DNA from: a virus
Direction: 5' to 3' (one strand)
Length of the DNA: 44,102 bases
IMG/VR virus record: IMGVR_UViG_3300042542_005175
Coordinates: 1-44,102 of that record
This document shows, piece by piece, positions 1 to 44,102 of this stretch; the stretch's first letter is position 1, and every line of letters begins with the position of its first letter. The notes beneath the pieces are model-generated. The model was not told where the DNA came from, did not search any database, and was given only the letters and a program-made list of their open reading frames with translations. Made by a program: the position numbers and the translations under genes.

Positions 1-283
1 AGTCATGACTTATGGCTCTGTGGTCAATCACAAAACTGATGTGGTTGCCGAAGGAATGTTCCAAACGTTCAACATTCTTTGGATTTGGTTCAACACAGAC
101 AATGATGTCTGCGTTTCCAACAACACGAGCCATGTAGGCAAAAGTTCCAATATGGGCACCTAGATCTAACACCATCTGTCCCTTGAAACAGTCCTTCTGG
201 ATGTCATAGCCATTTCTGGTGACTACTTCATCAAATACTCCGGGGTTGCCTTCCCTCAAATAGTTTACATCTATGCTTGACAT
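1..283 (-). CDS. FkbM-type SAM-dependent methyltransferase, partial (C-terminus beyond left edge)
   Basis: Reading the minus strand from an ATG at 283 gives 94 open residues running off the left edge. Residues 38-48 read VLDLGAHIGTF, the glycine-rich SAM-binding motif I of class I methyltransferases, and residues 63-68 read CVEPNP, the acidic end of the second strand that binds the SAM ribose. The spacing and the N-terminal FDEVVTRNGYDI segment are typical of the FkbM family, which O-methylates sugars and small molecules. It starts 15 bases after the stop of the GT9-type glycosyltransferase and is probably co-transcribed with it, so a role in tailoring a glycan is plausible. The substrate is unknown. 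The family call is fairly secure; the catalytic half is not visible. Confidence 0.8.
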   Translation of the reverse strand, partial: MSSIDVNYLREGNPGVFDEVVTRNGYDIQKDCFKGQMVLDLGAHIGTFAYMARVVGNADIIVCVEPNPKNVERLEHSFGNHISFVIDHRAISHD

Positions 284-297
284 ATCTACCCCGCGTG

Positions 298-1431
298 CTA
301 CTCCTTTAAGTTATTTGGCATCAGTGTACACATTATTTTTTCAACAACTTCATTGAAAGAAATTGCGGACAAGACTGCACATTGTGGCATCTGACCAGTA
401 GGACAGTATTTCGGAAAAGATGTGGTATAGGCATGACATGGTGCCATGTGACAGGCGTCCCTCTTGAATATGGCAATGTGGTTTCTGTAATAAGACACCC
501 GTGTCATTGGGTCGACAGGTCCCCACAGTCCAACGCAGGGTATGGACTGTGAACCAGCAATGTGTGCTACCATGCTATCCGGTGCCACACAAACTCTAGC
601 ACGGCCGATCATTGACCAAAGGACTCTTAAATTTGGAGAGATGTAGGGAACCACATTGATGGGATGTTCCTTGAGCATGTCATTGAAGACGTGGGTGTGG
701 CCAATGCCATCATACACAGCATACCAAGTAATGTTTGGAAATGACTTGGCTATGTGGTGTAGAAGACTTACTGACTCATCAGGCGTCAAAGATCTAACAC
801 GTGAAGCTGCAGACAACTGATAGATGCCTATGGACCTATTTCCAACAATCTTGTCCGTCATCAGTTGCTCATCAACTGTAAATCTAGGAGCCACAGACTT
901 TATGGCTGGGTCAATCTTCTCAGGGTTGATTCCAATCTTGAAGAGCATGGAGTCCAATGGATGCAACTGAGGGTGATGTTCGTCCAAGTTTGACACCACT
1001 TCAAACATCAAGTGATGATCGAAAAGGTTGAAGACTGACAAGTCCATGGGAAGAATGTTGACTGAACTTACCCACGGAAAATTGGACCAACACTCTGCAT
1101 TGCCAGGATCAACAAGTACGTGTACTTTGTACCCCATGTTGTGGAGGATCAAAGTAAGAGGCCAAGTCATTATTTGGTCACCATAGCCTCCACAGCCATT
1201 GTAGACCAGCACTGAACCACCCTCTCCCTGTCTAGCAACGAAATTGGCCAGTCTGGGTTCCAGCAAAGATTGCTTGAGGACTGATGCTTGAAACTCTTGG
1301 CTACCAGCCAACTTTACAAGCTGAGCTCGCCCAAAGATATAGTTGTTGCCCGGCAGGCCTTTGAATACAGACTGGCCAGAACTCTTGTTGAAATGCAGTT
1401 CAACGTGCTTGTGGAACGTTACAATGTTCAT
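298..1431 (-). CDS. GT9-type (heptosyltransferase-like) glycosyltransferase
   Basis: This 377-residue protein resembles ADP-heptose:LPS heptosyltransferases (GT-B fold, family GT9). Residues about 76-89 (VYNGCGGYGDQIMT) form the N-terminal glycine-rich loop, and the C-terminal half holds the nucleotide-sugar site with VAPDSMVAHIAGS and then CVGLWGPVDPMTR, the typical GT9 segment where a conserved Asp and a 'G.WGP' turn contact the donor. There is no membrane segment. It is followed by the FkbM-type methyltransferase and preceded by an overlapping unknown gene. It could glycosylate a virion protein, a host surface glycan or modified DNA bases; the sequence does not decide between these. The fold and family are well supported, the substrate is not. 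Confidence 0.8.
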   Translation of the reverse strand: MNIVTFHKHVELHFNKSSGQSVFKGLPGNNYIFGRAQLVKLAGSQEFQASVLKQSLLEPRLANFVARQGEGGSVLVYNGCGGYGDQIMTWPLTLILHNMGYKVHVLVDPGNAECWSNFPWVSSVNILPMDLSVFNLFDHHLMFEVVSNLDEHHPQLHPLDSMLFKIGINPEKIDPAIKSVAPRFTVDEQLMTDKIVGNRSIGIYQLSAASRVRSLTPDESVSLLHHIAKSFPNITWYAVYDGIGHTHVFNDMLKEHPINVVPYISPNLRVLWSMIGRARVCVAPDSMVAHIAGSQSIPCVGLWGPVDPMTRVSYYRNHIAIFKRDACHMAPCHAYTTSFPKYCPTGQMPQCAVLSAISFNEVVEKIMCTLMPNNLKE

Positions 1432-1700
1432 TGGAAGAGCTTTCTACGACCAACCAGCTTGTACCCACGACTGGACAGGCGAACATCCTTAAGCTGATTA
1501 GTGTTGTCAATATCACTTGGATGCAGTATTTCACTAGCAGTTCCTTCAATCCGGAGAAACCGTTTATGCTTGAAAAGCTGTTTCAATAGCCCAGGGTCTT
1601 CTAAACTAAAGTCCCTGTCCCTAATCTTTGCTAGGAATTCTTTCACAAGGACAAGAACTGTAGTTAATGACGTATGAAGCTTAAGAAACAAGCTGGACAA
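1428..1700 (-). CDS. hypothetical protein (90 residues)
   Basis: A small basic protein of 90 residues that I do not recognise. It ends with the ATGA overlap that starts the glycosyltransferase gene, so the two are probably translationally coupled. The ATG at 1700 lies 27 bases inside the divergent gene that starts at 1674, so head-to-head genes overlap here. A GTG further in (V in VKEFLAKIRD) would remove the overlap and may be the true start. The N-terminal 20 residues (LFLKLHTSLTTVLVLVKEFL) are hydrophobic, but the segment is too short and interrupted to call a membrane helix with confidence. No zinc or P-loop motif is visible. Confidence 0.5.
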   Translation of the reverse strand: MSSLFLKLHTSLTTVLVLVKEFLAKIRDRDFSLEDPGLLKQLFKHKRFLRIEGTASEILHPSDIDNTNQLKDVRLSSRGYKLVGRRKLFQ

Positions 1701-2069
1701 TTTAACACCTACAGCGCCGAGCTAACCTACGGCGAAATCCTCGTCCTTCGCAACGCCCTCAACAAGAGCCCAGGTATGGGCCCAGAGGCTGATGAAATGC
1801 TTGAAGGATTCAACTGGTACCTGGACAAGATGCCTGAACCTGGTGAAGAAGGCGACAAGAAGGAAGGCATCTCAGACAACCCCAACATGGCCAAGGATAA
1901 AGCTGATGACGCCCTTAGCCCAATGTTGCTGGAACCCGCCCCGGGCCAAGAGGAGGAAGAGATCGCTGGTGCCGAACGTGAAGTGGCCAGTGATGAAGAA
2001 ACTTTGGCTGATAGACTTGGTGTAGCCGCTGAAGAGGAAGAAGAGCTACCTGAGCCGCCTACTAGATAA
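1674..2069 (+). CDS. hypothetical protein with acidic tail
   Basis: A 131-residue protein with a short globular N-terminal part (residues 1-50, including GEILVLRNALNKSP and FNWYLDKMP) and a long disordered tail very rich in Glu, Asp and Pro (for example GQEEEEIAGAE and AEEEEELPEPPTR). It opens a plus-strand run of four virion-type genes; its TAA overlaps the next ATG as TAATGA, which suggests translational coupling. Acidic disordered tails are common in phage assembly and decoration proteins, but no family is recognised. The start overlaps the divergent gene at 1700, so a shared or overlapping promoter region is implied. Confidence 0.65.
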   Translation: MKLKKQAGQFNTYSAELTYGEILVLRNALNKSPGMGPEADEMLEGFNWYLDKMPEPGEEGDKKEGISDNPNMAKDKADDALSPMLLEPAPGQEEEEIAGAEREVASDEETLADRLGVAAEEEEELPEPPTR

Positions 2070-3169
2070 TGAACACACCACTGCTGACAGATTCTCAGGC
2101 CTCATCGGCCTTGATCAAGGTTAATGCGTTGAACAACACATTGGCCCGTCATGCCGCAAAGGGTATCAATGCGCATGATTCTGAGGGTGTCGTGCAGTAC
2201 CTGTTCACTGATTCTGGTGGTAATAGCCTGAGCCCACTCAGTCTTGTTTTGGGTGGTGCTCAGGCTAACACAGGTACGCCACAAAAAGTGTATCTGCCCA
2301 TAGCTCAAAATCCGCAGTCAATTCCCACAAAATCTGACTTGCTGGTTAAAATCTACAACCTGTATGATAACCAGTACTTGTTTAGCAAGCCAATACCTGG
2401 ACGGATCTATTACCATATCTCCAGTGGTGGACAACCTGGTGGTAATAGATCAGGTGGTGATGGCCCAGGTTATCACATAAATCCTGCGGCCACATTCGTC
2501 AGTTTGATTCAGCAATTTGTGGCGTCTGAGGTTAACTTTCCAAATTTTAATTTTGGAGGTCCTTACATAGCTGAAATAACTGGAAACATAGTTGTGGATG
2601 TGGCTCAGAACTATACACTGAGCCTCTACTCAGATGATGCATCCTGGTTGTTTATCGATGGCAACCTTGTTGTGGACAACTCTTGGGCTGATGGGTGGGG
2701 TGGATGGGAACATGATATTGGGCCACACACTCAGAATGGAGTGGTGTCCACCACAAAAACAGTCTTCCTAACAGCTGGGTCTCATTCAATAAGAATTGTC
2801 AACCAGCAGGATGGAGTTGTGACAGGTTTGCTTTTTGCTTTGCCAGTGGGCATTCAGTATGAAACTCTGGTCCCAACGGGTCTACAGCAGTTTGATACAT
2901 ACACCACTTCATCTAATCTCTTTAATTTCAACGGTGTACTCTTTACAAACCAAGATGAGTTAAATGCCGGTTTGGCATACATAATACTGAGTGTGGAGAA
3001 CAGCAGCCTGGCTGAAGATGTAAAGACTGCGATTATTACTCAACTGAGGATACAACCCTACGGAGACATTGATGCCACCTATTCAGTGGTGGTCAATTCA
3101 GTCACGTATAGGTTTAGAGTCAGCATTGTTTCCTCATCTGGGTCGATTACAGTCACCTACACACCATGA
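2069..3169 (+). CDS. PA14-domain virion/adhesin-type protein
   Basis: This 366-residue protein carries a PA14-like beta-barrel at roughly residues 140-265. Recognisable pieces are the central YTLSLYSDDASWLFIDG, the following NLVVDN and the closing TVFLTAGSHSIRIVNQQDG, which is the classic PA14 pattern (sheet, Asp-Asp ligand pair, internal 'G..L..N', and a final 'L.aG.y.i.i'). PA14 domains of adhesins and glycosidases bind glycans, with the Asp pair coordinating calcium. The N-terminal region and the C-terminal region (LYNTY-free, beta-rich) are not recognised. It lies in a plus-strand run with other beta-rich virion-type genes, so a receptor-binding or tail-fibre-associated role is likely but inferred. 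Confidence 0.65.
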   Translation: MNTPLLTDSQASSALIKVNALNNTLARHAAKGINAHDSEGVVQYLFTDSGGNSLSPLSLVLGGAQANTGTPQKVYLPIAQNPQSIPTKSDLLVKIYNLYDNQYLFSKPIPGRIYYHISSGGQPGGNRSGGDGPGYHINPAATFVSLIQQFVASEVNFPNFNFGGPYIAEITGNIVVDVAQNYTLSLYSDDASWLFIDGNLVVDNSWADGWGGWEHDIGPHTQNGVVSTTKTVFLTAGSHSIRIVNQQDGVVTGLLFALPVGIQYETLVPTGLQQFDTYTTSSNLFNFNGVLFTNQDELNAGLAYIILSVENSSLAEDVKTAIITQLRIQPYGDIDATYSVVVNSVTYRFRVSIVSSSGSITVTYTP

Positions 3170-3414
3170 ATTCCAATATCATAACCTCTTTTGAGACTTT
3201 AACTCAAGAGGAGAGGATAAATCAAATCAAGTCTTTGATAGAGGCCCACGCTGAGAAAACTCACGGTCAAACCCACTTAGGCCACGTGATCACTAATCCA
3301 GGTGTGGCATACAAAGATAGTGCGGGTCAAAATTGGCCTGGCTCCAATGGAAGAGTCAGCATCGTAAAGGTTAACGGCGTGCTGTACTACGTGCCATCAC
3401 AGATAATCCCATGA
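3166..3414 (+). CDS. small virion-type protein, duplicate of the next gene's N-terminal module
   Basis: An 82-residue protein that overlaps the preceding gene by 4 bases (ATGA) and the next gene by 4. Its second half, with HLGHVITNPG, then a short acidic loop, then VNGVLYYVPSQIIP, resembles residues about 38-88 of the downstream protein (SHLNVTVVNE, then QNGVIYKIPASLSP). It is therefore a free-standing copy of a small beta module that is also fused to a larger neighbour. No known family is recognised. An accessory or structural role beside the PA14 protein is inferred from position only. Confidence 0.65.
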   Translation: MNSNIITSFETLTQEERINQIKSLIEAHAEKTHGQTHLGHVITNPGVAYKDSAGQNWPGSNGRVSIVKVNGVLYYVPSQIIP

Positions 3415-4520
3415 ACTCTTCAACACTAGTAACAGAAAAAGCCACAGCTAGTCTTAGTGCTAGTATTGACAAGCTCATTGAGAATGTCAAGAACCACGAG
3501 GCTCTGACCATTGACATATCTCACTTGAATGTTACTGTAGTGAATGAGTCTGTCTATGACAACTCACCCACTCTGTTTGATGACTCGCCCAACTCACGCT
3601 ATGGAAATAAAGTGGGTACAGTAACTCTGCAAGTGCGTCAGAACGGTGTCATCTACAAGATACCAGCTAGTCTATCACCATATGGCGTTCCACGAGTTCC
3701 AGTAATAGGTGTACAGCTACAAACTCAAGCCTTTAGTTTGGCTCCAGAGGGTCAGCCACAACCCAATGTGGGTGTATCATGCCAGTTCACAGCCACTCAA
3801 TCCACGGTAGTAACTTGGCAAGTGTATCTTAGCACTGGTTGGACTGACATGAATTTTGCCTTCCTGTATTCAGGTGGTAATCAGTATTCTTCATTTCCTT
3901 CGGGTGGTCATACATTTCAAGCGTACCAAGCCACATTCACTTACACAAATGCTGATGGTACATCAGGCAGCACGTCATTGACTTCAGGCAATGTGCAGTA
4001 TGCCACTCCAAACTACTCACAATCTACCACACAGACTGCCGCATTGGTACTATCATTCCTTTCTGGAGACACTACAGACGCCATCACCCTGGGTAAAATA
4101 AGGCTGAAAATTGATAACACAGCCATTGGTGGTGGAATACGTTACTCAGGGGAATGCACTTGCATATTAGAGGACCAAACTGGATCTTGGGTTGTGTCAG
4201 CCCTAGACCATCCGTGGACGCCACTTGAATTGAACAGGCTATTCCGCTTCAAGGTGTGGTCTTACACCCACAATCCAGAGGAGACAGCCATCTACCGTGG
4301 CAAACTTGGAAAAGAGTTGGTTCAAAGAATGCTGAACCAATCAGCTGATTTTTCTGGGCTAAAAGAAAAAGTCATTGCTATGCTTAATGAAAGCATGACA
4401 ATGACTCATAGATTCCAGACCTATAGAGCTCTGATAAAAGAGTGCTTCAAGAAGTATTGGCCTGATTGTCCTGATGCCTATGTTCGCAAGGAACTAGGCC
4501 ACGACAACACCAATGTATGA
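3411..4520 (+). CDS. hypothetical beta-rich virion-type protein with helical C-terminus
   Basis: A 369-residue protein. Residues about 38-88 repeat the module of the upstream 82-residue gene (ends NGVIYKIPASLSPYG). The middle third is Ser/Thr/Gln-rich and beta-like, as in tail-fibre and decoration proteins. The last 100 residues change character to a charged helical domain (for example RMLNQSADFSGLKEKVIAML and HRFQTYRALIKECFKKYWPD). The final 27 bases overlap the convergent collagen-like gene, so the transcripts from both strands meet head-on here with no terminator visible between them. Function is not recognised; the fusion of a virion-like body and a helical end is unusual. Confidence 0.6.
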   Translation: MNSSTLVTEKATASLSASIDKLIENVKNHEALTIDISHLNVTVVNESVYDNSPTLFDDSPNSRYGNKVGTVTLQVRQNGVIYKIPASLSPYGVPRVPVIGVQLQTQAFSLAPEGQPQPNVGVSCQFTATQSTVVTWQVYLSTGWTDMNFAFLYSGGNQYSSFPSGGHTFQAYQATFTYTNADGTSGSTSLTSGNVQYATPNYSQSTTQTAALVLSFLSGDTTDAITLGKIRLKIDNTAIGGGIRYSGECTCILEDQTGSWVVSALDHPWTPLELNRLFRFKVWSYTHNPEETAIYRGKLGKELVQRMLNQSADFSGLKEKVIAMLNESMTMTHRFQTYRALIKECFKKYWPDCPDAYVRKELGHDNTNV

Positions 4521-5831
4521 GATACTGACGCGTGCATCAGAGGTATAGCCTGATGGCAGCGTAATGGTGATATTTGAAAAAGGTGATCCTGCAATCACCT
4601 TGTAAGTTTGTCCACTGGACTGGAGGACGTCGTCCACTGTCACAGCAAAGAATGTGTTTGAAGTTGTAAATGGAGATGGCAGAGTCAGCACCAAATCGCC
4701 ACTTCTCATCATCACTCTAAATTGACCTTGGGCTATCATAAACGTATTGGCACCAATGGTTATCGTCGTTGTGGCCACAGTCAGAGTGCTAGCACCATTG
4801 ACTAGTGCGGCATAACTTCCTGACGCAGACGTTGTGGTGCCTGAATAGTTGGCCCCAATATTTACAGTGCCAGTAGTGATGGTATTTGAACTTGCTGAGG
4901 CACCCGCAGCGCCACTGATGCCAGCTGGAGCGATTTGCTGACCGCTTGCAATGTTAGTTGCAGCGGCGGCATTTCCAGCGTATCCAGTATTAGTCAGAAC
5001 TACAGATGTAGCACCACCAATGCTGTAGACTGTGAAGTAACCGGCTGTTTCAACGTATACCACTTGACCAACAGCTATCCAAGCTGTGGTATCAACGGTT
5101 ACTGTCACATTGGCTAAAGGTGACGGCATTACAAACAAGGCTGAAGTGGTTGAGTAGGCATTTCCACCCACTGGGCCACTGAAACCACTAAAGCCAGAGG
5201 CTCCTCTAGTTCCACTGACACCACTGAAACCAGAAGTGCCAGAGTAGCCAGACTCACCGGAACCAGAGCCGCCAGACGATCCAACAGTGGGAACAAGCAG
5301 TGATCCTTGAACCTCGGCCACTGGTCTCATGGTGATCTGAACATCACCACAAACAGCAGCTGACGAGCTGCTGATGTTGGTCACCTTGAGGACAAACTCA
5401 CCCTCACCATAGAATGTTGTTTGACCACTGACCTCTGAGAGTGTCGACGTGATTGATGTGCCAGTGGTTGAACCATATGTGGATGACCACAGCACCTCCA
5501 GTCTGACGGTATTTGATGGTGTGGATGCCACAACCACATTGAGTATTCTGGCCTCAAAGCCAGATGGTATGCGGTAGTTTAGAATTGTGGCTGACTGAGA
5601 GGCACCCAGGGATATGCGTGGAACAGGCAGGTCAATGATCTGTTCCTTGTTGTTGACTTCTGAAATGATCTGGTTGATAACGGCCGCAAGGACATTATCA
5701 CGCTCTGCCAGGTTACGAGTGGCAAACGAGATTGTCGCAGCCGAATTAGCGTCAGTGGCCGTAAGATGTCTTACATCACCGTTGGCATAATTTAGACCGC
5801 CAGCTTTAGGCAGTATCAGTGGAGTAATCAT
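4494..5831 (-). CDS. collagen-like tail-fibre/appendage protein
   Basis: A 445-residue protein. The N-terminal 175 residues are a globular part (ALGASQSATILNYRIPSG region), probably the virion anchor. Near residue 185 begins a Gly-X-Y-like tract, GYSGTSGFSGVSGTRGASG, then FSGFSGPVGG, the short collagen-like triple helix common in phage fibres. It is followed by a beta module (VTVTVDTTAWIAVGQVVYVE and IGGATSVVLTNTGYAGNAAA) that recurs behind collagen-like tracts in phage tail proteins, and a C-terminal beta domain. The product is expected to be a trimer on the virion surface. It is the distal gene of a minus-strand series portal, gp25-like, HU-like, fibre, each overlapping the next by 4 bases. 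Confidence 0.75.
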   Translation of the reverse strand: MITPLILPKAGGLNYANGDVRHLTATDANSAATISFATRNLAERDNVLAAVINQIISEVNNKEQIIDLPVPRISLGASQSATILNYRIPSGFEARILNVVVASTPSNTVRLEVLWSSTYGSTTGTSITSTLSEVSGQTTFYGEGEFVLKVTNISSSSAAVCGDVQITMRPVAEVQGSLLVPTVGSSGGSGSGESGYSGTSGFSGVSGTRGASGFSGFSGPVGGNAYSTTSALFVMPSPLANVTVTVDTTAWIAVGQVVYVETAGYFTVYSIGGATSVVLTNTGYAGNAAAATNIASGQQIAPAGISGAAGASASSNTITTGTVNIGANYSGTTTSASGSYAALVNGASTLTVATTTITIGANTFMIAQGQFRVMMRSGDLVLTLPSPFTTSNTFFAVTVDDVLQSSGQTYKVIAGSPFSNITITLPSGYTSDARVSISYIGVVVA

Positions 5832-6160
5832 GGGTTGTAATTGTATTCAACTCTGTCAGCGAATGACTTATAGAGCTTTAGGTGAAATCTCACTCTTTCG
5901 TCCAAGAAAAAGTATCGTTGTACTTTCTCTACTCCTTTCTTGGACCGCTTAAAATTCATTGATACTGACTTACCCTTAATTATCTTGGGTGTAATTGAAC
6001 CCACATGGCCCAGACTCACCTTGTTGAGATTGACCACAGCCTCCTCAACAATGCTTACCAAACAGTCGTGAACCTTGTTGGCATCAACGTAGGACAATTC
6101 ACAGTCAGTCATGAACCGACGAATTATCTTAGACTTGGTAATTGACTTCTGTTTGGTCAT
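5828..6160 (-). CDS. HU/IHF-like DNA-binding protein (candidate)
   Basis: This 110-residue protein matches the layout of HU/IHF proteins in its first 65 residues: a short N-terminal helix (KSKIIRRFM), the second helix (SYVDANKVHDCLVSIVEEAV), then NLNKVSLGHVGSITPKI, which corresponds to the 'GekV.L.gFGtF.v' strand of HU. The DNA-arm that usually follows is replaced by a basic segment (KGKSVSMNFKRSKKGVEKV). HU forms dimers that bend DNA and may help condense the genome or act in gene control. Here it is coupled by overlap between the gp25-like and fibre genes, a late-gene position. The similarity is clear in pattern but weak in detail, and a baseplate function is an alternative. Confidence 0.5.
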   Translation of the reverse strand: MTKQKSITKSKIIRRFMTDCELSYVDANKVHDCLVSIVEEAVVNLNKVSLGHVGSITPKIIKGKSVSMNFKRSKKGVEKVQRYFFLDERVRFHLKLYKSFADRVEYNYNP

Positions 6161-6828
6161 GTGTAATTTATCCCAAGACTAAGAAACTGGTTAAGAGCTT
6201 GAACTTGGATGTTAACGTTCAATTGTCGCTGATTCGGCAGTCTCTCTGTAGCGATTGAAATGATGTTAACTCTGGGTTCAAATTTCGAAATAGCCTGAGT
6301 TACTTCCTGCTGAACTTGGGCCTCAAGCACCGATGTGTCCGGCTCAAAAACCAATGTGTGTATTTGAGTACCAAAATCAGGGTTCATCAAGCGCTCACCT
6401 TTCTGAGTGAGCAGGAGATTTTTTAGGTCTGATGCTATAACTTGGATATCTGAACCACCATTCAGTACCCAGTCACCCACTGACGCATTGTCAGGAAGGA
6501 TGGGTCCACGAATAAATCCCCTGTTGACTGTTATGACTGCAGCTGAACCAACATCCAAGTAGATGATGTTTAGGTCAGTCTCTGGCAGAGGTGACTTGAA
6601 GTTTTGGCCAAGAGTCTTGATGACATAGAATCCCTTGTTGACATATGTATGTGTGTATGTCTCAGTGAACTCATTGTTGACCTTAAGAGACCTTGGGATT
6701 GACGTAATAGTTCCATCACCCCAGTCGATAAGTCCAGCCACATACGTAAGGGCAGGGTTGGTCTCAGTCAGAGTGACGGAGACAGTTACAGTTTGACCCT
6801 TTAGAGTATGGACGGTGGACGTGGTCAT
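6157..6828 (-). CDS. gp25-like baseplate wedge protein with N-terminal PKD-like domain
   Basis: A 223-residue two-domain protein. Residues about 1-95 look like a PKD (Ig-like) domain: IDWGDGTI at 34-41 and TYTHTYVNKGFYVIKT at 57-72 are the hallmark 'WGDG' and 'H.Y...G.Y.v' pieces. Residues about 105-223 match the T4 gp25 / Mu gp46 family: DLKNLLLTQKGERLMNPDFGT and then the conserved EPR triplet at 184-186 (KFEPRVNI), which in gp25 fixes the core bundle of the baseplate wedge. Free gp25 is about 130 residues, so the extra domain is an added front part. It overlaps portal and HU-like genes by 4 bases on either side. The gp25 call is strong; the PKD call is good. Confidence 0.85.
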   Translation of the reverse strand: MTTSTVHTLKGQTVTVSVTLTETNPALTYVAGLIDWGDGTITSIPRSLKVNNEFTETYTHTYVNKGFYVIKTLGQNFKSPLPETDLNIIYLDVGSAAVITVNRGFIRGPILPDNASVGDWVLNGGSDIQVIASDLKNLLLTQKGERLMNPDFGTQIHTLVFEPDTSVLEAQVQQEVTQAISKFEPRVNIISIATERLPNQRQLNVNIQVQALNQFLSLGINYT

Positions 6829-8795
6829 TTATGCAGTCGTGAATACTTACGCCAAGCCGAATTAGACGCCTCATCTTTGGACTCAAACACAGGAGCAGGA
6901 CCTTGAGATTTTTCTTGAGGCTGTGGATTTTCCAAAGATTCCTTAATGGTCAGAGCAGTTGGACGTGACCTCTGTTGATTCTCAGTCAAAGGTCTCTTTG
7001 AGTTCAAAGCTGATTGATCCACTTCGAAGTTATTGCCAGCGACCATACGAGCACTATCACCAACGATAATGCCATCGTCCTTCTTGATTCGTGGGACGGA
7101 CAGTACGTCAGATGGCTTGCGGTATTTTTTCTTGTGGTGATTATCAATGGTGGAAGACTCCACAGCAGCTTTGATCCTCATCATAATCTTATCCTTTTCA
7201 GGGTCAAGACGAGAACGAATGGTTTCGAAGATTCTCTTCAGGTTGTCAGGATTGGTCTTGGCCTCAAAAGCAGGAGCCTCAGAAGGTGCAGGAAGAGCCG
7301 TCATGAAGACGTTGACCACATTGTCTGGCAGTCTAAGATACCGCTTGAAGATCAGCTCCACCCAAGCTTCCTTTGGCAGGTTGTAAGCTGTCATCACGTC
7401 AGCCAATTTTCCAAGAATGTCAGCTTGGGTGGATAGCAACTCCAACTTCATCTGATCTTCCAAGCCACCAATGTCAGCCATCTTGGCCTGGATGTTCAGT
7501 GAATCAAGGTTGGTCTTGCCCTTCAAGATGGCATGGAAATTACCAAGCCACGTGTATTGGGAAAGGATTGGCTTACGAATTGAACGGACCTTACGAAGGA
7601 ACCGAATGTCTTGGGCCAAAAGAGACTTGCCTGATGGTGCATTTTGTCCGCCAGACTCACCAATGCCAAACCAACTCTTGGGCATACCAAGGATGGAGTA
7701 GAAGAGGTCAGTCAGCAACTCAATGTCATAGACGTCTGGAACATTGGCTGTTCCAGCCAGCTTAGTGATGGTGTGCTGAAAACCTTTGGGCATGGCCACC
7801 CAGAGGACTGAGTCCAAGGCCCATGGGTTGTAGAAGCTCTTAAAATCCGTGGGAGCAGCCATGCTATCAGTGGCACCCACACCAAATGATTGCTTGGAAC
7901 GAAGCATCTGCTTCCACCGCTGAACCGTACGCATCTGGTCCGCCGGAGCTTGTTCCTGTACGTCGATGTTGATTACATAGCGATCTGGCTGAACCTGAGC
8001 ACGATGTACGACCATCTGGTCCACAGCCATGCGCAATTTCTTGTAGATTCCTTGAGCCTCGTCATAGATGGCTTCGCCATACTCAGACGTACGCATGCGA
8101 AACATACGACGCATGTGCATGATGTCCCATGGGTACCAAAGATCTTCGGCACGTCCTTGAGTGGCAGCAATGGCTGCACGAGGAATCTCAGTCACGCCAT
8201 CCGCAGCCACGAAGATATCACTGGCTCGTGGCTTTCTGTCTGCCCACTTAAAACCAATGCACTGGCGATTCTTTTCAAGCCAGTAGCGACGCACATTCTT
8301 AGGGTGGATGAAGTGCAGACCCAACACACCTTCACCTTGGGCATACTCAATCTTTTCGTAGTGATTTCCAAGAGCAGCAAGGTACCAAACTTGAGAGTTG
8401 AGAATGTCCTCAACGCCAATCAGGTCAAGCATCTCATTGAGATCATCCTCAAACTGGGCGTCATTACACTCAAACCAGAGTGTGCCAGGATTGATAGGAT
8501 CTCTCTGGGTGGCTTCCTCAACAAGCTCAGTCAAGGCTGCGGCCATCAAGTCCCAGGTGCCCATTTCCTCCCATAGATCAAGGACCTGATCCATGGATGA
8601 AGGACGCTTCATGATAGTCGCGTACTTCATCCAGGTGTCTGGATTGGCTACTCGACTGGCATCAATGAAGTCGTCTGTCAGCTCTTGGTTCGCTGACGGA
8701 GTATTCGCACGAGGAATAATCGAGCTGACAGGGTCACCAGAACCGATGAAGCCCATCCTTCTCAGCAGCTCTGCTCCTATGGTGCTAAATTTCAT
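6825..8795 (-). CDS. portal vertex protein (T4 gp20-like)
   Basis: A 656-residue protein whose body matches T4-type portals: RPSSMDQVLDLWEEMGTWD and AALTELVEEATQ near the start, GNHYEKIEYAQGEGVLGLHF (wing), HPKNVRRYWLEKNRQC, the WDIMHMRRMFR and YGEAIYDEAQGIYKKLRMA segments, and VVHRAQVQPDRYVINIDV. These correspond to the portal wing and stem that form a dodecamer at the head vertex through which DNA is packaged. T4 gp20 is 524 residues, so this one has a longer C-terminal tail, rich in Pro, Gln and Ser. The ATG at 8795 is preceded by an A-rich leader (ACAAGAAAAT) and no Shine-Dalgarno sequence. Confidence 0.88.
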   Translation of the reverse strand: MKFSTIGAELLRRMGFIGSGDPVSSIIPRANTPSANQELTDDFIDASRVANPDTWMKYATIMKRPSSMDQVLDLWEEMGTWDLMAAALTELVEEATQRDPINPGTLWFECNDAQFEDDLNEMLDLIGVEDILNSQVWYLAALGNHYEKIEYAQGEGVLGLHFIHPKNVRRYWLEKNRQCIGFKWADRKPRASDIFVAADGVTEIPRAAIAATQGRAEDLWYPWDIMHMRRMFRMRTSEYGEAIYDEAQGIYKKLRMAVDQMVVHRAQVQPDRYVINIDVQEQAPADQMRTVQRWKQMLRSKQSFGVGATDSMAAPTDFKSFYNPWALDSVLWVAMPKGFQHTITKLAGTANVPDVYDIELLTDLFYSILGMPKSWFGIGESGGQNAPSGKSLLAQDIRFLRKVRSIRKPILSQYTWLGNFHAILKGKTNLDSLNIQAKMADIGGLEDQMKLELLSTQADILGKLADVMTAYNLPKEAWVELIFKRYLRLPDNVVNVFMTALPAPSEAPAFEAKTNPDNLKRIFETIRSRLDPEKDKIMMRIKAAVESSTIDNHHKKKYRKPSDVLSVPRIKKDDGIIVGDSARMVAGNNFEVDQSALNSKRPLTENQQRSRPTALTIKESLENPQPQEKSQGPAPVFESKDEASNSAWRKYSRLHK

Positions 8796-8834
8796 ATTTT
8801 CTTGTAAACTAGGGTAGAGTATGTTCTCTTAACC
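8796..8834. promoter_or_regulatory. divergent intergenic control region (portal / RHH-like gene)
   Basis: This 39-base gap separates two head-to-head genes and must hold the start signals of both. On plus, a TATGTT at 8820-8825 lies 9 bases before the ATG at 8835, the same distance as the -10 boxes before the genes at 30419 and 41547; a good -35 is not visible at 17 bases. On minus, GTTTACAAG lies just before the portal ATG. The placement supports a promoter; the exact elements are uncertain. Confidence 0.4.
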
Positions 8835-9098
8835 ATGACAGAACAAGGTAAAGTCAAGACTAAGCGGCCGGGTAAAGAAGCAATCATTGCGTTCAGACTC
8901 GAGAAAGACGATGGTCGCCGCCTGGATGAGGTTCGTGAAGGCTTGTCAATCACCAGCGTGAAGTCACGTGGCCACATGTGCCGTAAGATTGTCAAGGACT
9001 TCCTCATGGGGCGTCTGATCTACGTCACGCCGCAACACCAGTTGTTGGACCCTGCTCGGAATCACTCGAGTCATCAAGATCCTTTGGAGCTAGCTTGA
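8835..9098 (+). CDS. small ribbon-helix-helix-like protein (candidate regulator)
   Basis: An 87-residue basic protein. Residues 17-60 fit the ribbon-helix-helix (CopG/Arc) pattern: a strand (AIIAFRLEKDDG), helix A (RRLDEVREGL) and helix B after a turn (VKSRGHMCRKIVKDFLMG). Such proteins are dimers that bind DNA through the paired strand and usually act as repressors. It stands at the head of a plus-strand unit, directly behind the divergent control region shared with the portal gene, a good place for a regulator. The last 74 bases overlap the convergent gene on minus, so one of the two ends may be shorter than drawn. The fold is inferred by pattern only. Confidence 0.55.
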   Translation: MTEQGKVKTKRPGKEAIIAFRLEKDDGRRLDEVREGLSITSVKSRGHMCRKIVKDFLMGRLIYVTPQHQLLDPARNHSSHQDPLELA

Positions 9099-9390
9099 CT
9101 CTGAAAGCAAAGTGAGTCTGGCCCTTCTGCTCGAAAGAGAAAGAGGTGTTGGGTTCAGCAATAAATTGCTTGATCACATCAACCTGCTCTTCAGGAACTT
9201 TTCTGAAGAGTAGTTCGACTATGTAGTCATTGCCCTCCTTCAAAAGCTGAGTGGCCTCAAGAAATGACATCAAGGCAGGTGAAGTCATCAGTCTTAGGAG
9301 AAGACGGTCAACGTAGGCCTTGGCCTTCTCATCTAGACGATCACTGTCAAGATCCTCAACTAGAAATTGGAGAATTCGATCAATTGTCAC
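9025..9390 (-). CDS. hypothetical protein (121 residues)
   Basis: A 121-residue acidic helical protein starting at a GTG (ITIDRILQFLVEDLDSD follows the initiator). Leucine-rich helices (AYVDRLLLRLMTSPALM, FLEATQLLKEG) are followed by a more beta-like part (HFAFRVKLAPKDL) and an acidic tail. No family is recognised. It is a single minus gene between plus genes, overlapping the 3' end of the RHH-like gene by 74 bases. I keep it because its codon use and regular amphipathic pattern look coding and because otherwise about 300 bases would be empty, but it is less certain than its neighbours. Confidence 0.5.
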   Translation of the reverse strand: MTIDRILQFLVEDLDSDRLDEKAKAYVDRLLLRLMTSPALMSFLEATQLLKEGNDYIVELLFRKVPEEQVDVIKQFIAEPNTSFSFEQKGQTHFAFRVKLAPKDLDDSSDSEQGPTTGVAA

Positions 9391-9414
9391 GGCTTAAGTA
9401 CAGTTCTTGAGTTT

Positions 9415-9927
9415 GTGATTGAACCTATCAAAGCTAATTGGAAATGGCGCACGACTGATGGTCTGGCTGTGCCAGTTCCAAATGTCACAGTCTCTGGTTT
9501 CGCAGTGGACCCTGAGGGTTACTTCCCCTTGATCTACCGTGGACCAAATGTCCGCTCAGCTAAGAACTGCTGGTCATTGCCATCTGGTTTGCACGAATGT
9601 GGTTTTACCTTGGCCCAACAATTTGCAGTTGAGCTCAAGGAGGAGCTTAACCTTGACGCAGATTACTCAAAGGCCAAGATGGTTGGTGTTTACGAAAATA
9701 TCGCGGCAGTTGATAACTGGCACTGGGTGATCACTGCCATGGTCATGCCAGTTAAGACGCTGGACACCATGGTGAATAACGAACCAGAGAAACACCCAGA
9801 AATGATAAAAGTGCACTACACAGAGTTGTCAAAGAAGATTCTTGATCTCCAGTGGGCCCCATCACTAGGGCCATTCCTGAAGGACAACTACGATGTCATA
9901 CGTAGTGCTATTATGGACCTGCTCTAA
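9415..9927 (+). CDS. Nudix-like hydrolase with degenerate Nudix box
   Basis: From a GTG at 9415 the protein has 170 residues; a TTG at 9367 in frame is an alternative but would overlap the divergent gene. The central SGLHECGF then FAVELKEELNL aligns with the Nudix box (Gx5Ex7REUxEExGU): the metal-binding Glu residues of ELKEEL are kept, while the usual Arg before the Glu is Val and the late Gly is Asn. Upstream VDPEGYFPLIYRGPN is the typical first strand. Nudix enzymes cleave nucleoside-diphosphate-X substrates, often cleaning damaged or unwanted nucleotides, which would fit a phage that builds modified nucleotides. Its stop overlaps the gp47-like start (TAATG). The substrate is unknown and the changed box could mean altered chemistry. 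Confidence 0.65.
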   Translation: MIEPIKANWKWRTTDGLAVPVPNVTVSGFAVDPEGYFPLIYRGPNVRSAKNCWSLPSGLHECGFTLAQQFAVELKEELNLDADYSKAKMVGVYENIAAVDNWHWVITAMVMPVKTLDTMVNNEPEKHPEMIKVHYTELSKKILDLQWAPSLGPFLKDNYDVIRSAIMDLL

Positions 9928-10979
9928 TGCGATTCCTAATCTATGGTGATCTCCAGGCTGCTGATGGCCATGAGAGATGCTTCAATGACCCAAGCATGCC
10001 ACTGCAAAGGTGGCGTGTCAATACCTTCATGGAGTTTCTTAGAGAGACTTATCTTTCTAAGGATTGCCAGGGTTTGATTGACCTTGGAGACACCACGGAT
10101 GATCGTCAGGCCATTCCAATTCCCACAATACATTCAGTTCTAACACCACTTTCAAAATTTCAAGGCCACAACATCAAGCTCATTGGTAACCATGAGCAGT
10201 GGCTTCGTAGCACAGAAGTTCATCCTGGTGTCATGTACAGTGGCATCTTCACTGTGGTTAAGTCACATGAAGTGATTGATATTCCAGGTTGCTCAGCCGT
10301 TTTTGCCTGTGTCTCCTACATTGACAATGAGGAGGAGCTGAAGAAGACTGTCACTGAGACAATCAAAGCAGCTAGGTCTGTGGCAGGTAAGCGTAAGGTA
10401 ATTCTGCTGGGCCACTTCTCAGTCCAAGGTGCTATGGCTCATGGCATGGCGCTGCAAGACGGACTTGTCAATGAAGACATACCCAAGGTTGATGCAGCCT
10501 TTCTGGGACACATTCATAAGTTTCAAGAGTTTAAGCCCAAGCATTTCTATGTGGGTTCACCATTTCAACAAGACTTTGGTGAAATTAACGAGACCAAGTA
10601 TGTGATGGTCTTGGACACGGACACCGGACGAGTTGAGCCGGTGGATACCGTGATGCCCAAGTACCACAGACAAACGCTTGACCAGTTTGAAGCTACAGTC
10701 CGAGCTGAGTCTGAGGACCGGTTTGAAGTTAAGCTAAAGTCCTTTGAAGAGGCCCAAAGATTCTATGGCCACCCACTCTCGCACAGAGCCATACCAGTCT
10801 ATGACTATGTGGAATCAGCTCCCAATCAGCCTAATGTGGAGTCAGTTCACAGAGAGATAGTCTTTGATGTTCACAGTCTGATGAAGGCCTACGTGGAGAA
10901 CAACCCACCAGCTAAGAAGGGCATTGACATACCTGATGAAGATCTGTTGTCATTCGGCCAAGATCTAATGTCTCACTAG
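9927..10979 (+). CDS. 47: recombination endonuclease subunit, gp47/SbcD/Mre11-like
   Basis: A 350-residue metallophosphoesterase. The conserved metal motifs are in order: GDLQAADGHE (residues 7-16, motif I), LGDTTDD (53-59, motif II), IGNHEQW (86-92, motif III), LGHFSVQGA and then FLGHIHKFQ (motifs IV and V). This is the nuclease half of the gp46-gp47 complex that resects DNA ends for recombination-dependent replication and repair. In most Mre11/SbcD proteins motif I is D-x-H; here it is D8-L-Q10, so one metal-binding His is missing or shifted. Unlike T4, gp46 is not next to it but 24 kb away at 35035. Length matches T4 gp47 (339). Confidence 0.85.
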   Translation: MRFLIYGDLQAADGHERCFNDPSMPLQRWRVNTFMEFLRETYLSKDCQGLIDLGDTTDDRQAIPIPTIHSVLTPLSKFQGHNIKLIGNHEQWLRSTEVHPGVMYSGIFTVVKSHEVIDIPGCSAVFACVSYIDNEEELKKTVTETIKAARSVAGKRKVILLGHFSVQGAMAHGMALQDGLVNEDIPKVDAAFLGHIHKFQEFKPKHFYVGSPFQQDFGEINETKYVMVLDTDTGRVEPVDTVMPKYHRQTLDQFEATVRAESEDRFEVKLKSFEEAQRFYGHPLSHRAIPVYDYVESAPNQPNVESVHREIVFDVHSLMKAYVENNPPAKKGIDIPDEDLLSFGQDLMSH

Positions 10980-11083
10980 AGTTATACGATTGATCTTGAA
11001 TTGCGGGGCAGGTTTACATTCCGAACATCGACACTTAATCTGCACAATTGAACGGGTTCGAGTGAACCCTAACCAAAAACAAC
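10980..11083 (+). promoter_or_regulatory. promoter and leader of the highly expressed gene at 11084
   Basis: The 104-base gap contains TTTACA at 11013-11018, the same -35-type hexamer seen before the genes at 30419 and 41547, followed after 17 bases by a weak TAATCT (11036-11041). The predicted leader holds a perfect 6-bp hairpin, GGGTTC GAGT GAACCC (11054-11069), and then an A-rich, unstructured CCAAAAACAAC before the ATG, with no Shine-Dalgarno sequence. A 5' hairpin near the transcript end is a known way to protect abundant mRNAs from decay. The hairpin is seen directly; promoter and role are inferred. Confidence 0.5.
11054..11069 (+). other. 5' leader hairpin
   Basis: GGGTTC (11054-11059) pairs perfectly with GAACCC (11064-11069) around a GAGT loop, 14 bases before the start codon of the gene at 11084. 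It lacks a T-run, so it is not a terminator. It may stabilise the 5' end of the mRNA or regulate its translation. Confidence 0.6.
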
Positions 11084-11593
11084 ATGAACCAAGTCAGTCA
11101 AGTCAGTTTCGGGACGGACGCCACGAAGTGCAATGGCTACTTGCAGTACGCTAACGAGCGCCTTGGAAATCTCGATCTTATCATCGAGAACACCTCAGAT
11201 TACGATCTGTATTTCCAAGCTAAGGTCGCTTCTACGCTCACTGCGAGTGGTTTCACTAACGTGGGTTCGGCGGTCACCGTCAAGCCACGGGGTGTAAAGA
11301 CCCTCAGCTACAACATCCTTGCCAAGAAGTTCGGCTTCTTTGGTTCCGGTGTGGACAGCTCTGGCAATGCTAAGTCAGTCACGGCCAACGTGTCGACTGT
11401 GCTGCGCAACAAGAGCGATCTGCGCGGCGCCCAGGTCGACATCGTCAACGCTGGCAAGCGCGGTTGGGGCTACGATCCGATCTTCAACGATCCGGTCATC
11501 GGCCAGTACTGGGGCAATCCTCCGGATGCTCCAAATGGTACCACGCCTCCATCCGATGGTTATGGTGGCGTGTCCGGTGGTGGCGGCTACTAA
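11084..11593 (+). CDS. probable abundant virion protein, beta-sandwich family
   Basis: A 169-residue protein with a beta-sandwich body and a Gly/Pro/Tyr-rich tail (DGYGGVSGGGGY). The segment FTNVGSAVTVKPRGVKTLSYN matches RTNVGSPVTLVASGFKSLDFT of the protein at 32723 and, more distantly, the protein at 17181, so the phage has three paralogues. The gene is a single-gene unit: own promoter-like elements and leader hairpin, and a strong terminator behind it. Its codons are visibly richer in C-ending, translation-favoured forms than most neighbours, like the capsid gene. These signs suggest a very abundant product such as a head-decoration or surface protein. No named family is recognised, so that role is inference. 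Confidence 0.7.
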   Translation: MNQVSQVSFGTDATKCNGYLQYANERLGNLDLIIENTSDYDLYFQAKVASTLTASGFTNVGSAVTVKPRGVKTLSYNILAKKFGFFGSGVDSSGNAKSVTANVSTVLRNKSDLRGAQVDIVNAGKRGWGYDPIFNDPVIGQYWGNPPDAPNGTTPPSDGYGGVSGGGGY

Positions 11594-11610
11594 GCCACTG
11601 TCACTACAGC

Positions 11611-11642
11611 AAAACGGCCTGCAGAAATGCAGGCCGTTTTTT
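11611..11642 (+). terminator. rho-independent terminator
   Basis: AAAACGGCCTGCA (11611-11623) pairs perfectly with TGCAGGCCGTTTT (11628-11640) around a GAAA tetraloop, followed by more T. The 13-bp stem with flanking A and T runs can stop transcription in both directions. It lies between the end of the plus gene at 11593 and the end of the minus co-chaperonin gene at 11659, so it probably serves both. Confidence 0.92.
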
Positions 11643-11658
11643 CGTGTAGGCGTCTGAA

Positions 11659-12234
11659 TCAACCTTGAAGGTGACCGTAGATGAAGTTGTCTTGGATGAA
11701 GCAATACACCTTGCCATCAATATTCAGAGGAGTCAAACGACCACGAGCTGGGAAGATCTCATCGCCAACGTTGGCCTCAATTTCAGCTTGAGGACCCTTC
11801 TTGGCCAGCTTAAAATGGTGCAGCTCAGTCTGAGCTTCTTTGGCCGTATCTGGAATAATGATCTCACTCTTATTCTCAAAGTAGGGTTCCACCAAAAGCC
11901 AGTGACCCATCATATCAATTGAGTCAAAGCTGACAACTTTGCTGTTGAGGCGACAAATCATGTCAGCCTGGTGCAGCAACAACACCAGTTGGTTGTCAAT
12001 CTTAAAGGACGCATTAACCTGCTGTGCGCCATCGATCTGGTAGAGGTAGACCTCACCCACCTTGGCATAGATCTCCTTTGTGGTTCCATCCGGATATTTG
12101 CCAGAACCCACAGCCACGCACTTGCCATGGACATGGTTTTTGGTTCGGCTCTCTGGCAGTGCAATCTTACCCTCGTAAGCTTCCTCTGTGTTGATGACGG
12201 CAATGCGTTCACCAATTGGTCTGATCTTGGTCAT
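11659..12234 (-). CDS. GroES-like co-chaperonin with two GroES folds in tandem
   Basis: A 191-residue protein. Residues 1-97 begin IRPIGERIAVINTEE and contain KIALPESRTKNHVHGKCVAVGSG, matching GroES beta-strands, mobile loop and roof ('vkPlgDRVlVk', 'G.vvavG.G'), then KVGEVYLYQ. Residues about 103-191 repeat the pattern: IDMMGHWLLVEPYFENKSEIIIPDTAK, then KLAKKGPQAE, NVGDEIF and IDGKVYCFIQDNFIYG. Bacterial GroES and T4 gp31 have one such unit, so this is a fused double unit. Gp31 replaces GroES to enlarge the GroEL folding cage for the capsid protein, and the same job is likely. It overlaps the upstream primase gene by 4 bases. Confidence 0.75.
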   Translation of the reverse strand: MTKIRPIGERIAVINTEEAYEGKIALPESRTKNHVHGKCVAVGSGKYPDGTTKEIYAKVGEVYLYQIDGAQQVNASFKIDNQLVLLLHQADMICRLNSKVVSFDSIDMMGHWLLVEPYFENKSEIIIPDTAKEAQTELHHFKLAKKGPQAEIEANVGDEIFPARGRLTPLNIDGKVYCFIQDNFIYGHLQG

Positions 12235-13253
12235 AGTTTAAGCAGTTCAATCTCAAGTTGTGAGACCGCTGTGTCATAGAACTGGCGATTTAGAAACTGA
12301 TCCACAGCGAACTCAACATTGTCATTAGCATCCTGTGTCTTGCCTTCTGGGCTCTGTGGTATGTGTGCCACAGAAAACCGGCAACGATTCATGAATTTTC
12401 TGGCCTCTTTGAATGCTGACTGAGTAGCATCAGCATCATACATGACACAGACCTCCTTAATGGATCTAATGGCCATGATCTTTCTCTCCTGCATGGATGA
12501 GATGGAATGCTTAAAGACAGCAATTGGAACCACTCCAGTTATGCCACGTCGATAGAATTCCTCTCTGAGTGACATTACATTGAGGATAGATTCAACGACG
12601 ACCACCGTGTTTGCACGTGTCTCACGGGCCTCATCCAAGTTGTAGACCCAACATGATGAACCAAACTTTAGCTCATTCTTAGATGGAAACTTCTTGGTGG
12701 ACTCACCTGGAATATCCACATAGGTTCGTCCCTGGTAATAAACCACACGACCCCATTCGTAGACTGGAAATATAGCAAAGGGTTCCCAGAGCTCAGAATC
12801 ACGAGTGAATCCCACACCAGCATCAGCAAAAATCTCAACTGATAGGTTTTTCCTCTTGGCCATCTTGCCAATGAGTTTGTAGTAGGCTGAATCTGGCTCA
12901 TCTCGCAAGGCAACGAAACCCCTGGGAAGTTTAACATCCACCAGTGATGGCACATAGGTCCTGTCTATCCGGTCAATCTCGTCTGATAGATCGGCCAGGG
13001 AATCAATGCTGACGGACTGTGACTCACCCTCCTCAATGGAATAACCAAGGGACTTGGCCCATTTGACAAAGTCACCACCCTTATTGCATCTCCAACAGTT
13101 TGTCTTGCCGGACTTTACGTTGATGGACCTATTGCCAGTCTTGTCTCCACAGTTTGGTTCAGGACAAACAATGATCAACTCATCCCGGGTGGTTCTGTCG
13201 GGAACCACAGAGAAGATGGCATGAACCTCAGATATCAGAGCCTGGCCATTCAT
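12231..13253 (-). CDS. DNA primase (DnaG/T4 gp61-type)
   Basis: A 340-residue primase. The N-terminal zinc ribbon uses C30, C35, C53 and C56 (IVCPEPNCGD and TNCWRCNKGGDFVKW), as in DnaG-type primases. The TOPRIM core follows: E221 in TVVVVESILNVMSL is the catalytic acid of motif I, and D273/D275 in VCVMYDADATQ form the metal-binding D-x-D. It makes RNA primers for lagging-strand synthesis, acting with a replicative helicase that is not in this window. Length is close to T4 gp61 (342). Its ATG lies head-to-head with the small plus gene at 13252, and its stop overlaps the co-chaperonin start by 4 bases. Confidence 0.88.
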   Translation of the reverse strand: MNGQALISEVHAIFSVVPDRTTRDELIIVCPEPNCGDKTGNRSINVKSGKTNCWRCNKGGDFVKWAKSLGYSIEEGESQSVSIDSLADLSDEIDRIDRTYVPSLVDVKLPRGFVALRDEPDSAYYKLIGKMAKRKNLSVEIFADAGVGFTRDSELWEPFAIFPVYEWGRVVYYQGRTYVDIPGESTKKFPSKNELKFGSSCWVYNLDEARETRANTVVVVESILNVMSLREEFYRRGITGVVPIAVFKHSISSMQERKIMAIRSIKEVCVMYDADATQSAFKEARKFMNRCRFSVAHIPQSPEGKTQDANDNVEFAVDQFLNRQFYDTAVSQLEIELLKL

Positions 13254-13461
13254 GTGTAGATATTGTGTGAAGAACGTAAACGATCACATTCAAATTGCCG
13301 AGAGCCTGGCTGGATTGAAGAAACCCAACCACAAGGTTCGTTCCTCTGGACCATCTGTGGCTGACAGCCTAAGAATCCTAGAAACCTTGCGCAAGTCCGA
13401 TGAGGACAGAGCCAAGGCGACTAATCCCACTAAGCTGGGTCACACCCCAATTCCAAGCTAA
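13252..13461 (+). CDS. hypothetical small protein (69 residues)
   Basis: A 69-residue basic protein starting at an ATG that overlaps the primase start on the other strand by 2 bases. Its body (NHKVRSSGPSVADSLRILETLRKSDEDRAK) is hydrophilic and probably helical; two early Cys (MCRYC) are not part of a full zinc motif. Its last bases overlap the end of the tail-tube-like gene on minus. I do not recognise it. It fills the space between two certain genes with no overlap of more than 4 bases, which supports it being real. Confidence 0.5.
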   Translation: MCRYCVKNVNDHIQIAESLAGLKKPNHKVRSSGPSVADSLRILETLRKSDEDRAKATNPTKLGHTPIPS

Positions 13462-14120
13462 TTCACATAGACTACGCCATCAGGTGTAGAGAGTAAAACG
13501 TCTTCACAATAGAATGACGCTCTAATCTCAACGCCCTTGGCCGTGCCAGTCGTGTCGAGTTCACTAATGCCTAGGTTGCTCAACCAGGCATTTTTTAGTA
13601 TGTGGGAGGATGCCGTTGACAGTGATGTGCCAAAGGCTGAGTCAGTGAAAGACGTGGAAGTTTCTTGAGGTCTGTTGCCACGCAGAAACCTACAAGGCAG
13701 GTCCCACCTAGAAGGCAATGACGCTCCATAGTTGTTGGCTTCAGAGATGTATTCAGTGGCTTCACCAGACATAGCACCACGGCCAGCTCTTACCCGGGCC
13801 CTCCACTTGTAGAGCAGATGGTATATGGGAGGGTAGACTTGGCCTGTCTGGGGTATGGGATAGAAGAATGTCATGCTTACGGCATCCATAGGCTTGTCAT
13901 ACCCTGGTAGGTAGTATGGGCGTGAATCCCGTTTGAACGCCTCCGCACTTATGTCCAAATCTGGCAACTTCAATGACTTGACGTACAGCCACGAATTGGG
14001 TAGTGTAAAGTTCAAACTGTCAGCCACCACCTTGAAATCGACAAACCAGAGATCGTCTCTCTGTTGGTCAAGTCCCTGTGTGGAAGCTGAACCCCAAATG
14101 TTTTTGGACGCTATACGCAT
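13458..14120 (-). CDS. tail-tube paralogue, probably baseplate tube initiator (gp54/gp48-like role)
   Basis: From the ATG at 14120 the protein has 220 residues (a GTG at 14144 is also in frame). Its start, ASKNIWGSASTQGLDQQRDDLW, corresponds to NTKNTWGSIATTGGTGIDQQ of the tail tube at 24482, and both continue with long beta-rich domains (SMTFFYPIPQT, PIYHLLYKWRARV against IPVRYAFSQQ, QILYKWMYLI). It is therefore a tube paralogue. In T4, gp54 and gp48 adopt tube-like folds and start the tube on the baseplate. The gene is next to the spike gene and head-to-head with it, which supports a baseplate site. Homology to the tube is good; the exact T4 counterpart is inferred. Confidence 0.7.
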   Translation of the reverse strand: MRIASKNIWGSASTQGLDQQRDDLWFVDFKVVADSLNFTLPNSWLYVKSLKLPDLDISAEAFKRDSRPYYLPGYDKPMDAVSMTFFYPIPQTGQVYPPIYHLLYKWRARVRAGRGAMSGEATEYISEANNYGASLPSRWDLPCRFLRGNRPQETSTSFTDSAFGTSLSTASSHILKNAWLSNLGISELDTTGTAKGVEIRASFYCEDVLLSTPDGVVYVN

Positions 14121-14134
14121 TCTACTATAAGTAA

Positions 14135-15172
14135 ATGGAATCACAATATCCAGGAGTCTACACCGGATTGGTTGAAGACAATAAGGACCCAGAGAAGCTT
14201 GGAAGGCTCAAGGTTCGGGTGCCCATTGCGTATGGAAATTCAAGCCAGGTTTCCACTGCTCAACTTCCATGGGCTCTTTCTCGTGGTTTGCCTGCTGGTG
14301 GGTCCTCAAAGTCTGGTGGCATAGATTGGTTGCCAGACATTGGTGACCAAGTATGGGTAACATTCTTGGACGGTGAGCCTGAGAAACCACTGTGGGAGTG
14401 GGCCACCCAGAGTCGACCTCAAGCCAAGAAGTTTCCTCTTCACCAATACGACAAGAATGGCAAGCCGTTTAGAGCAGCCCTCACCAAGTATGGTCACACA
14501 GTTGAAATCAACGAGACTTCAGTGCTTCTGGTTACAGCCAAGGGCAACGTCATACTCTTGGACGATGGTGTGGATGGACTGATCATAAGAGCCAACCAGG
14601 ATCTTCAGATAAGCGTTCAAGAGATCAACGCTATTATCAGCTCACTCCAAGTTAGTGCGGCTGATCAAATCTTCTTTGAGACGCAGAAAGGCTTTTCAGT
14701 AAAAGCCACTGACATGGCTATCTCACTGGATGAGGACCTGATCCAGATTGTGGGACGATACTCACTCTTTGTGGGCGCTGCGCTATTCACCATCATTGAC
14801 GGCACCATAACACTGGCTGACGCAGCTGGTTCAACAATTGTGTTTGATGGCAATGGAAACATTGCCATATCCACAGGCAGTGGATCATATGTCAGTCTAA
14901 CACCAACCACGGTGTCAGTATCAACACCAGACCAAAGTTCAGTAATAATTGGTGAGCTAGGGATTCAAGTCTCAGCTCAAAATATCCTGATCAATGGTGG
15001 CAACATAGCCTTGGGTGCCATGGCTAGAACGCCAGTGGTGCTGACAGACTTGATGCTAGCGGCCTTCAATTCTCATACTCATTCGAATGGCAATGATGGA
15101 TCGCCCACTGGAACGCCTATCGTTCCTTTAACCCCGCAAATGATAGGCTCCACAACCACAATAGCTCAATAG
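14135..15172 (+). CDS. baseplate central spike protein (gp5/VgrG/gpV-like)
   Basis: A 345-residue protein. Residues 1-95 form the OB-fold of gp5/VgrG: YPGVYTGLVEDNKDPEKLGR, LKVRVPIAYG, then WLPDIGDQVWVTFLDGEPEK and LWEWATQSRP. Residues about 110-300 are a repetitive beta-helix (VLLVTAKGNVILLDDGVDG, AGSTIVFDGNGNIAIST, SVIIGELGIQVSAQNILING), as in spike shafts. The tip contains H314-T-H316 followed by SNGNDGSPTGTP, like the His-x-His tips that hold an iron ion in P2 gpV-type spikes. No lysozyme domain is present, unlike T4 gp5. The trimer would pierce the outer membrane. TATAAGTA just before the ATG is noted but not called a promoter. Confidence 0.85.
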   Translation: MESQYPGVYTGLVEDNKDPEKLGRLKVRVPIAYGNSSQVSTAQLPWALSRGLPAGGSSKSGGIDWLPDIGDQVWVTFLDGEPEKPLWEWATQSRPQAKKFPLHQYDKNGKPFRAALTKYGHTVEINETSVLLVTAKGNVILLDDGVDGLIIRANQDLQISVQEINAIISSLQVSAADQIFFETQKGFSVKATDMAISLDEDLIQIVGRYSLFVGAALFTIIDGTITLADAAGSTIVFDGNGNIAISTGSGSYVSLTPTTVSVSTPDQSSVIIGELGIQVSAQNILINGGNIALGAMARTPVVLTDLMLAAFNSHTHSNGNDGSPTGTPIVPLTPQMIGSTTTIAQ

Positions 15173-15173
15173 C

Positions 15174-15545
15174 ATGGCCACCTTACCCTCAGTTGGAGTC
15201 AATTGGCAGAGATCCTCAGTGTCGGTGGACAAAGCGTCCAACACTATCACAATTGTCATATCTCTGCCACTGCCCACGGTGGCTTTGCCACCCATATCAA
15301 TTGGCTTTCCACCCAAGCTGCCACTGCTTAAAGTTCCTATCATTCCAGAAGCTTTACGAGCAATTGCTGCTGCACTAGCTCAGCTACAGAAGATCATTGA
15401 AAAACTGCTGTCGCTTATTCCAAGAGCGGCCATACGACTCGTAGTGAAATTGGGACCAGTCACAATCATAGACGAAACATTTACAACGGCTGATGCGCTA
15501 GCCGCCACAATTGCTTTGTCTCTGTGCAACAAGAGCAAGAAGTAA
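15174..15545 (+). CDS. hypothetical hydrophobic virion-type protein
   Basis: A 123-residue protein starting 2 bases after the spike stop. The middle is rich in Pro, Ile and Leu (VISLPLPTVALPPISIGFPP and LPLLKVPIIPEALRAIA), then a hydrophobic helix ALAQLQKIIEKLLSLIP. No signal peptide or classical membrane segment is obvious, because the hydrophobic stretches are broken by Pro. The position in the spike-baseplate run suggests a baseplate or spike-associated role, which is inference. Not recognised. Confidence 0.6.
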   Translation: MATLPSVGVNWQRSSVSVDKASNTITIVISLPLPTVALPPISIGFPPKLPLLKVPIIPEALRAIAAALAQLQKIIEKLLSLIPRAAIRLVVKLGPVTIIDETFTTADALAATIALSLCNKSKK

Positions 15546-15546
15546 T

Positions 15547-16143
15547 ATGGCAAACTATAATGGATGTGAAATTATTGATGCTGCCATAAGTGGCATGGTG
15601 TCAAAGATGGGAACTCTCAACAACAAAGTCAATGGTTTGAGGAGATTAGCCCAGCTTATAGAGCAAGCGTCTGATCCTCGTACCCTGATTCCAGACATTA
15701 ACGCGCTGGTTCCAATTGACAGGATTGACGTACAAAGCTACGAGAATCTTAGAAACTCCTGTCCATTTCTAGATCTTCCTTCAGCCGCAGAGGGACTAGC
15801 GAGACTAAAGTCCGATCTGAATCAGGCTTACAATGCACTTATTGCCAAACTGAGGCTTCACCCATTTCTTCAGCTTCAACGGCTTGTAGACCAACTTGAT
15901 CGACTCATTGCACAGTCTGGCGTGGACTATGCTTGCGTATTGCAGTATCTGCAATGTGCTCAAGCTGCGTGTCAAGCTGCTGGTCAGATATCGGCCACGC
16001 TCGAGAGGAACGCTACTATCGTTGATGAGTATGGCAAGAACATTCTAAACACAACATCTGCTGTGCTTTCAGAACGGGCTCAAGCCAAAGTAACGGAGAT
16101 CAAGAGTGTTATAAGCCAGGTTGAAAATCTGTCCAATCCATAA
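15547..16143 (+). CDS. hypothetical helical virion-type protein
   Basis: I start this at the ATG at 15547 (198 residues), one base after the preceding stop, instead of an upstream in-frame TTG that would lie inside the previous gene. The protein is nearly all alpha-helical, with heptad-like stretches (NKVNGLRRLAQLIEQA, LNQAYNALIAKLRL, LQLQRLVDQLDRLIAQS, KVTEIKSVISQVENL) and a Cys/Ala-rich part (VLQYLQCAQAACQAAG). It could be a baseplate or tail component with coiled-coil contacts. No family is recognised. Confidence 0.65.
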   Translation: MANYNGCEIIDAAISGMVSKMGTLNNKVNGLRRLAQLIEQASDPRTLIPDINALVPIDRIDVQSYENLRNSCPFLDLPSAAEGLARLKSDLNQAYNALIAKLRLHPFLQLQRLVDQLDRLIAQSGVDYACVLQYLQCAQAACQAAGQISATLERNATIVDEYGKNILNTTSAVLSERAQAKVTEIKSVISQVENLSNP

Positions 16144-16157
16144 AAGTATTTAAGACC

Positions 16158-16724
16158 ATGAGACCACAGGGTTTTGTAACCATTTCAAAGTTGACTCGTC
16201 CTGATGGGCGAGAGATATCCACACAGGAGGCTGTTGACAAGGGTCTCATCAAGCCACTATCCAAGAAGCCATCTGGCTGGGGAATCCAGAAACACGAGAT
16301 ACCTCTGGGCCACAATCTATTCACGGATGAAGGTCGCCAGACCATGGCCTATGCCTTTGGCTTTCGTAGTCCCATTGTGAACTACGTCTGCACACAGTTT
16401 GGAATTGGAACGGGTACTACTCCTCCCAAGGTTACTGATGTGGCCTTGGAATCACCACTGACTTTCTACGATTCAGACTCCAGTGGAACCCCAGACAGCC
16501 AGTATAAGCCAATATCCAAGGCCTCGTTCCCCTACCCATTTATTGTAGACATTGAACTTCCACTGGCTTACAGCGAAGCTAACACTTATCTTATCACAGA
16601 GCTTGGACTATTTACTGGGTCCAGTGGTGGGGGTGGAAACACATTGTTGGCCCGCAAGGTTATCCTTGGCTACAACAAAGACTCCAGTTTGGCTCCCACA
16701 TTTGTGTGGCGCCTTCGCTTCTAA
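16158..16724 (+). CDS. baseplate/tail-fibre-connector-type protein
   Basis: A 188-residue protein with pieces seen in several phage baseplate and tail-collar proteins: GHNLFTDEGRQTMAYAFG, then FGIGTGTTPPKVTDVALESPL, and near the end ITELGLFTGSSGGGG followed by LLARKVILG (the 'iTElGLf...g.lla.r' pattern). These modules usually sit at the attachment points of tail fibres. It lies in the plus-strand baseplate run behind the spike. The module type is recognisable; the exact subunit is not. The upstream gap of 14 bases has no Shine-Dalgarno sequence. Confidence 0.6.
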   Translation: MRPQGFVTISKLTRPDGREISTQEAVDKGLIKPLSKKPSGWGIQKHEIPLGHNLFTDEGRQTMAYAFGFRSPIVNYVCTQFGIGTGTTPPKVTDVALESPLTFYDSDSSGTPDSQYKPISKASFPYPFIVDIELPLAYSEANTYLITELGLFTGSSGGGGNTLLARKVILGYNKDSSLAPTFVWRLRF

Positions 16725-16750
16725 ACGTGTAGTTAACACGAAGAGATTTT

Positions 16751-17179
16751 ATGCCAGTAAAAATTCAATCTGTGGGCAAAGGAAAATACAGGGTTTCAAC
16801 TCCACATGGAACCAAGGCCAAGCATACCACCAAGGCCAAAGCTGAGAAGCAGAAGAGACTTCTCAATGCCATTGATCATGGTTTTAAGCCCACTGCCCGG
16901 CCAGCTAAAAAGAAGACTCGTACTGAGAGCCTCGCACTAAAGGTTGTCCAAACTCTGTTGGAAAATGTCAAGGAAAAACTTAGTCGATTCCTTTTAGATG
17001 ACATTGACAGCGATTATAGCTTTTACTCAAGAGTTAGTAAGTATCTTCGTGGCCGTGTGCTTAGGTCTGAGGAGGAATGGGAAAGTGCACGGAGTGGACA
17101 AGAGCTAGTTGATGAACTCTGCTCAGGCTGTCCTGAAACAAAGATACAGTCACTTTTAAGAAAACTACAAGAAGACTAA
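16751..17179 (+). CDS. hypothetical basic protein
   Basis: A 142-residue protein. The first 45 residues (VGKGKYRVSTPHGTKAKHTT, KAKAEKQKRLLNAIDHG) are Lys-rich with a small beta hairpin; a similar lead-in occurs in small phage proteins of unknown role, so it may be a portable module for DNA or protein binding. The rest is helical, ending with a Cys pair (LCSGCPETK) and a basic helix. GAAGAGA, 5 bases before the ATG, is one of the few weak Shine-Dalgarno-like sites in the window. The function is unknown. Confidence 0.6.
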   Translation: MPVKIQSVGKGKYRVSTPHGTKAKHTTKAKAEKQKRLLNAIDHGFKPTARPAKKKTRTESLALKVVQTLLENVKEKLSRFLLDDIDSDYSFYSRVSKYLRGRVLRSEEEWESARSGQELVDELCSGCPETKIQSLLRKLQED

Positions 17180-17180
17180 C

Positions 17181-17534
17181 ATGCATACTTTCATTCAAGA
17201 TACCAACACAGTCACGTCATCCACACTCGAGATGTGGAGAGTGCTTCAGTCCAGCCCAATCAACTTCTTCGTAACACTGAAGAATGTTGGTGACAACAAT
17301 ATTGACTACCAGTTCCAGGAGTCATCTGATGGTGTCACATGGGCCAACATTGCTTCCACGAGTGGAACACTCACTCCAGCAGGTGGAAGTCAAATCATCT
17401 CGTACAAGATCAACTCCAGCTTGGCCATGGTGAGACTGACGGCTTCAGCCAGCAGTGGTTCCACCATTGACTTTGCTGTGAGTCGTTACTTCAACAGAGC
17501 TCAGTATGGACCTCTGCCACTCTTGTCTCTATGA
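17181..17534 (+). CDS. beta-sandwich virion-type protein, paralogue of 11084 and 32723
   Basis: A 117-residue protein that is almost entirely one beta-sandwich domain. FFVTLKNVGDNNIDYQFQES, then DGVTWANIASTSGTLTPAG, then ISYKINSSLAMVRLTASAS follow the same order as the domains in the genes at 11084 and 32723 ('NVGD...lq...', 'n.gs.vTl...g.k.lsy', 'v.l....sg.s...'). Such domains decorate capsids or tails. It starts one base after the preceding stop and overlaps the next gene by 4 bases. The similarity is by pattern and should be checked by profile search. Confidence 0.65.
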   Translation: MHTFIQDTNTVTSSTLEMWRVLQSSPINFFVTLKNVGDNNIDYQFQESSDGVTWANIASTSGTLTPAGGSQIISYKINSSLAMVRLTASASSGSTIDFAVSRYFNRAQYGPLPLLSL

Positions 17535-17986
17535 ACACTGAGACAAAAGCAGCCAAGCTGATATCAGCTTTGTTAGGCGAAGAAGGCCCTGATGACTATC
17601 TCAAAAACTTGGGAATAGTTCGTCAGTCAAAGACGTCCAATCCACCGCCATCACCAGACAAAACGATTGACATCAAGCCAGACAGTTTGACTGGCAAGTT
17701 GTTGAGTGGAACTGCCCTGGACTATGGCAGTGATGACATGGATGCAGATGAACTGTTGGAAAAGTGGGCCGAAAAACGGCTAAACTCACACCTACGAGCC
17801 GACCGTAATTCTATTGAGGCCCTACTCAACGATCTTGATACCAGTTTGGATGATTATCTCGAGTATAACGAGGATATCTACAACCAGATCATAGAGCAAG
17901 TAATAGAACAACTTGAGAGTAGCAAAGATGATCCGAATGGTTGGTTTCAAATGCTTAAGGCCCACCTAGAGGATGAGCAAGACTAA
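17531..17986 (+). CDS. hypothetical acidic protein
   Basis: A 151-residue acidic protein (for example ALDYGSDDMDADELLEKW and SIEALLNDLDTSLDDYLEYN), helical in its C-terminal half and probably disordered around residues 30-55. It is the last gene of the plus-strand baseplate run and overlaps the end of the convergent exonuclease gene by 4 bases. I do not recognise it; an assembly or chaperone role would suit its charge but is speculation. Confidence 0.6.
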   Translation: MNTETKAAKLISALLGEEGPDDYLKNLGIVRQSKTSNPPPSPDKTIDIKPDSLTGKLLSGTALDYGSDDMDADELLEKWAEKRLNSHLRADRNSIEALLNDLDTSLDDYLEYNEDIYNQIIEQVIEQLESSKDDPNGWFQMLKAHLEDEQD

Positions 17987-18825
17987 ATGTCATCAACTGA
18001 CACAGGCACAGCATCATAGTATCCCTTAGAATACTGCTCTCTTACTTCTCCGAGATTGGCGTCACTCAATTCATGTGGGTGACGCCAATTTAGTTTTTGT
18101 GGACCTGACTCCAATACTGCATCCTGATGGAGTATGGTGGCCTCAAGACAGTCGTAGAATGTTTGCTTAAGAGGCTCTGGAATCTGATCATCCACAACAA
18201 GTACAGCTTCCTCAAAGGAAGAACCATGTGGCACAGACTCGAAGAGTTTGGCAACCTTAGCTGGTCCCCAACCTTTGATACCAGATATGCCATCACCTGG
18301 ATCACCCAATATGGCCAAAGCTATGGAGATGTGTGATGGCCTTTTGATAGTCCACTTTTCAATGACCTCCTCAGTGGTGAGAAGCTTCTTTTTGTTAAGA
18401 CAGTAGTAACCGACAACTCTATCCTTACGACAATCCATCAATTGCTGCAGGTCTTTATCACCAGAAACCACATAGATTTCCTGGGATACCAAGTCGCTGT
18501 AGACCACAGAAGCCACAAGGTCATCAGCCTCATGTTCCATTGAACGTATCTGTGGACAAGACCACAACCAGTCAACGTGATCTTGAAAACTGGCCCGATG
18601 GTCATCGTAGCCCTCAGGCTTTTCACCACGAACCTTCTCAGACTTGGATTTGCCATCCCAACACAGTATGGCTCTGGTGGCCTTGGTATGGTTGATCACC
18701 CCTAAGAATGATCGTATTCCAGCAATCACCGGATCAGTTCCAGAGCGTTGAGCAGCGAAAAATGCACGAGCATACAGGCTGCTAGCATCGATGACTATGT
18801 CAATGTCTGTGGGGCTAGATTTCAT
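17983..18825 (-). CDS. 5'-3' exonuclease, FEN family (T4 RNase H-like)
   Basis: A 280-residue FEN-family nuclease. D13 in VIDASSLYARAFF begins the metal site, CWDGKSKSEKVRGE is the helical-arch lead-in, EHEADDLVASVVYSD carries the acidic cluster, VVSGDKDLQQLM the next two Asp, and GDPGDGISGIKGWGPAKVAKL the last Asp and the helix-3-turn-helix that grips double-stranded DNA. It is expected to remove RNA primers and flaps from lagging strands, as T4 RNase H does (305 residues). The ATG overlaps the stop of a 39-residue gene upstream. All key acids are visible. Confidence 0.87.
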   Translation of the reverse strand: MKSSPTDIDIVIDASSLYARAFFAAQRSGTDPVIAGIRSFLGVINHTKATRAILCWDGKSKSEKVRGEKPEGYDDHRASFQDHVDWLWSCPQIRSMEHEADDLVASVVYSDLVSQEIYVVSGDKDLQQLMDCRKDRVVGYYCLNKKKLLTTEEVIEKWTIKRPSHISIALAILGDPGDGISGIKGWGPAKVAKLFESVPHGSSFEEAVLVVDDQIPEPLKQTFYDCLEATILHQDAVLESGPQKLNWRHPHELSDANLGEVREQYSKGYYDAVPVSVDDI

Positions 18826-18934
18826 TGTTCAGCATTGATGGATCGAATGGCGCTGGCTCCTTGTTGGCCTCGTTGTGCCACTCAATGAACCAGTCAAGTG
18901 CATAATCTGGAACCTGGAGAAGGTCCACATTCAT
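18815..18934 (-). CDS. small protein (39 residues)
   Basis: An ATG at 18934 opens a 39-residue frame, beginning MNVDLLQVPDYALDWFIEWH, ending LNNEI with TAG at 18815. It fills exactly the space between the gp26-like gene (stop at 18945) and the exonuclease gene, overlapping the latter's ATG by 11 bases, which is the coupling pattern used across the window. Codon use matches the neighbours. It is rich in Trp and acidic residues; the family is unknown. Confidence 0.6.
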   Translation of the reverse strand: MNVDLLQVPDYALDWFIEWHNEANKEPAPFDPSMLNNEI

Positions 18935-18944
18935 GTTTCGGCAA

Positions 18945-19766
18945 TTAGTTGCCACCATCCACACCCGGTGCCACCTGTCGTACAGGGCCCTTTCGGATTC
19001 TCTGACGAAAAAACTCGGAGTCCAGCTGGACCGGCACGCTGAACTCCACCTTGCATCTATTGCATGAGTACTTGATCTCAGTGCTCAAGTGAGGGTCCAG
19101 CTCACGCCGCATGAGATTAAAGTAAAGCTGATCAGCCGGAGAAAGAGCTCCGTACCAACGATCAACCTCCTCCAACGAGTCAGGCTTTCCACCACCAACA
19201 GCAACAACGCCCCATAGCAGCTCGGCTGACTCTCGCCTTACAGTCGCATTTTCAATCTCAGTCCGTTGGTCCAGACGTTGAACATCACCCACGGTGAGAG
19301 GTCGGATTGAAACCTCGTCCTTACAATCAGGCAATGTGAAATTATCATAGCCAATGTATCCATCGGCCTTGGCACCAACCATCTCCATATCATCTGGGAT
19401 ACGGATGATATCCTCTGGGTGTACAAAGCCACAGGCTGTACACTTAGCCTGATGGGCATAGACAGAGTTGTTTCTCATGGCCCGTGAGACCAAGAGAATG
19501 GTTTGAACATCACTATACACCAGTTTCTGGACTGGGCATTGGCCAAGAGGAACAACACGCTGTACGGCCTGAACAAGGAAATCATTAGGCGTAAGTCCCT
19601 GGTTCTTTACCACCCAATCGTCCATCTTGGAATCCCATGGATAGATCGTGATCTCACCCTTTGGAAAGTGGTCCAGTGTGGAGAAACCACCAGACAGCAA
19701 GCGAATCTTCTTGGAGAATTTTTCTCGTGTCGGCCGAAAATCCTGAATGTTACTCTTGATCGCCAT
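18945..19766 (-). CDS. baseplate hub assembly protein, T4 gp26-like (candidate)
   Basis: From the ATG at 19766 the protein has 273 residues; an ATG at 19784 is in frame but overlaps the divergent kinase start region more. The middle segment YDNFTLPDCKDEVSIRPLTVGDVQRLDQ matches the 'lp..g....v.vRPlt..de..l' signature of T4-type baseplate hub assembly proteins. Two CxxC pairs, CTACGFVH about residue 109 and CNRCKVEF near the C-terminus, probably form one zinc site. T4 gp26 is about 208 residues, so this protein is longer. It leads a minus unit with the 39-residue gene and the exonuclease. Family assignment by pattern only. Confidence 0.55.
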   Translation of the reverse strand: MAIKSNIQDFRPTREKFSKKIRLLSGGFSTLDHFPKGEITIYPWDSKMDDWVVKNQGLTPNDFLVQAVQRVVPLGQCPVQKLVYSDVQTILLVSRAMRNNSVYAHQAKCTACGFVHPEDIIRIPDDMEMVGAKADGYIGYDNFTLPDCKDEVSIRPLTVGDVQRLDQRTEIENATVRRESAELLWGVVAVGGGKPDSLEEVDRWYGALSPADQLYFNLMRRELDPHLSTEIKYSCNRCKVEFSVPVQLDSEFFRQRIRKGPVRQVAPGVDGGN

Positions 19767-19790
19767 GACACTAAGAACATGCATCGGTTC

Positions 19791-20402
19791 ATGTTCTTGA
19801 AAGGTATGAACGTTACTTTCGCCTTTTCAGGTCCCTGTAATGCTGGAAAGACTACACTGATGCACAAGATCAAGGACCGGTTTGGCAGCAGGGTCCACAT
19901 TGTGGGTGAGTGCATCAGAGACAAGATCACATCAATTGATGTGGTCAGAAACTCGGCACAAAACTACTTCAGACTGCAGCAGAAGGTAGTGATGGAGAAG
20001 ATTCGCCTTGAGGATGAAGCTCAGCATGGCAGTGGCAAGTTGATCCTAGTGGACAGAAGTTTGGCAGACTCACTTTTCTACACGACTTTCTACATTGATA
20101 TCAAGGCTCTCACTGAGACTCAAAAGGTTGAGTATGTCAACTTCGTAAAGACAGTCACTGAGACAGCCAAGGCCAAGAAAAGGTATGACATCGTGTTCAT
20201 GATGCAACCACTGCCCATCACGATCAAAGACCCCATGAGGCCGAATGATCTGATGGTCACTCAGACCATTGAGCACCAGCTCATTGAAACTTTGAACATT
20301 GGTTTGTTTACAGGATTGTCCAAGTTGACTAAGGTAGACGTACGCAAGGAAGAAGACCAAATCCTCAGTGCCTGCGAGGAAGCCTTGTCAGAAATTGCAT
20401 GA
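19791..20402 (+). CDS. P-loop nucleotide kinase-like ATPase (AAA_28/NadR-type)
   Basis: I start this at the ATG at 19791 (203 residues; 19779 and 19806 are also possible) because the P-loop should lie close to the N-terminus; a longer frame reaching back to 19503 lies over the divergent gene. MNVTFAFSGPCNAGKTTL holds the Walker A loop (GPCNAGKTT), HIVGECIRDKI the switch-like segment and LILVDRSLADSLFY the Walker B/DRS part, as in the NadR/AAA_28 nucleoside kinase-like group. It overlaps the dCMP-hydroxymethylase-like gene by 4 bases, so a role in phosphorylating the modified nucleotide (5-hm-dCMP kinase function, as T4 gp1 does) is attractive. The fold is secure; that substrate is inferred. 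Confidence 0.7.
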   Translation: MFLKGMNVTFAFSGPCNAGKTTLMHKIKDRFGSRVHIVGECIRDKITSIDVVRNSAQNYFRLQQKVVMEKIRLEDEAQHGSGKLILVDRSLADSLFYTTFYIDIKALTETQKVEYVNFVKTVTETAKAKKRYDIVFMMQPLPITIKDPMRPNDLMVTQTIEHQLIETLNIGLFTGLSKLTKVDVRKEEDQILSACEEALSEIA

Positions 20403-21187
20403 ACCTCGTCGTAGACAACGTACCACAAGCATTCTCCCAACTAAACAGACACCTCAGTGAGTCAGGCTCCGAGGTGTCTGGATATTTGGAGGCCATTAAC
20501 GCTAGGATTGTAATCAACAACCCTCAGCAGAGGGTGGCCGCTGTTCGTAGTGACAACGGCTGCTTTGTCCCCTATATGGGACTTCAGTGGGCATGGTATG
20601 CCTATACACACCAAGACACGGCCCTGAAAGAATACTACCCAGAAGCCTGGCAGAGAGCCACTAAAGGTGATGTTAACTCAAACTACGGTCAGTATGTTTG
20701 GGCTGAATCACAATTCCACAACTGCTTCAAGTTGTTGCGTGATGATCCTAACACACGCAGAGCGGTGATCATGTTCAACCGAAAGGAGGTGGCCATGTCA
20801 TCTACAAATGACCATATCTGCACAACGTCTCTTCAGTTTTTGGCTCGTGATGGTCAACTTCACCTGATAACCACTATGCGTTCCAACGAATTGCACTTTG
20901 GATTTCGCACAGATGTGGTGTTCTTCACAATGCTTCAAGAGATTATGGCCACAATTCTTGGCCTTAAACTTGGTACTTATTGCCACAATGTTGGGTCACT
21001 CCATGTTAAGAAAGACAAGATCACACACGAACATGTCACATTGATTGACTGGCCCAAGTTTTGTTTCGCAGAGCTGCCACACCTCATTGAACTCAGACAG
21101 TTCTTTAACCCAAATCCAAAATTTACCAAAAGCACGTTTGAACTGACCAACCTTTTACAAGACAATCTCAGATTTTTTAAGTCATGA
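20399..21187 (+). CDS. dCMP hydroxymethylase-like enzyme (thymidylate synthase fold)
   Basis: A 262-residue thymidylate synthase homologue. NYGQYVW (95-101) is the folate/dUMP loop, DHICTTSLQF (138-147) carries catalytic Cys141, MRSNELHFGF (160-169) the phosphate-binding Arg-Ser, and LHVKKD the late conserved His. The residue that reads the base is Asn in thymidylate synthase (RSxDxxLGxPFN). Here the aligned segment is RSNELHFGFRTD, placing Asp172 at that position. T4 dCMP hydroxymethylase uses the same Asn-to-Asp change to accept cytosine. It would transfer a hydroxymethyl from methylene-THF to dCMP. It overlaps both neighbours (kinase, carbamoyltransferase) by 4 bases. The family is certain, cytosine preference is a strong inference. 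Confidence 0.8.
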   Translation: MNLVVDNVPQAFSQLNRHLSESGSEVSGYLEAINARIVINNPQQRVAAVRSDNGCFVPYMGLQWAWYAYTHQDTALKEYYPEAWQRATKGDVNSNYGQYVWAESQFHNCFKLLRDDPNTRRAVIMFNRKEVAMSSTNDHICTTSLQFLARDGQLHLITTMRSNELHFGFRTDVVFFTMLQEIMATILGLKLGTYCHNVGSLHVKKDKITHEHVTLIDWPKFCFAELPHLIELRQFFNPNPKFTKSTFELTNLLQDNLRFFKS

Positions 21188-22917
21188 ATCTTCTGCTTAC
21201 ACTGGGCCACAATTCATCTGCAATCCTGACTGATAATGACCAGCGAATCACTGCTGGTTATGAAGAGGAGCGCCTTAATCGAGTCAAGAGCTCCTCTCAA
21301 TTTCCAAAGCTTTCGATCGAGGAATGTTTCAAGAATACGTCAGGCCATGAACACGATAGGGGCTACCTTTATGTGTCCCACTGGTTTGACGATTTTGACT
21401 TTCATCGCAATGGCTTCAGCGACAAACACTGGGATCCATCCCAAGTTAAGGCCATCTGTGATTCACGCAATCTGGAACTGGTGACTTTAACATCTCAGTT
21501 CACCCATCATGATGCCCATGCTTGGGCTGCACGAGCTTTCTTTGAGGCGCACAGCCTTCCTTTGGATCCCATCCACATCTGCGTGGCTGATGGTTTTGGC
21601 AACAAGGAGGAAGTCTTCTCTGTCTACAAATGGACTCCTAAGAAGGAGAGCATGCAGTTGGTCCATCGAGTGTATGGCTACGAAAACTCGTTGGGCTTGC
21701 TTTACCAATATGCTACATCATACTGTGGCATGAAGGAAAACCAGGATGAGTACAAATTCCTGGGATATGAGACTTGGGTGGATGATATCCTGACTAACAA
21801 GGAGATCGCTGATCTTCAAAATGAAGCATCGGCCTGGGCATCAAAGTATCGTTCAGCTCAAAGTCCTCAAAGCACCAATAAGTCATACATCAATGTGGAT
21901 CGACTGATCCAAGTTAAGAATGACCTGTGGGCCAAGTTTGATGTGGTGATTGAGACAACCACAGGCAAGAGCAAAGCAAGCTTTAGCAAGAGTGACTTGC
22001 GTAAGATCATTGGCCACTTCGTCCAAAGTGTGATTGAAGCCTACTACACTGATGTGATCGAGGAATTCTCGATTGACAACATCATCGTCACTGGTGGTCT
22101 GCACTACAACGTTAAGCTGAACAACCACATCTTGGCCAGAATTCCTGGTGAGTTCTGCGCCACTCCTTTGGCTGGTGATCAAGGTGCAGCCATTGGTTTG
22201 ATGCGTTATCACGAGGGATCAGTCCTTGGTCTTGACAGTTTACTTTGGGGACACAGAGACCTCTCAATACCAAACACTCTTGTGGCCAATGGCCATGAGT
22301 TCAAGCCGGGTCACTTCTACTTCAACAACAAGCAGAGCTATGTTGATTTTGTGGTTTCTCAGCTGAAACTCAATAAAATTGTGAACACAGTGACTGGACC
22401 CATGGAATTTGGTCCTAGGGCCCTGTGCAACACAACGACATTGGCTCTGCCCACAGAGAAGAATGTGGCCACAATCAACTCACTGAATGGCCGTGACACT
22501 GTCATGCCCATGGCGCCAGTGATGTTGAAGCAATACGCCCACGAGTTTTTCAGCCATCAGGACATCAGTCGAGTGGCTGGTTCACTTGAGTACATGATTC
22601 TTACCTTGGATTACCATACCACCGTGGATGTCAACCGATTCCGGGGTGTTATGCATCCCTATCCAAAGTTTGGCCGAAAGTACGGTTACTCTGGGCGTCC
22701 TCAGTTGATTGAAGTCAACAACATTCAACCGATCTCCAACATCTTGCGTGGAATGTACCCACAGCATCCAGCACTGATCAACACATCGTTGAATGTTCAC
22801 GGTGTGCCGATTGTCTTCTCAGCCCAAGACGCCATCAATGACATGGCTTTCAACTTGGATGAGGCTCGTGATCAAGGACTGGAACAACCCATCCTTGTTA
22901 TTGGAAACTTCAAATGA
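21184..22917 (+). CDS. O-carbamoyltransferase (NodU/TobZ family)
   Basis: A complete 577-residue protein with both domains. The N-terminal Kae1-like domain has LGHNSSAIL (7-15), EEERLNRVK (27-35), THHDAHAW (107-114) with H108 and H112 as metal ligands, VADGFGN (134-140) with D136, and PLAGDQGAAIGL with a further Asp. The C-terminal domain has GPMEFGPRALCNTTTLA and ALINTSLNVHGVPIV, which form the carbamoyl-adenylate and acceptor site. The family moves carbamoyl from carbamoyl phosphate through carbamoyl-AMP to a hydroxyl group. Directly behind a dCMP hydroxymethylase-like gene, the likely acceptor is the 5-hydroxymethyl group of cytosine, in nucleotide or DNA. Enzyme class is very secure; acceptor is inferred. 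Confidence 0.9.
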   Translation: MNLLLTLGHNSSAILTDNDQRITAGYEEERLNRVKSSSQFPKLSIEECFKNTSGHEHDRGYLYVSHWFDDFDFHRNGFSDKHWDPSQVKAICDSRNLELVTLTSQFTHHDAHAWAARAFFEAHSLPLDPIHICVADGFGNKEEVFSVYKWTPKKESMQLVHRVYGYENSLGLLYQYATSYCGMKENQDEYKFLGYETWVDDILTNKEIADLQNEASAWASKYRSAQSPQSTNKSYINVDRLIQVKNDLWAKFDVVIETTTGKSKASFSKSDLRKIIGHFVQSVIEAYYTDVIEEFSIDNIIVTGGLHYNVKLNNHILARIPGEFCATPLAGDQGAAIGLMRYHEGSVLGLDSLLWGHRDLSIPNTLVANGHEFKPGHFYFNNKQSYVDFVVSQLKLNKIVNTVTGPMEFGPRALCNTTTLALPTEKNVATINSLNGRDTVMPMAPVMLKQYAHEFFSHQDISRVAGSLEYMILTLDYHTTVDVNRFRGVMHPYPKFGRKYGYSGRPQLIEVNNIQPISNILRGMYPQHPALINTSLNVHGVPIVFSAQDAINDMAFNLDEARDQGLEQPILVIGNFK

Positions 22918-23147
22918 TCATTCTAGAAGTCCAACAGTCGCTGCAAGTGGAAACGCCCAAGGGGCGTGGTCGCGTGTGGCTAGTGACAGATTATGGCTGT
23001 GAGATTGAAAAGCTATTCACGGTCATTCTAGATGAATCTGGCGAGATTTGGGAGTTCACCAATAAGGATGTCAGAGCCACGTCGAACACAACGATGGGCA
23101 GAAAATCTTGTTTACAGTCAAAACCAAGTAAAGTAGAAGAAGCTTGA
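22914..23147 (+). CDS. hypothetical small protein (77 residues)
   Basis: A 77-residue protein overlapping the carbamoyltransferase stop by 4 bases, so very likely co-translated. It looks like a small beta domain (GRGRVWLVTDYGCEIEKLF, TVILDESGEIWEFTNKDVRA), with a basic tail. No family is recognised. Its coupling to the modification genes makes it a candidate accessory factor. TTTACA at 23111-23116 inside its 3' end may be the -35 of a promoter for the next gene. Confidence 0.6.
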   Translation: MIILEVQQSLQVETPKGRGRVWLVTDYGCEIEKLFTVILDESGEIWEFTNKDVRATSNTTMGRKSCLQSKPSKVEEA

Positions 23148-23662
23148 TGAAACTCAGTGATCTAAACAAAGAGCAAGCCATTCAGACCCTGAATAGGGTT
23201 GAGAAAGCGCTTGCTACAAAGTTGACTAAGTCAGCTATCGTGGCTGAGCTAGCCTCACAGAAGCTGTGCTCACCCAACTCCAGTGGTATTGAAAATACCT
23301 TGATTAAGGTGGCCACCAATCATGGCTATGTGCCACCACTCTTGGCCAAGCTTATGGGTGTCAAGCCCAATGTGGCTGGAAATGAAAAGTCTCACCCTTG
23401 GATCGACAAGAAGGAGGGTCTTCCTCCGGTCCCTCCGACCCAGACGAGCAAGGCCGGTCCAGCCTCTACCCAAAAGGCGGAGCGACGTCTGGTGCCAACC
23501 ACGGCGTTTGTCCTCAACGGAGTGAACCTGAGGGCCATCTCGATTGTGGAAATCGGCAAGAAGTCCTCAGAGCTTTACCTGAAAGACGGGACTGTGGTGA
23601 CATCCTCAATCACAGAAGAGACCTTCTTGAAAAACTGCAAGGTACTCGAACTCGGCGACTGA
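23147..23662 (+). CDS. hypothetical protein (171 residues)
   Basis: I start it at the ATG at 23147, whose A overlaps the last base of the previous TGA; a TTG one codon earlier is open but unnecessary. The N-terminal half is helical (NKEQAIQTLNRVEKALATKL, TKSAIVAELASQKL), the middle Pro/Ala/Thr-rich linker (PPVPPTQTSKAGPASTQKAE) is probably disordered, and the C-terminal 60 residues are a small beta domain (LNGVNLRAISIVEIGKKSSE). Function is unknown. A frame one base back stays open through its second half, but that is judged a chance overlap. Confidence 0.6.
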   Translation: MKLSDLNKEQAIQTLNRVEKALATKLTKSAIVAELASQKLCSPNSSGIENTLIKVATNHGYVPPLLAKLMGVKPNVAGNEKSHPWIDKKEGLPPVPPTQTSKAGPASTQKAERRLVPTTAFVLNGVNLRAISIVEIGKKSSELYLKDGTVVTSSITEETFLKNCKVLELGD

Positions 23663-24030
23663 TTACAGTCTTAAGAGCAACCAACAAGATTGGTCAAGTA
23701 GTCTATGGTCCACTCGCATTCTTGGGCGCTTACCTTCTAACAAAAGGTATATGGCAAGTCTCAGTAATACCAACTCTATGGTTTATTGGAATTGTGGCCA
23801 GCCAAGCAGTCTATGGTCGCTGTGTGATTCTAGAGTACATCAGCCGTCTTAAGAAGAAACTTCCCAAAGGTTCAGAAAAAGAAAATTACCTGCTTAAAGA
23901 CTTTTTGGCTTATAGAAAAGCCCTAGTCGTTAAGGATCACAAAAACCTAACCATTATTACTCATGTCGAAGAAAAAGCCGATCTTCATTATGCTGAAGAG
24001 TTCAGAAGGTACGTTGGCAGTCAATGCTGA
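23662..24030 (+). CDS. small membrane protein, start codon uncertain
   Basis: About 122 residues in the frame -1 to the preceding gene. Two hydrophobic segments, VVYGPLAFLGAYLLTKGIW and VIPTLWFIGIVASQAVYG, look like a membrane hairpin, followed by a charged cytoplasmic-type tail (SRLKKKLPKGSEKENYLLKD). No ATG, GTG or TTG lies near the expected start; the ATT at 23662 directly overlaps the preceding TGA (TGATT), so an ATT start by reinitiation is possible. The frame is open back to 23398, so a frameshift product is another option. Sequence error is a third. Function unknown. Confidence 0.5.
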   Translation: MTVLRATNKIGQVVYGPLAFLGAYLLTKGIWQVSVIPTLWFIGIVASQAVYGRCVILEYISRLKKKLPKGSEKENYLLKDFLAYRKALVVKDHKNLTIITHVEEKADLHYAEEFRRYVGSQC

Positions 24031-24418
24031 TGATATCAAACGTGTTGTCATCAATAAGTCTAAGATGACTGCAGACATTCACACGTCTGATCACTATGCA
24101 TCTTTCAACTTTGGCAAAGACCTGGAAAAATCTGTGTCCAAGTTGGAGGACTCCATCTCCAAGAGATACAACGTTGTTCACATCTCGTCTGAAGTGTCAT
24201 GTCAGACATGTGATGACGCCTACACAGCCATCTTGAAAGTTTCTAAGGATGGAAGTGACACTTACATCTGGCCTAGTGGGTTGACTTCCATCAAGATTCA
24301 AGGTGACACCATTGATGTTGGTACGCATGGCATCGATGACTTGATTAGTGTCAAGCTTAATGAGCCCATCAGCCTTAATTCAGCTACTGAGGTTTTCAAG
24401 TTGCTGAACTGCCACTGA
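23963..24418 (+). CDS. hypothetical protein (151 residues)
   Basis: A 151-residue protein with a mixed alpha/beta pattern (GTLAVNADDIKRVVINKSK, MTADIHTSDHYASFNFGKDL, KVSKDGSDTYIWPSGLTSIK). It overlaps the preceding membrane-protein frame by 68 bases if the ATG at 23963 is used; an ATG at 23990 (MLKSSEG) would shorten the overlap to 41 bases. It is the last gene of the plus unit and is followed by a strong terminator. Two Cys (VSCQTCDDAY) are too few for a zinc site. Not recognised. Confidence 0.6.
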   Translation: MSKKKPIFIMLKSSEGTLAVNADDIKRVVINKSKMTADIHTSDHYASFNFGKDLEKSVSKLEDSISKRYNVVHISSEVSCQTCDDAYTAILKVSKDGSDTYIWPSGLTSIKIQGDTIDVGTHGIDDLISVKLNEPISLNSATEVFKLLNCH

Positions 24419-24434
24419 GTTAGTAGCAAACATG

Positions 24435-24468
24435 AAAACGGCCCAGAGCTTTCACTCTGGGCCGTTTT
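24435..24468. terminator. bidirectional rho-independent terminator
   Basis: AAAACGGCCCAGAG (24435-24448) pairs perfectly with CTCTGGGCCGTTTT (24455-24468) around CTTTCA. The 14-bp stem has A-runs and T-runs on both sides, so it works from either strand. It separates the plus modification/unknown unit (ends 24418) from the minus tail-tube gene (ends 24482). Confidence 0.92.
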
Positions 24469-24481
24469 GGTGTAAGATAGA

Positions 24482-25111
24482 TTAGACAGTAACGATCAAG
24501 CTACCTGGCTGAATTGGATAGTAACGGTCAACCATCAATGTGAAACCCAGATTGACTGGAGTGTTGCCAGTCTTCATGTCAGCGTCTGTTGGCTTCAAGC
24601 CTGTGATGAAACAACCTTCAAGCTTGTAGACCAAGCCCGTCTTGAGGACGTCAGAGGCATCACTGCCACCCAATGCATTGGCATTGGCAATCTGCTTGGC
24701 CATGTCTGGAACCAGCCAGCGGAACTCACCGTTGCACTTTACAGCCGATGTAAGACCCACACCGCCAGTAACTGGGTTGGAGATGAGGTACATCCACTTG
24801 TAAAGGATCTGAGCAGTCTGCTGTGAGAACGCATATCTCACTGGGATAGCGATCTCACTGTTGGCCGCATCAGCACCAATCTGGTGGTTGGTCTGATTCA
24901 GGTACTTGGTATCAAACCCCTGCACCTTCATGTCAGGGAAGGGGAATGACTCAACAGCGAATTGAACCTGCTCGTCCCATGTGCCAGTGCCACCGATGGA
25001 AGGAGGAAGGTTCAGGCTGATCTTGAATAGATCAGCGCGCTGTTGATCGATGCCAGTACCACCGGTAGTAGCAATGCTACCCCAGGTGTTTTTTGTGTTC
25101 ATTTTGGCCAT
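24482..25111 (-). CDS. tail tube protein (gp19-like)
   Basis: A 209-residue protein located directly downstream of the sheath gene, as in T4 (18-19). KNTWGSIATTGGTGIDQQRA begins it, followed by LFKISLNLPPSIGG, EIAIPVRYAFSQQTAQILYK and GCFITGLKPTDADMKTGNTP, features of phage tube proteins that stack as hexamer rings. T4 gp19 is 163 residues, so this version is larger. It has a paralogue at 13458. The leader (ACCTTCTGTT) has no Shine-Dalgarno sequence, unexpected for such an abundant protein. A strong terminator follows it. Confidence 0.85.
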   Translation of the reverse strand: MAKMNTKNTWGSIATTGGTGIDQQRADLFKISLNLPPSIGGTGTWDEQVQFAVESFPFPDMKVQGFDTKYLNQTNHQIGADAANSEIAIPVRYAFSQQTAQILYKWMYLISNPVTGGVGLTSAVKCNGEFRWLVPDMAKQIANANALGGSDASDVLKTGLVYKLEGCFITGLKPTDADMKTGNTPVNLGFTLMVDRYYPIQPGSLIVTV

Positions 25112-25136
25112 AACAGAAGGTATTAAATTTTAAGTC

Positions 25137-27548
25137 TTAGGCGTTCAACTGAGCACCACTGCGGTTCACAGTGAGGTTCAGGAAGATCCGTTCAGCCGTG
25201 CTGGTAGGCACGATGCCCAAATCAATGATCACCTCACGAAGAGCACGAGTCTCATCGTTGTTGTTCGAACCATCGACAGTCAACTTGTACTGATCCACAC
25301 CACGTTCATTCTGGACACCGTCCATGAACTGGGTAATGGCTTGGTTCAGCTGAGCTAGAAGCACGCTGTCATTCGGGTCGAACACAAACTGGCGAGCAAC
25401 CGCACCGATGTTAGCAACGATGTAGTTCACCAGGATCGCCACGTGCAGCTCCATCAGCTTGGAGTCAGCCACCTGAAGAGTACGGTCGCCGTAGACCTGG
25501 ATACGCCCATTGTTGCTGACAATCAGGTTGACATTGCTGTCATAAGCCTGAGTCTTAGAGGAGAAGTTGATCGTTCTGAACTGAAGACCCTGGGCGTTAT
25601 CGCAGAAACCACGATACTCACCAGCCGCAGCGTACCAAGGCTTGTCGTTGTTGAACGTACGAGCCATGCAGCGGATAACCTCCACAGAGGGTGGAACCCG
25701 CCGAGTCTCAGTGGTGTAAGGATCAATGATATCGACCCAGTTGGCAAACAACGCACCGTGCCAGTCATCAATCTTGGTACGACCAGCGTAAGTTCCGGTG
25801 GCATTCCGCCAATCAGCGTACTGGCGAGGAACCACAGACTCAGCCACATCCAGAATTGCAACCGCATTGAGAACACGAGCAACTTGGACGAGATTCTGCT
25901 GAAGGTCTGAATCCACCGCACCAGGGATGGCCAACACATTGACTTGGTAGTCAGTCTCATTTCTGAACGACTGGAACCCAGTGTAGAGGTCAGTCGTTGG
26001 ATTGAGATCGCCGATCCAGTCAGAGTTCTCAGTGTTGGCACCGTTGTCACCACCAGTGAAGTTAGCAACGTTGGTCTTACCACCGAGGTTGGCAATGTTC
26101 CAACCATCGAGGGTGTTCGCAGGAGCCACATCAACCACCAGGAAGTCATCCGCAATGTCGTCATAACCAACTCGCACGTAGGCAGAGTTAGTGTTGACAT
26201 AGGTTGGGAGGTAGGTTGAAGCTGTGGGATCAGCGAAGGTCAGGTTATCCAGTGTCTCGACCAACTCAGTGTTGTAGAAGACGAGCATCTTCTTGGTACC
26301 AGAGGCAGATCCAGGAGCAATGCTAGCCACAAGGTTTGAATTGGTGGCTGAATCAGAGTTCGCCCAGGTTCCCTCAGATGAGGCGAACAAGTGGAGAAGA
26401 CGATAAGTATTGAAAGCACCACCACTGTCAAGGCCATTAGCACGCTTGACCTTGTAGATGTAAGCCGCAGTGTAAGTGGCTTGGAGAGGCAGAGCTTGAT
26501 ATCCCAGTGAAGTTACACCTGAAGGGTACAGCGTGATAGTGCAACCGCCAGTGGTGTTGTTTGGCACCACAGACTTAACAAGCACCTCGCTGGTGTCAGT
26601 CGCCAGGCTAACAGCTGGATCAGCTGATGTGCTGATCTTGATTAGATCACCAGCAGATAGAGCCGCGGCAGTCATGATGCCACTAGCAGCTGAACCAGAG
26701 CCAGTGAAGGAGGTCAGGGCTGTGTAAGTGAAAGTGCTACCAGAGGCAGACAACAGGGTGTAAGTGCCGTTGAAATTGCCGGCAGTGGAGGTAACATTCT
26801 CGATCTTAATCTGATCACCGGTGGTGTAATCGTGAGCAGACGAAGTATTGACTGTGACCGTGCCGGATACAGCCGCAATGCTGCTGATCTGGATCTTGCC
26901 CAGATTGTCAGTGCACTCAAAGGTAAAGTCACCCTTGGTTCCAGCGACTGTGGCACTACCAGCAGAGCCAACCTCGTTGGTTACGAAAGTGAAGGCTGAC
27001 AGAAACGCCTCAGCTGAGGTAGCAGCACCAGATTGGGTGCTGCGATAAACTGTGGAACCATTGGCGTAAGCGTAGTCGAGAGCATCGTCAAGAGTAATGG
27101 TGCTAACACCAACACTGCTGACGAGAGCATTCGAGGTCGTCTCAACTTCGCCAGTTGCATCGATGATACGAACGTAATCGCCCACAGTGAAGTGATTGGC
27201 ATTCGTCACCGTAAGAACTGTGGCTCCCAGGGAAGCTCCACTGGAGAGAGTAGCCGTCGACTCATACTGGTGTCCGATGCGGACGATCAAGCTGCTGCCG
27301 CTGTAATCAGCGACTGATGCAGCAGTCACGGCCAACTGACCGGCCCAACCTGAATCGTTGGTGATGTTAGAATCACCGAACTTATTGGCAAACTCAGTGA
27401 GTGAATTTACAAGAGTTGGTGTGCTGAACGGTCCCTTGTTAGCGATGCCGGTAAGTCCGCCACGAAAACGACTGAGAGTGACAGGAGCGAAGCTCTTGTC
27501 GATTACTGAGGCGTAGAACCCCGGGAAGGTCGTAGGTGAGGTAGCCAT
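25137..27548 (-). CDS. tail sheath protein (gp18-like)
   Basis: An 803-residue contractile sheath subunit. The N-terminus FPGFYASVIDKSFAPVTLSR, RGGLTGIANKGPFSTPTLVN and SLTEFANKFGD is the canonical start of phage sheaths; the C-terminal third has VLAIPGAVDSDLQQNLVQVA, then ADWRNATGTYAGRTKIDDWH, VPPSVEVIRCMARTFN (the helix that crosses the sheath) and ends DLGIVPTSTAERIFLNLTVN. At residues about 85-300 a beta-rich inserted region (many Gly, Ser, Thr) makes it longer than T4 gp18 (659), probably a surface protrusion domain. It lies directly upstream of the tube gene. Very secure. Confidence 0.92.
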   Translation of the reverse strand: MATSPTTFPGFYASVIDKSFAPVTLSRFRGGLTGIANKGPFSTPTLVNSLTEFANKFGDSNITNDSGWAGQLAVTAASVADYSGSSLIVRIGHQYESTATLSSGASLGATVLTVTNANHFTVGDYVRIIDATGEVETTSNALVSSVGVSTITLDDALDYAYANGSTVYRSTQSGAATSAEAFLSAFTFVTNEVGSAGSATVAGTKGDFTFECTDNLGKIQISSIAAVSGTVTVNTSSAHDYTTGDQIKIENVTSTAGNFNGTYTLLSASGSTFTYTALTSFTGSGSAASGIMTAAALSAGDLIKISTSADPAVSLATDTSEVLVKSVVPNNTTGGCTITLYPSGVTSLGYQALPLQATYTAAYIYKVKRANGLDSGGAFNTYRLLHLFASSEGTWANSDSATNSNLVASIAPGSASGTKKMLVFYNTELVETLDNLTFADPTASTYLPTYVNTNSAYVRVGYDDIADDFLVVDVAPANTLDGWNIANLGGKTNVANFTGGDNGANTENSDWIGDLNPTTDLYTGFQSFRNETDYQVNVLAIPGAVDSDLQQNLVQVARVLNAVAILDVAESVVPRQYADWRNATGTYAGRTKIDDWHGALFANWVDIIDPYTTETRRVPPSVEVIRCMARTFNNDKPWYAAAGEYRGFCDNAQGLQFRTINFSSKTQAYDSNVNLIVSNNGRIQVYGDRTLQVADSKLMELHVAILVNYIVANIGAVARQFVFDPNDSVLLAQLNQAITQFMDGVQNERGVDQYKLTVDGSNNNDETRALREVIIDLGIVPTSTAERIFLNLTVNRSGAQLNA

Positions 27549-27562
27549 AAATTCTGTTCTAA

Positions 27563-28432
27563 TTACTTTTGTCCTTTAACTCGATGAAATCTTCGGAATG
27601 CATCCATCGTGCGATCGATGTTGGCTTCTTTAGGCGTGGGCATCTCTGAGGCGCCCAACATTCCCTCAGAAACTGTAGCTCCAACTGGGTTGGATGAGTT
27701 GCCCACAACTAGCTCAACTTTGGGCTTCTCCTCACGACCTTCACCAGTGATGTCTCCGATAGATCGAAGGAACTCGCCTGGAGGACGAGGCATTTCAAAA
27801 GATGGCAAGCTCTCCTCAACACTCTTGGAATCATTGATCTTAGATTCCTGTATTTTTGGAGTCTCAACCTTCTTGACTGACTCTGTCCTGACCGTGTTAG
27901 TCGGGCCAGCGGCTGGTTTCTCACCCAGTATTGTTGACAGCGCAGGATCACGGTTGGGAACCAACGATGGATCCAACTCCTTTGTGGCATTAGGAGTGGT
28001 GTCAGGAGCCACAAGTGCCAGTGAAGGTTGCAGCAAGTCTTCCTTGTCCAAGCTGACAGTATTCGACGCAACTTTCTTAGCGTCTTCAACTTCCTTGGTG
28101 GTCAGAAGCTTGTCTGCATCATCAGGTATCAGACTCTTCTCTTCGGCTTCACCCAGAATTGACTCGATGGCCGATCTCTTCTTTTCAACCTGATTCACTC
28201 TGTCTCTCAGCTTGGCCATGATCTCTGGTGCTGGATTTACCAGCACTGGAGCCACGTCAGCTGTGACAGTTTCAGACACCGGCTTGCGCTTACGTCTCAA
28301 GTGAGGTAGCACCTTTCGACGTGGTTGTTGGTGAGTAGACGGAGCTGGGTTCACCATCACTGGGACGACTTCAACAGCGCCCATGGAACCAGTGCCGGTA
28401 AACTCACCAAGTATACGTCGAACGGAATTCAC
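27563..28432 (-). CDS. hypothetical Pro/acid-rich virion-region protein
   Basis: I start it at a GTG at 28432 (VNSVRRILGEF), one base after the preceding stop; the frame is open to 28507 but that part lies inside the upstream gene. The 289 residues are mostly hydrophilic and of low complexity, rich in Pro, Glu, Lys, Ser and Val (PAPSTHQQPRRKVLPHLRRK, ITGEGREEKPKVELVVGN), with a helical stretch (MAKLRDRVNQVEKKRSAIES). The end (NIDRTMDAFRRFHRVKGQK) is a basic helix. It lies directly upstream of the sheath gene. A scaffold, neck or assembly-chaperone role is possible but not supported by any recognisable motif. Confidence 0.6.
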   Translation of the reverse strand: MNSVRRILGEFTGTGSMGAVEVVPVMVNPAPSTHQQPRRKVLPHLRRKRKPVSETVTADVAPVLVNPAPEIMAKLRDRVNQVEKKRSAIESILGEAEEKSLIPDDADKLLTTKEVEDAKKVASNTVSLDKEDLLQPSLALVAPDTTPNATKELDPSLVPNRDPALSTILGEKPAAGPTNTVRTESVKKVETPKIQESKINDSKSVEESLPSFEMPRPPGEFLRSIGDITGEGREEKPKVELVVGNSSNPVGATVSEGMLGASEMPTPKEANIDRTMDAFRRFHRVKGQK

Positions 28433-28433
28433 C

Positions 28434-28700
28434 TTAAAGAGCGATAAGTTGATTGACTTGGAGTGGGACTTCGTCACCATTGTGCAATTGCACGGTGGCC
28501 AAACCACTTTCAGTGTCGATCTTCTTGACTTTGCCCTTTAGACCCGCAGTTGGGAACGTGGGATCATCAATGATCGCTACGTCACCACCAACCTTAACAT
28601 TGTTAAGGCCAAGAGCTGTGTTAGCAGCCTCAACAATGGTTGTTGGCTTCTTAAGGTCGACCTTTTCAAGGGCCTTTTCTAGGATTTGCTTGGCATTCAT
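28434..28700 (-). CDS. small SH3/KOW-like barrel protein
   Basis: An 88-residue protein. Residues 1-30 are a helix (AKQILEKALEKVDLKKPTTI), and residues 36-85 look like a small SH3/KOW-type barrel (VGGDVAIIDDPTFPTAGLKG, KVKKIDTESGLATVQLHNGD, EVPLQVNQL). Such barrels bind RNA, DNA or protein. It lies in the minus neck-to-sheath unit with 8-base and 1-base gaps to its neighbours. Fold by pattern only; role unknown. Confidence 0.6.
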   Translation of the reverse strand: MNAKQILEKALEKVDLKKPTTIVEAANTALGLNNVKVGGDVAIIDDPTFPTAGLKGKVKKIDTESGLATVQLHNGDEVPLQVNQLIAL

Positions 28701-28708
28701 GTTGCGAT

Positions 28709-29059
28709 TTAACTACTAGTACGAGACATCGATTTTAGAATATCGTTCCCGATATCCCGGCCTTCAAACCAGTCTGTGCCACGGGTAAGTCGTGACAAGG
28801 TTTCGTCTGAAAAGCCCTGTGCAGTAATAACAACAGATGAGTCTTGGACTTTTACGTCGAACTTGATGTCCAATGCTAAAGCCTTCATCTGCTCCTTCAA
28901 ATTGTTTACTCTGGTGTCCAGATCTGGCAATTGAAGTTTTCTGGTGTTGTCAACAAAGTCCTGGAATAATGACTCAGCTATCGCCATTCTTTCGGAATAG
29001 GTGGCCGAGTTTAGAGTGTCTGATAAGGCTTCATTGGCAATGGTGGCCATGTCGATCAT
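28709..29059 (-). CDS. hypothetical protein (116 residues)
   Basis: A 116-residue mostly helical protein (NSATYSERMAIAESLFQDFV, DLDTRVNNLKEQMKALALDI) with a short beta end (VKVQDSSVVITAQGF). A second ATG three codons in (MATIANE) could be the real start. It overlaps the neck-like gene upstream by 4 bases. Small helical proteins at this place in T4-type genomes include neck and completion proteins, but I cannot match it to one. Confidence 0.6.
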   Translation of the reverse strand: MIDMATIANEALSDTLNSATYSERMAIAESLFQDFVDNTRKLQLPDLDTRVNNLKEQMKALALDIKFDVKVQDSSVVITAQGFSDETLSRLTRGTDWFEGRDIGNDILKSMSRTSS

Positions 29060-29631
29060 AGACCTTTTCTAACCTCCCGTTGAGCCAACTGGCCAGCTGG
29101 GCTCATCTCAACTGGGTGCACATATGCAACATTGACCAAAGGCTTAGCGTCACCCTCTGGCACGATAGAGCATTCCACATACATGCCCAACCACACATTG
29201 GTTTGTTGCCAGAATGCCTCTGGTGGTAGCACCACGTTGATTACAGCATAGCGATAGCCATTCCAGAAGACCATGTCACCTCTTTCAGGGAAATAGTCTA
29301 TGTGCTCCTCCCTTAGGATGTTGTTGGCCAGCCAGAAACGATCATTCCTCTTTGGCACAAGACCCTGTGCAGTCAGTGTCCAATTGGGCTTCTCAAAGTA
29401 ATTTATTGCCGGAATGTCAATCTGTCTTGAAAAGCCGGTTCTTTCGGGCAACGGAACATGCCACAACGTGTCAATCTGAGAGTTATTTCGGTCCACTTCC
29501 ATGAACCGCGGGAACGGTTGTGGAGAATGCTTCCTTACGTATTCTGCCTGAATACGTAAGGCTGTCTGAGTGTCATACCGTTTGAAAACCTCAGGGTCAT
29601 ACAACCACTCTTTTCGTTGATTGAATCTCAC
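29056..29631 (-). CDS. neck/head-tail joining-type protein (candidate)
   Basis: A 191-residue protein first in the minus unit that leads to the sheath and tube genes, which in T4 is where neck proteins 13-15 are encoded. It contains ERTGFSRQIDIPAINYFEKP, TLTAQGLVPKRNDRFWLANN and DYFPERGDMVFWNGYRYAVI, a beta-barrel-like pattern also seen in head-closure and neck proteins (ring proteins with a 'p..GD.v...g..y.V..v' core). This gives only moderate support. A perfect 12-bp inverted repeat lies inside the gene (29533-29561). Confidence 0.45.
   Translation of the reverse strand: MRFNQRKEWLYDPEVFKRYDTQTALRIQAEYVRKHSPQPFPRFMEVDRNNSQIDTLWHVPLPERTGFSRQIDIPAINYFEKPNWTLTAQGLVPKRNDRFWLANNILREEHIDYFPERGDMVFWNGYRYAVINVVLPPEAFWQQTNVWLGMYVECSIVPEGDAKPLVNVAYVHPVEMSPAGQLAQREVRKGL
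29533..29561. repeat. perfect 12-bp inverted repeat inside a coding region
   Basis: CCTTACGTATTC (29533-29544) and GAATACGTAAGG (29550-29561) are exact reverse complements separated by 5 bases. It encodes RIQAEYVR in the neck-like protein. It has no T-run, so it is not a terminator. It lies 80 bases inside the 5' end of the minus gene, close to the divergent gene start at 29641, and could be a protein-binding site. Confidence 0.75.
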
Positions 29632-29640
29632 AGCATAACT

Positions 29641-29922
29641 ATGTTCTCACTAAATAGACTACGCAAGGAAGCTGAAAATCTGGACCCGGATGATGGAATT
29701 AAGTTGTCATCTGGGTCTGAGATCTCCATAATCTGTGAAGCAGGCACCAGAGTTGATGTTCCAAGAGACCTTGCTAAAAAGGTGTTTGGCAATGTGGAGA
29801 ATCTTACAAAACTGCGTGAGTGTTTTTCAGGCTCTGAGAGCCTTGAGTTGCATGACGTGCGTGTCTCTGATGAGGTCTGGGTTCTGATCGAAGAGATCTT
29901 CGCGATGGTCGACGAGATATGA
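29641..29922 (+). CDS. hypothetical small protein (93 residues)
   Basis: I start this at the ATG at 29641 (MFSLNRLRKEAEN) and not at an upstream TTG, which would overlap the divergent gene. The 93-residue acidic protein has a central beta part (IKLSSGSEISIICEAGTRVD, VPRDLAKKVFG) and a C-terminal helix (SDEVWVLIEEIFAMVDEI). It overlaps the endonuclease-like gene by 4 bases and so is probably co-translated with it. Not recognised. Confidence 0.6.
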   Translation: MFSLNRLRKEAENLDPDDGIKLSSGSEISIICEAGTRVDVPRDLAKKVFGNVENLTKLRECFSGSESLELHDVRVSDEVWVLIEEIFAMVDEI

Positions 29923-30377
29923 TTTACAAAGGAATGCCGAATGTCTGCTGCCGTTGTAAAAAATTAAAGGCAGAAAATCTTGGACAGCATAGACCAGGTT
30001 ACAGGTACAACACCCACGTATTCACATGTTTTGAGTGTCTTTCAAAGCCAAGGGTTGATAGACTCCATCGTAGAAACAACGAGACTCCTCCTGAGAAGGA
30101 GGTCAGAATGTGGCTTCAGCAGAACCGTGTGGAAGCTGATGCTGAATTCAAACTGGGCAGCTTCATCTATGACTTTGCCATACCCAAGTTAGGGTTACTC
30201 ATTGAGTTGGACTCCAAGAGATACCATTCAAACAAGAGACACCGAATTCGTGATGGCGCTAAGGACAAGAATGCTGCTGATCAAGGCTGGACTTTGAAAC
30301 GAGTTCGGATCGGTCCTCACATGGTCCTTGACGTTGAGAGAGCCATCATCGAGCAAAAATCAACAATTCGAGAATAA
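29919..30377 (+). CDS. Vsr/DUF559-like endonuclease with N-terminal zinc ribbon
   Basis: A 152-residue protein of two parts. Residues 10-40 hold CCRCKK and FTCFECL, two CxxC pairs that make a zinc ribbon. Residues 55-135 match the restriction-endonuclease-like DUF559/Vsr core: ETPPEKEVRMWLQQNRVEAD, then FIYDFAIPKLGLLIELDSKR with D85, E96 and D98 as the likely catalytic acids, a His (YH) and KNAADQGWTLKRVRIG, the 'a...Gw.vlRvr' closing strand. These enzymes nick or cut DNA at mismatches or specific sites, and similar proteins are often free-standing homing-type nucleases in phages. It may be selfish, or may attack host DNA lacking the phage modification. Confidence 0.7.
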   Translation: MIYKGMPNVCCRCKKLKAENLGQHRPGYRYNTHVFTCFECLSKPRVDRLHRRNNETPPEKEVRMWLQQNRVEADAEFKLGSFIYDFAIPKLGLLIELDSKRYHSNKRHRIRDGAKDKNAADQGWTLKRVRIGPHMVLDVERAIIEQKSTIRE

Positions 30378-30381
30378 ATTG

Positions 30382-30409
30382 TTTACAAAATACCTGGGTC
30401 TAGTATACT
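30382..30409 (+). promoter_or_regulatory. sigma70-like promoter, predicted leaderless transcript
   Basis: TTTACA (30382-30387), a 16-base spacer and TATACT (30404-30409) stand immediately before the ATG at 30419, which follows only 9 bases after the -10 box. Transcription from a standard start would begin about 3 bases before the ATG, leaving no room for a ribosome-binding site. The same layout is seen before 41547. Confidence 0.7.
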
Positions 30410-30418
30410 CATCACGAT

Positions 30419-31162
30419 ATGTGCGCTATTATTGGCTGGAAAGGTAAGATTGGCAAGGGACTTCTCCGTGAGTTTTTTAGACGCGCGGAGGCCTCAGGCC
30501 CCATGTCCACCGGTCTCATGACCATTGATGACGTGGGAAAATACAAAGGTGGAGGTGAGCCTACGCTTGATCTCTGGAAGAAAGCTATCACAGCTTCTCA
30601 AGCCTTGAGAAACCACAACCACAGGCTTGATCGTCAGTCGACCCACTCCATGGGGATTGGTCACACACGCTATGCAACTCATGGACGTATCTGTGATGAG
30701 AATGCCCACCCATTCTCAGATGGTGGTGCGCATTTTGTGCATAATGGAGTGATCAGCAACTATCGTCAAATCAAGTCTGATGCAATTGTGGATTCTCAGT
30801 GTCTTGGACCTCTCATCCACGCACGTAATATCGCACCTGCTTGGGGATCTGTTGGTCTGGCTTGGTTTGAAAAAATCAATGGCCAGTGGAAGATGTTCGT
30901 GTACAGGCACCAACAAAGCTTGATGGTTGCACAGGGAATGGTGGTTGGAGACTGCGGAACACTGACGACCGCAGTTCTGGTCGCATCACGGTCTCACCAC
31001 TTTCCTAAAAATCACATCCACAACATGACCACACTCGAGCTGCAAGAGGGTGTGGCCTATGAGGTGACCAATGATGGCATTGTTGAAGCTTGGCGTAACT
31101 CAAGTAAAGCCCAGACATTCGTCCGTGAAACCCATAAGAATGGGTGCTACATCGGTGGTTAA
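30419..31162 (+). CDS. stand-alone class II glutamine amidotransferase
   Basis: A 247-residue Ntn-hydrolase glutaminase domain. Cys2 right after the initiator Met (MCAIIGW) is the catalytic nucleophile after Met removal. GHTRYATHG (81-89), NAHPF (95-99), FVHNGVISNY (106-115) and DSQ (125-127) are the glutamine- and oxyanion-binding segments of the GlmS/PurF type. There is no synthase domain attached, so the released ammonia must be used by another protein or by an unknown partner. Such free-standing domains occur in phages that build modified nucleotides, and a link to the modification cassette is possible but unproven. It has its own promoter. Confidence 0.85.
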   Translation: MCAIIGWKGKIGKGLLREFFRRAEASGPMSTGLMTIDDVGKYKGGGEPTLDLWKKAITASQALRNHNHRLDRQSTHSMGIGHTRYATHGRICDENAHPFSDGGAHFVHNGVISNYRQIKSDAIVDSQCLGPLIHARNIAPAWGSVGLAWFEKINGQWKMFVYRHQQSLMVAQGMVVGDCGTLTTAVLVASRSHHFPKNHIHNMTTLELQEGVAYEVTNDGIVEAWRNSSKAQTFVRETHKNGCYIGG

Positions 31163-32442
31163 GACGTGGGTATTATTGTACGCACGTACCGACCATCAGT
31201 AAAGGAGTCAGGAGGGCCTTTTGTGGTTAACGACGTGCTAATGTCATTAAGATCAATAGGCTGGCCTTTGGCGACATAGTCCGAAGTGTTTATAGCACCA
31301 TCGGCATTAGACTTGGCCAGGTTAGACACCAAGAATTCTCCACGTTGAAGTTTTATAGTGGACGTAGATGTGCCTTTTGTTATGACGTGAGAAACAGCAA
31401 CAACTGTGTATAGGCCTCCCCAAGGTGATTGCTGGGCTGATGCTGAGTTAAGAGTTACGCGAATGAGGTCGTTGATTTGAATCGGGTAACCTTTCTCGAC
31501 TGTCAAGGTACAATTCATAAGATCAGCTCTGGCAAAATCATACTTACTTTGAGCTATGGCCTTGAGTTCTTCGACACGATTAGCTGATGGGTGAAAAGCC
31601 ATCAGAGTTGGGTTTAGCTGTGTAAGATCCGGTGCCTGGTTTCCATGGTTGACAACTTTTGTTGGGTCAGACTTTATGGAGTATGTAGCACCCTCGTACG
31701 GATCAATTCCCAAGACATTTACTCCAGGAGCACCTTCATCCACTGCGTCCTGCACTCGACTAGAAAGTACTACTTTAGTACCAGATAGGCTAAAAACATT
31801 TGCATTGCGAATTGTGGCAGCATAGTCTAAGCTATGAAAGTGAAGCACGTTGTCAAGGACGAAAAACCTAAAGCCGCCACGACCAAACTTGTTGACAGAA
31901 CGAAAGGCCAACTTGGCCAAAAAATCTGCATCCGTCTGGGCACTTTGAATGAAAGACCAGTTGCCTTCAGTTGGTTCGACTACATGGTTAAGTCCATTTA
32001 AGTGAGCTATCGTCTCAACCATCGAGGATATAGTGCCTGTGTAGTATTTTGTTACATACTGCCGCTTAGCTGCTTCCAAAAAGTCAGCCGTTACAAAGCT
32101 TACGGAGTAACCCTTGCCCAAAGGAACAATATCAGTAAATAGAAGGATGTGATGTTGCCACGGAAACCAGAAAATTCCCTGGCCCTGCGTTACACCAATG
32201 CGCACGTTGACTTCTGGTGTGTTTTGAAGTACCGAGTTTTTGGTAAGAAGATCAACGACGTCCAGGTTGACTGTGGAGAACTGGTGGATATGGCGTGTCG
32301 GCTGATTGATAGCCGACGTGATATCAGATTTCTCATGAACCAGGTCTGGAACAGTCTGGTACCCACCACCACCATATGGTAGCTTGAGGCCTATCTGAAC
32401 TTGGAATGTGCCGTCAACCTGTAGCTGGCCCTTTTCAATCAT
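31159..32442 (-). CDS. baseplate hub protein (gp27/gpD-like)
   Basis: A 427-residue protein. The central part has YYTGTISSMVETIAHLNGLN then WSFIQSAQTDADFLAKLAFR and GGFRFFVLDNVLHFHSLDYA, the hallmark of phage hub proteins (gp27 of T4, gp44 of Mu, gpD of P2: 'q...td.efl.rla...g.....ng.l.f'). The C-terminal part has LTVEKGYPIQINDLIRVTLN, the closing hub barrel. The hub trimer supports the spike and begins the tube. It is distal in a minus unit with a small unknown gene and a beta-sandwich paralogue. Confidence 0.75.
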   Translation of the reverse strand: MIEKGQLQVDGTFQVQIGLKLPYGGGGYQTVPDLVHEKSDITSAINQPTRHIHQFSTVNLDVVDLLTKNSVLQNTPEVNVRIGVTQGQGIFWFPWQHHILLFTDIVPLGKGYSVSFVTADFLEAAKRQYVTKYYTGTISSMVETIAHLNGLNHVVEPTEGNWSFIQSAQTDADFLAKLAFRSVNKFGRGGFRFFVLDNVLHFHSLDYAATIRNANVFSLSGTKVVLSSRVQDAVDEGAPGVNVLGIDPYEGATYSIKSDPTKVVNHGNQAPDLTQLNPTLMAFHPSANRVEELKAIAQSKYDFARADLMNCTLTVEKGYPIQINDLIRVTLNSASAQQSPWGGLYTVVAVSHVITKGTSTSTIKLQRGEFLVSNLAKSNADGAINTSDYVAKGQPIDLNDISTSLTTKGPPDSFTDGRYVRTIIPTS

Positions 32443-32738
32443 TTTTGACCCAGGATGCGACTAGTCACATTGGGTCTTGGGCCTCTTCCACCTTTTGGCA
32501 TTGATGAACCAGCAAGACCTGGGTGTTGAACAGGACCACGCTTACCCGATGTGCTAGCTGATACGTCGTTTGACTTCATGATCCCATCATTAGTGGGATT
32601 GACGATCTGCTTGTTGACTTTCAAAAACAGATTGACACCAGCTGGGCCCATCTGTTTCAGTCCACTGCGACGAGCATACCGCTTAGCATCAGCAGGGAGA
32701 TTCAACTTGTGGATATCGTCTCTCACAGAGAGCTCCAA
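32439..32738 (-). CDS. hypothetical basic protein (99 residues)
   Basis: A 99-residue basic protein. The first 45 residues are compact and helical (RDDIHKLNLPADAKRYARRS, QMGPAGVNLFLKVNKQI); the rest is Gly/Pro/Ser/Arg-rich and disordered (GKRGPVQHPGLAGSSMPKGG). It overlaps the hub gene by 4 bases and its start overlaps the preceding gene by 16. Probably a tail or hub accessory protein. Not recognised. Confidence 0.6.
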   Translation of the reverse strand: MELSVRDDIHKLNLPADAKRYARRSGLKQMGPAGVNLFLKVNKQIVNPTNDGIMKSNDVSASTSGKRGPVQHPGLAGSSMPKGGRGPRPNVTSRILGQK

Positions 32739-33187
32739 GGAAGCTGATCAGCGCTGATATCAAATGAAGGAGGATAGAGTTGGTTGACCCCACCCGTCTG
32801 ATTGATGTTAACGCTAGCCATGATTTCCCAGTTGATCAAGGCTTCCATCTGAGCACGAACTGTGCTAGTGCCAGAAGTACAAGCAACCTCAAGCACAGTT
32901 TGTGTGGGCGTAAAGTCTAGTGACTTGAAGCCTGAAGCAACAAGAGTTACAGGTGATCCAACGTTGGTACGTGTGCCACTCGAGACGTAGGCGTTGTCCA
33001 CACCTTTGAGCTGCAGAGTAACAGTCTGGTCACCCACATTCTGGAAAATCAGTCTGGACTTAACAGCCTCAGGAGCCAGATTGTCGATAGCCAGGTTGCG
33101 AAGACGCAGCGTGGTATAGCCATTGACCGCTGTGAAATTCAGCGGAGCTACACGGGCCAGTGGTTGAGGATATTCTCCAGGATTCAT
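32723..33187 (-). CDS. beta-sandwich virion-type protein, paralogue of 11084 and 17181
   Basis: A 154-residue protein. LIFQNVGDQTVTLQLKG, then YVSSGTRTNVGSPVTLVASG, FKSLDFTPTQTVLEVACTSG form the domain shared with the proteins at 11084 and 17181; the match to 11084 around TNVGS and the following VT....G.K.L is the closest. A short C-terminal extension (MASVNINQTGGVNQLYPPSF) is unique. It is first in a small minus unit with the hub gene, so this copy is likely on the tail or baseplate. Assignment by pattern. Confidence 0.65.
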   Translation of the reverse strand: MNPGEYPQPLARVAPLNFTAVNGYTTLRLRNLAIDNLAPEAVKSRLIFQNVGDQTVTLQLKGVDNAYVSSGTRTNVGSPVTLVASGFKSLDFTPTQTVLEVACTSGTSTVRAQMEALINWEIMASVNINQTGGVNQLYPPSFDISADQLPWSSL

Positions 33188-33193
33188 TTGGAA

Positions 33194-34357
33194 TTATTGT
33201 TGTGGCACTCCAAGCTTCTGGAGTTCCTGTTCAAGGTTGGCAACATCATTGGCCTCGTTGCCCACAGCGTTGGCCTCTTCTGCAGCACCAGCCTCATCTT
33301 CAGCGGCTGCTACCTCCTCAGTGGCCTCTTCCTTGGGCTTCATCTCAGCCGTAAGGGCTTGGATACTGGTGCTCAAGGCTTTGATGCCATTGTCAATGCT
33401 CTTCAGCAAGTCCAACGCATTAGAATGAGCAGCTTCACCCTCTGTGGGAGGGGTTTGCGTCTCAGCATCCTCGATTAGCTGACGAATGATTGAAAGCTCT
33501 TCAGTTAGAGGTCTCATATTGCACAAACTATCTACCGCTATTGGATTCATAGACTCGTTGGGCTTGTTCTTTTCGGGTTTAAGATTGATGGCGGGTGGCT
33601 TAATTTTTTGAGCCTGTTCAACATTTTCAGGCATCTCAGGCTGTTCAACTTCAGGCGGTTGTGGCAACTCAGAGGCCTCGGGCTCCTCTGTGGCGGGTAT
33701 TTCGGGCAGCTCGGCAGGATTGGGCTGAGGTTGACCCGCCCTTGAAGCTGCTTTGGCCGCAGCAAAACGAGCATCACGAGCTCTAGCCGCGGACATCTGT
33801 TGTGGCAGATTGGTCCACCTGTTATTGGCATATGACACCAAGCTGGAAAGCACACCATCCGGTGTCTTTATTCCAGTAAGTGGCAAGTCCCACATAACAC
33901 CTTGAAGGTAATTTTTAAGCGCAAGTATGTGCTTACAAAGACCTGGTCGGTTGGTGGGGTTTGTAATTCTAGGAGCCCTATTTTGTGCTTGGTTCATTGA
34001 ACCAGCTCCAACTTTACTGGCTCCTCTTTGCTTATTGGTCCAAGCCCAACGATAGCGGTAGTCTTGACATGTACAGTCAACCAAGCAAGGTATCTCTGTA
34101 AGAGCTTGACTCTTCTTGGGACGATTAAACTTTATGTATCCATGATGGCGCAAACCCGTTGTGGATGGGTTTGACTTAAAATTGAAAATGTGGTACTGGG
34201 CATCGTCAAAGGCCTTGATCTCCAGTGGAGGGCCCTTGACGGTGTTTGACCGTACAATTCTCTTTGGCTCAGAAAGATTGAAGAGCTGTGAAAAGCTCAA
34301 AGCCTCACAGAGACACTTTCCAGGCCGGTGATTATGCTCTTTTAGGCTGTTTTTCAA
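33194..34357 (-). CDS. SWIM zinc-finger protein
   Basis: A 387-residue protein. Residues 91-145 contain CLVDCTCQDYRYRW and, after a basic loop of 43 residues, GLCKHILAL, giving C95, C97, C141 and H143, the C-x-C-xn-C-x-H SWIM zinc finger with an unusually long insert. The second half is low-complexity, rich in Pro and Glu (PAELPEIPATEEPEASELPQ), then helical (ALDLLKSIDNGIKALSTSIQ) and acidic to the end. SWIM fingers bind DNA or protein. It lies among virion genes on minus, so a head-tail or packaging-related part is possible; no closer function is visible. Confidence 0.65.
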   Translation of the reverse strand: MKNSLKEHNHRPGKCLCEALSFSQLFNLSEPKRIVRSNTVKGPPLEIKAFDDAQYHIFNFKSNPSTTGLRHHGYIKFNRPKKSQALTEIPCLVDCTCQDYRYRWAWTNKQRGASKVGAGSMNQAQNRAPRITNPTNRPGLCKHILALKNYLQGVMWDLPLTGIKTPDGVLSSLVSYANNRWTNLPQQMSAARARDARFAAAKAASRAGQPQPNPAELPEIPATEEPEASELPQPPEVEQPEMPENVEQAQKIKPPAINLKPEKNKPNESMNPIAVDSLCNMRPLTEELSIIRQLIEDAETQTPPTEGEAAHSNALDLLKSIDNGIKALSTSIQALTAEMKPKEEATEEVAAAEDEAGAAEEANAVGNEANDVANLEQELQKLGVPQQ

Positions 34358-35000
34358 TGTTTTGAAATGGTTTTACCACGCCTTTACCATCGATGGCCTG
34401 TTTAAGATTCTGGCAATACATCACCATATCTTGAGGTTCAACGTCAAAATAAGACTCGATACTGGAACGAACTCTCATCACACTCTGTGGCGATTTAGCC
34501 ACAATGGTGATAGCCGGTTTGTTGTCAGTAATCTCAGAGGGAGGCTCAGTGGCTGTGGTGAAAAGCTTTTGCAGTGACGATATTTTGTTGGCCGGAGTGT
34601 AATCAGTAAGCTCCTTGTAATCAGCGTCCAAAACCTTTATCAAGGTTTGAGGCTTGACTAGACCACGAGTGATGTAAGACTTTACTTGTTCAAAGGTAAA
34701 ATCACCATCAACACCATTGATCTCATACCAATAGTCAGTTCCACTCAGTTTGACAACATCACTCTTAGGGCTCATGCGAGCCAGTGATGAGCTCTTGTTC
34801 ACAATCACCAAGCCATGAGATTTTACTAGCTCATCCACCAAAACATCAGGCTTATGAGTGATGGCCACAGCGCCCGTGTTGAGATCATCCACAAAGGCCT
34901 CCGTGGCTTTGTCAATGTCCATTGGCGCATAAAAGCTGCCGCCCTCAATGTATTGTTGACTAGACGTCAAAAAGACAGTTCCGTAGGGCACTGACTCCAT
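34332..35000 (-). CDS. hypothetical protein (222 residues)
   Basis: I start it at the ATG at 35000 (MESVPYGTVFL), because the -10 box of its promoter (35020-35025) overlaps the earlier ATG at 35021 and would make transcription begin after it. The protein has several small alpha/beta parts (AFVDDLNTGAVAITHKPDVL, KLSGTDYWYEINGVDGDFTF, TIVAKSPQSVMRVRSSIESY). It overlaps the SWIM gene by 26 bases. Not recognised. Its position opposite gp46 with a shared promoter suggests early or middle expression. Confidence 0.6.
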   Translation of the reverse strand: MESVPYGTVFLTSSQQYIEGGSFYAPMDIDKATEAFVDDLNTGAVAITHKPDVLVDELVKSHGLVIVNKSSSLARMSPKSDVVKLSGTDYWYEINGVDGDFTFEQVKSYITRGLVKPQTLIKVLDADYKELTDYTPANKISSLQKLFTTATEPPSEITDNKPAITIVAKSPQSVMRVRSSIESYFDVEPQDMVMYCQNLKQAIDGKGVVKPFQNIEKQPKRA

Positions 35001-35017
35001 CAATGGTGTTCTACAAA

Positions 35018-35048
35018 ACATTATACTAACTACGATGTCACAGTTCAA
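35018..35048. promoter_or_regulatory. overlapping divergent promoters (35000 gene and gp46)
   Basis: On minus, TTGAAC (35043-35048), 17 bases and TATAAT (35020-35025) make a good sigma70 promoter. On plus, TATACT (35022-35027) lies 7 bases before the gp46 ATG at 35035, though no clear -35 is seen. The two -10 boxes share the bases ATTATACT, so polymerases on either strand would compete. Confidence 0.65.
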
Positions 35049-36972
35049 GCTTCGGAAAATCTACCTTAAAAACTGGATGACAGTCCGTGAGCAGGAGATA
35101 GAGTTTCCAAGCCATGGCCTGGTTTTTGTCTCAGGCGTTGATGAGTCATCCCAGTTTGAGTCCATTGGCTCTGGAAAAACTAGCCTTGGTGAAGCACTCA
35201 GCATGGCAGTGTGTGGTATTCGAGGACGATATGCTTCATTGGGTCACTACAGCACCAATGAGAAAGGCAACACGCTTGTCAAGGTTGAAGGCAGTTTTGG
35301 TGGCAAAGACTTGGCCATTGAGATGGGCTACAAGTACAAGGAACTATCAAAAACAGGTGAGGGTCTTAGGTTCACTTTAGATGGTTCAGCCATTGCCAGA
35401 TCCCATGTAAACCTGACTAGAAATGAACTGGGACAAACTCTTGGAATAACTCCAGAAGTGGCCATGTGGTCTGTCTATGTGGATGGCGACCAACTGGATT
35501 TTAGCTCACTATCCCAAACTGAGGCCGTTGAGCTGATGATGTCTGCATTGGGACAGCCATCATGGTCGTCATACTATGACAAAGCCAAAAAGACCTTGAC
35601 TGAGTTGAAGAGTGATGTTGCAGCCAAGTCATCATCGAAAGAAACCCTCTTAGAGCTCATTGATACAACCAAGCAAAGTATCATCAAGGCAAGTGAAGTC
35701 CTAGACCGAGAGAATCTGGCTTTTGAATCTCAGAAGGAGACCATGGCCCAGCAACTGGCTGAAACCCAGCAGAAGCTTGGAGTGATTCAAGACCAGATTA
35801 AGGAAAGGGCCAACAAACGCAAAGACATCAAGGCCAAGATCAAGAAAGTTGAGGATGAACTGGCTGAGCAAAACAAGGCTCTGGAGATCGTTGAGATGCG
35901 CTTACGAAACGAGAAAGCTGCCATCTCACAGGAGAAAAAGCCACTATCACAGCTGGAAAATCAAATCAGCAGTGAGCACTACAGAAGTGATTTGGACCTT
36001 AAAAGCCTGAAGCTTAAGCCCAAGGAGTGTCCCACGTGTAAGAAGCCATGGGACAAAGGACCATCTGACAGTGACATTGAAAAGGCCACAAACAAGGTCA
36101 CCCAGGTCTTAGAAAAGCTCAGTGGCATCAGAGCCCAGATTGACGAAATTACTACCAGAGAAGACGCCAAGCAAGATGAGATTGACGAACACCAGAAGAA
36201 ACAGCGTCAGCTGAATGTCAAAGACCAAGTCAGAGGATTCTCAACTGAGTTGGACACTTTAGACCGGTTGGATGCCAAAGCTGCAACTGAGTGCACAGCC
36301 CTCACCGTACAAGTGGCCCTGTTGAGTAAAGGCCCTTCCAATTCTGGAGTGGTCAAGGCTCAAGGAGTCTTGGACTCCAAGCAAGTTAGTCTGGTCGAAT
36401 ATGAAGGAAAACTGGCCAGTGTCCAATCTGAATTGGAAGAGAACCAGCAGCTTTGCAAAGTGGTTGAGTATTGGTCAGGTGCTTTCAACTCATCCGGCAT
36501 TCCAAACATGGTGCTGTCAAGGTCTGTCGATCCACTGAATCAAGTTTCAATGGCTCTATCCCACAGAATGTCTGGAGGTACCCTGGGCATCACTTATGAG
36601 ACAACTAGAGAGTTGACCAATGGAGCTGACAAAAACTGCCTGAACATAAGGGTGAAGAATTCCAGAGGTGCTTCCAGAGTGGCTGGCAATTCAAAAGGTG
36701 AGAGTGGCCTGACCAACCTCATTGTTGCAGAGACAATCACTGAGGTTGGTCGTGTGTCATCACGTATTGGTTTCCGATGGTATGACGAGGTCGTCAACTC
36801 ACAGGATCCAAAAGTACGCAAGTGCATTCTGGCCTATCTCAAGGAAACAGCTCAGAGATTGGGCATACTTATCTTCGTGGTTGACCACCACCCTGAAGTC
36901 TCAGCCTATGCTGATCATGTGCTGAGAGCCACCAAGAGCAAGGAAGGTGTCACCACCTTCTCTTGGGTCTAA
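35035..36972 (+). CDS. 46: recombination endonuclease subunit, gp46/SbcC/Rad50-like
   Basis: A 645-residue SMC-type ATPase. The P-loop reads ESIGSGKTSLGEA (42-54); the first Gly of the usual GxxxxGKT is Glu42, and an insert precedes it. A long coiled coil (about 180-430) is broken by the zinc-hook C332-P-T-C335 (KECPTCKKPW), through which two complexes join. The C-terminal lobe has the signature NSKGESGLTNLIVAETI, the Walker B segment FRWYDEVVNS and FVVDHHPEVSAYADHV (H-loop). With gp47 it processes DNA ends for recombination. It is alone between structural genes, 24 kb from gp47. The family call is secure. Confidence 0.88.
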   Translation: MSQFKLRKIYLKNWMTVREQEIEFPSHGLVFVSGVDESSQFESIGSGKTSLGEALSMAVCGIRGRYASLGHYSTNEKGNTLVKVEGSFGGKDLAIEMGYKYKELSKTGEGLRFTLDGSAIARSHVNLTRNELGQTLGITPEVAMWSVYVDGDQLDFSSLSQTEAVELMMSALGQPSWSSYYDKAKKTLTELKSDVAAKSSSKETLLELIDTTKQSIIKASEVLDRENLAFESQKETMAQQLAETQQKLGVIQDQIKERANKRKDIKAKIKKVEDELAEQNKALEIVEMRLRNEKAAISQEKKPLSQLENQISSEHYRSDLDLKSLKLKPKECPTCKKPWDKGPSDSDIEKATNKVTQVLEKLSGIRAQIDEITTREDAKQDEIDEHQKKQRQLNVKDQVRGFSTELDTLDRLDAKAATECTALTVQVALLSKGPSNSGVVKAQGVLDSKQVSLVEYEGKLASVQSELEENQQLCKVVEYWSGAFNSSGIPNMVLSRSVDPLNQVSMALSHRMSGGTLGITYETTRELTNGADKNCLNIRVKNSRGASRVAGNSKGESGLTNLIVAETITEVGRVSSRIGFRWYDEVVNSQDPKVRKCILAYLKETAQRLGILIFVVDHHPEVSAYADHVLRATKSKEGVTTFSWV

Positions 36973-37970
36973 ATTCCCTGGTTGGCCACGGTGTTTTGGT
37001 TCAGATTATTTGGATTCTCACCAATGCCAACGTACCTGTTTGGTTGAGCCTGACCTTCGGTCAGAGGTACAGTGTTGTAGAGATTTCCAAGCACATCCTG
37101 AGCAAAGGCACTCAAGCCACTGAGCTGGAATGGAGAAGTAGCAGCACCACCAAAGTAGTTTGAGAATCCTGGAGCATGCACAAACGTAAAGGAAAACTCA
37201 GCTGATGTGGGCACATTTCTGATTCCATTTGGCCCATACTCCGTGGCTCCTCTCATCCATGGGCCCTTAAGCTTTACATTGACGCCAGAGACATAGCCGT
37301 AGCAACGTATGCCTGGGGCTCCATTACGATCGCCAACTGAGATTAGGTCCAACAAACAGGCTGGAGGAAACACAGTTGTGGCTTGGCCTGTGTTATTATT
37401 AAAAGCAATGGATTCCTCTTGGCCCACAGAGGCTGGAGTTCCATTAGTTGAAGCATCCTTGGAAGGGTTTGGAGCTTTGCCTGATCCAGTGGCTCCAGAA
37501 GCAGCTGACCCGTAATAATTTCCAACGGTAACTGATATGTTGGAACGATCTGCACTGTTGTTTATAGGCAACAACAATGAGTGCAGCTTGGCTGCCATGA
37601 TCAAGAGTGACAGTCCACCTTTACTGCAGAAAGGGTCCTGGTAGTGCAGAGAAAATGAGATGGGTATCTTGAGTGGGTCTGTCTTTTTGTACAGATGGAC
37701 ACCATCTGGAGTGTAAGGAGCAGACGTCTGTCGATAGTCAGCCTGTCTGGCAAGCTCAACTACCTCTGGCATAGACGGGAAATTGATAACTGTCGAAGAC
37801 GAAGCTTCGTTGCTTCTGTTGCTAGACAAGTAGTCAGCCACACCATTGTAAGTTGAGCCCAAAGACACAAGCCTTCCCAACACAGAGGGTCGGCGATCCA
37901 GTGGCCGGCTAGTATTAACCGGGGGACTGATGTAGCCTTGTTTTTGGCTTATTGGGTATTGTGCAGGCAT
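36969..37970 (-). CDS. baseplate/tail-tube-cap-type protein (candidate)
   Basis: A 333-residue protein just downstream of the tape measure gene, where T4 encodes baseplate tube-cap proteins 48 and 54. FPSMPEVVELARQADYRQTS, LKIPISFSLHYQDPFCSKG and the later PPACLLDLISVGDRNG, YGYVSGVNVKLKGPWMRG with AEFSFTFVHAPGFSNY form an alternating beta pattern as in tube and LysM-type baseplate proteins. A Gly/Ser/Thr-rich loop (ASGATGSGKAPNPSKDASTN) is inserted. Overlaps the gp46 end by 4 bases. The call rests mostly on position and general pattern. Confidence 0.45.
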   Translation of the reverse strand: MPAQYPISQKQGYISPPVNTSRPLDRRPSVLGRLVSLGSTYNGVADYLSSNRSNEASSSTVINFPSMPEVVELARQADYRQTSAPYTPDGVHLYKKTDPLKIPISFSLHYQDPFCSKGGLSLLIMAAKLHSLLLPINNSADRSNISVTVGNYYGSAASGATGSGKAPNPSKDASTNGTPASVGQEESIAFNNNTGQATTVFPPACLLDLISVGDRNGAPGIRCYGYVSGVNVKLKGPWMRGATEYGPNGIRNVPTSAEFSFTFVHAPGFSNYFGGAATSPFQLSGLSAFAQDVLGNLYNTVPLTEGQAQPNRYVGIGENPNNLNQNTVANQGI

Positions 37971-37984
37971 AAAATGTTTCTATT

Positions 37985-40813
37985 TCAGTAGGCTCCAGCT
38001 CCCATTGATTTTACTCTGATCAATTGCTGGTACTGGTCTTCCTCATCTTGACGCTTCTTAGCATCATCCGACTGACTCTGAGTTATGTTCACCTGGCGTT
38101 CCAAGTATTTTACCATGTCTGTCATCAGAGCGAGTTGTTGAGCTTCGTCTCTGTTGATAGGACGATTCTCGGTTACAAGCTGATTTTGTTGAGCGGCTAT
38201 GGCATTTCTAAGATAGATGACATCTCTTTGGGCTAACTCATTTTTGAACTGAGCGGCCTGAACATCAGAAATCGCTTGAGTACCGCCCTCGCCTCTCATC
38301 ATCCCCGCAATCATTTTTTCACGATTAGCGAGCAAATCCCCAAAATTTGTCGTATTTCCACCTGAGCTAACGACAGAAAGTGTCTTTAGGCGTTCAGCCT
38401 CAGTCAAGTCCTCGTCGGTACTGATTGATGCCCCACGAACTTGTGATGAGCGACGAATTAGATCACTTCTAATTTGCTCAGCATTAACTGCCCTGGCATT
38501 GTCATTTGACTTGTTGATGTCTCTTATTTCGCGGATTAGGTCGACGTCTTTCTTTACAAAATAGGCTGCTAAGGCTGTCAGTGCGACAACAGCTATGCCC
38601 AACGGAGACAGAAGCGCTGCAAGGCCTTTAGCAATTGGCACGAAAATAACTTTAAGTGGGTTAATCAAGAAATTCATAAACATGGCTCCAATGCCAGTCG
38701 AAGCACCAGTGGCTCCAACACCAAGGCCACCAGCGGCCATGGCTCCTGAAACTGCAGTGCCCACAGTTGTTCCCATCAACTGAGCATTCAGAGCTCTGAC
38801 ACCAGCCATGGCGACTGGAGCCCAGATGGCCAGTTGACGAATGCTGTTGACTAGTAAGCCTATAGCTCCCACGGCTACCACACCACCCACAAACGCCAAG
38901 GTTTCAAACACGCCTGGAATCTGACGAATGTAGTCAAGCAACCAAGCCACACCCTTAGCCGCATAGGACAGAGCTGAGACAAATGGCCACATGCCAGCAG
39001 CCAGTAGTTTCTGAAGGCTTTCAGAGATGGATGAGATAGACTTGCCAAGGTTGGCCACCTCGTTGGAGTAACGTTGATCCAACGTAATGGTGTCCTCTGT
39101 TCGAGAATTCAGCTCAGCGGCAGCTTTGGACAGATTGCGTAGTGACGCCACAGAGAGACCTGTCTGCACGGACAAGTCCTCAAGCACAGCTATCTGCTGC
39201 AACAGAGGCTGATTTTTAGTCAGCTTATCCACGTACTCACCAAGGCTAGCAATAAATCGTTGTTGTTCGGCTTGACTTCCAAGATTCTCAGGATTCATTC
39301 CCAAGGCCATGGCCATCTGCATTCCACCACTAGATGTGGAAATCTGCTTGAAGAAATTGACGTAGTCACCAGACATGCCAGTGAACTGACGAAGGGCATC
39401 ATCAATCCTCAGTGTGCTCTTGATCACTTCAGCATAGTTGCTGATGTTGCCCATGATCATCAAAGCCTCGCCCAAATCCCTAGTGAAACGGCCAAACTCA
39501 TCGGCTGTCAACCTGGTATTCTCACGAATCGTGGCGAGAGTATCGCCCATCGTCGTAAGATTGATTCCAGCCTGCTTGCTATAGAAAACAATGTGGGCAG
39601 CGTTGTCACCAGAGATACCCAAGGCTTCAGCCATCTTTACAGCCATGGAGGCTGACTGTGTCAACTCGTCCGTTCCAGCCTTGAAGTTAAGACGGCCAAG
39701 AGCAGCCATGGCCTCAACAGTGGTAGCCACTGTTCCACCACCTTGAAAGGCCGCTTTCAAACCCTGAGCAAAAAGTATGCTGCGAGTTCCAACATTACTT
39801 GCAAAGCTTTCAAATCCTTTTTGAAAGGCGTCAAGCTGAGTCTTTACAAGGGCTAGAAGTTCTCCAAACAGAGAGTTCCTGATCTCATCAACCAGCTTGA
39901 AGCTGATGTCACGCAACTGCTTGAAACGATCCTCAGCCACATTGCCTATAAGCTGCCTTGAGCTGTCACGAGCCCTTTGTACCAAATCTTCAAAGGAAGA
40001 GATGGTGGAGGTCAGTGCACCACTCGGATCAGAGTCCCTGATTCTCTCTAGACTGGCTGCAACCAAATCAGCTTGACTGGTGAACTGAGTGACCACTGTC
40101 TTGCTCTTGTCCATCTCAGCATGGAAGCTCTCCTGAAGATTGCTAAGACTGAGCACCATCTGACGCAGGTTTTCAACGTCACCTGACTGAGTCGTCTTGA
40201 TTGCATCAGACAGATTCTTAATGTCATTAGCAAGGGCTTGGGCCTCACTGCTGATCGTAACGCCCAGCAGACTAAGGCCAGACTGGTAGTTCTCAAAATT
40301 CTTGAGCGTGCTAGCCGAGATATTCTTGATCCTCTGGCCAGCCGTGTCACTAGTGTCAGTGAGTGCGGCAGTGATCTGATTCTTCAGCTTGAGAGACTGA
40401 GATACTGCAGCAGAAAGACCTGACTGACCAGCTATTTCATTTAGCCGAGTCAGCTCATCATTGATTTGGGCCAGCCTGAGTGGTACGCCCTTGTTTGTCG
40501 CATCAACCAGGGCTCTGTTTATCTCCGTGATGGCTGTTCTCAAATCACCTGTCACAGAGGCTTGCAACTGACGATACTCATTGGCAAGACGAGAAACAGC
40601 CTGACTGGATTCTTGAGTGGTTCTAGCATTGCCACCAAGAGCCTTTAGCGTCTTGGACATCTCACCACCGTTGAATACCGCGTCAGCCTCCCTGATGCGT
40701 TTGACAAATGAGTCGAAGTACTGACTAGTAACCTTTGTACTATCAGCTATCGACTTACTTGATTGGGCCAAGCCATTGGCCAGTGCTTGTGCTTGAGCAG
40801 CTGCTGTCGTCAC
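37985..40813 (-). CDS. tape measure protein
   Basis: A 942-residue protein, the longest in the window, with the composition of a tape measure: long Gln/Ser/Ala-rich helices through residues 1-600 (for example AQALANGLAQSSKSIADSTK, IRDSDPSGALTSTISSFEDL), then hydrophobic stretches at about 636-675 (FETLAFVGGVVAVGAIGLLV) and 712-755 (PLGIAVVALTALAAYFVKKD), and a charged helical end. Tape measures set tail length and form a channel through the inner membrane during DNA entry. T4 gp29 is 590 residues, so the tail here may be longer. Family inferred from length, helices and neighbours. Confidence 0.8.
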   Translation of the reverse strand: MTTAAAQAQALANGLAQSSKSIADSTKVTSQYFDSFVKRIREADAVFNGGEMSKTLKALGGNARTTQESSQAVSRLANEYRQLQASVTGDLRTAITEINRALVDATNKGVPLRLAQINDELTRLNEIAGQSGLSAAVSQSLKLKNQITAALTDTSDTAGQRIKNISASTLKNFENYQSGLSLLGVTISSEAQALANDIKNLSDAIKTTQSGDVENLRQMVLSLSNLQESFHAEMDKSKTVVTQFTSQADLVAASLERIRDSDPSGALTSTISSFEDLVQRARDSSRQLIGNVAEDRFKQLRDISFKLVDEIRNSLFGELLALVKTQLDAFQKGFESFASNVGTRSILFAQGLKAAFQGGGTVATTVEAMAALGRLNFKAGTDELTQSASMAVKMAEALGISGDNAAHIVFYSKQAGINLTTMGDTLATIRENTRLTADEFGRFTRDLGEALMIMGNISNYAEVIKSTLRIDDALRQFTGMSGDYVNFFKQISTSSGGMQMAMALGMNPENLGSQAEQQRFIASLGEYVDKLTKNQPLLQQIAVLEDLSVQTGLSVASLRNLSKAAAELNSRTEDTITLDQRYSNEVANLGKSISSISESLQKLLAAGMWPFVSALSYAAKGVAWLLDYIRQIPGVFETLAFVGGVVAVGAIGLLVNSIRQLAIWAPVAMAGVRALNAQLMGTTVGTAVSGAMAAGGLGVGATGASTGIGAMFMNFLINPLKVIFVPIAKGLAALLSPLGIAVVALTALAAYFVKKDVDLIREIRDINKSNDNARAVNAEQIRSDLIRRSSQVRGASISTDEDLTEAERLKTLSVVSSGGNTTNFGDLLANREKMIAGMMRGEGGTQAISDVQAAQFKNELAQRDVIYLRNAIAAQQNQLVTENRPINRDEAQQLALMTDMVKYLERQVNITQSQSDDAKKRQDEEDQYQQLIRVKSMGAGAY

Positions 40814-40816
40814 ACA

Positions 40817-41500
40817 CTAACTACGTATCGTCGCAGCAGCATACCAGAGCAGCAAATCTACCTTGCCCAGTGGCCATTGGGACATGCGAGGACACGATTC
40901 CCTGGCAGACAGGCAAAGATCACGGGCTGTATAAAATCCAAAATTCTTGGCCAATCGGACCAAGTGCACGTCTGGCTTGACAAGCTGGACTGCTCCCAGA
41001 TTGCGTGCAAGATGCATAGAAAGTGCCGGGCCCATAAAGGCGATGTTTTGTATGGCCAGTGGATCTCGAGCGTCCAGATATTGTTTTCTGAAAGGATACC
41101 AGCCTTCTCTGACTTGATTTCTAGTTTTGAAAATAGCATCGAACTTGGCGTGGTTGCGCCAAATCTTGAAGACTTCGTCCTTGTCAGGTGGACTGGCTTT
41201 CTCAGACGGCACAAACTTTCCATGCTTATCGAGCAGGTTGTGAGCAGTCAAAAGCTTGTCATAGTTGGCTGTGACAGCTTTGGCCGAGAAGCCGCTGACG
41301 TAGACACACCACAGATAGTTTCTGAAGAAAAACTCCTCAGAGATCACGTCAACAGACGCCTGGGCTATGGACTCCCAGGAGTCATAGAACTCCCTTGAGC
41401 AGTGAGTGTGCACCACATCCCATGCATGCTCAGTCATCTGGTTGAGATCACCACACTCAACCAACTTCTTGGTCTTGACTTTCTTCTTGATGGTTTCCAC
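40817..41500 (-). CDS. HhH-GPD-like DNA glycosylase (candidate)
   Basis: A 227-residue protein starting at a GTG. IQNIAFMGPALSMHLARNLG (150-169) resembles the helix-hairpin-helix of HhH-GPD glycosylases ('G.G.kTA..la..lg'), followed by LVKPDVHLVRLAKNFGF, where D177 stands at the catalytic Asp of the GPD loop ('p.D.HV.R'). FFFRNYLWCVYVSGFSAKAV near residue 60-75 fits the first helices of the fold, and GKVDLLLWYAA the last. Such enzymes remove damaged or modified bases. Here the gene lies between the tape measure and a divergent plus gene. The fold is plausible; the substrate is unknown. Confidence 0.5.
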   Translation of the reverse strand: METIKKKVKTKKLVECGDLNQMTEHAWDVVHTHCSREFYDSWESIAQASVDVISEEFFFRNYLWCVYVSGFSAKAVTANYDKLLTAHNLLDKHGKFVPSEKASPPDKDEVFKIWRNHAKFDAIFKTRNQVREGWYPFRKQYLDARDPLAIQNIAFMGPALSMHLARNLGAVQLVKPDVHLVRLAKNFGFYTARDLCLSARESCPRMSQWPLGKVDLLLWYAAATIRS

Positions 41501-41508
41501 GAAAAATG

Positions 41509-41537
41509 TTTACAACCTTGGGTTGGGTCTGTACACT
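41509..41537 (+). promoter_or_regulatory. sigma70-like promoter, predicted leaderless transcript
   Basis: TTTACA (41509-41514), a 17-base spacer and TACACT (41532-41537) precede the ATG at 41547 by 9 bases, the same layout as before 30419. There is no space or sequence for a ribosome-binding site, so the mRNA should begin 2-3 bases before the start codon. Confidence 0.65.
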
Positions 41538-41546
41538 CAGTAGCAT

Positions 41547-42206
41547 ATGAATTTCTCATATGGACATAACTTGGTGACATCGATTCACCAGATTGAAGTA
41601 AAGAAGAAGGACAGATTTAGTCTGTGCCTCAAAAATCGTTGGGTGACACCACTCAAGAAGATGGAAATCGCTATTGTCAGAGGTGTAGATTGGCTCCCTT
41701 GGATTAAGTCTGATCCGTTGGACTTCCTTGAAAAATATCACAGGGTGAACTGGCTACGCTTCCTGGATTTTGACGAACAGTTTTTCCAGGTTAAAAACTA
41801 CTTGAATGGAACGACCATTCTGGACTATTTCCAAGCCTGTAAAGATTTCCAAGTTGTGCTGTTGGACAACCCTGTAAATTTCAAAGATTTCTGCGAGAAA
41901 AACAGCATTCGATTGTTGTCAAAGCTTTGTGGTTACCATGGCAAAATCTTGTTTTCGGCCAAGATTGGTCACAGAGGTTTTATTGGCACTTCAACTAAAA
42001 GCTTGGTGCTGAATGAGATAAAGTTGTTTGGCAAGAAGATGGTTTTAGCGGACCATGTGTGGGTCGAGTACACCAAGAAGTGGGCTGTGGCTGAACCTCT
42101 TATTGGAGGCAACAAAGTCTACGTGCTTGGACATGTGGTTTCTTACAAACGGAAAGACGGAACTGTCGACTATGCAATCAAAGCTAGCAAAGTCATTCGT
42201 GCATGA
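41547..42206 (+). CDS. hypothetical protein (219 residues)
   Basis: A 219-residue protein with its own promoter and terminator, so a single-gene unit. Aromatic residues are frequent (NWLRFLDFDEQFFQVKNYL, TILDYFQACKDFQVVLLDN), and the C-terminal part alternates beta strands with a final basic segment (LGHVVSYKRKDGTVDYAIKA). No P-loop, zinc or membrane segment is seen. I do not recognise it. The expression layout resembles that of the amidotransferase gene and suggests early or middle expression. Confidence 0.65.
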   Translation: MNFSYGHNLVTSIHQIEVKKKDRFSLCLKNRWVTPLKKMEIAIVRGVDWLPWIKSDPLDFLEKYHRVNWLRFLDFDEQFFQVKNYLNGTTILDYFQACKDFQVVLLDNPVNFKDFCEKNSIRLLSKLCGYHGKILFSAKIGHRGFIGTSTKSLVLNEIKLFGKKMVLADHVWVEYTKKWAVAEPLIGGNKVYVLGHVVSYKRKDGTVDYAIKASKVIRA

Positions 42207-42207
42207 A

Positions 42208-42239
42208 AAAACCCACCTGGATTTCTCCAGGTGGGTTTT
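42208..42239. terminator. bidirectional rho-independent terminator
   Basis: AAAACCCACCTGGA (42208-42221) pairs perfectly with TCCAGGTGGGTTTT (42226-42239) around a TTTC loop. The A- and T-flanked 14-bp stem serves both the plus gene ending at 42206 and the minus capsid gene ending at 42255. Confidence 0.93.
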
Positions 42240-42254
42240 GCTTAATCAGCTAGC

Positions 42255-43706
42255 TTAGCCGATGACTGGACCGAAGGAGCTCGGAGCATTTTGCACAATG
42301 CCACGGGCGTAGAACTTCGAGTTGATCATCTTCTTCGCGAAGCTGGTCGCGAAGCCCCGTTGATGGAGGAAGTCAGGCAGCATGATGTCTGGGGTGGTGT
42401 ACAGCTTCTGGTACTCAGCCAGGACGTAGCCGGTACGGAGGAACTGGTCACCCTTGTGGCCAACGAGGAACTCGTTGGTCGGATAGTGAGGATCAGCGAA
42501 GATCTTCTTGTTACCCAGGTCACCGATGTAGGTGATGCCCTGCATCTCAACGCGGTTGTTACGCGGCACGAAGTGTGGCAGCGTGGCAACAACGGTGGCG
42601 GCCTGGAGGCCGAGCAGCGCCCAGTTACCAGCAACCATGTTCGTCGAACCAAAGATGAAGTTGGAGGCAGTCTCCATAGCATCAATGAACGAGTACTTGT
42701 GGGTCTGGTAGTTGACGTTCGAGGGAGGCGTAGCATCCCAGGTAACGAAACCAGCGTCAGCACGGGCACGCAGGTCGAAGATGACCTGACGATGCTTCTG
42801 ATACTGAAGCGCGTTGGTGATGGCGTTGAGCAGAATCGACTCAGCGCGGATGTTGTACATCGCGGAGAGGTTCTGATCAGCTTCCTCGGACCACACGGCC
42901 TTCAGCTTCATCACCTGCGCAGTGACAGGGGTGGAGCTGATCTTGACCTCGTAGTCCATGATCGACTGATTACCTTCCGAGTTGAACTGGTAGGTGATCG
43001 TGTACGAAGAGCTGGCGGAAACACCAGTGACAGTGATAGCGCCGCTGACATAGTTCACAGTGCCACCAGAGATGGAACCAGAAGCAATGAAAGCGCCGTT
43101 GCCGTCATCCGTGGTCGTGTCGCTGCCGATCGTCAGCTGGAGGGTACCAGGACGAATTGGAGTCCACTCGAGGGTAGCAGCACCACCAGAGAGGGCACCG
43201 GTCTCGTTGGAAACGAGTTCGGAACCATCGTCGTCACGGTCAACAGCACCACCAAGAGCGCGCCACATCGGAGCACCCTTAGGAGTCTGACCCTTACGAC
43301 GACCAGTGATGATGTCGAGGTAGACGATCTGCGACACCGGACCAGCCATAGGCTGGAGGGCGACGAGCTGGTCAATGACATCGTTCTCAGCCATGTTGGA
43401 GATGACTGGGAAGATCCACTTGTCGAAAGTGCCGAGGTTGGAAGTTCTCGTCACCTCATCGAGGCGACCGAACTTACGACGGCAGTTTTCGAGCATGATA
43501 GCGGCGATGGGCCGCTTGTACTCCGGCATGTGCGACACGAACTGCTTCCATCCGAGAGCTTCCCAGAGTCCACGATCAGACCCCTCTGCTACTCCGACGT
43601 CAGTGTCCGCGAGGCGCTTGCCCCACTCATAGATTTCGGTGAAGCGTGTTACGCCACCGCCTTCTGTGGCCAGCTCAGGGCGGCCGCTAGGTGCAATGAT
43701 GACCAT
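42255..43706 (-). CDS. major capsid protein (gp23-like)
   Basis: A 483-residue protein with the HK97-type capsid layout of T4 gp23: ALGWKQFVSHMPEYKRPIAA, IMLENCRRKFGRLDEVTRTS, then the conserved VIDQLVALQPMAGPVSQIVY (gp23-type 'd..gvQPm.gPtg.i'), and the C-terminal GNKKIFADPHYPTNEFLVGH, PDFLHQRGFATSFAKKMINS. Between about 175 and 245 a beta-rich insert (TLEWTPIRPGTLQLTIGSDT, SGGTVNYVSGAITVTGVSAS) probably forms the surface-exposed insertion domain. Codons favour C-ending forms more than most neighbours, as expected for the most abundant protein. The leader (ACACAAAGTAACATCAT) has no Shine-Dalgarno sequence. It follows the scaffold-like gene. Confidence 0.9.
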   Translation of the reverse strand: MVIIAPSGRPELATEGGGVTRFTEIYEWGKRLADTDVGVAEGSDRGLWEALGWKQFVSHMPEYKRPIAAIMLENCRRKFGRLDEVTRTSNLGTFDKWIFPVISNMAENDVIDQLVALQPMAGPVSQIVYLDIITGRRKGQTPKGAPMWRALGGAVDRDDDGSELVSNETGALSGGAATLEWTPIRPGTLQLTIGSDTTTDDGNGAFIASGSISGGTVNYVSGAITVTGVSASSSYTITYQFNSEGNQSIMDYEVKISSTPVTAQVMKLKAVWSEEADQNLSAMYNIRAESILLNAITNALQYQKHRQVIFDLRARADAGFVTWDATPPSNVNYQTHKYSFIDAMETASNFIFGSTNMVAGNWALLGLQAATVVATLPHFVPRNNRVEMQGITYIGDLGNKKIFADPHYPTNEFLVGHKGDQFLRTGYVLAEYQKLYTTPDIMLPDFLHQRGFATSFAKKMINSKFYARGIVQNAPSSFGPVIG

Positions 43707-43722
43707 ATGATGTTACTTTGTG

Positions 43723-44102
43723 TTATTGTTGTGAACCCGAAGTCGAGAGACGACGGGCAATGGCAATACTCTCACTAATGTTACGGGGATTGCCAACCGG
43801 CACAACGATAGTGCCGAGCTTGCCCGTGTCCTTTGACTCAGTGACTGGGGTTGAAGTCTCAACCTTGGCCTCAGTGATAGCGGCCTTGGTTTCAACATTC
43901 TCCTTAGACTCATTCGTCGCAGGGACAGTTGGTGTTGAAGCAGCAGGGGCTTCAACCGCCGCAGCCTTAGGAGCTGCAACCTTCTTAGAAGGTTGGATGG
44001 ACTCACGCAGAGAGGCGAGAGCCTCTGGAGTCTTGGCTTCCTTGAGCTTAGCAGCAAATTCAGTGTCGGACTTGAGCTTTTCAGCAAACTCAAGCTCGAG
44101 AA
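43723..44102 (-). CDS. prohead scaffold/core-type protein, partial (N-terminus beyond right edge)
   Basis: The minus frame entering at the right edge runs 126 codons to TAA at 43723, ending ARRLSTSGSQQ. The visible part is helical and charged (LELEFAEKLKSDTEFAAKLK, EALASLRESIQPSKK), then Ala/Pro/Glu/Thr-rich and disordered (VEAPAASTPTVPATNESKEN), with a final folded piece (LGTIVVPVGNPRNISESIAI). This composition and the place 16 bases upstream of the capsid gene match the T4 order scaffold (22) then capsid (23). A prohead core role is likely. A neighbouring Arg/Leu-rich frame over the same bases is a shadow. Confidence 0.7.
   Translation of the reverse strand, partial: LELEFAEKLKSDTEFAAKLKEAKTPEALASLRESIQPSKKVAAPKAAAVEAPAASTPTVPATNESKENVETKAAITEAKVETSTPVTESKDTGKLGTIVVPVGNPRNISESIAIARRLSTSGSQQ

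Follow-up and report, generated by a model that had tools for sequence, protein, structure and literature searches.

Which enzymes does a phage encode to add carbamoyl caps to its cytosines, and does a three-gene cassette in IMG/VR record IMGVR_UViG_3300042542_005175 supply all of them? The original prediction for this 44,102-nt stretch of DNA (hereafter the window; the phage record consists of this 44-kb fragment only) was a T4-like three-step pathway, in which a dCMP hydroxymethylase of the thymidylate synthase (TS) fold, a kinase and an O-carbamoyltransferase (CTase) act in turn, and in which the carbamoyl cap might, in place of glucose, shield the DNA from host restriction and Cas nucleases. 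Our analysis partly supports that interpretation. Judged from sequence, the cassette very probably helps to cap phage cytosines with a carbamoyl group, and we favor the reading that it is a 5-hydroxymethylcytosine (5hmC) O-carbamoylation module whose hydroxymethyl-dCMP is probably supplied for the most part by an enzyme from another locus of the phage genome.

Organization and conservation of the cassette

As predicted, the genes are arranged in the order kinase-TS-CTase on the (+) strand with a 4-base overlap at each junction (shared bases 20399-20402 and 21184-21187; Table 1), and Pfam searches assigned their families. The 77-aa open reading frame that follows is a probable fourth gene of the operon; no family was assigned to it by Pfam or PHROG searches, and its counterpart in the contig of relative L005 is 91% identical. 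The phage is tailed and large with a T4-type portal, and a GT9 glycosyltransferase is also encoded within the window.

Table 1. Coordinates of the cassette, its motifs and the adjoining open reading frame
Feature	Position	Strand	Basis or remark
P-loop nucleos(t)ide kinase, 203 aa, deoxynucleoside/thymidylate-kinase fold	19791..20402	+	Pfam, AF2, Foldseek; ATG at 19791, stop at 20402
Walker A / P-loop SGPCNAGKTT of kinase	19827..19856	+	Columns G14, G19, K20 and T21 invariant
TS-fold paralog of dCMP hydroxymethylase, active site altered, 262 aa	20399..21187	+	PF00303, PDB, fold
Gln63 of TS-fold protein	20585..20587	+	At catalytic T4 Glu60 / E. coli TS Glu58
Cys141 of TS-fold protein	20819..20821	+	Catalytic nucleophile kept (Ec C146, T4 C148)
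Glu164 of TS-fold protein	20888..20890	+	At Ec Asp169 / T4 Asp171
Asp172 of TS-fold protein	20912..20914	+	Cytosine-specificity residue kept (Ec 177, T4 Asp179)
O-carbamoyltransferase, 577 aa, 5-hydroxymethylcytosine carbamoyltransferase clade	21184..22917	+	Pfam PF02543+PF16861, tree
HHDAH motif, CTase N-terminal domain	21505..21519	+	HHxxH kept in nearly all clade members
TGPMEFGPRALCNTT signature in CTase	22393..22437	+	Cys415 and Thr417 at TobZ G421/R423
77-aa open reading frame	22914..23147	+	Overlaps CTase stop by 4 bases, continuing the overlap series

The same gene order recurs in other phage contigs (L005, L016 and L078), with identities to the window kinase/TS/CTase of 93/60/78% in L005 and about 35/37/48% in L016. 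For the kinase and CTase, dN/dS was 0.05-0.10 in the pairs where it was measurable, and the TS-fold gene, whose synonymous sites are saturated, had a pN/pS of about 0.31-0.34. Together with the recurrence of gene order, these values indicate that the cassette frames are genes under purifying selection and did not arise by chance.

The CTase belongs to the 5hmC carbamoyltransferase clade

The complete NodU/TobZ-type enzyme of the original prediction is intact, with both Carbam_trans_C (1.2e-23) and Carbam_trans_N (2.3e-17) present, and it matches PHROG 1601, a Nol-like carbamoyltransferase (3.2e-62). We take its HHDAH motif to be the metal site of the family. TobZ, NovN and GdmN share its domain architecture and predicted carbamoyl-AMP chemistry, but have a W408-type Trp, G421 and R423 where the window CTase has Thr, Cys and Thr.

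Previous work demonstrated 5-carbamoyloxymethylcytosine (5cmC) and the enzyme class that makes it biochemically in 2021 (Yang et al., eLife 10:e70021, PMC8670742). The assayed CTase, which came from a metagenomic contig, required carbamoyl phosphate, ATP and 5hmdC, was active on hmdCTP and ssDNA and inactive on 5mdCTP and 5hmdUTP, and yielded 5cmC by itself in vitro (PMC8670742). The window CTase is 36% identical to this enzyme over its full length and groups with it in one clade (support 100/100), supporting 5cmC as the right guess at the product. The carbamoyl-cap chemistry that had been predicted is thus already published, and the window CTase is a further member of that enzyme class.

The positions of TobZ W408/G421/R423 set modified-DNA CTases apart (PMC8670742). 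The assayed enzyme has Ile, Cys and Thr there, the window CTase has Thr402, just upstream of the TGPMEFGPRALCNTT signature, at the first of them, and outgroup CTases have Trp or another residue, Gly and Arg (TobZ numbering was verified; structure-chain numbering is shifted by 6). A cytosine-type TS was linked to the CTase at 49 of 50 loci with Thr at TobZ 423 compared to 2 of 55 without it, both of these having Arg, in counts that treat related loci as independent and for which Fisher p-values are descriptive only. In one relative, the gene immediately upstream of the CTase encodes the large subunit of a carbamoyl-phosphate synthetase. Belonging to the clade is not enough to define the acceptor, because chromosomal Photorhabdus CTases without any TS nest within the clade, on a long branch.

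The TS-fold protein has a cytosine-type pocket and an altered catalytic site

The TS-fold protein matched Pfam PF00303 (Thymidylat_synt, 1.3e-13), and its closest PDB entries by sequence were MilA, the CMP 5-hydroxymethylase of mildiomycin biosynthesis (2.4e-21), and T4 dCMP hydroxymethylase (dCH; 6.5e-19). Its AF2 model (pLDDT 92.5) matched MilA, T4 dCH and AfhB in Foldseek, making MilA the closest solved structure by both sequence and fold. The predicted cytosine-type pocket was confirmed, with Thr at E. coli TS (Ec) position 147 and Asp at Ec177, the residue that confers cytosine specificity (T4 Asp179; PMC8670742, PMC6400193). The prediction had missed the Gln at Ec58, where T4 Glu60 is a "highly conserved catalytic residue" conserved in all TS/CH/dCH members (PMC6400193).

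Apart from this Gln and the Glu at Ec169, a folate-site position, the protein keeps the equivalents of W80, Y94, D143 and G173, Ser167 and both Arg. With W80, Y94, D143 and G173 retained, the folate site may be largely intact, unlike that of other Glu-less copies, and the Glu-to-Gln change need not abolish activity. With the nucleotide-binding and C6-attacking residues kept, the protein probably still binds (hydroxymethyl-)dCMP. E58Q together with D169E was found in all five distinct lineages with the window gene order; every other TS in the comparison lacked the pair. In the TS tree the window protein branches close to canonical enzymes of the T4 gp42 lineage (90/80), apart from other Glu-less copies, and it is the least conserved of the cassette proteins (60-66% identity, compared to 78-93% for the kinase and CTase).

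Three other identities were rejected. A CMP (RNA) hydroxymethylase is out since the CMP-preference determinants of MilA (Lys133 and Ala176; MilA also keeps Glu68) are absent, and the Arg and Ser at Ec126 and Ec167, as in dCMP and dUMP enzymes, read dCMP. A role in the dUMP/thymidine pathway is out since Asp177 and Thr147 are cytosine-type and relatives have a separate ThyA. A pseudogene is out because the frame is open, its pN falls far short of pS and the changes in the active site are fixed.

Glu-less TS copies are recurrent neighbors of the CTase

Among 51 TS-linked CTase loci, 23 have a TS copy without the catalytic Glu; such copies keep Cys and Asp177 and accompany the CTase in several clades. 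A canonical enzyme accompanied the Glu-less copy at all 19 loci with enough sequence (17 within the flanks and 2 on further long contigs). Of the 17 loci with full flanks and a kinase of the dNK/TMPK fold, 16 have a Glu-less TS; a further locus (L033), with a flank too short for this count, has the kinase and, as its only TS, a canonical one. A cultured example is Bacteroides phage BF503P1, with the gene arrangement CTase-kinase-Glu-less TS-canonical TS. Besides the same cassette, the 230-kb relative G010 encodes ThyA as a separate protein and, next to ribonucleotide reductase (RNR), a canonical dCMP hydroxymethylase. This enzyme and the missing catalytic Glu mean that the cassette TS as hydroxymethylase of a T4-like pathway is not supported in the form given in the original prediction. 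Three shorter fragments, the window itself, a 48-kb contig 99% identical to it and a 93.6-kb relative, yielded no canonical hydroxymethylase; the latter two have only ThyA and the cassette TS as TS-fold genes, and a family B DNA polymerase was not found in them either.

The kinase resembles nucleos(t)ide kinases in its modeled fold

Pfam matched the kinase to AAA_28 (6.9e-14), with dNK below cut-off (1.2e-4), and comparison with PDB by sequence alone returned nothing useful, so that fold comparison was needed. The AF2 model (pLDDT 86.6) had human dCK, Drosophila dNK, the cytidine kinase AbmG, NadR and thymidylate kinases as top Foldseek matches, and GxxxxGKT, E40, R43 and a DRSxxDS motif are invariant across 14-15 aligned homologs (L006, whose row was out of frame, was left out). 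By modeled fold the protein is thus nucleos(t)ide-kinase-like, which predicts a substrate class only. Its assignment as a nucleotide kinase held to this extent, but its sequence does not resemble that of T4 gp1, and a gp1 profile search of the cassette loci found no relative.

Proposed pathway and alternatives

In the pathway that we favor, a canonical dCMP hydroxymethylase encoded elsewhere, identified by sequence in G010 and presumed for the window phage, would make 5-hydroxymethyl-dCMP, and the cassette kinase, going by its fold and linkage, would lift the modified monophosphate towards the triphosphate. The CTase would then use carbamoyl phosphate and ATP to form carbamoyl-AMP and carbamoylate the 5-CH2-OH group, on hm-dCTP or DNA, to give 5cmC, as a clade member does in vitro (Yang et al.). 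The cassette TS-fold protein would not be the main hydroxymethylase; the most economical guess is a partner subunit or substrate handler for the kinase and CTase. More speculatively, and we think rather improbably, it could be a novel partner of the CTase, either catalytic or structural, that uses its kept Cys and Asp, but no folate-activating Glu, to work on cytosine nucleotides that are hydroxymethylated or carbamoylated; 5cmC would then be an intermediate or be channelled through a TS-kinase-CTase complex. We know of no described DNA hypermodification pathway with such an added step.

A self-contained cassette, in which the TS-fold protein is itself a working dCMP hydroxymethylase, the kinase stands in for gp1 and the CTase caps the base, is doubtful, although the preserved residues (Cys, Asp177, Thr147, Ser167, both Arg, W80, Y94 and G173) would fit it; Gln would have to be tolerated, perhaps balanced by D169E. 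The tree position near T4 gp42, away from other Glu-less copies, and the failure to find a canonical copy in the 93.6-kb contig of a close relative also argue for it, whereas the conservation of the Glu in all TS/CH/dCH members (PMC6400193), the canonical enzyme in the RNR block of the 230-kb relative and the weak conservation of the TS relative to its neighbors argue against. It is unlikely that the altered TS performs different chemistry, with a final base other than 5cmC, either through a Cys-C6 adduct on hm-dCMP or a carbamoylated nucleotide with carbamate as leaving group, or through direct C5 hydroxylation. The recurrence of Glu-less copies with Cys and Asp177 in several clades is consistent with this, as is the published proof of 5cmC being in vitro with an enzyme from a metagenomic contig, but that enzyme made 5cmC by itself. 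TS-fold dCMP hydroxylases do exist, such as the flavin-dependent, dCMP-binding AfhB of phage HY126 (9iqc, 9iqu); in the alignment AfhB retains the Glu and is without the W80, Y94 and G173 equivalents, the reverse of the window TS.

Sugars and small molecules are the usual acceptors in the CTase superfamily. A non-DNA acceptor here, a sugar or a surface polymer as for NodU-type enzymes, with incidental linkage to the TS and kinase, would fit with the marine and cyanophage CTases that lack TS linkage and with the GT9 gene in the window, but we consider it very improbable given the signature residues, the clade and its assayed member that works on 5hmdC nucleotides and DNA, and the near-perfect linkage to a cytosine-type TS.

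Relation to known systems

The common logic of T4 gp42, gp1 and beta-glucosyltransferase, in which hydroxymethyl-dCMP is phosphorylated and then capped, is shared by the window, as are the TS fold and the Asp179 equivalent; the window differs in a predicted carbamoyl instead of a glucosyl cap, a kinase unrelated to gp1 by sequence and Gln in place of Glu60. The MetaGPA 5hmC CTase (Yang et al. 2021) likewise has two CTase domains, the same kind of signature and TS linkage in a phage contig, but in the window cassette the TS is altered and a dedicated kinase of the dNK/TMPK fold is present. Xp15 and Effie represent the branch that contains the assayed enzyme; in the branch members examined, the sole TS close to the CTase is a canonical one, accompanied by a dCMP deaminase (and, in Effie, PRA-PH), neither of which was found beside the window cassette.

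These results place a little-studied but proven DNA cap, the carbamate on 5hmC, in a defined and widespread phage gene set, the 51 TS-linked loci. They also bring out a recurrent feature: several lineages equipped with the normal enzyme keep, in addition, a Glu-less hydroxymethylase paralog next to the CTase, which suggests that a partner or step is missing from the current picture. Some of these loci belong to cultured Bacteroides, Acinetobacter and Xanthomonas phages, whose virion DNA could therefore be searched for the carbamoyl cap.

Gene order and surroundings of the cassette

The original prediction described a kinase, a thymidylate synthase (TS)-fold enzyme and a carbamoyltransferase in one cassette, and reading frames together with domain and family searches bore out both the coordinates and the domain calls. 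A 77-aa ORF follows the carbamoyltransferase directly, again with a 4-base overlap. Elsewhere this virus fragment of 44,102 bases encodes a T4-type portal (PF07230), proteins resembling SbcD/SbcC (gp47/gp46-type), and components of the tail and baseplate. A 93.6-kb relative carries additional glycosyltransferase-like reading frames.

Features of the window and of compared loci
Sequence	Feature	Coordinates	Strand	Remarks
Window	P-loop kinase, 203 aa	19791-20402	+	first cassette gene
Window	TS-fold protein, 262 aa	20399-21187	+	second cassette gene; 4-base overlap with kinase
Window	carbamoyltransferase, 577 aa	21184-22917	+	third cassette gene; 4-base overlap with TS
Window	glycosyltransferase family 9-like protein	298-1431	-	
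Window	small endonuclease-like protein	29919-30377	+	weak MTES_1575/DUF559 match; perhaps a homing endonuclease
Window	class II glutamine amidotransferase domain protein (GATase_6)	30419-31162	+	82% conserved in 93.6-kb relative
L017 (168-kb contig IMGVR_UViG_3300031992_000018)	complete carbamoyl-phosphate synthetase large subunit, 1073 aa	2727-5948	+	directly upstream of 5hmC-type carbamoyltransferase
L143	three HNH/homing-endonuclease-looking frames (by eye)	2711-3379, 5385-5999, 11092-11805	-	near or beside cassette of 230-kb relative
L255	carbamoyltransferase with CNRS motif, linked to canonical cytosine-type TS	4313-7872		possibly independent recruitment

The carbamoyltransferase groups with a proven 5-hydroxymethylcytosine enzyme

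The modification and its enzyme class have been known since 2021, when phage carbamoyltransferases linked to thymidylate synthases were found in cytosine-modified metagenomic contigs, and one printed sequence converted 5-hydroxymethylcytosine (5hmC) to 5-carbamoyloxymethylcytosine in vitro, both within DNA or RNA and at the level of (d)NTPs (Yang et al., eLife 2021, PMC8670742). Over its full length, the window enzyme shares 36% identity with this assayed enzyme. Positions equivalent to W408, G421 and R423 of the O-carbamoyltransferase TobZ separate modified-DNA carbamoyltransferases from others (PMC8670742); with TobZ numbering verified (chain offset of 6), they are T, C and T in the window, I, C and T in the assayed enzyme, and W/other, G and R in outgroups. 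In a tree with bacterial, archaeal and marine/cyanophage outgroups, a single clade (100/100) unites the window enzyme and the assayed one with almost every TS-linked phage enzyme; a smaller tree also placed the window enzyme with the assayed one. Exceptions were the TS-linked L255 enzyme, which falls outside, and two Photorhabdus chromosomal enzymes without a TS, which fall inside on a long branch. Among 105 loci with enough flank, which are not independent, 49 of the 50 with Thr at TobZ 423 have a linked TS of cytosine type, versus 2 of the 55 without this Thr.

Clade membership, identity and the T/C/T signature uphold the carbamoylated cytosine originally proposed: the cassette very probably produces 5-carbamoyloxymethylcytosine or contributes to its production. 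From the T4 precedent, a protective effect against restriction or Cas nucleases is plausible. Carbamoyl phosphate fits as the donor because a synthetase gene adjoins the carbamoyltransferase in L017; none lies beside the window cassette. The Photorhabdus loci (L147-L151), two of which are in the tree, encode cellular relatives with the motif GPRAL[LM]SNS and no TS nearby.

An altered TS-fold protein recurs together with a canonical hydroxymethylase

The cytosine-type pocket that had been predicted for the TS-fold protein is present in alignment, with Asp at E. coli (Ec) position 177 and Thr at Ec147. Arg/Ser occupy the positions of Lys/Ala in the CMP enzyme MilA, and therefore dCMP rather than CMP is the expected substrate. 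A confident structural model (pLDDT 92.5) matches MilA, T4 dCMP hydroxymethylase and AfhB, a flavin-dependent phage dCMP hydroxylase. The dCMP hydroxymethylase label was not supported: catalytic Glu60 of T4, described as conserved in all TS/CH/dCH members (PMC6400193), is replaced by Gln63, and Ec Asp169 by Glu164, in an alignment anchored by WY and NSNYG. Both replacements are fixed in all five distinct kinase-TS-carbamoyltransferase contigs (window/L001, L003, L005, L016, L078/L245); no other TS protein that was compared carries them. Because a defining catalytic residue was checked and is absent, the protein should not, on sequence grounds, be filed as a dCMP hydroxymethylase, though it may nonetheless work like one.

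Copies lacking this Glu occur in 23 of 51 TS-linked carbamoyltransferase loci, and in 17 of these a canonical, Glu-bearing copy lies within the fetched flank. The other six are five window-type loci, including L245 on the 230-kb relative, and L222; that relative and the 179-kb contig of L222 each carry a distant canonical copy, so Glu-less and canonical enzymes co-occur in 19/19 loci with enough sequence. The 230-kb relative has three TS genes: ThyA, the cassette copy and, at 188 kb, a dCMP hydroxymethylase of canonical type that adjoins ribonucleotide reductase. The window's two closest relatives, contigs of 48 kb and 93.6 kb, showed only ThyA and the cassette TS, but both are fragments in which family B DNA polymerase was likewise not found. 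That an altered TS recurs next to the carbamoyltransferase in addition to the normal enzyme suggests that it acts as a partner or performs an extra step. Glu-less copies are spread over separate clades of the TS tree, suggesting that Glu loss, or the partnership, came about more than once; the window protein keeps W80 and G173, unlike other Glu-less copies.

The kinase has a dNK/TMPK fold (structural matches dCK, Dm-dNK, AbmG, NadR and TMPK), keeps its P-loop intact and carries the motif DRSxxDS; comparison with T4 gp1 revealed no similarity. It is present in 16/23 TS-linked loci with a Glu-less TS versus 1/28 without, and its relatives in an annotated phage collection are confined to Bacteroides phages, each also with a carbamoyltransferase and two TS genes. 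We infer that its substrate is hydroxymethyl-dCMP, the obvious need. Neither the linked kinase nor the second, Glu-less TS was described in the papers found by a search limited to open-licence literature.

Loci L008-L013, L018 and L036 have, between the carbamoyltransferase and the canonical hydroxymethylase, a TS paralog that is short (about 190-230 aa) and highly divergent, with Lys at Ec58 and Glu at Ec173; in L009, L012, L013 and L018 a different small P-loop kinase is close to it.
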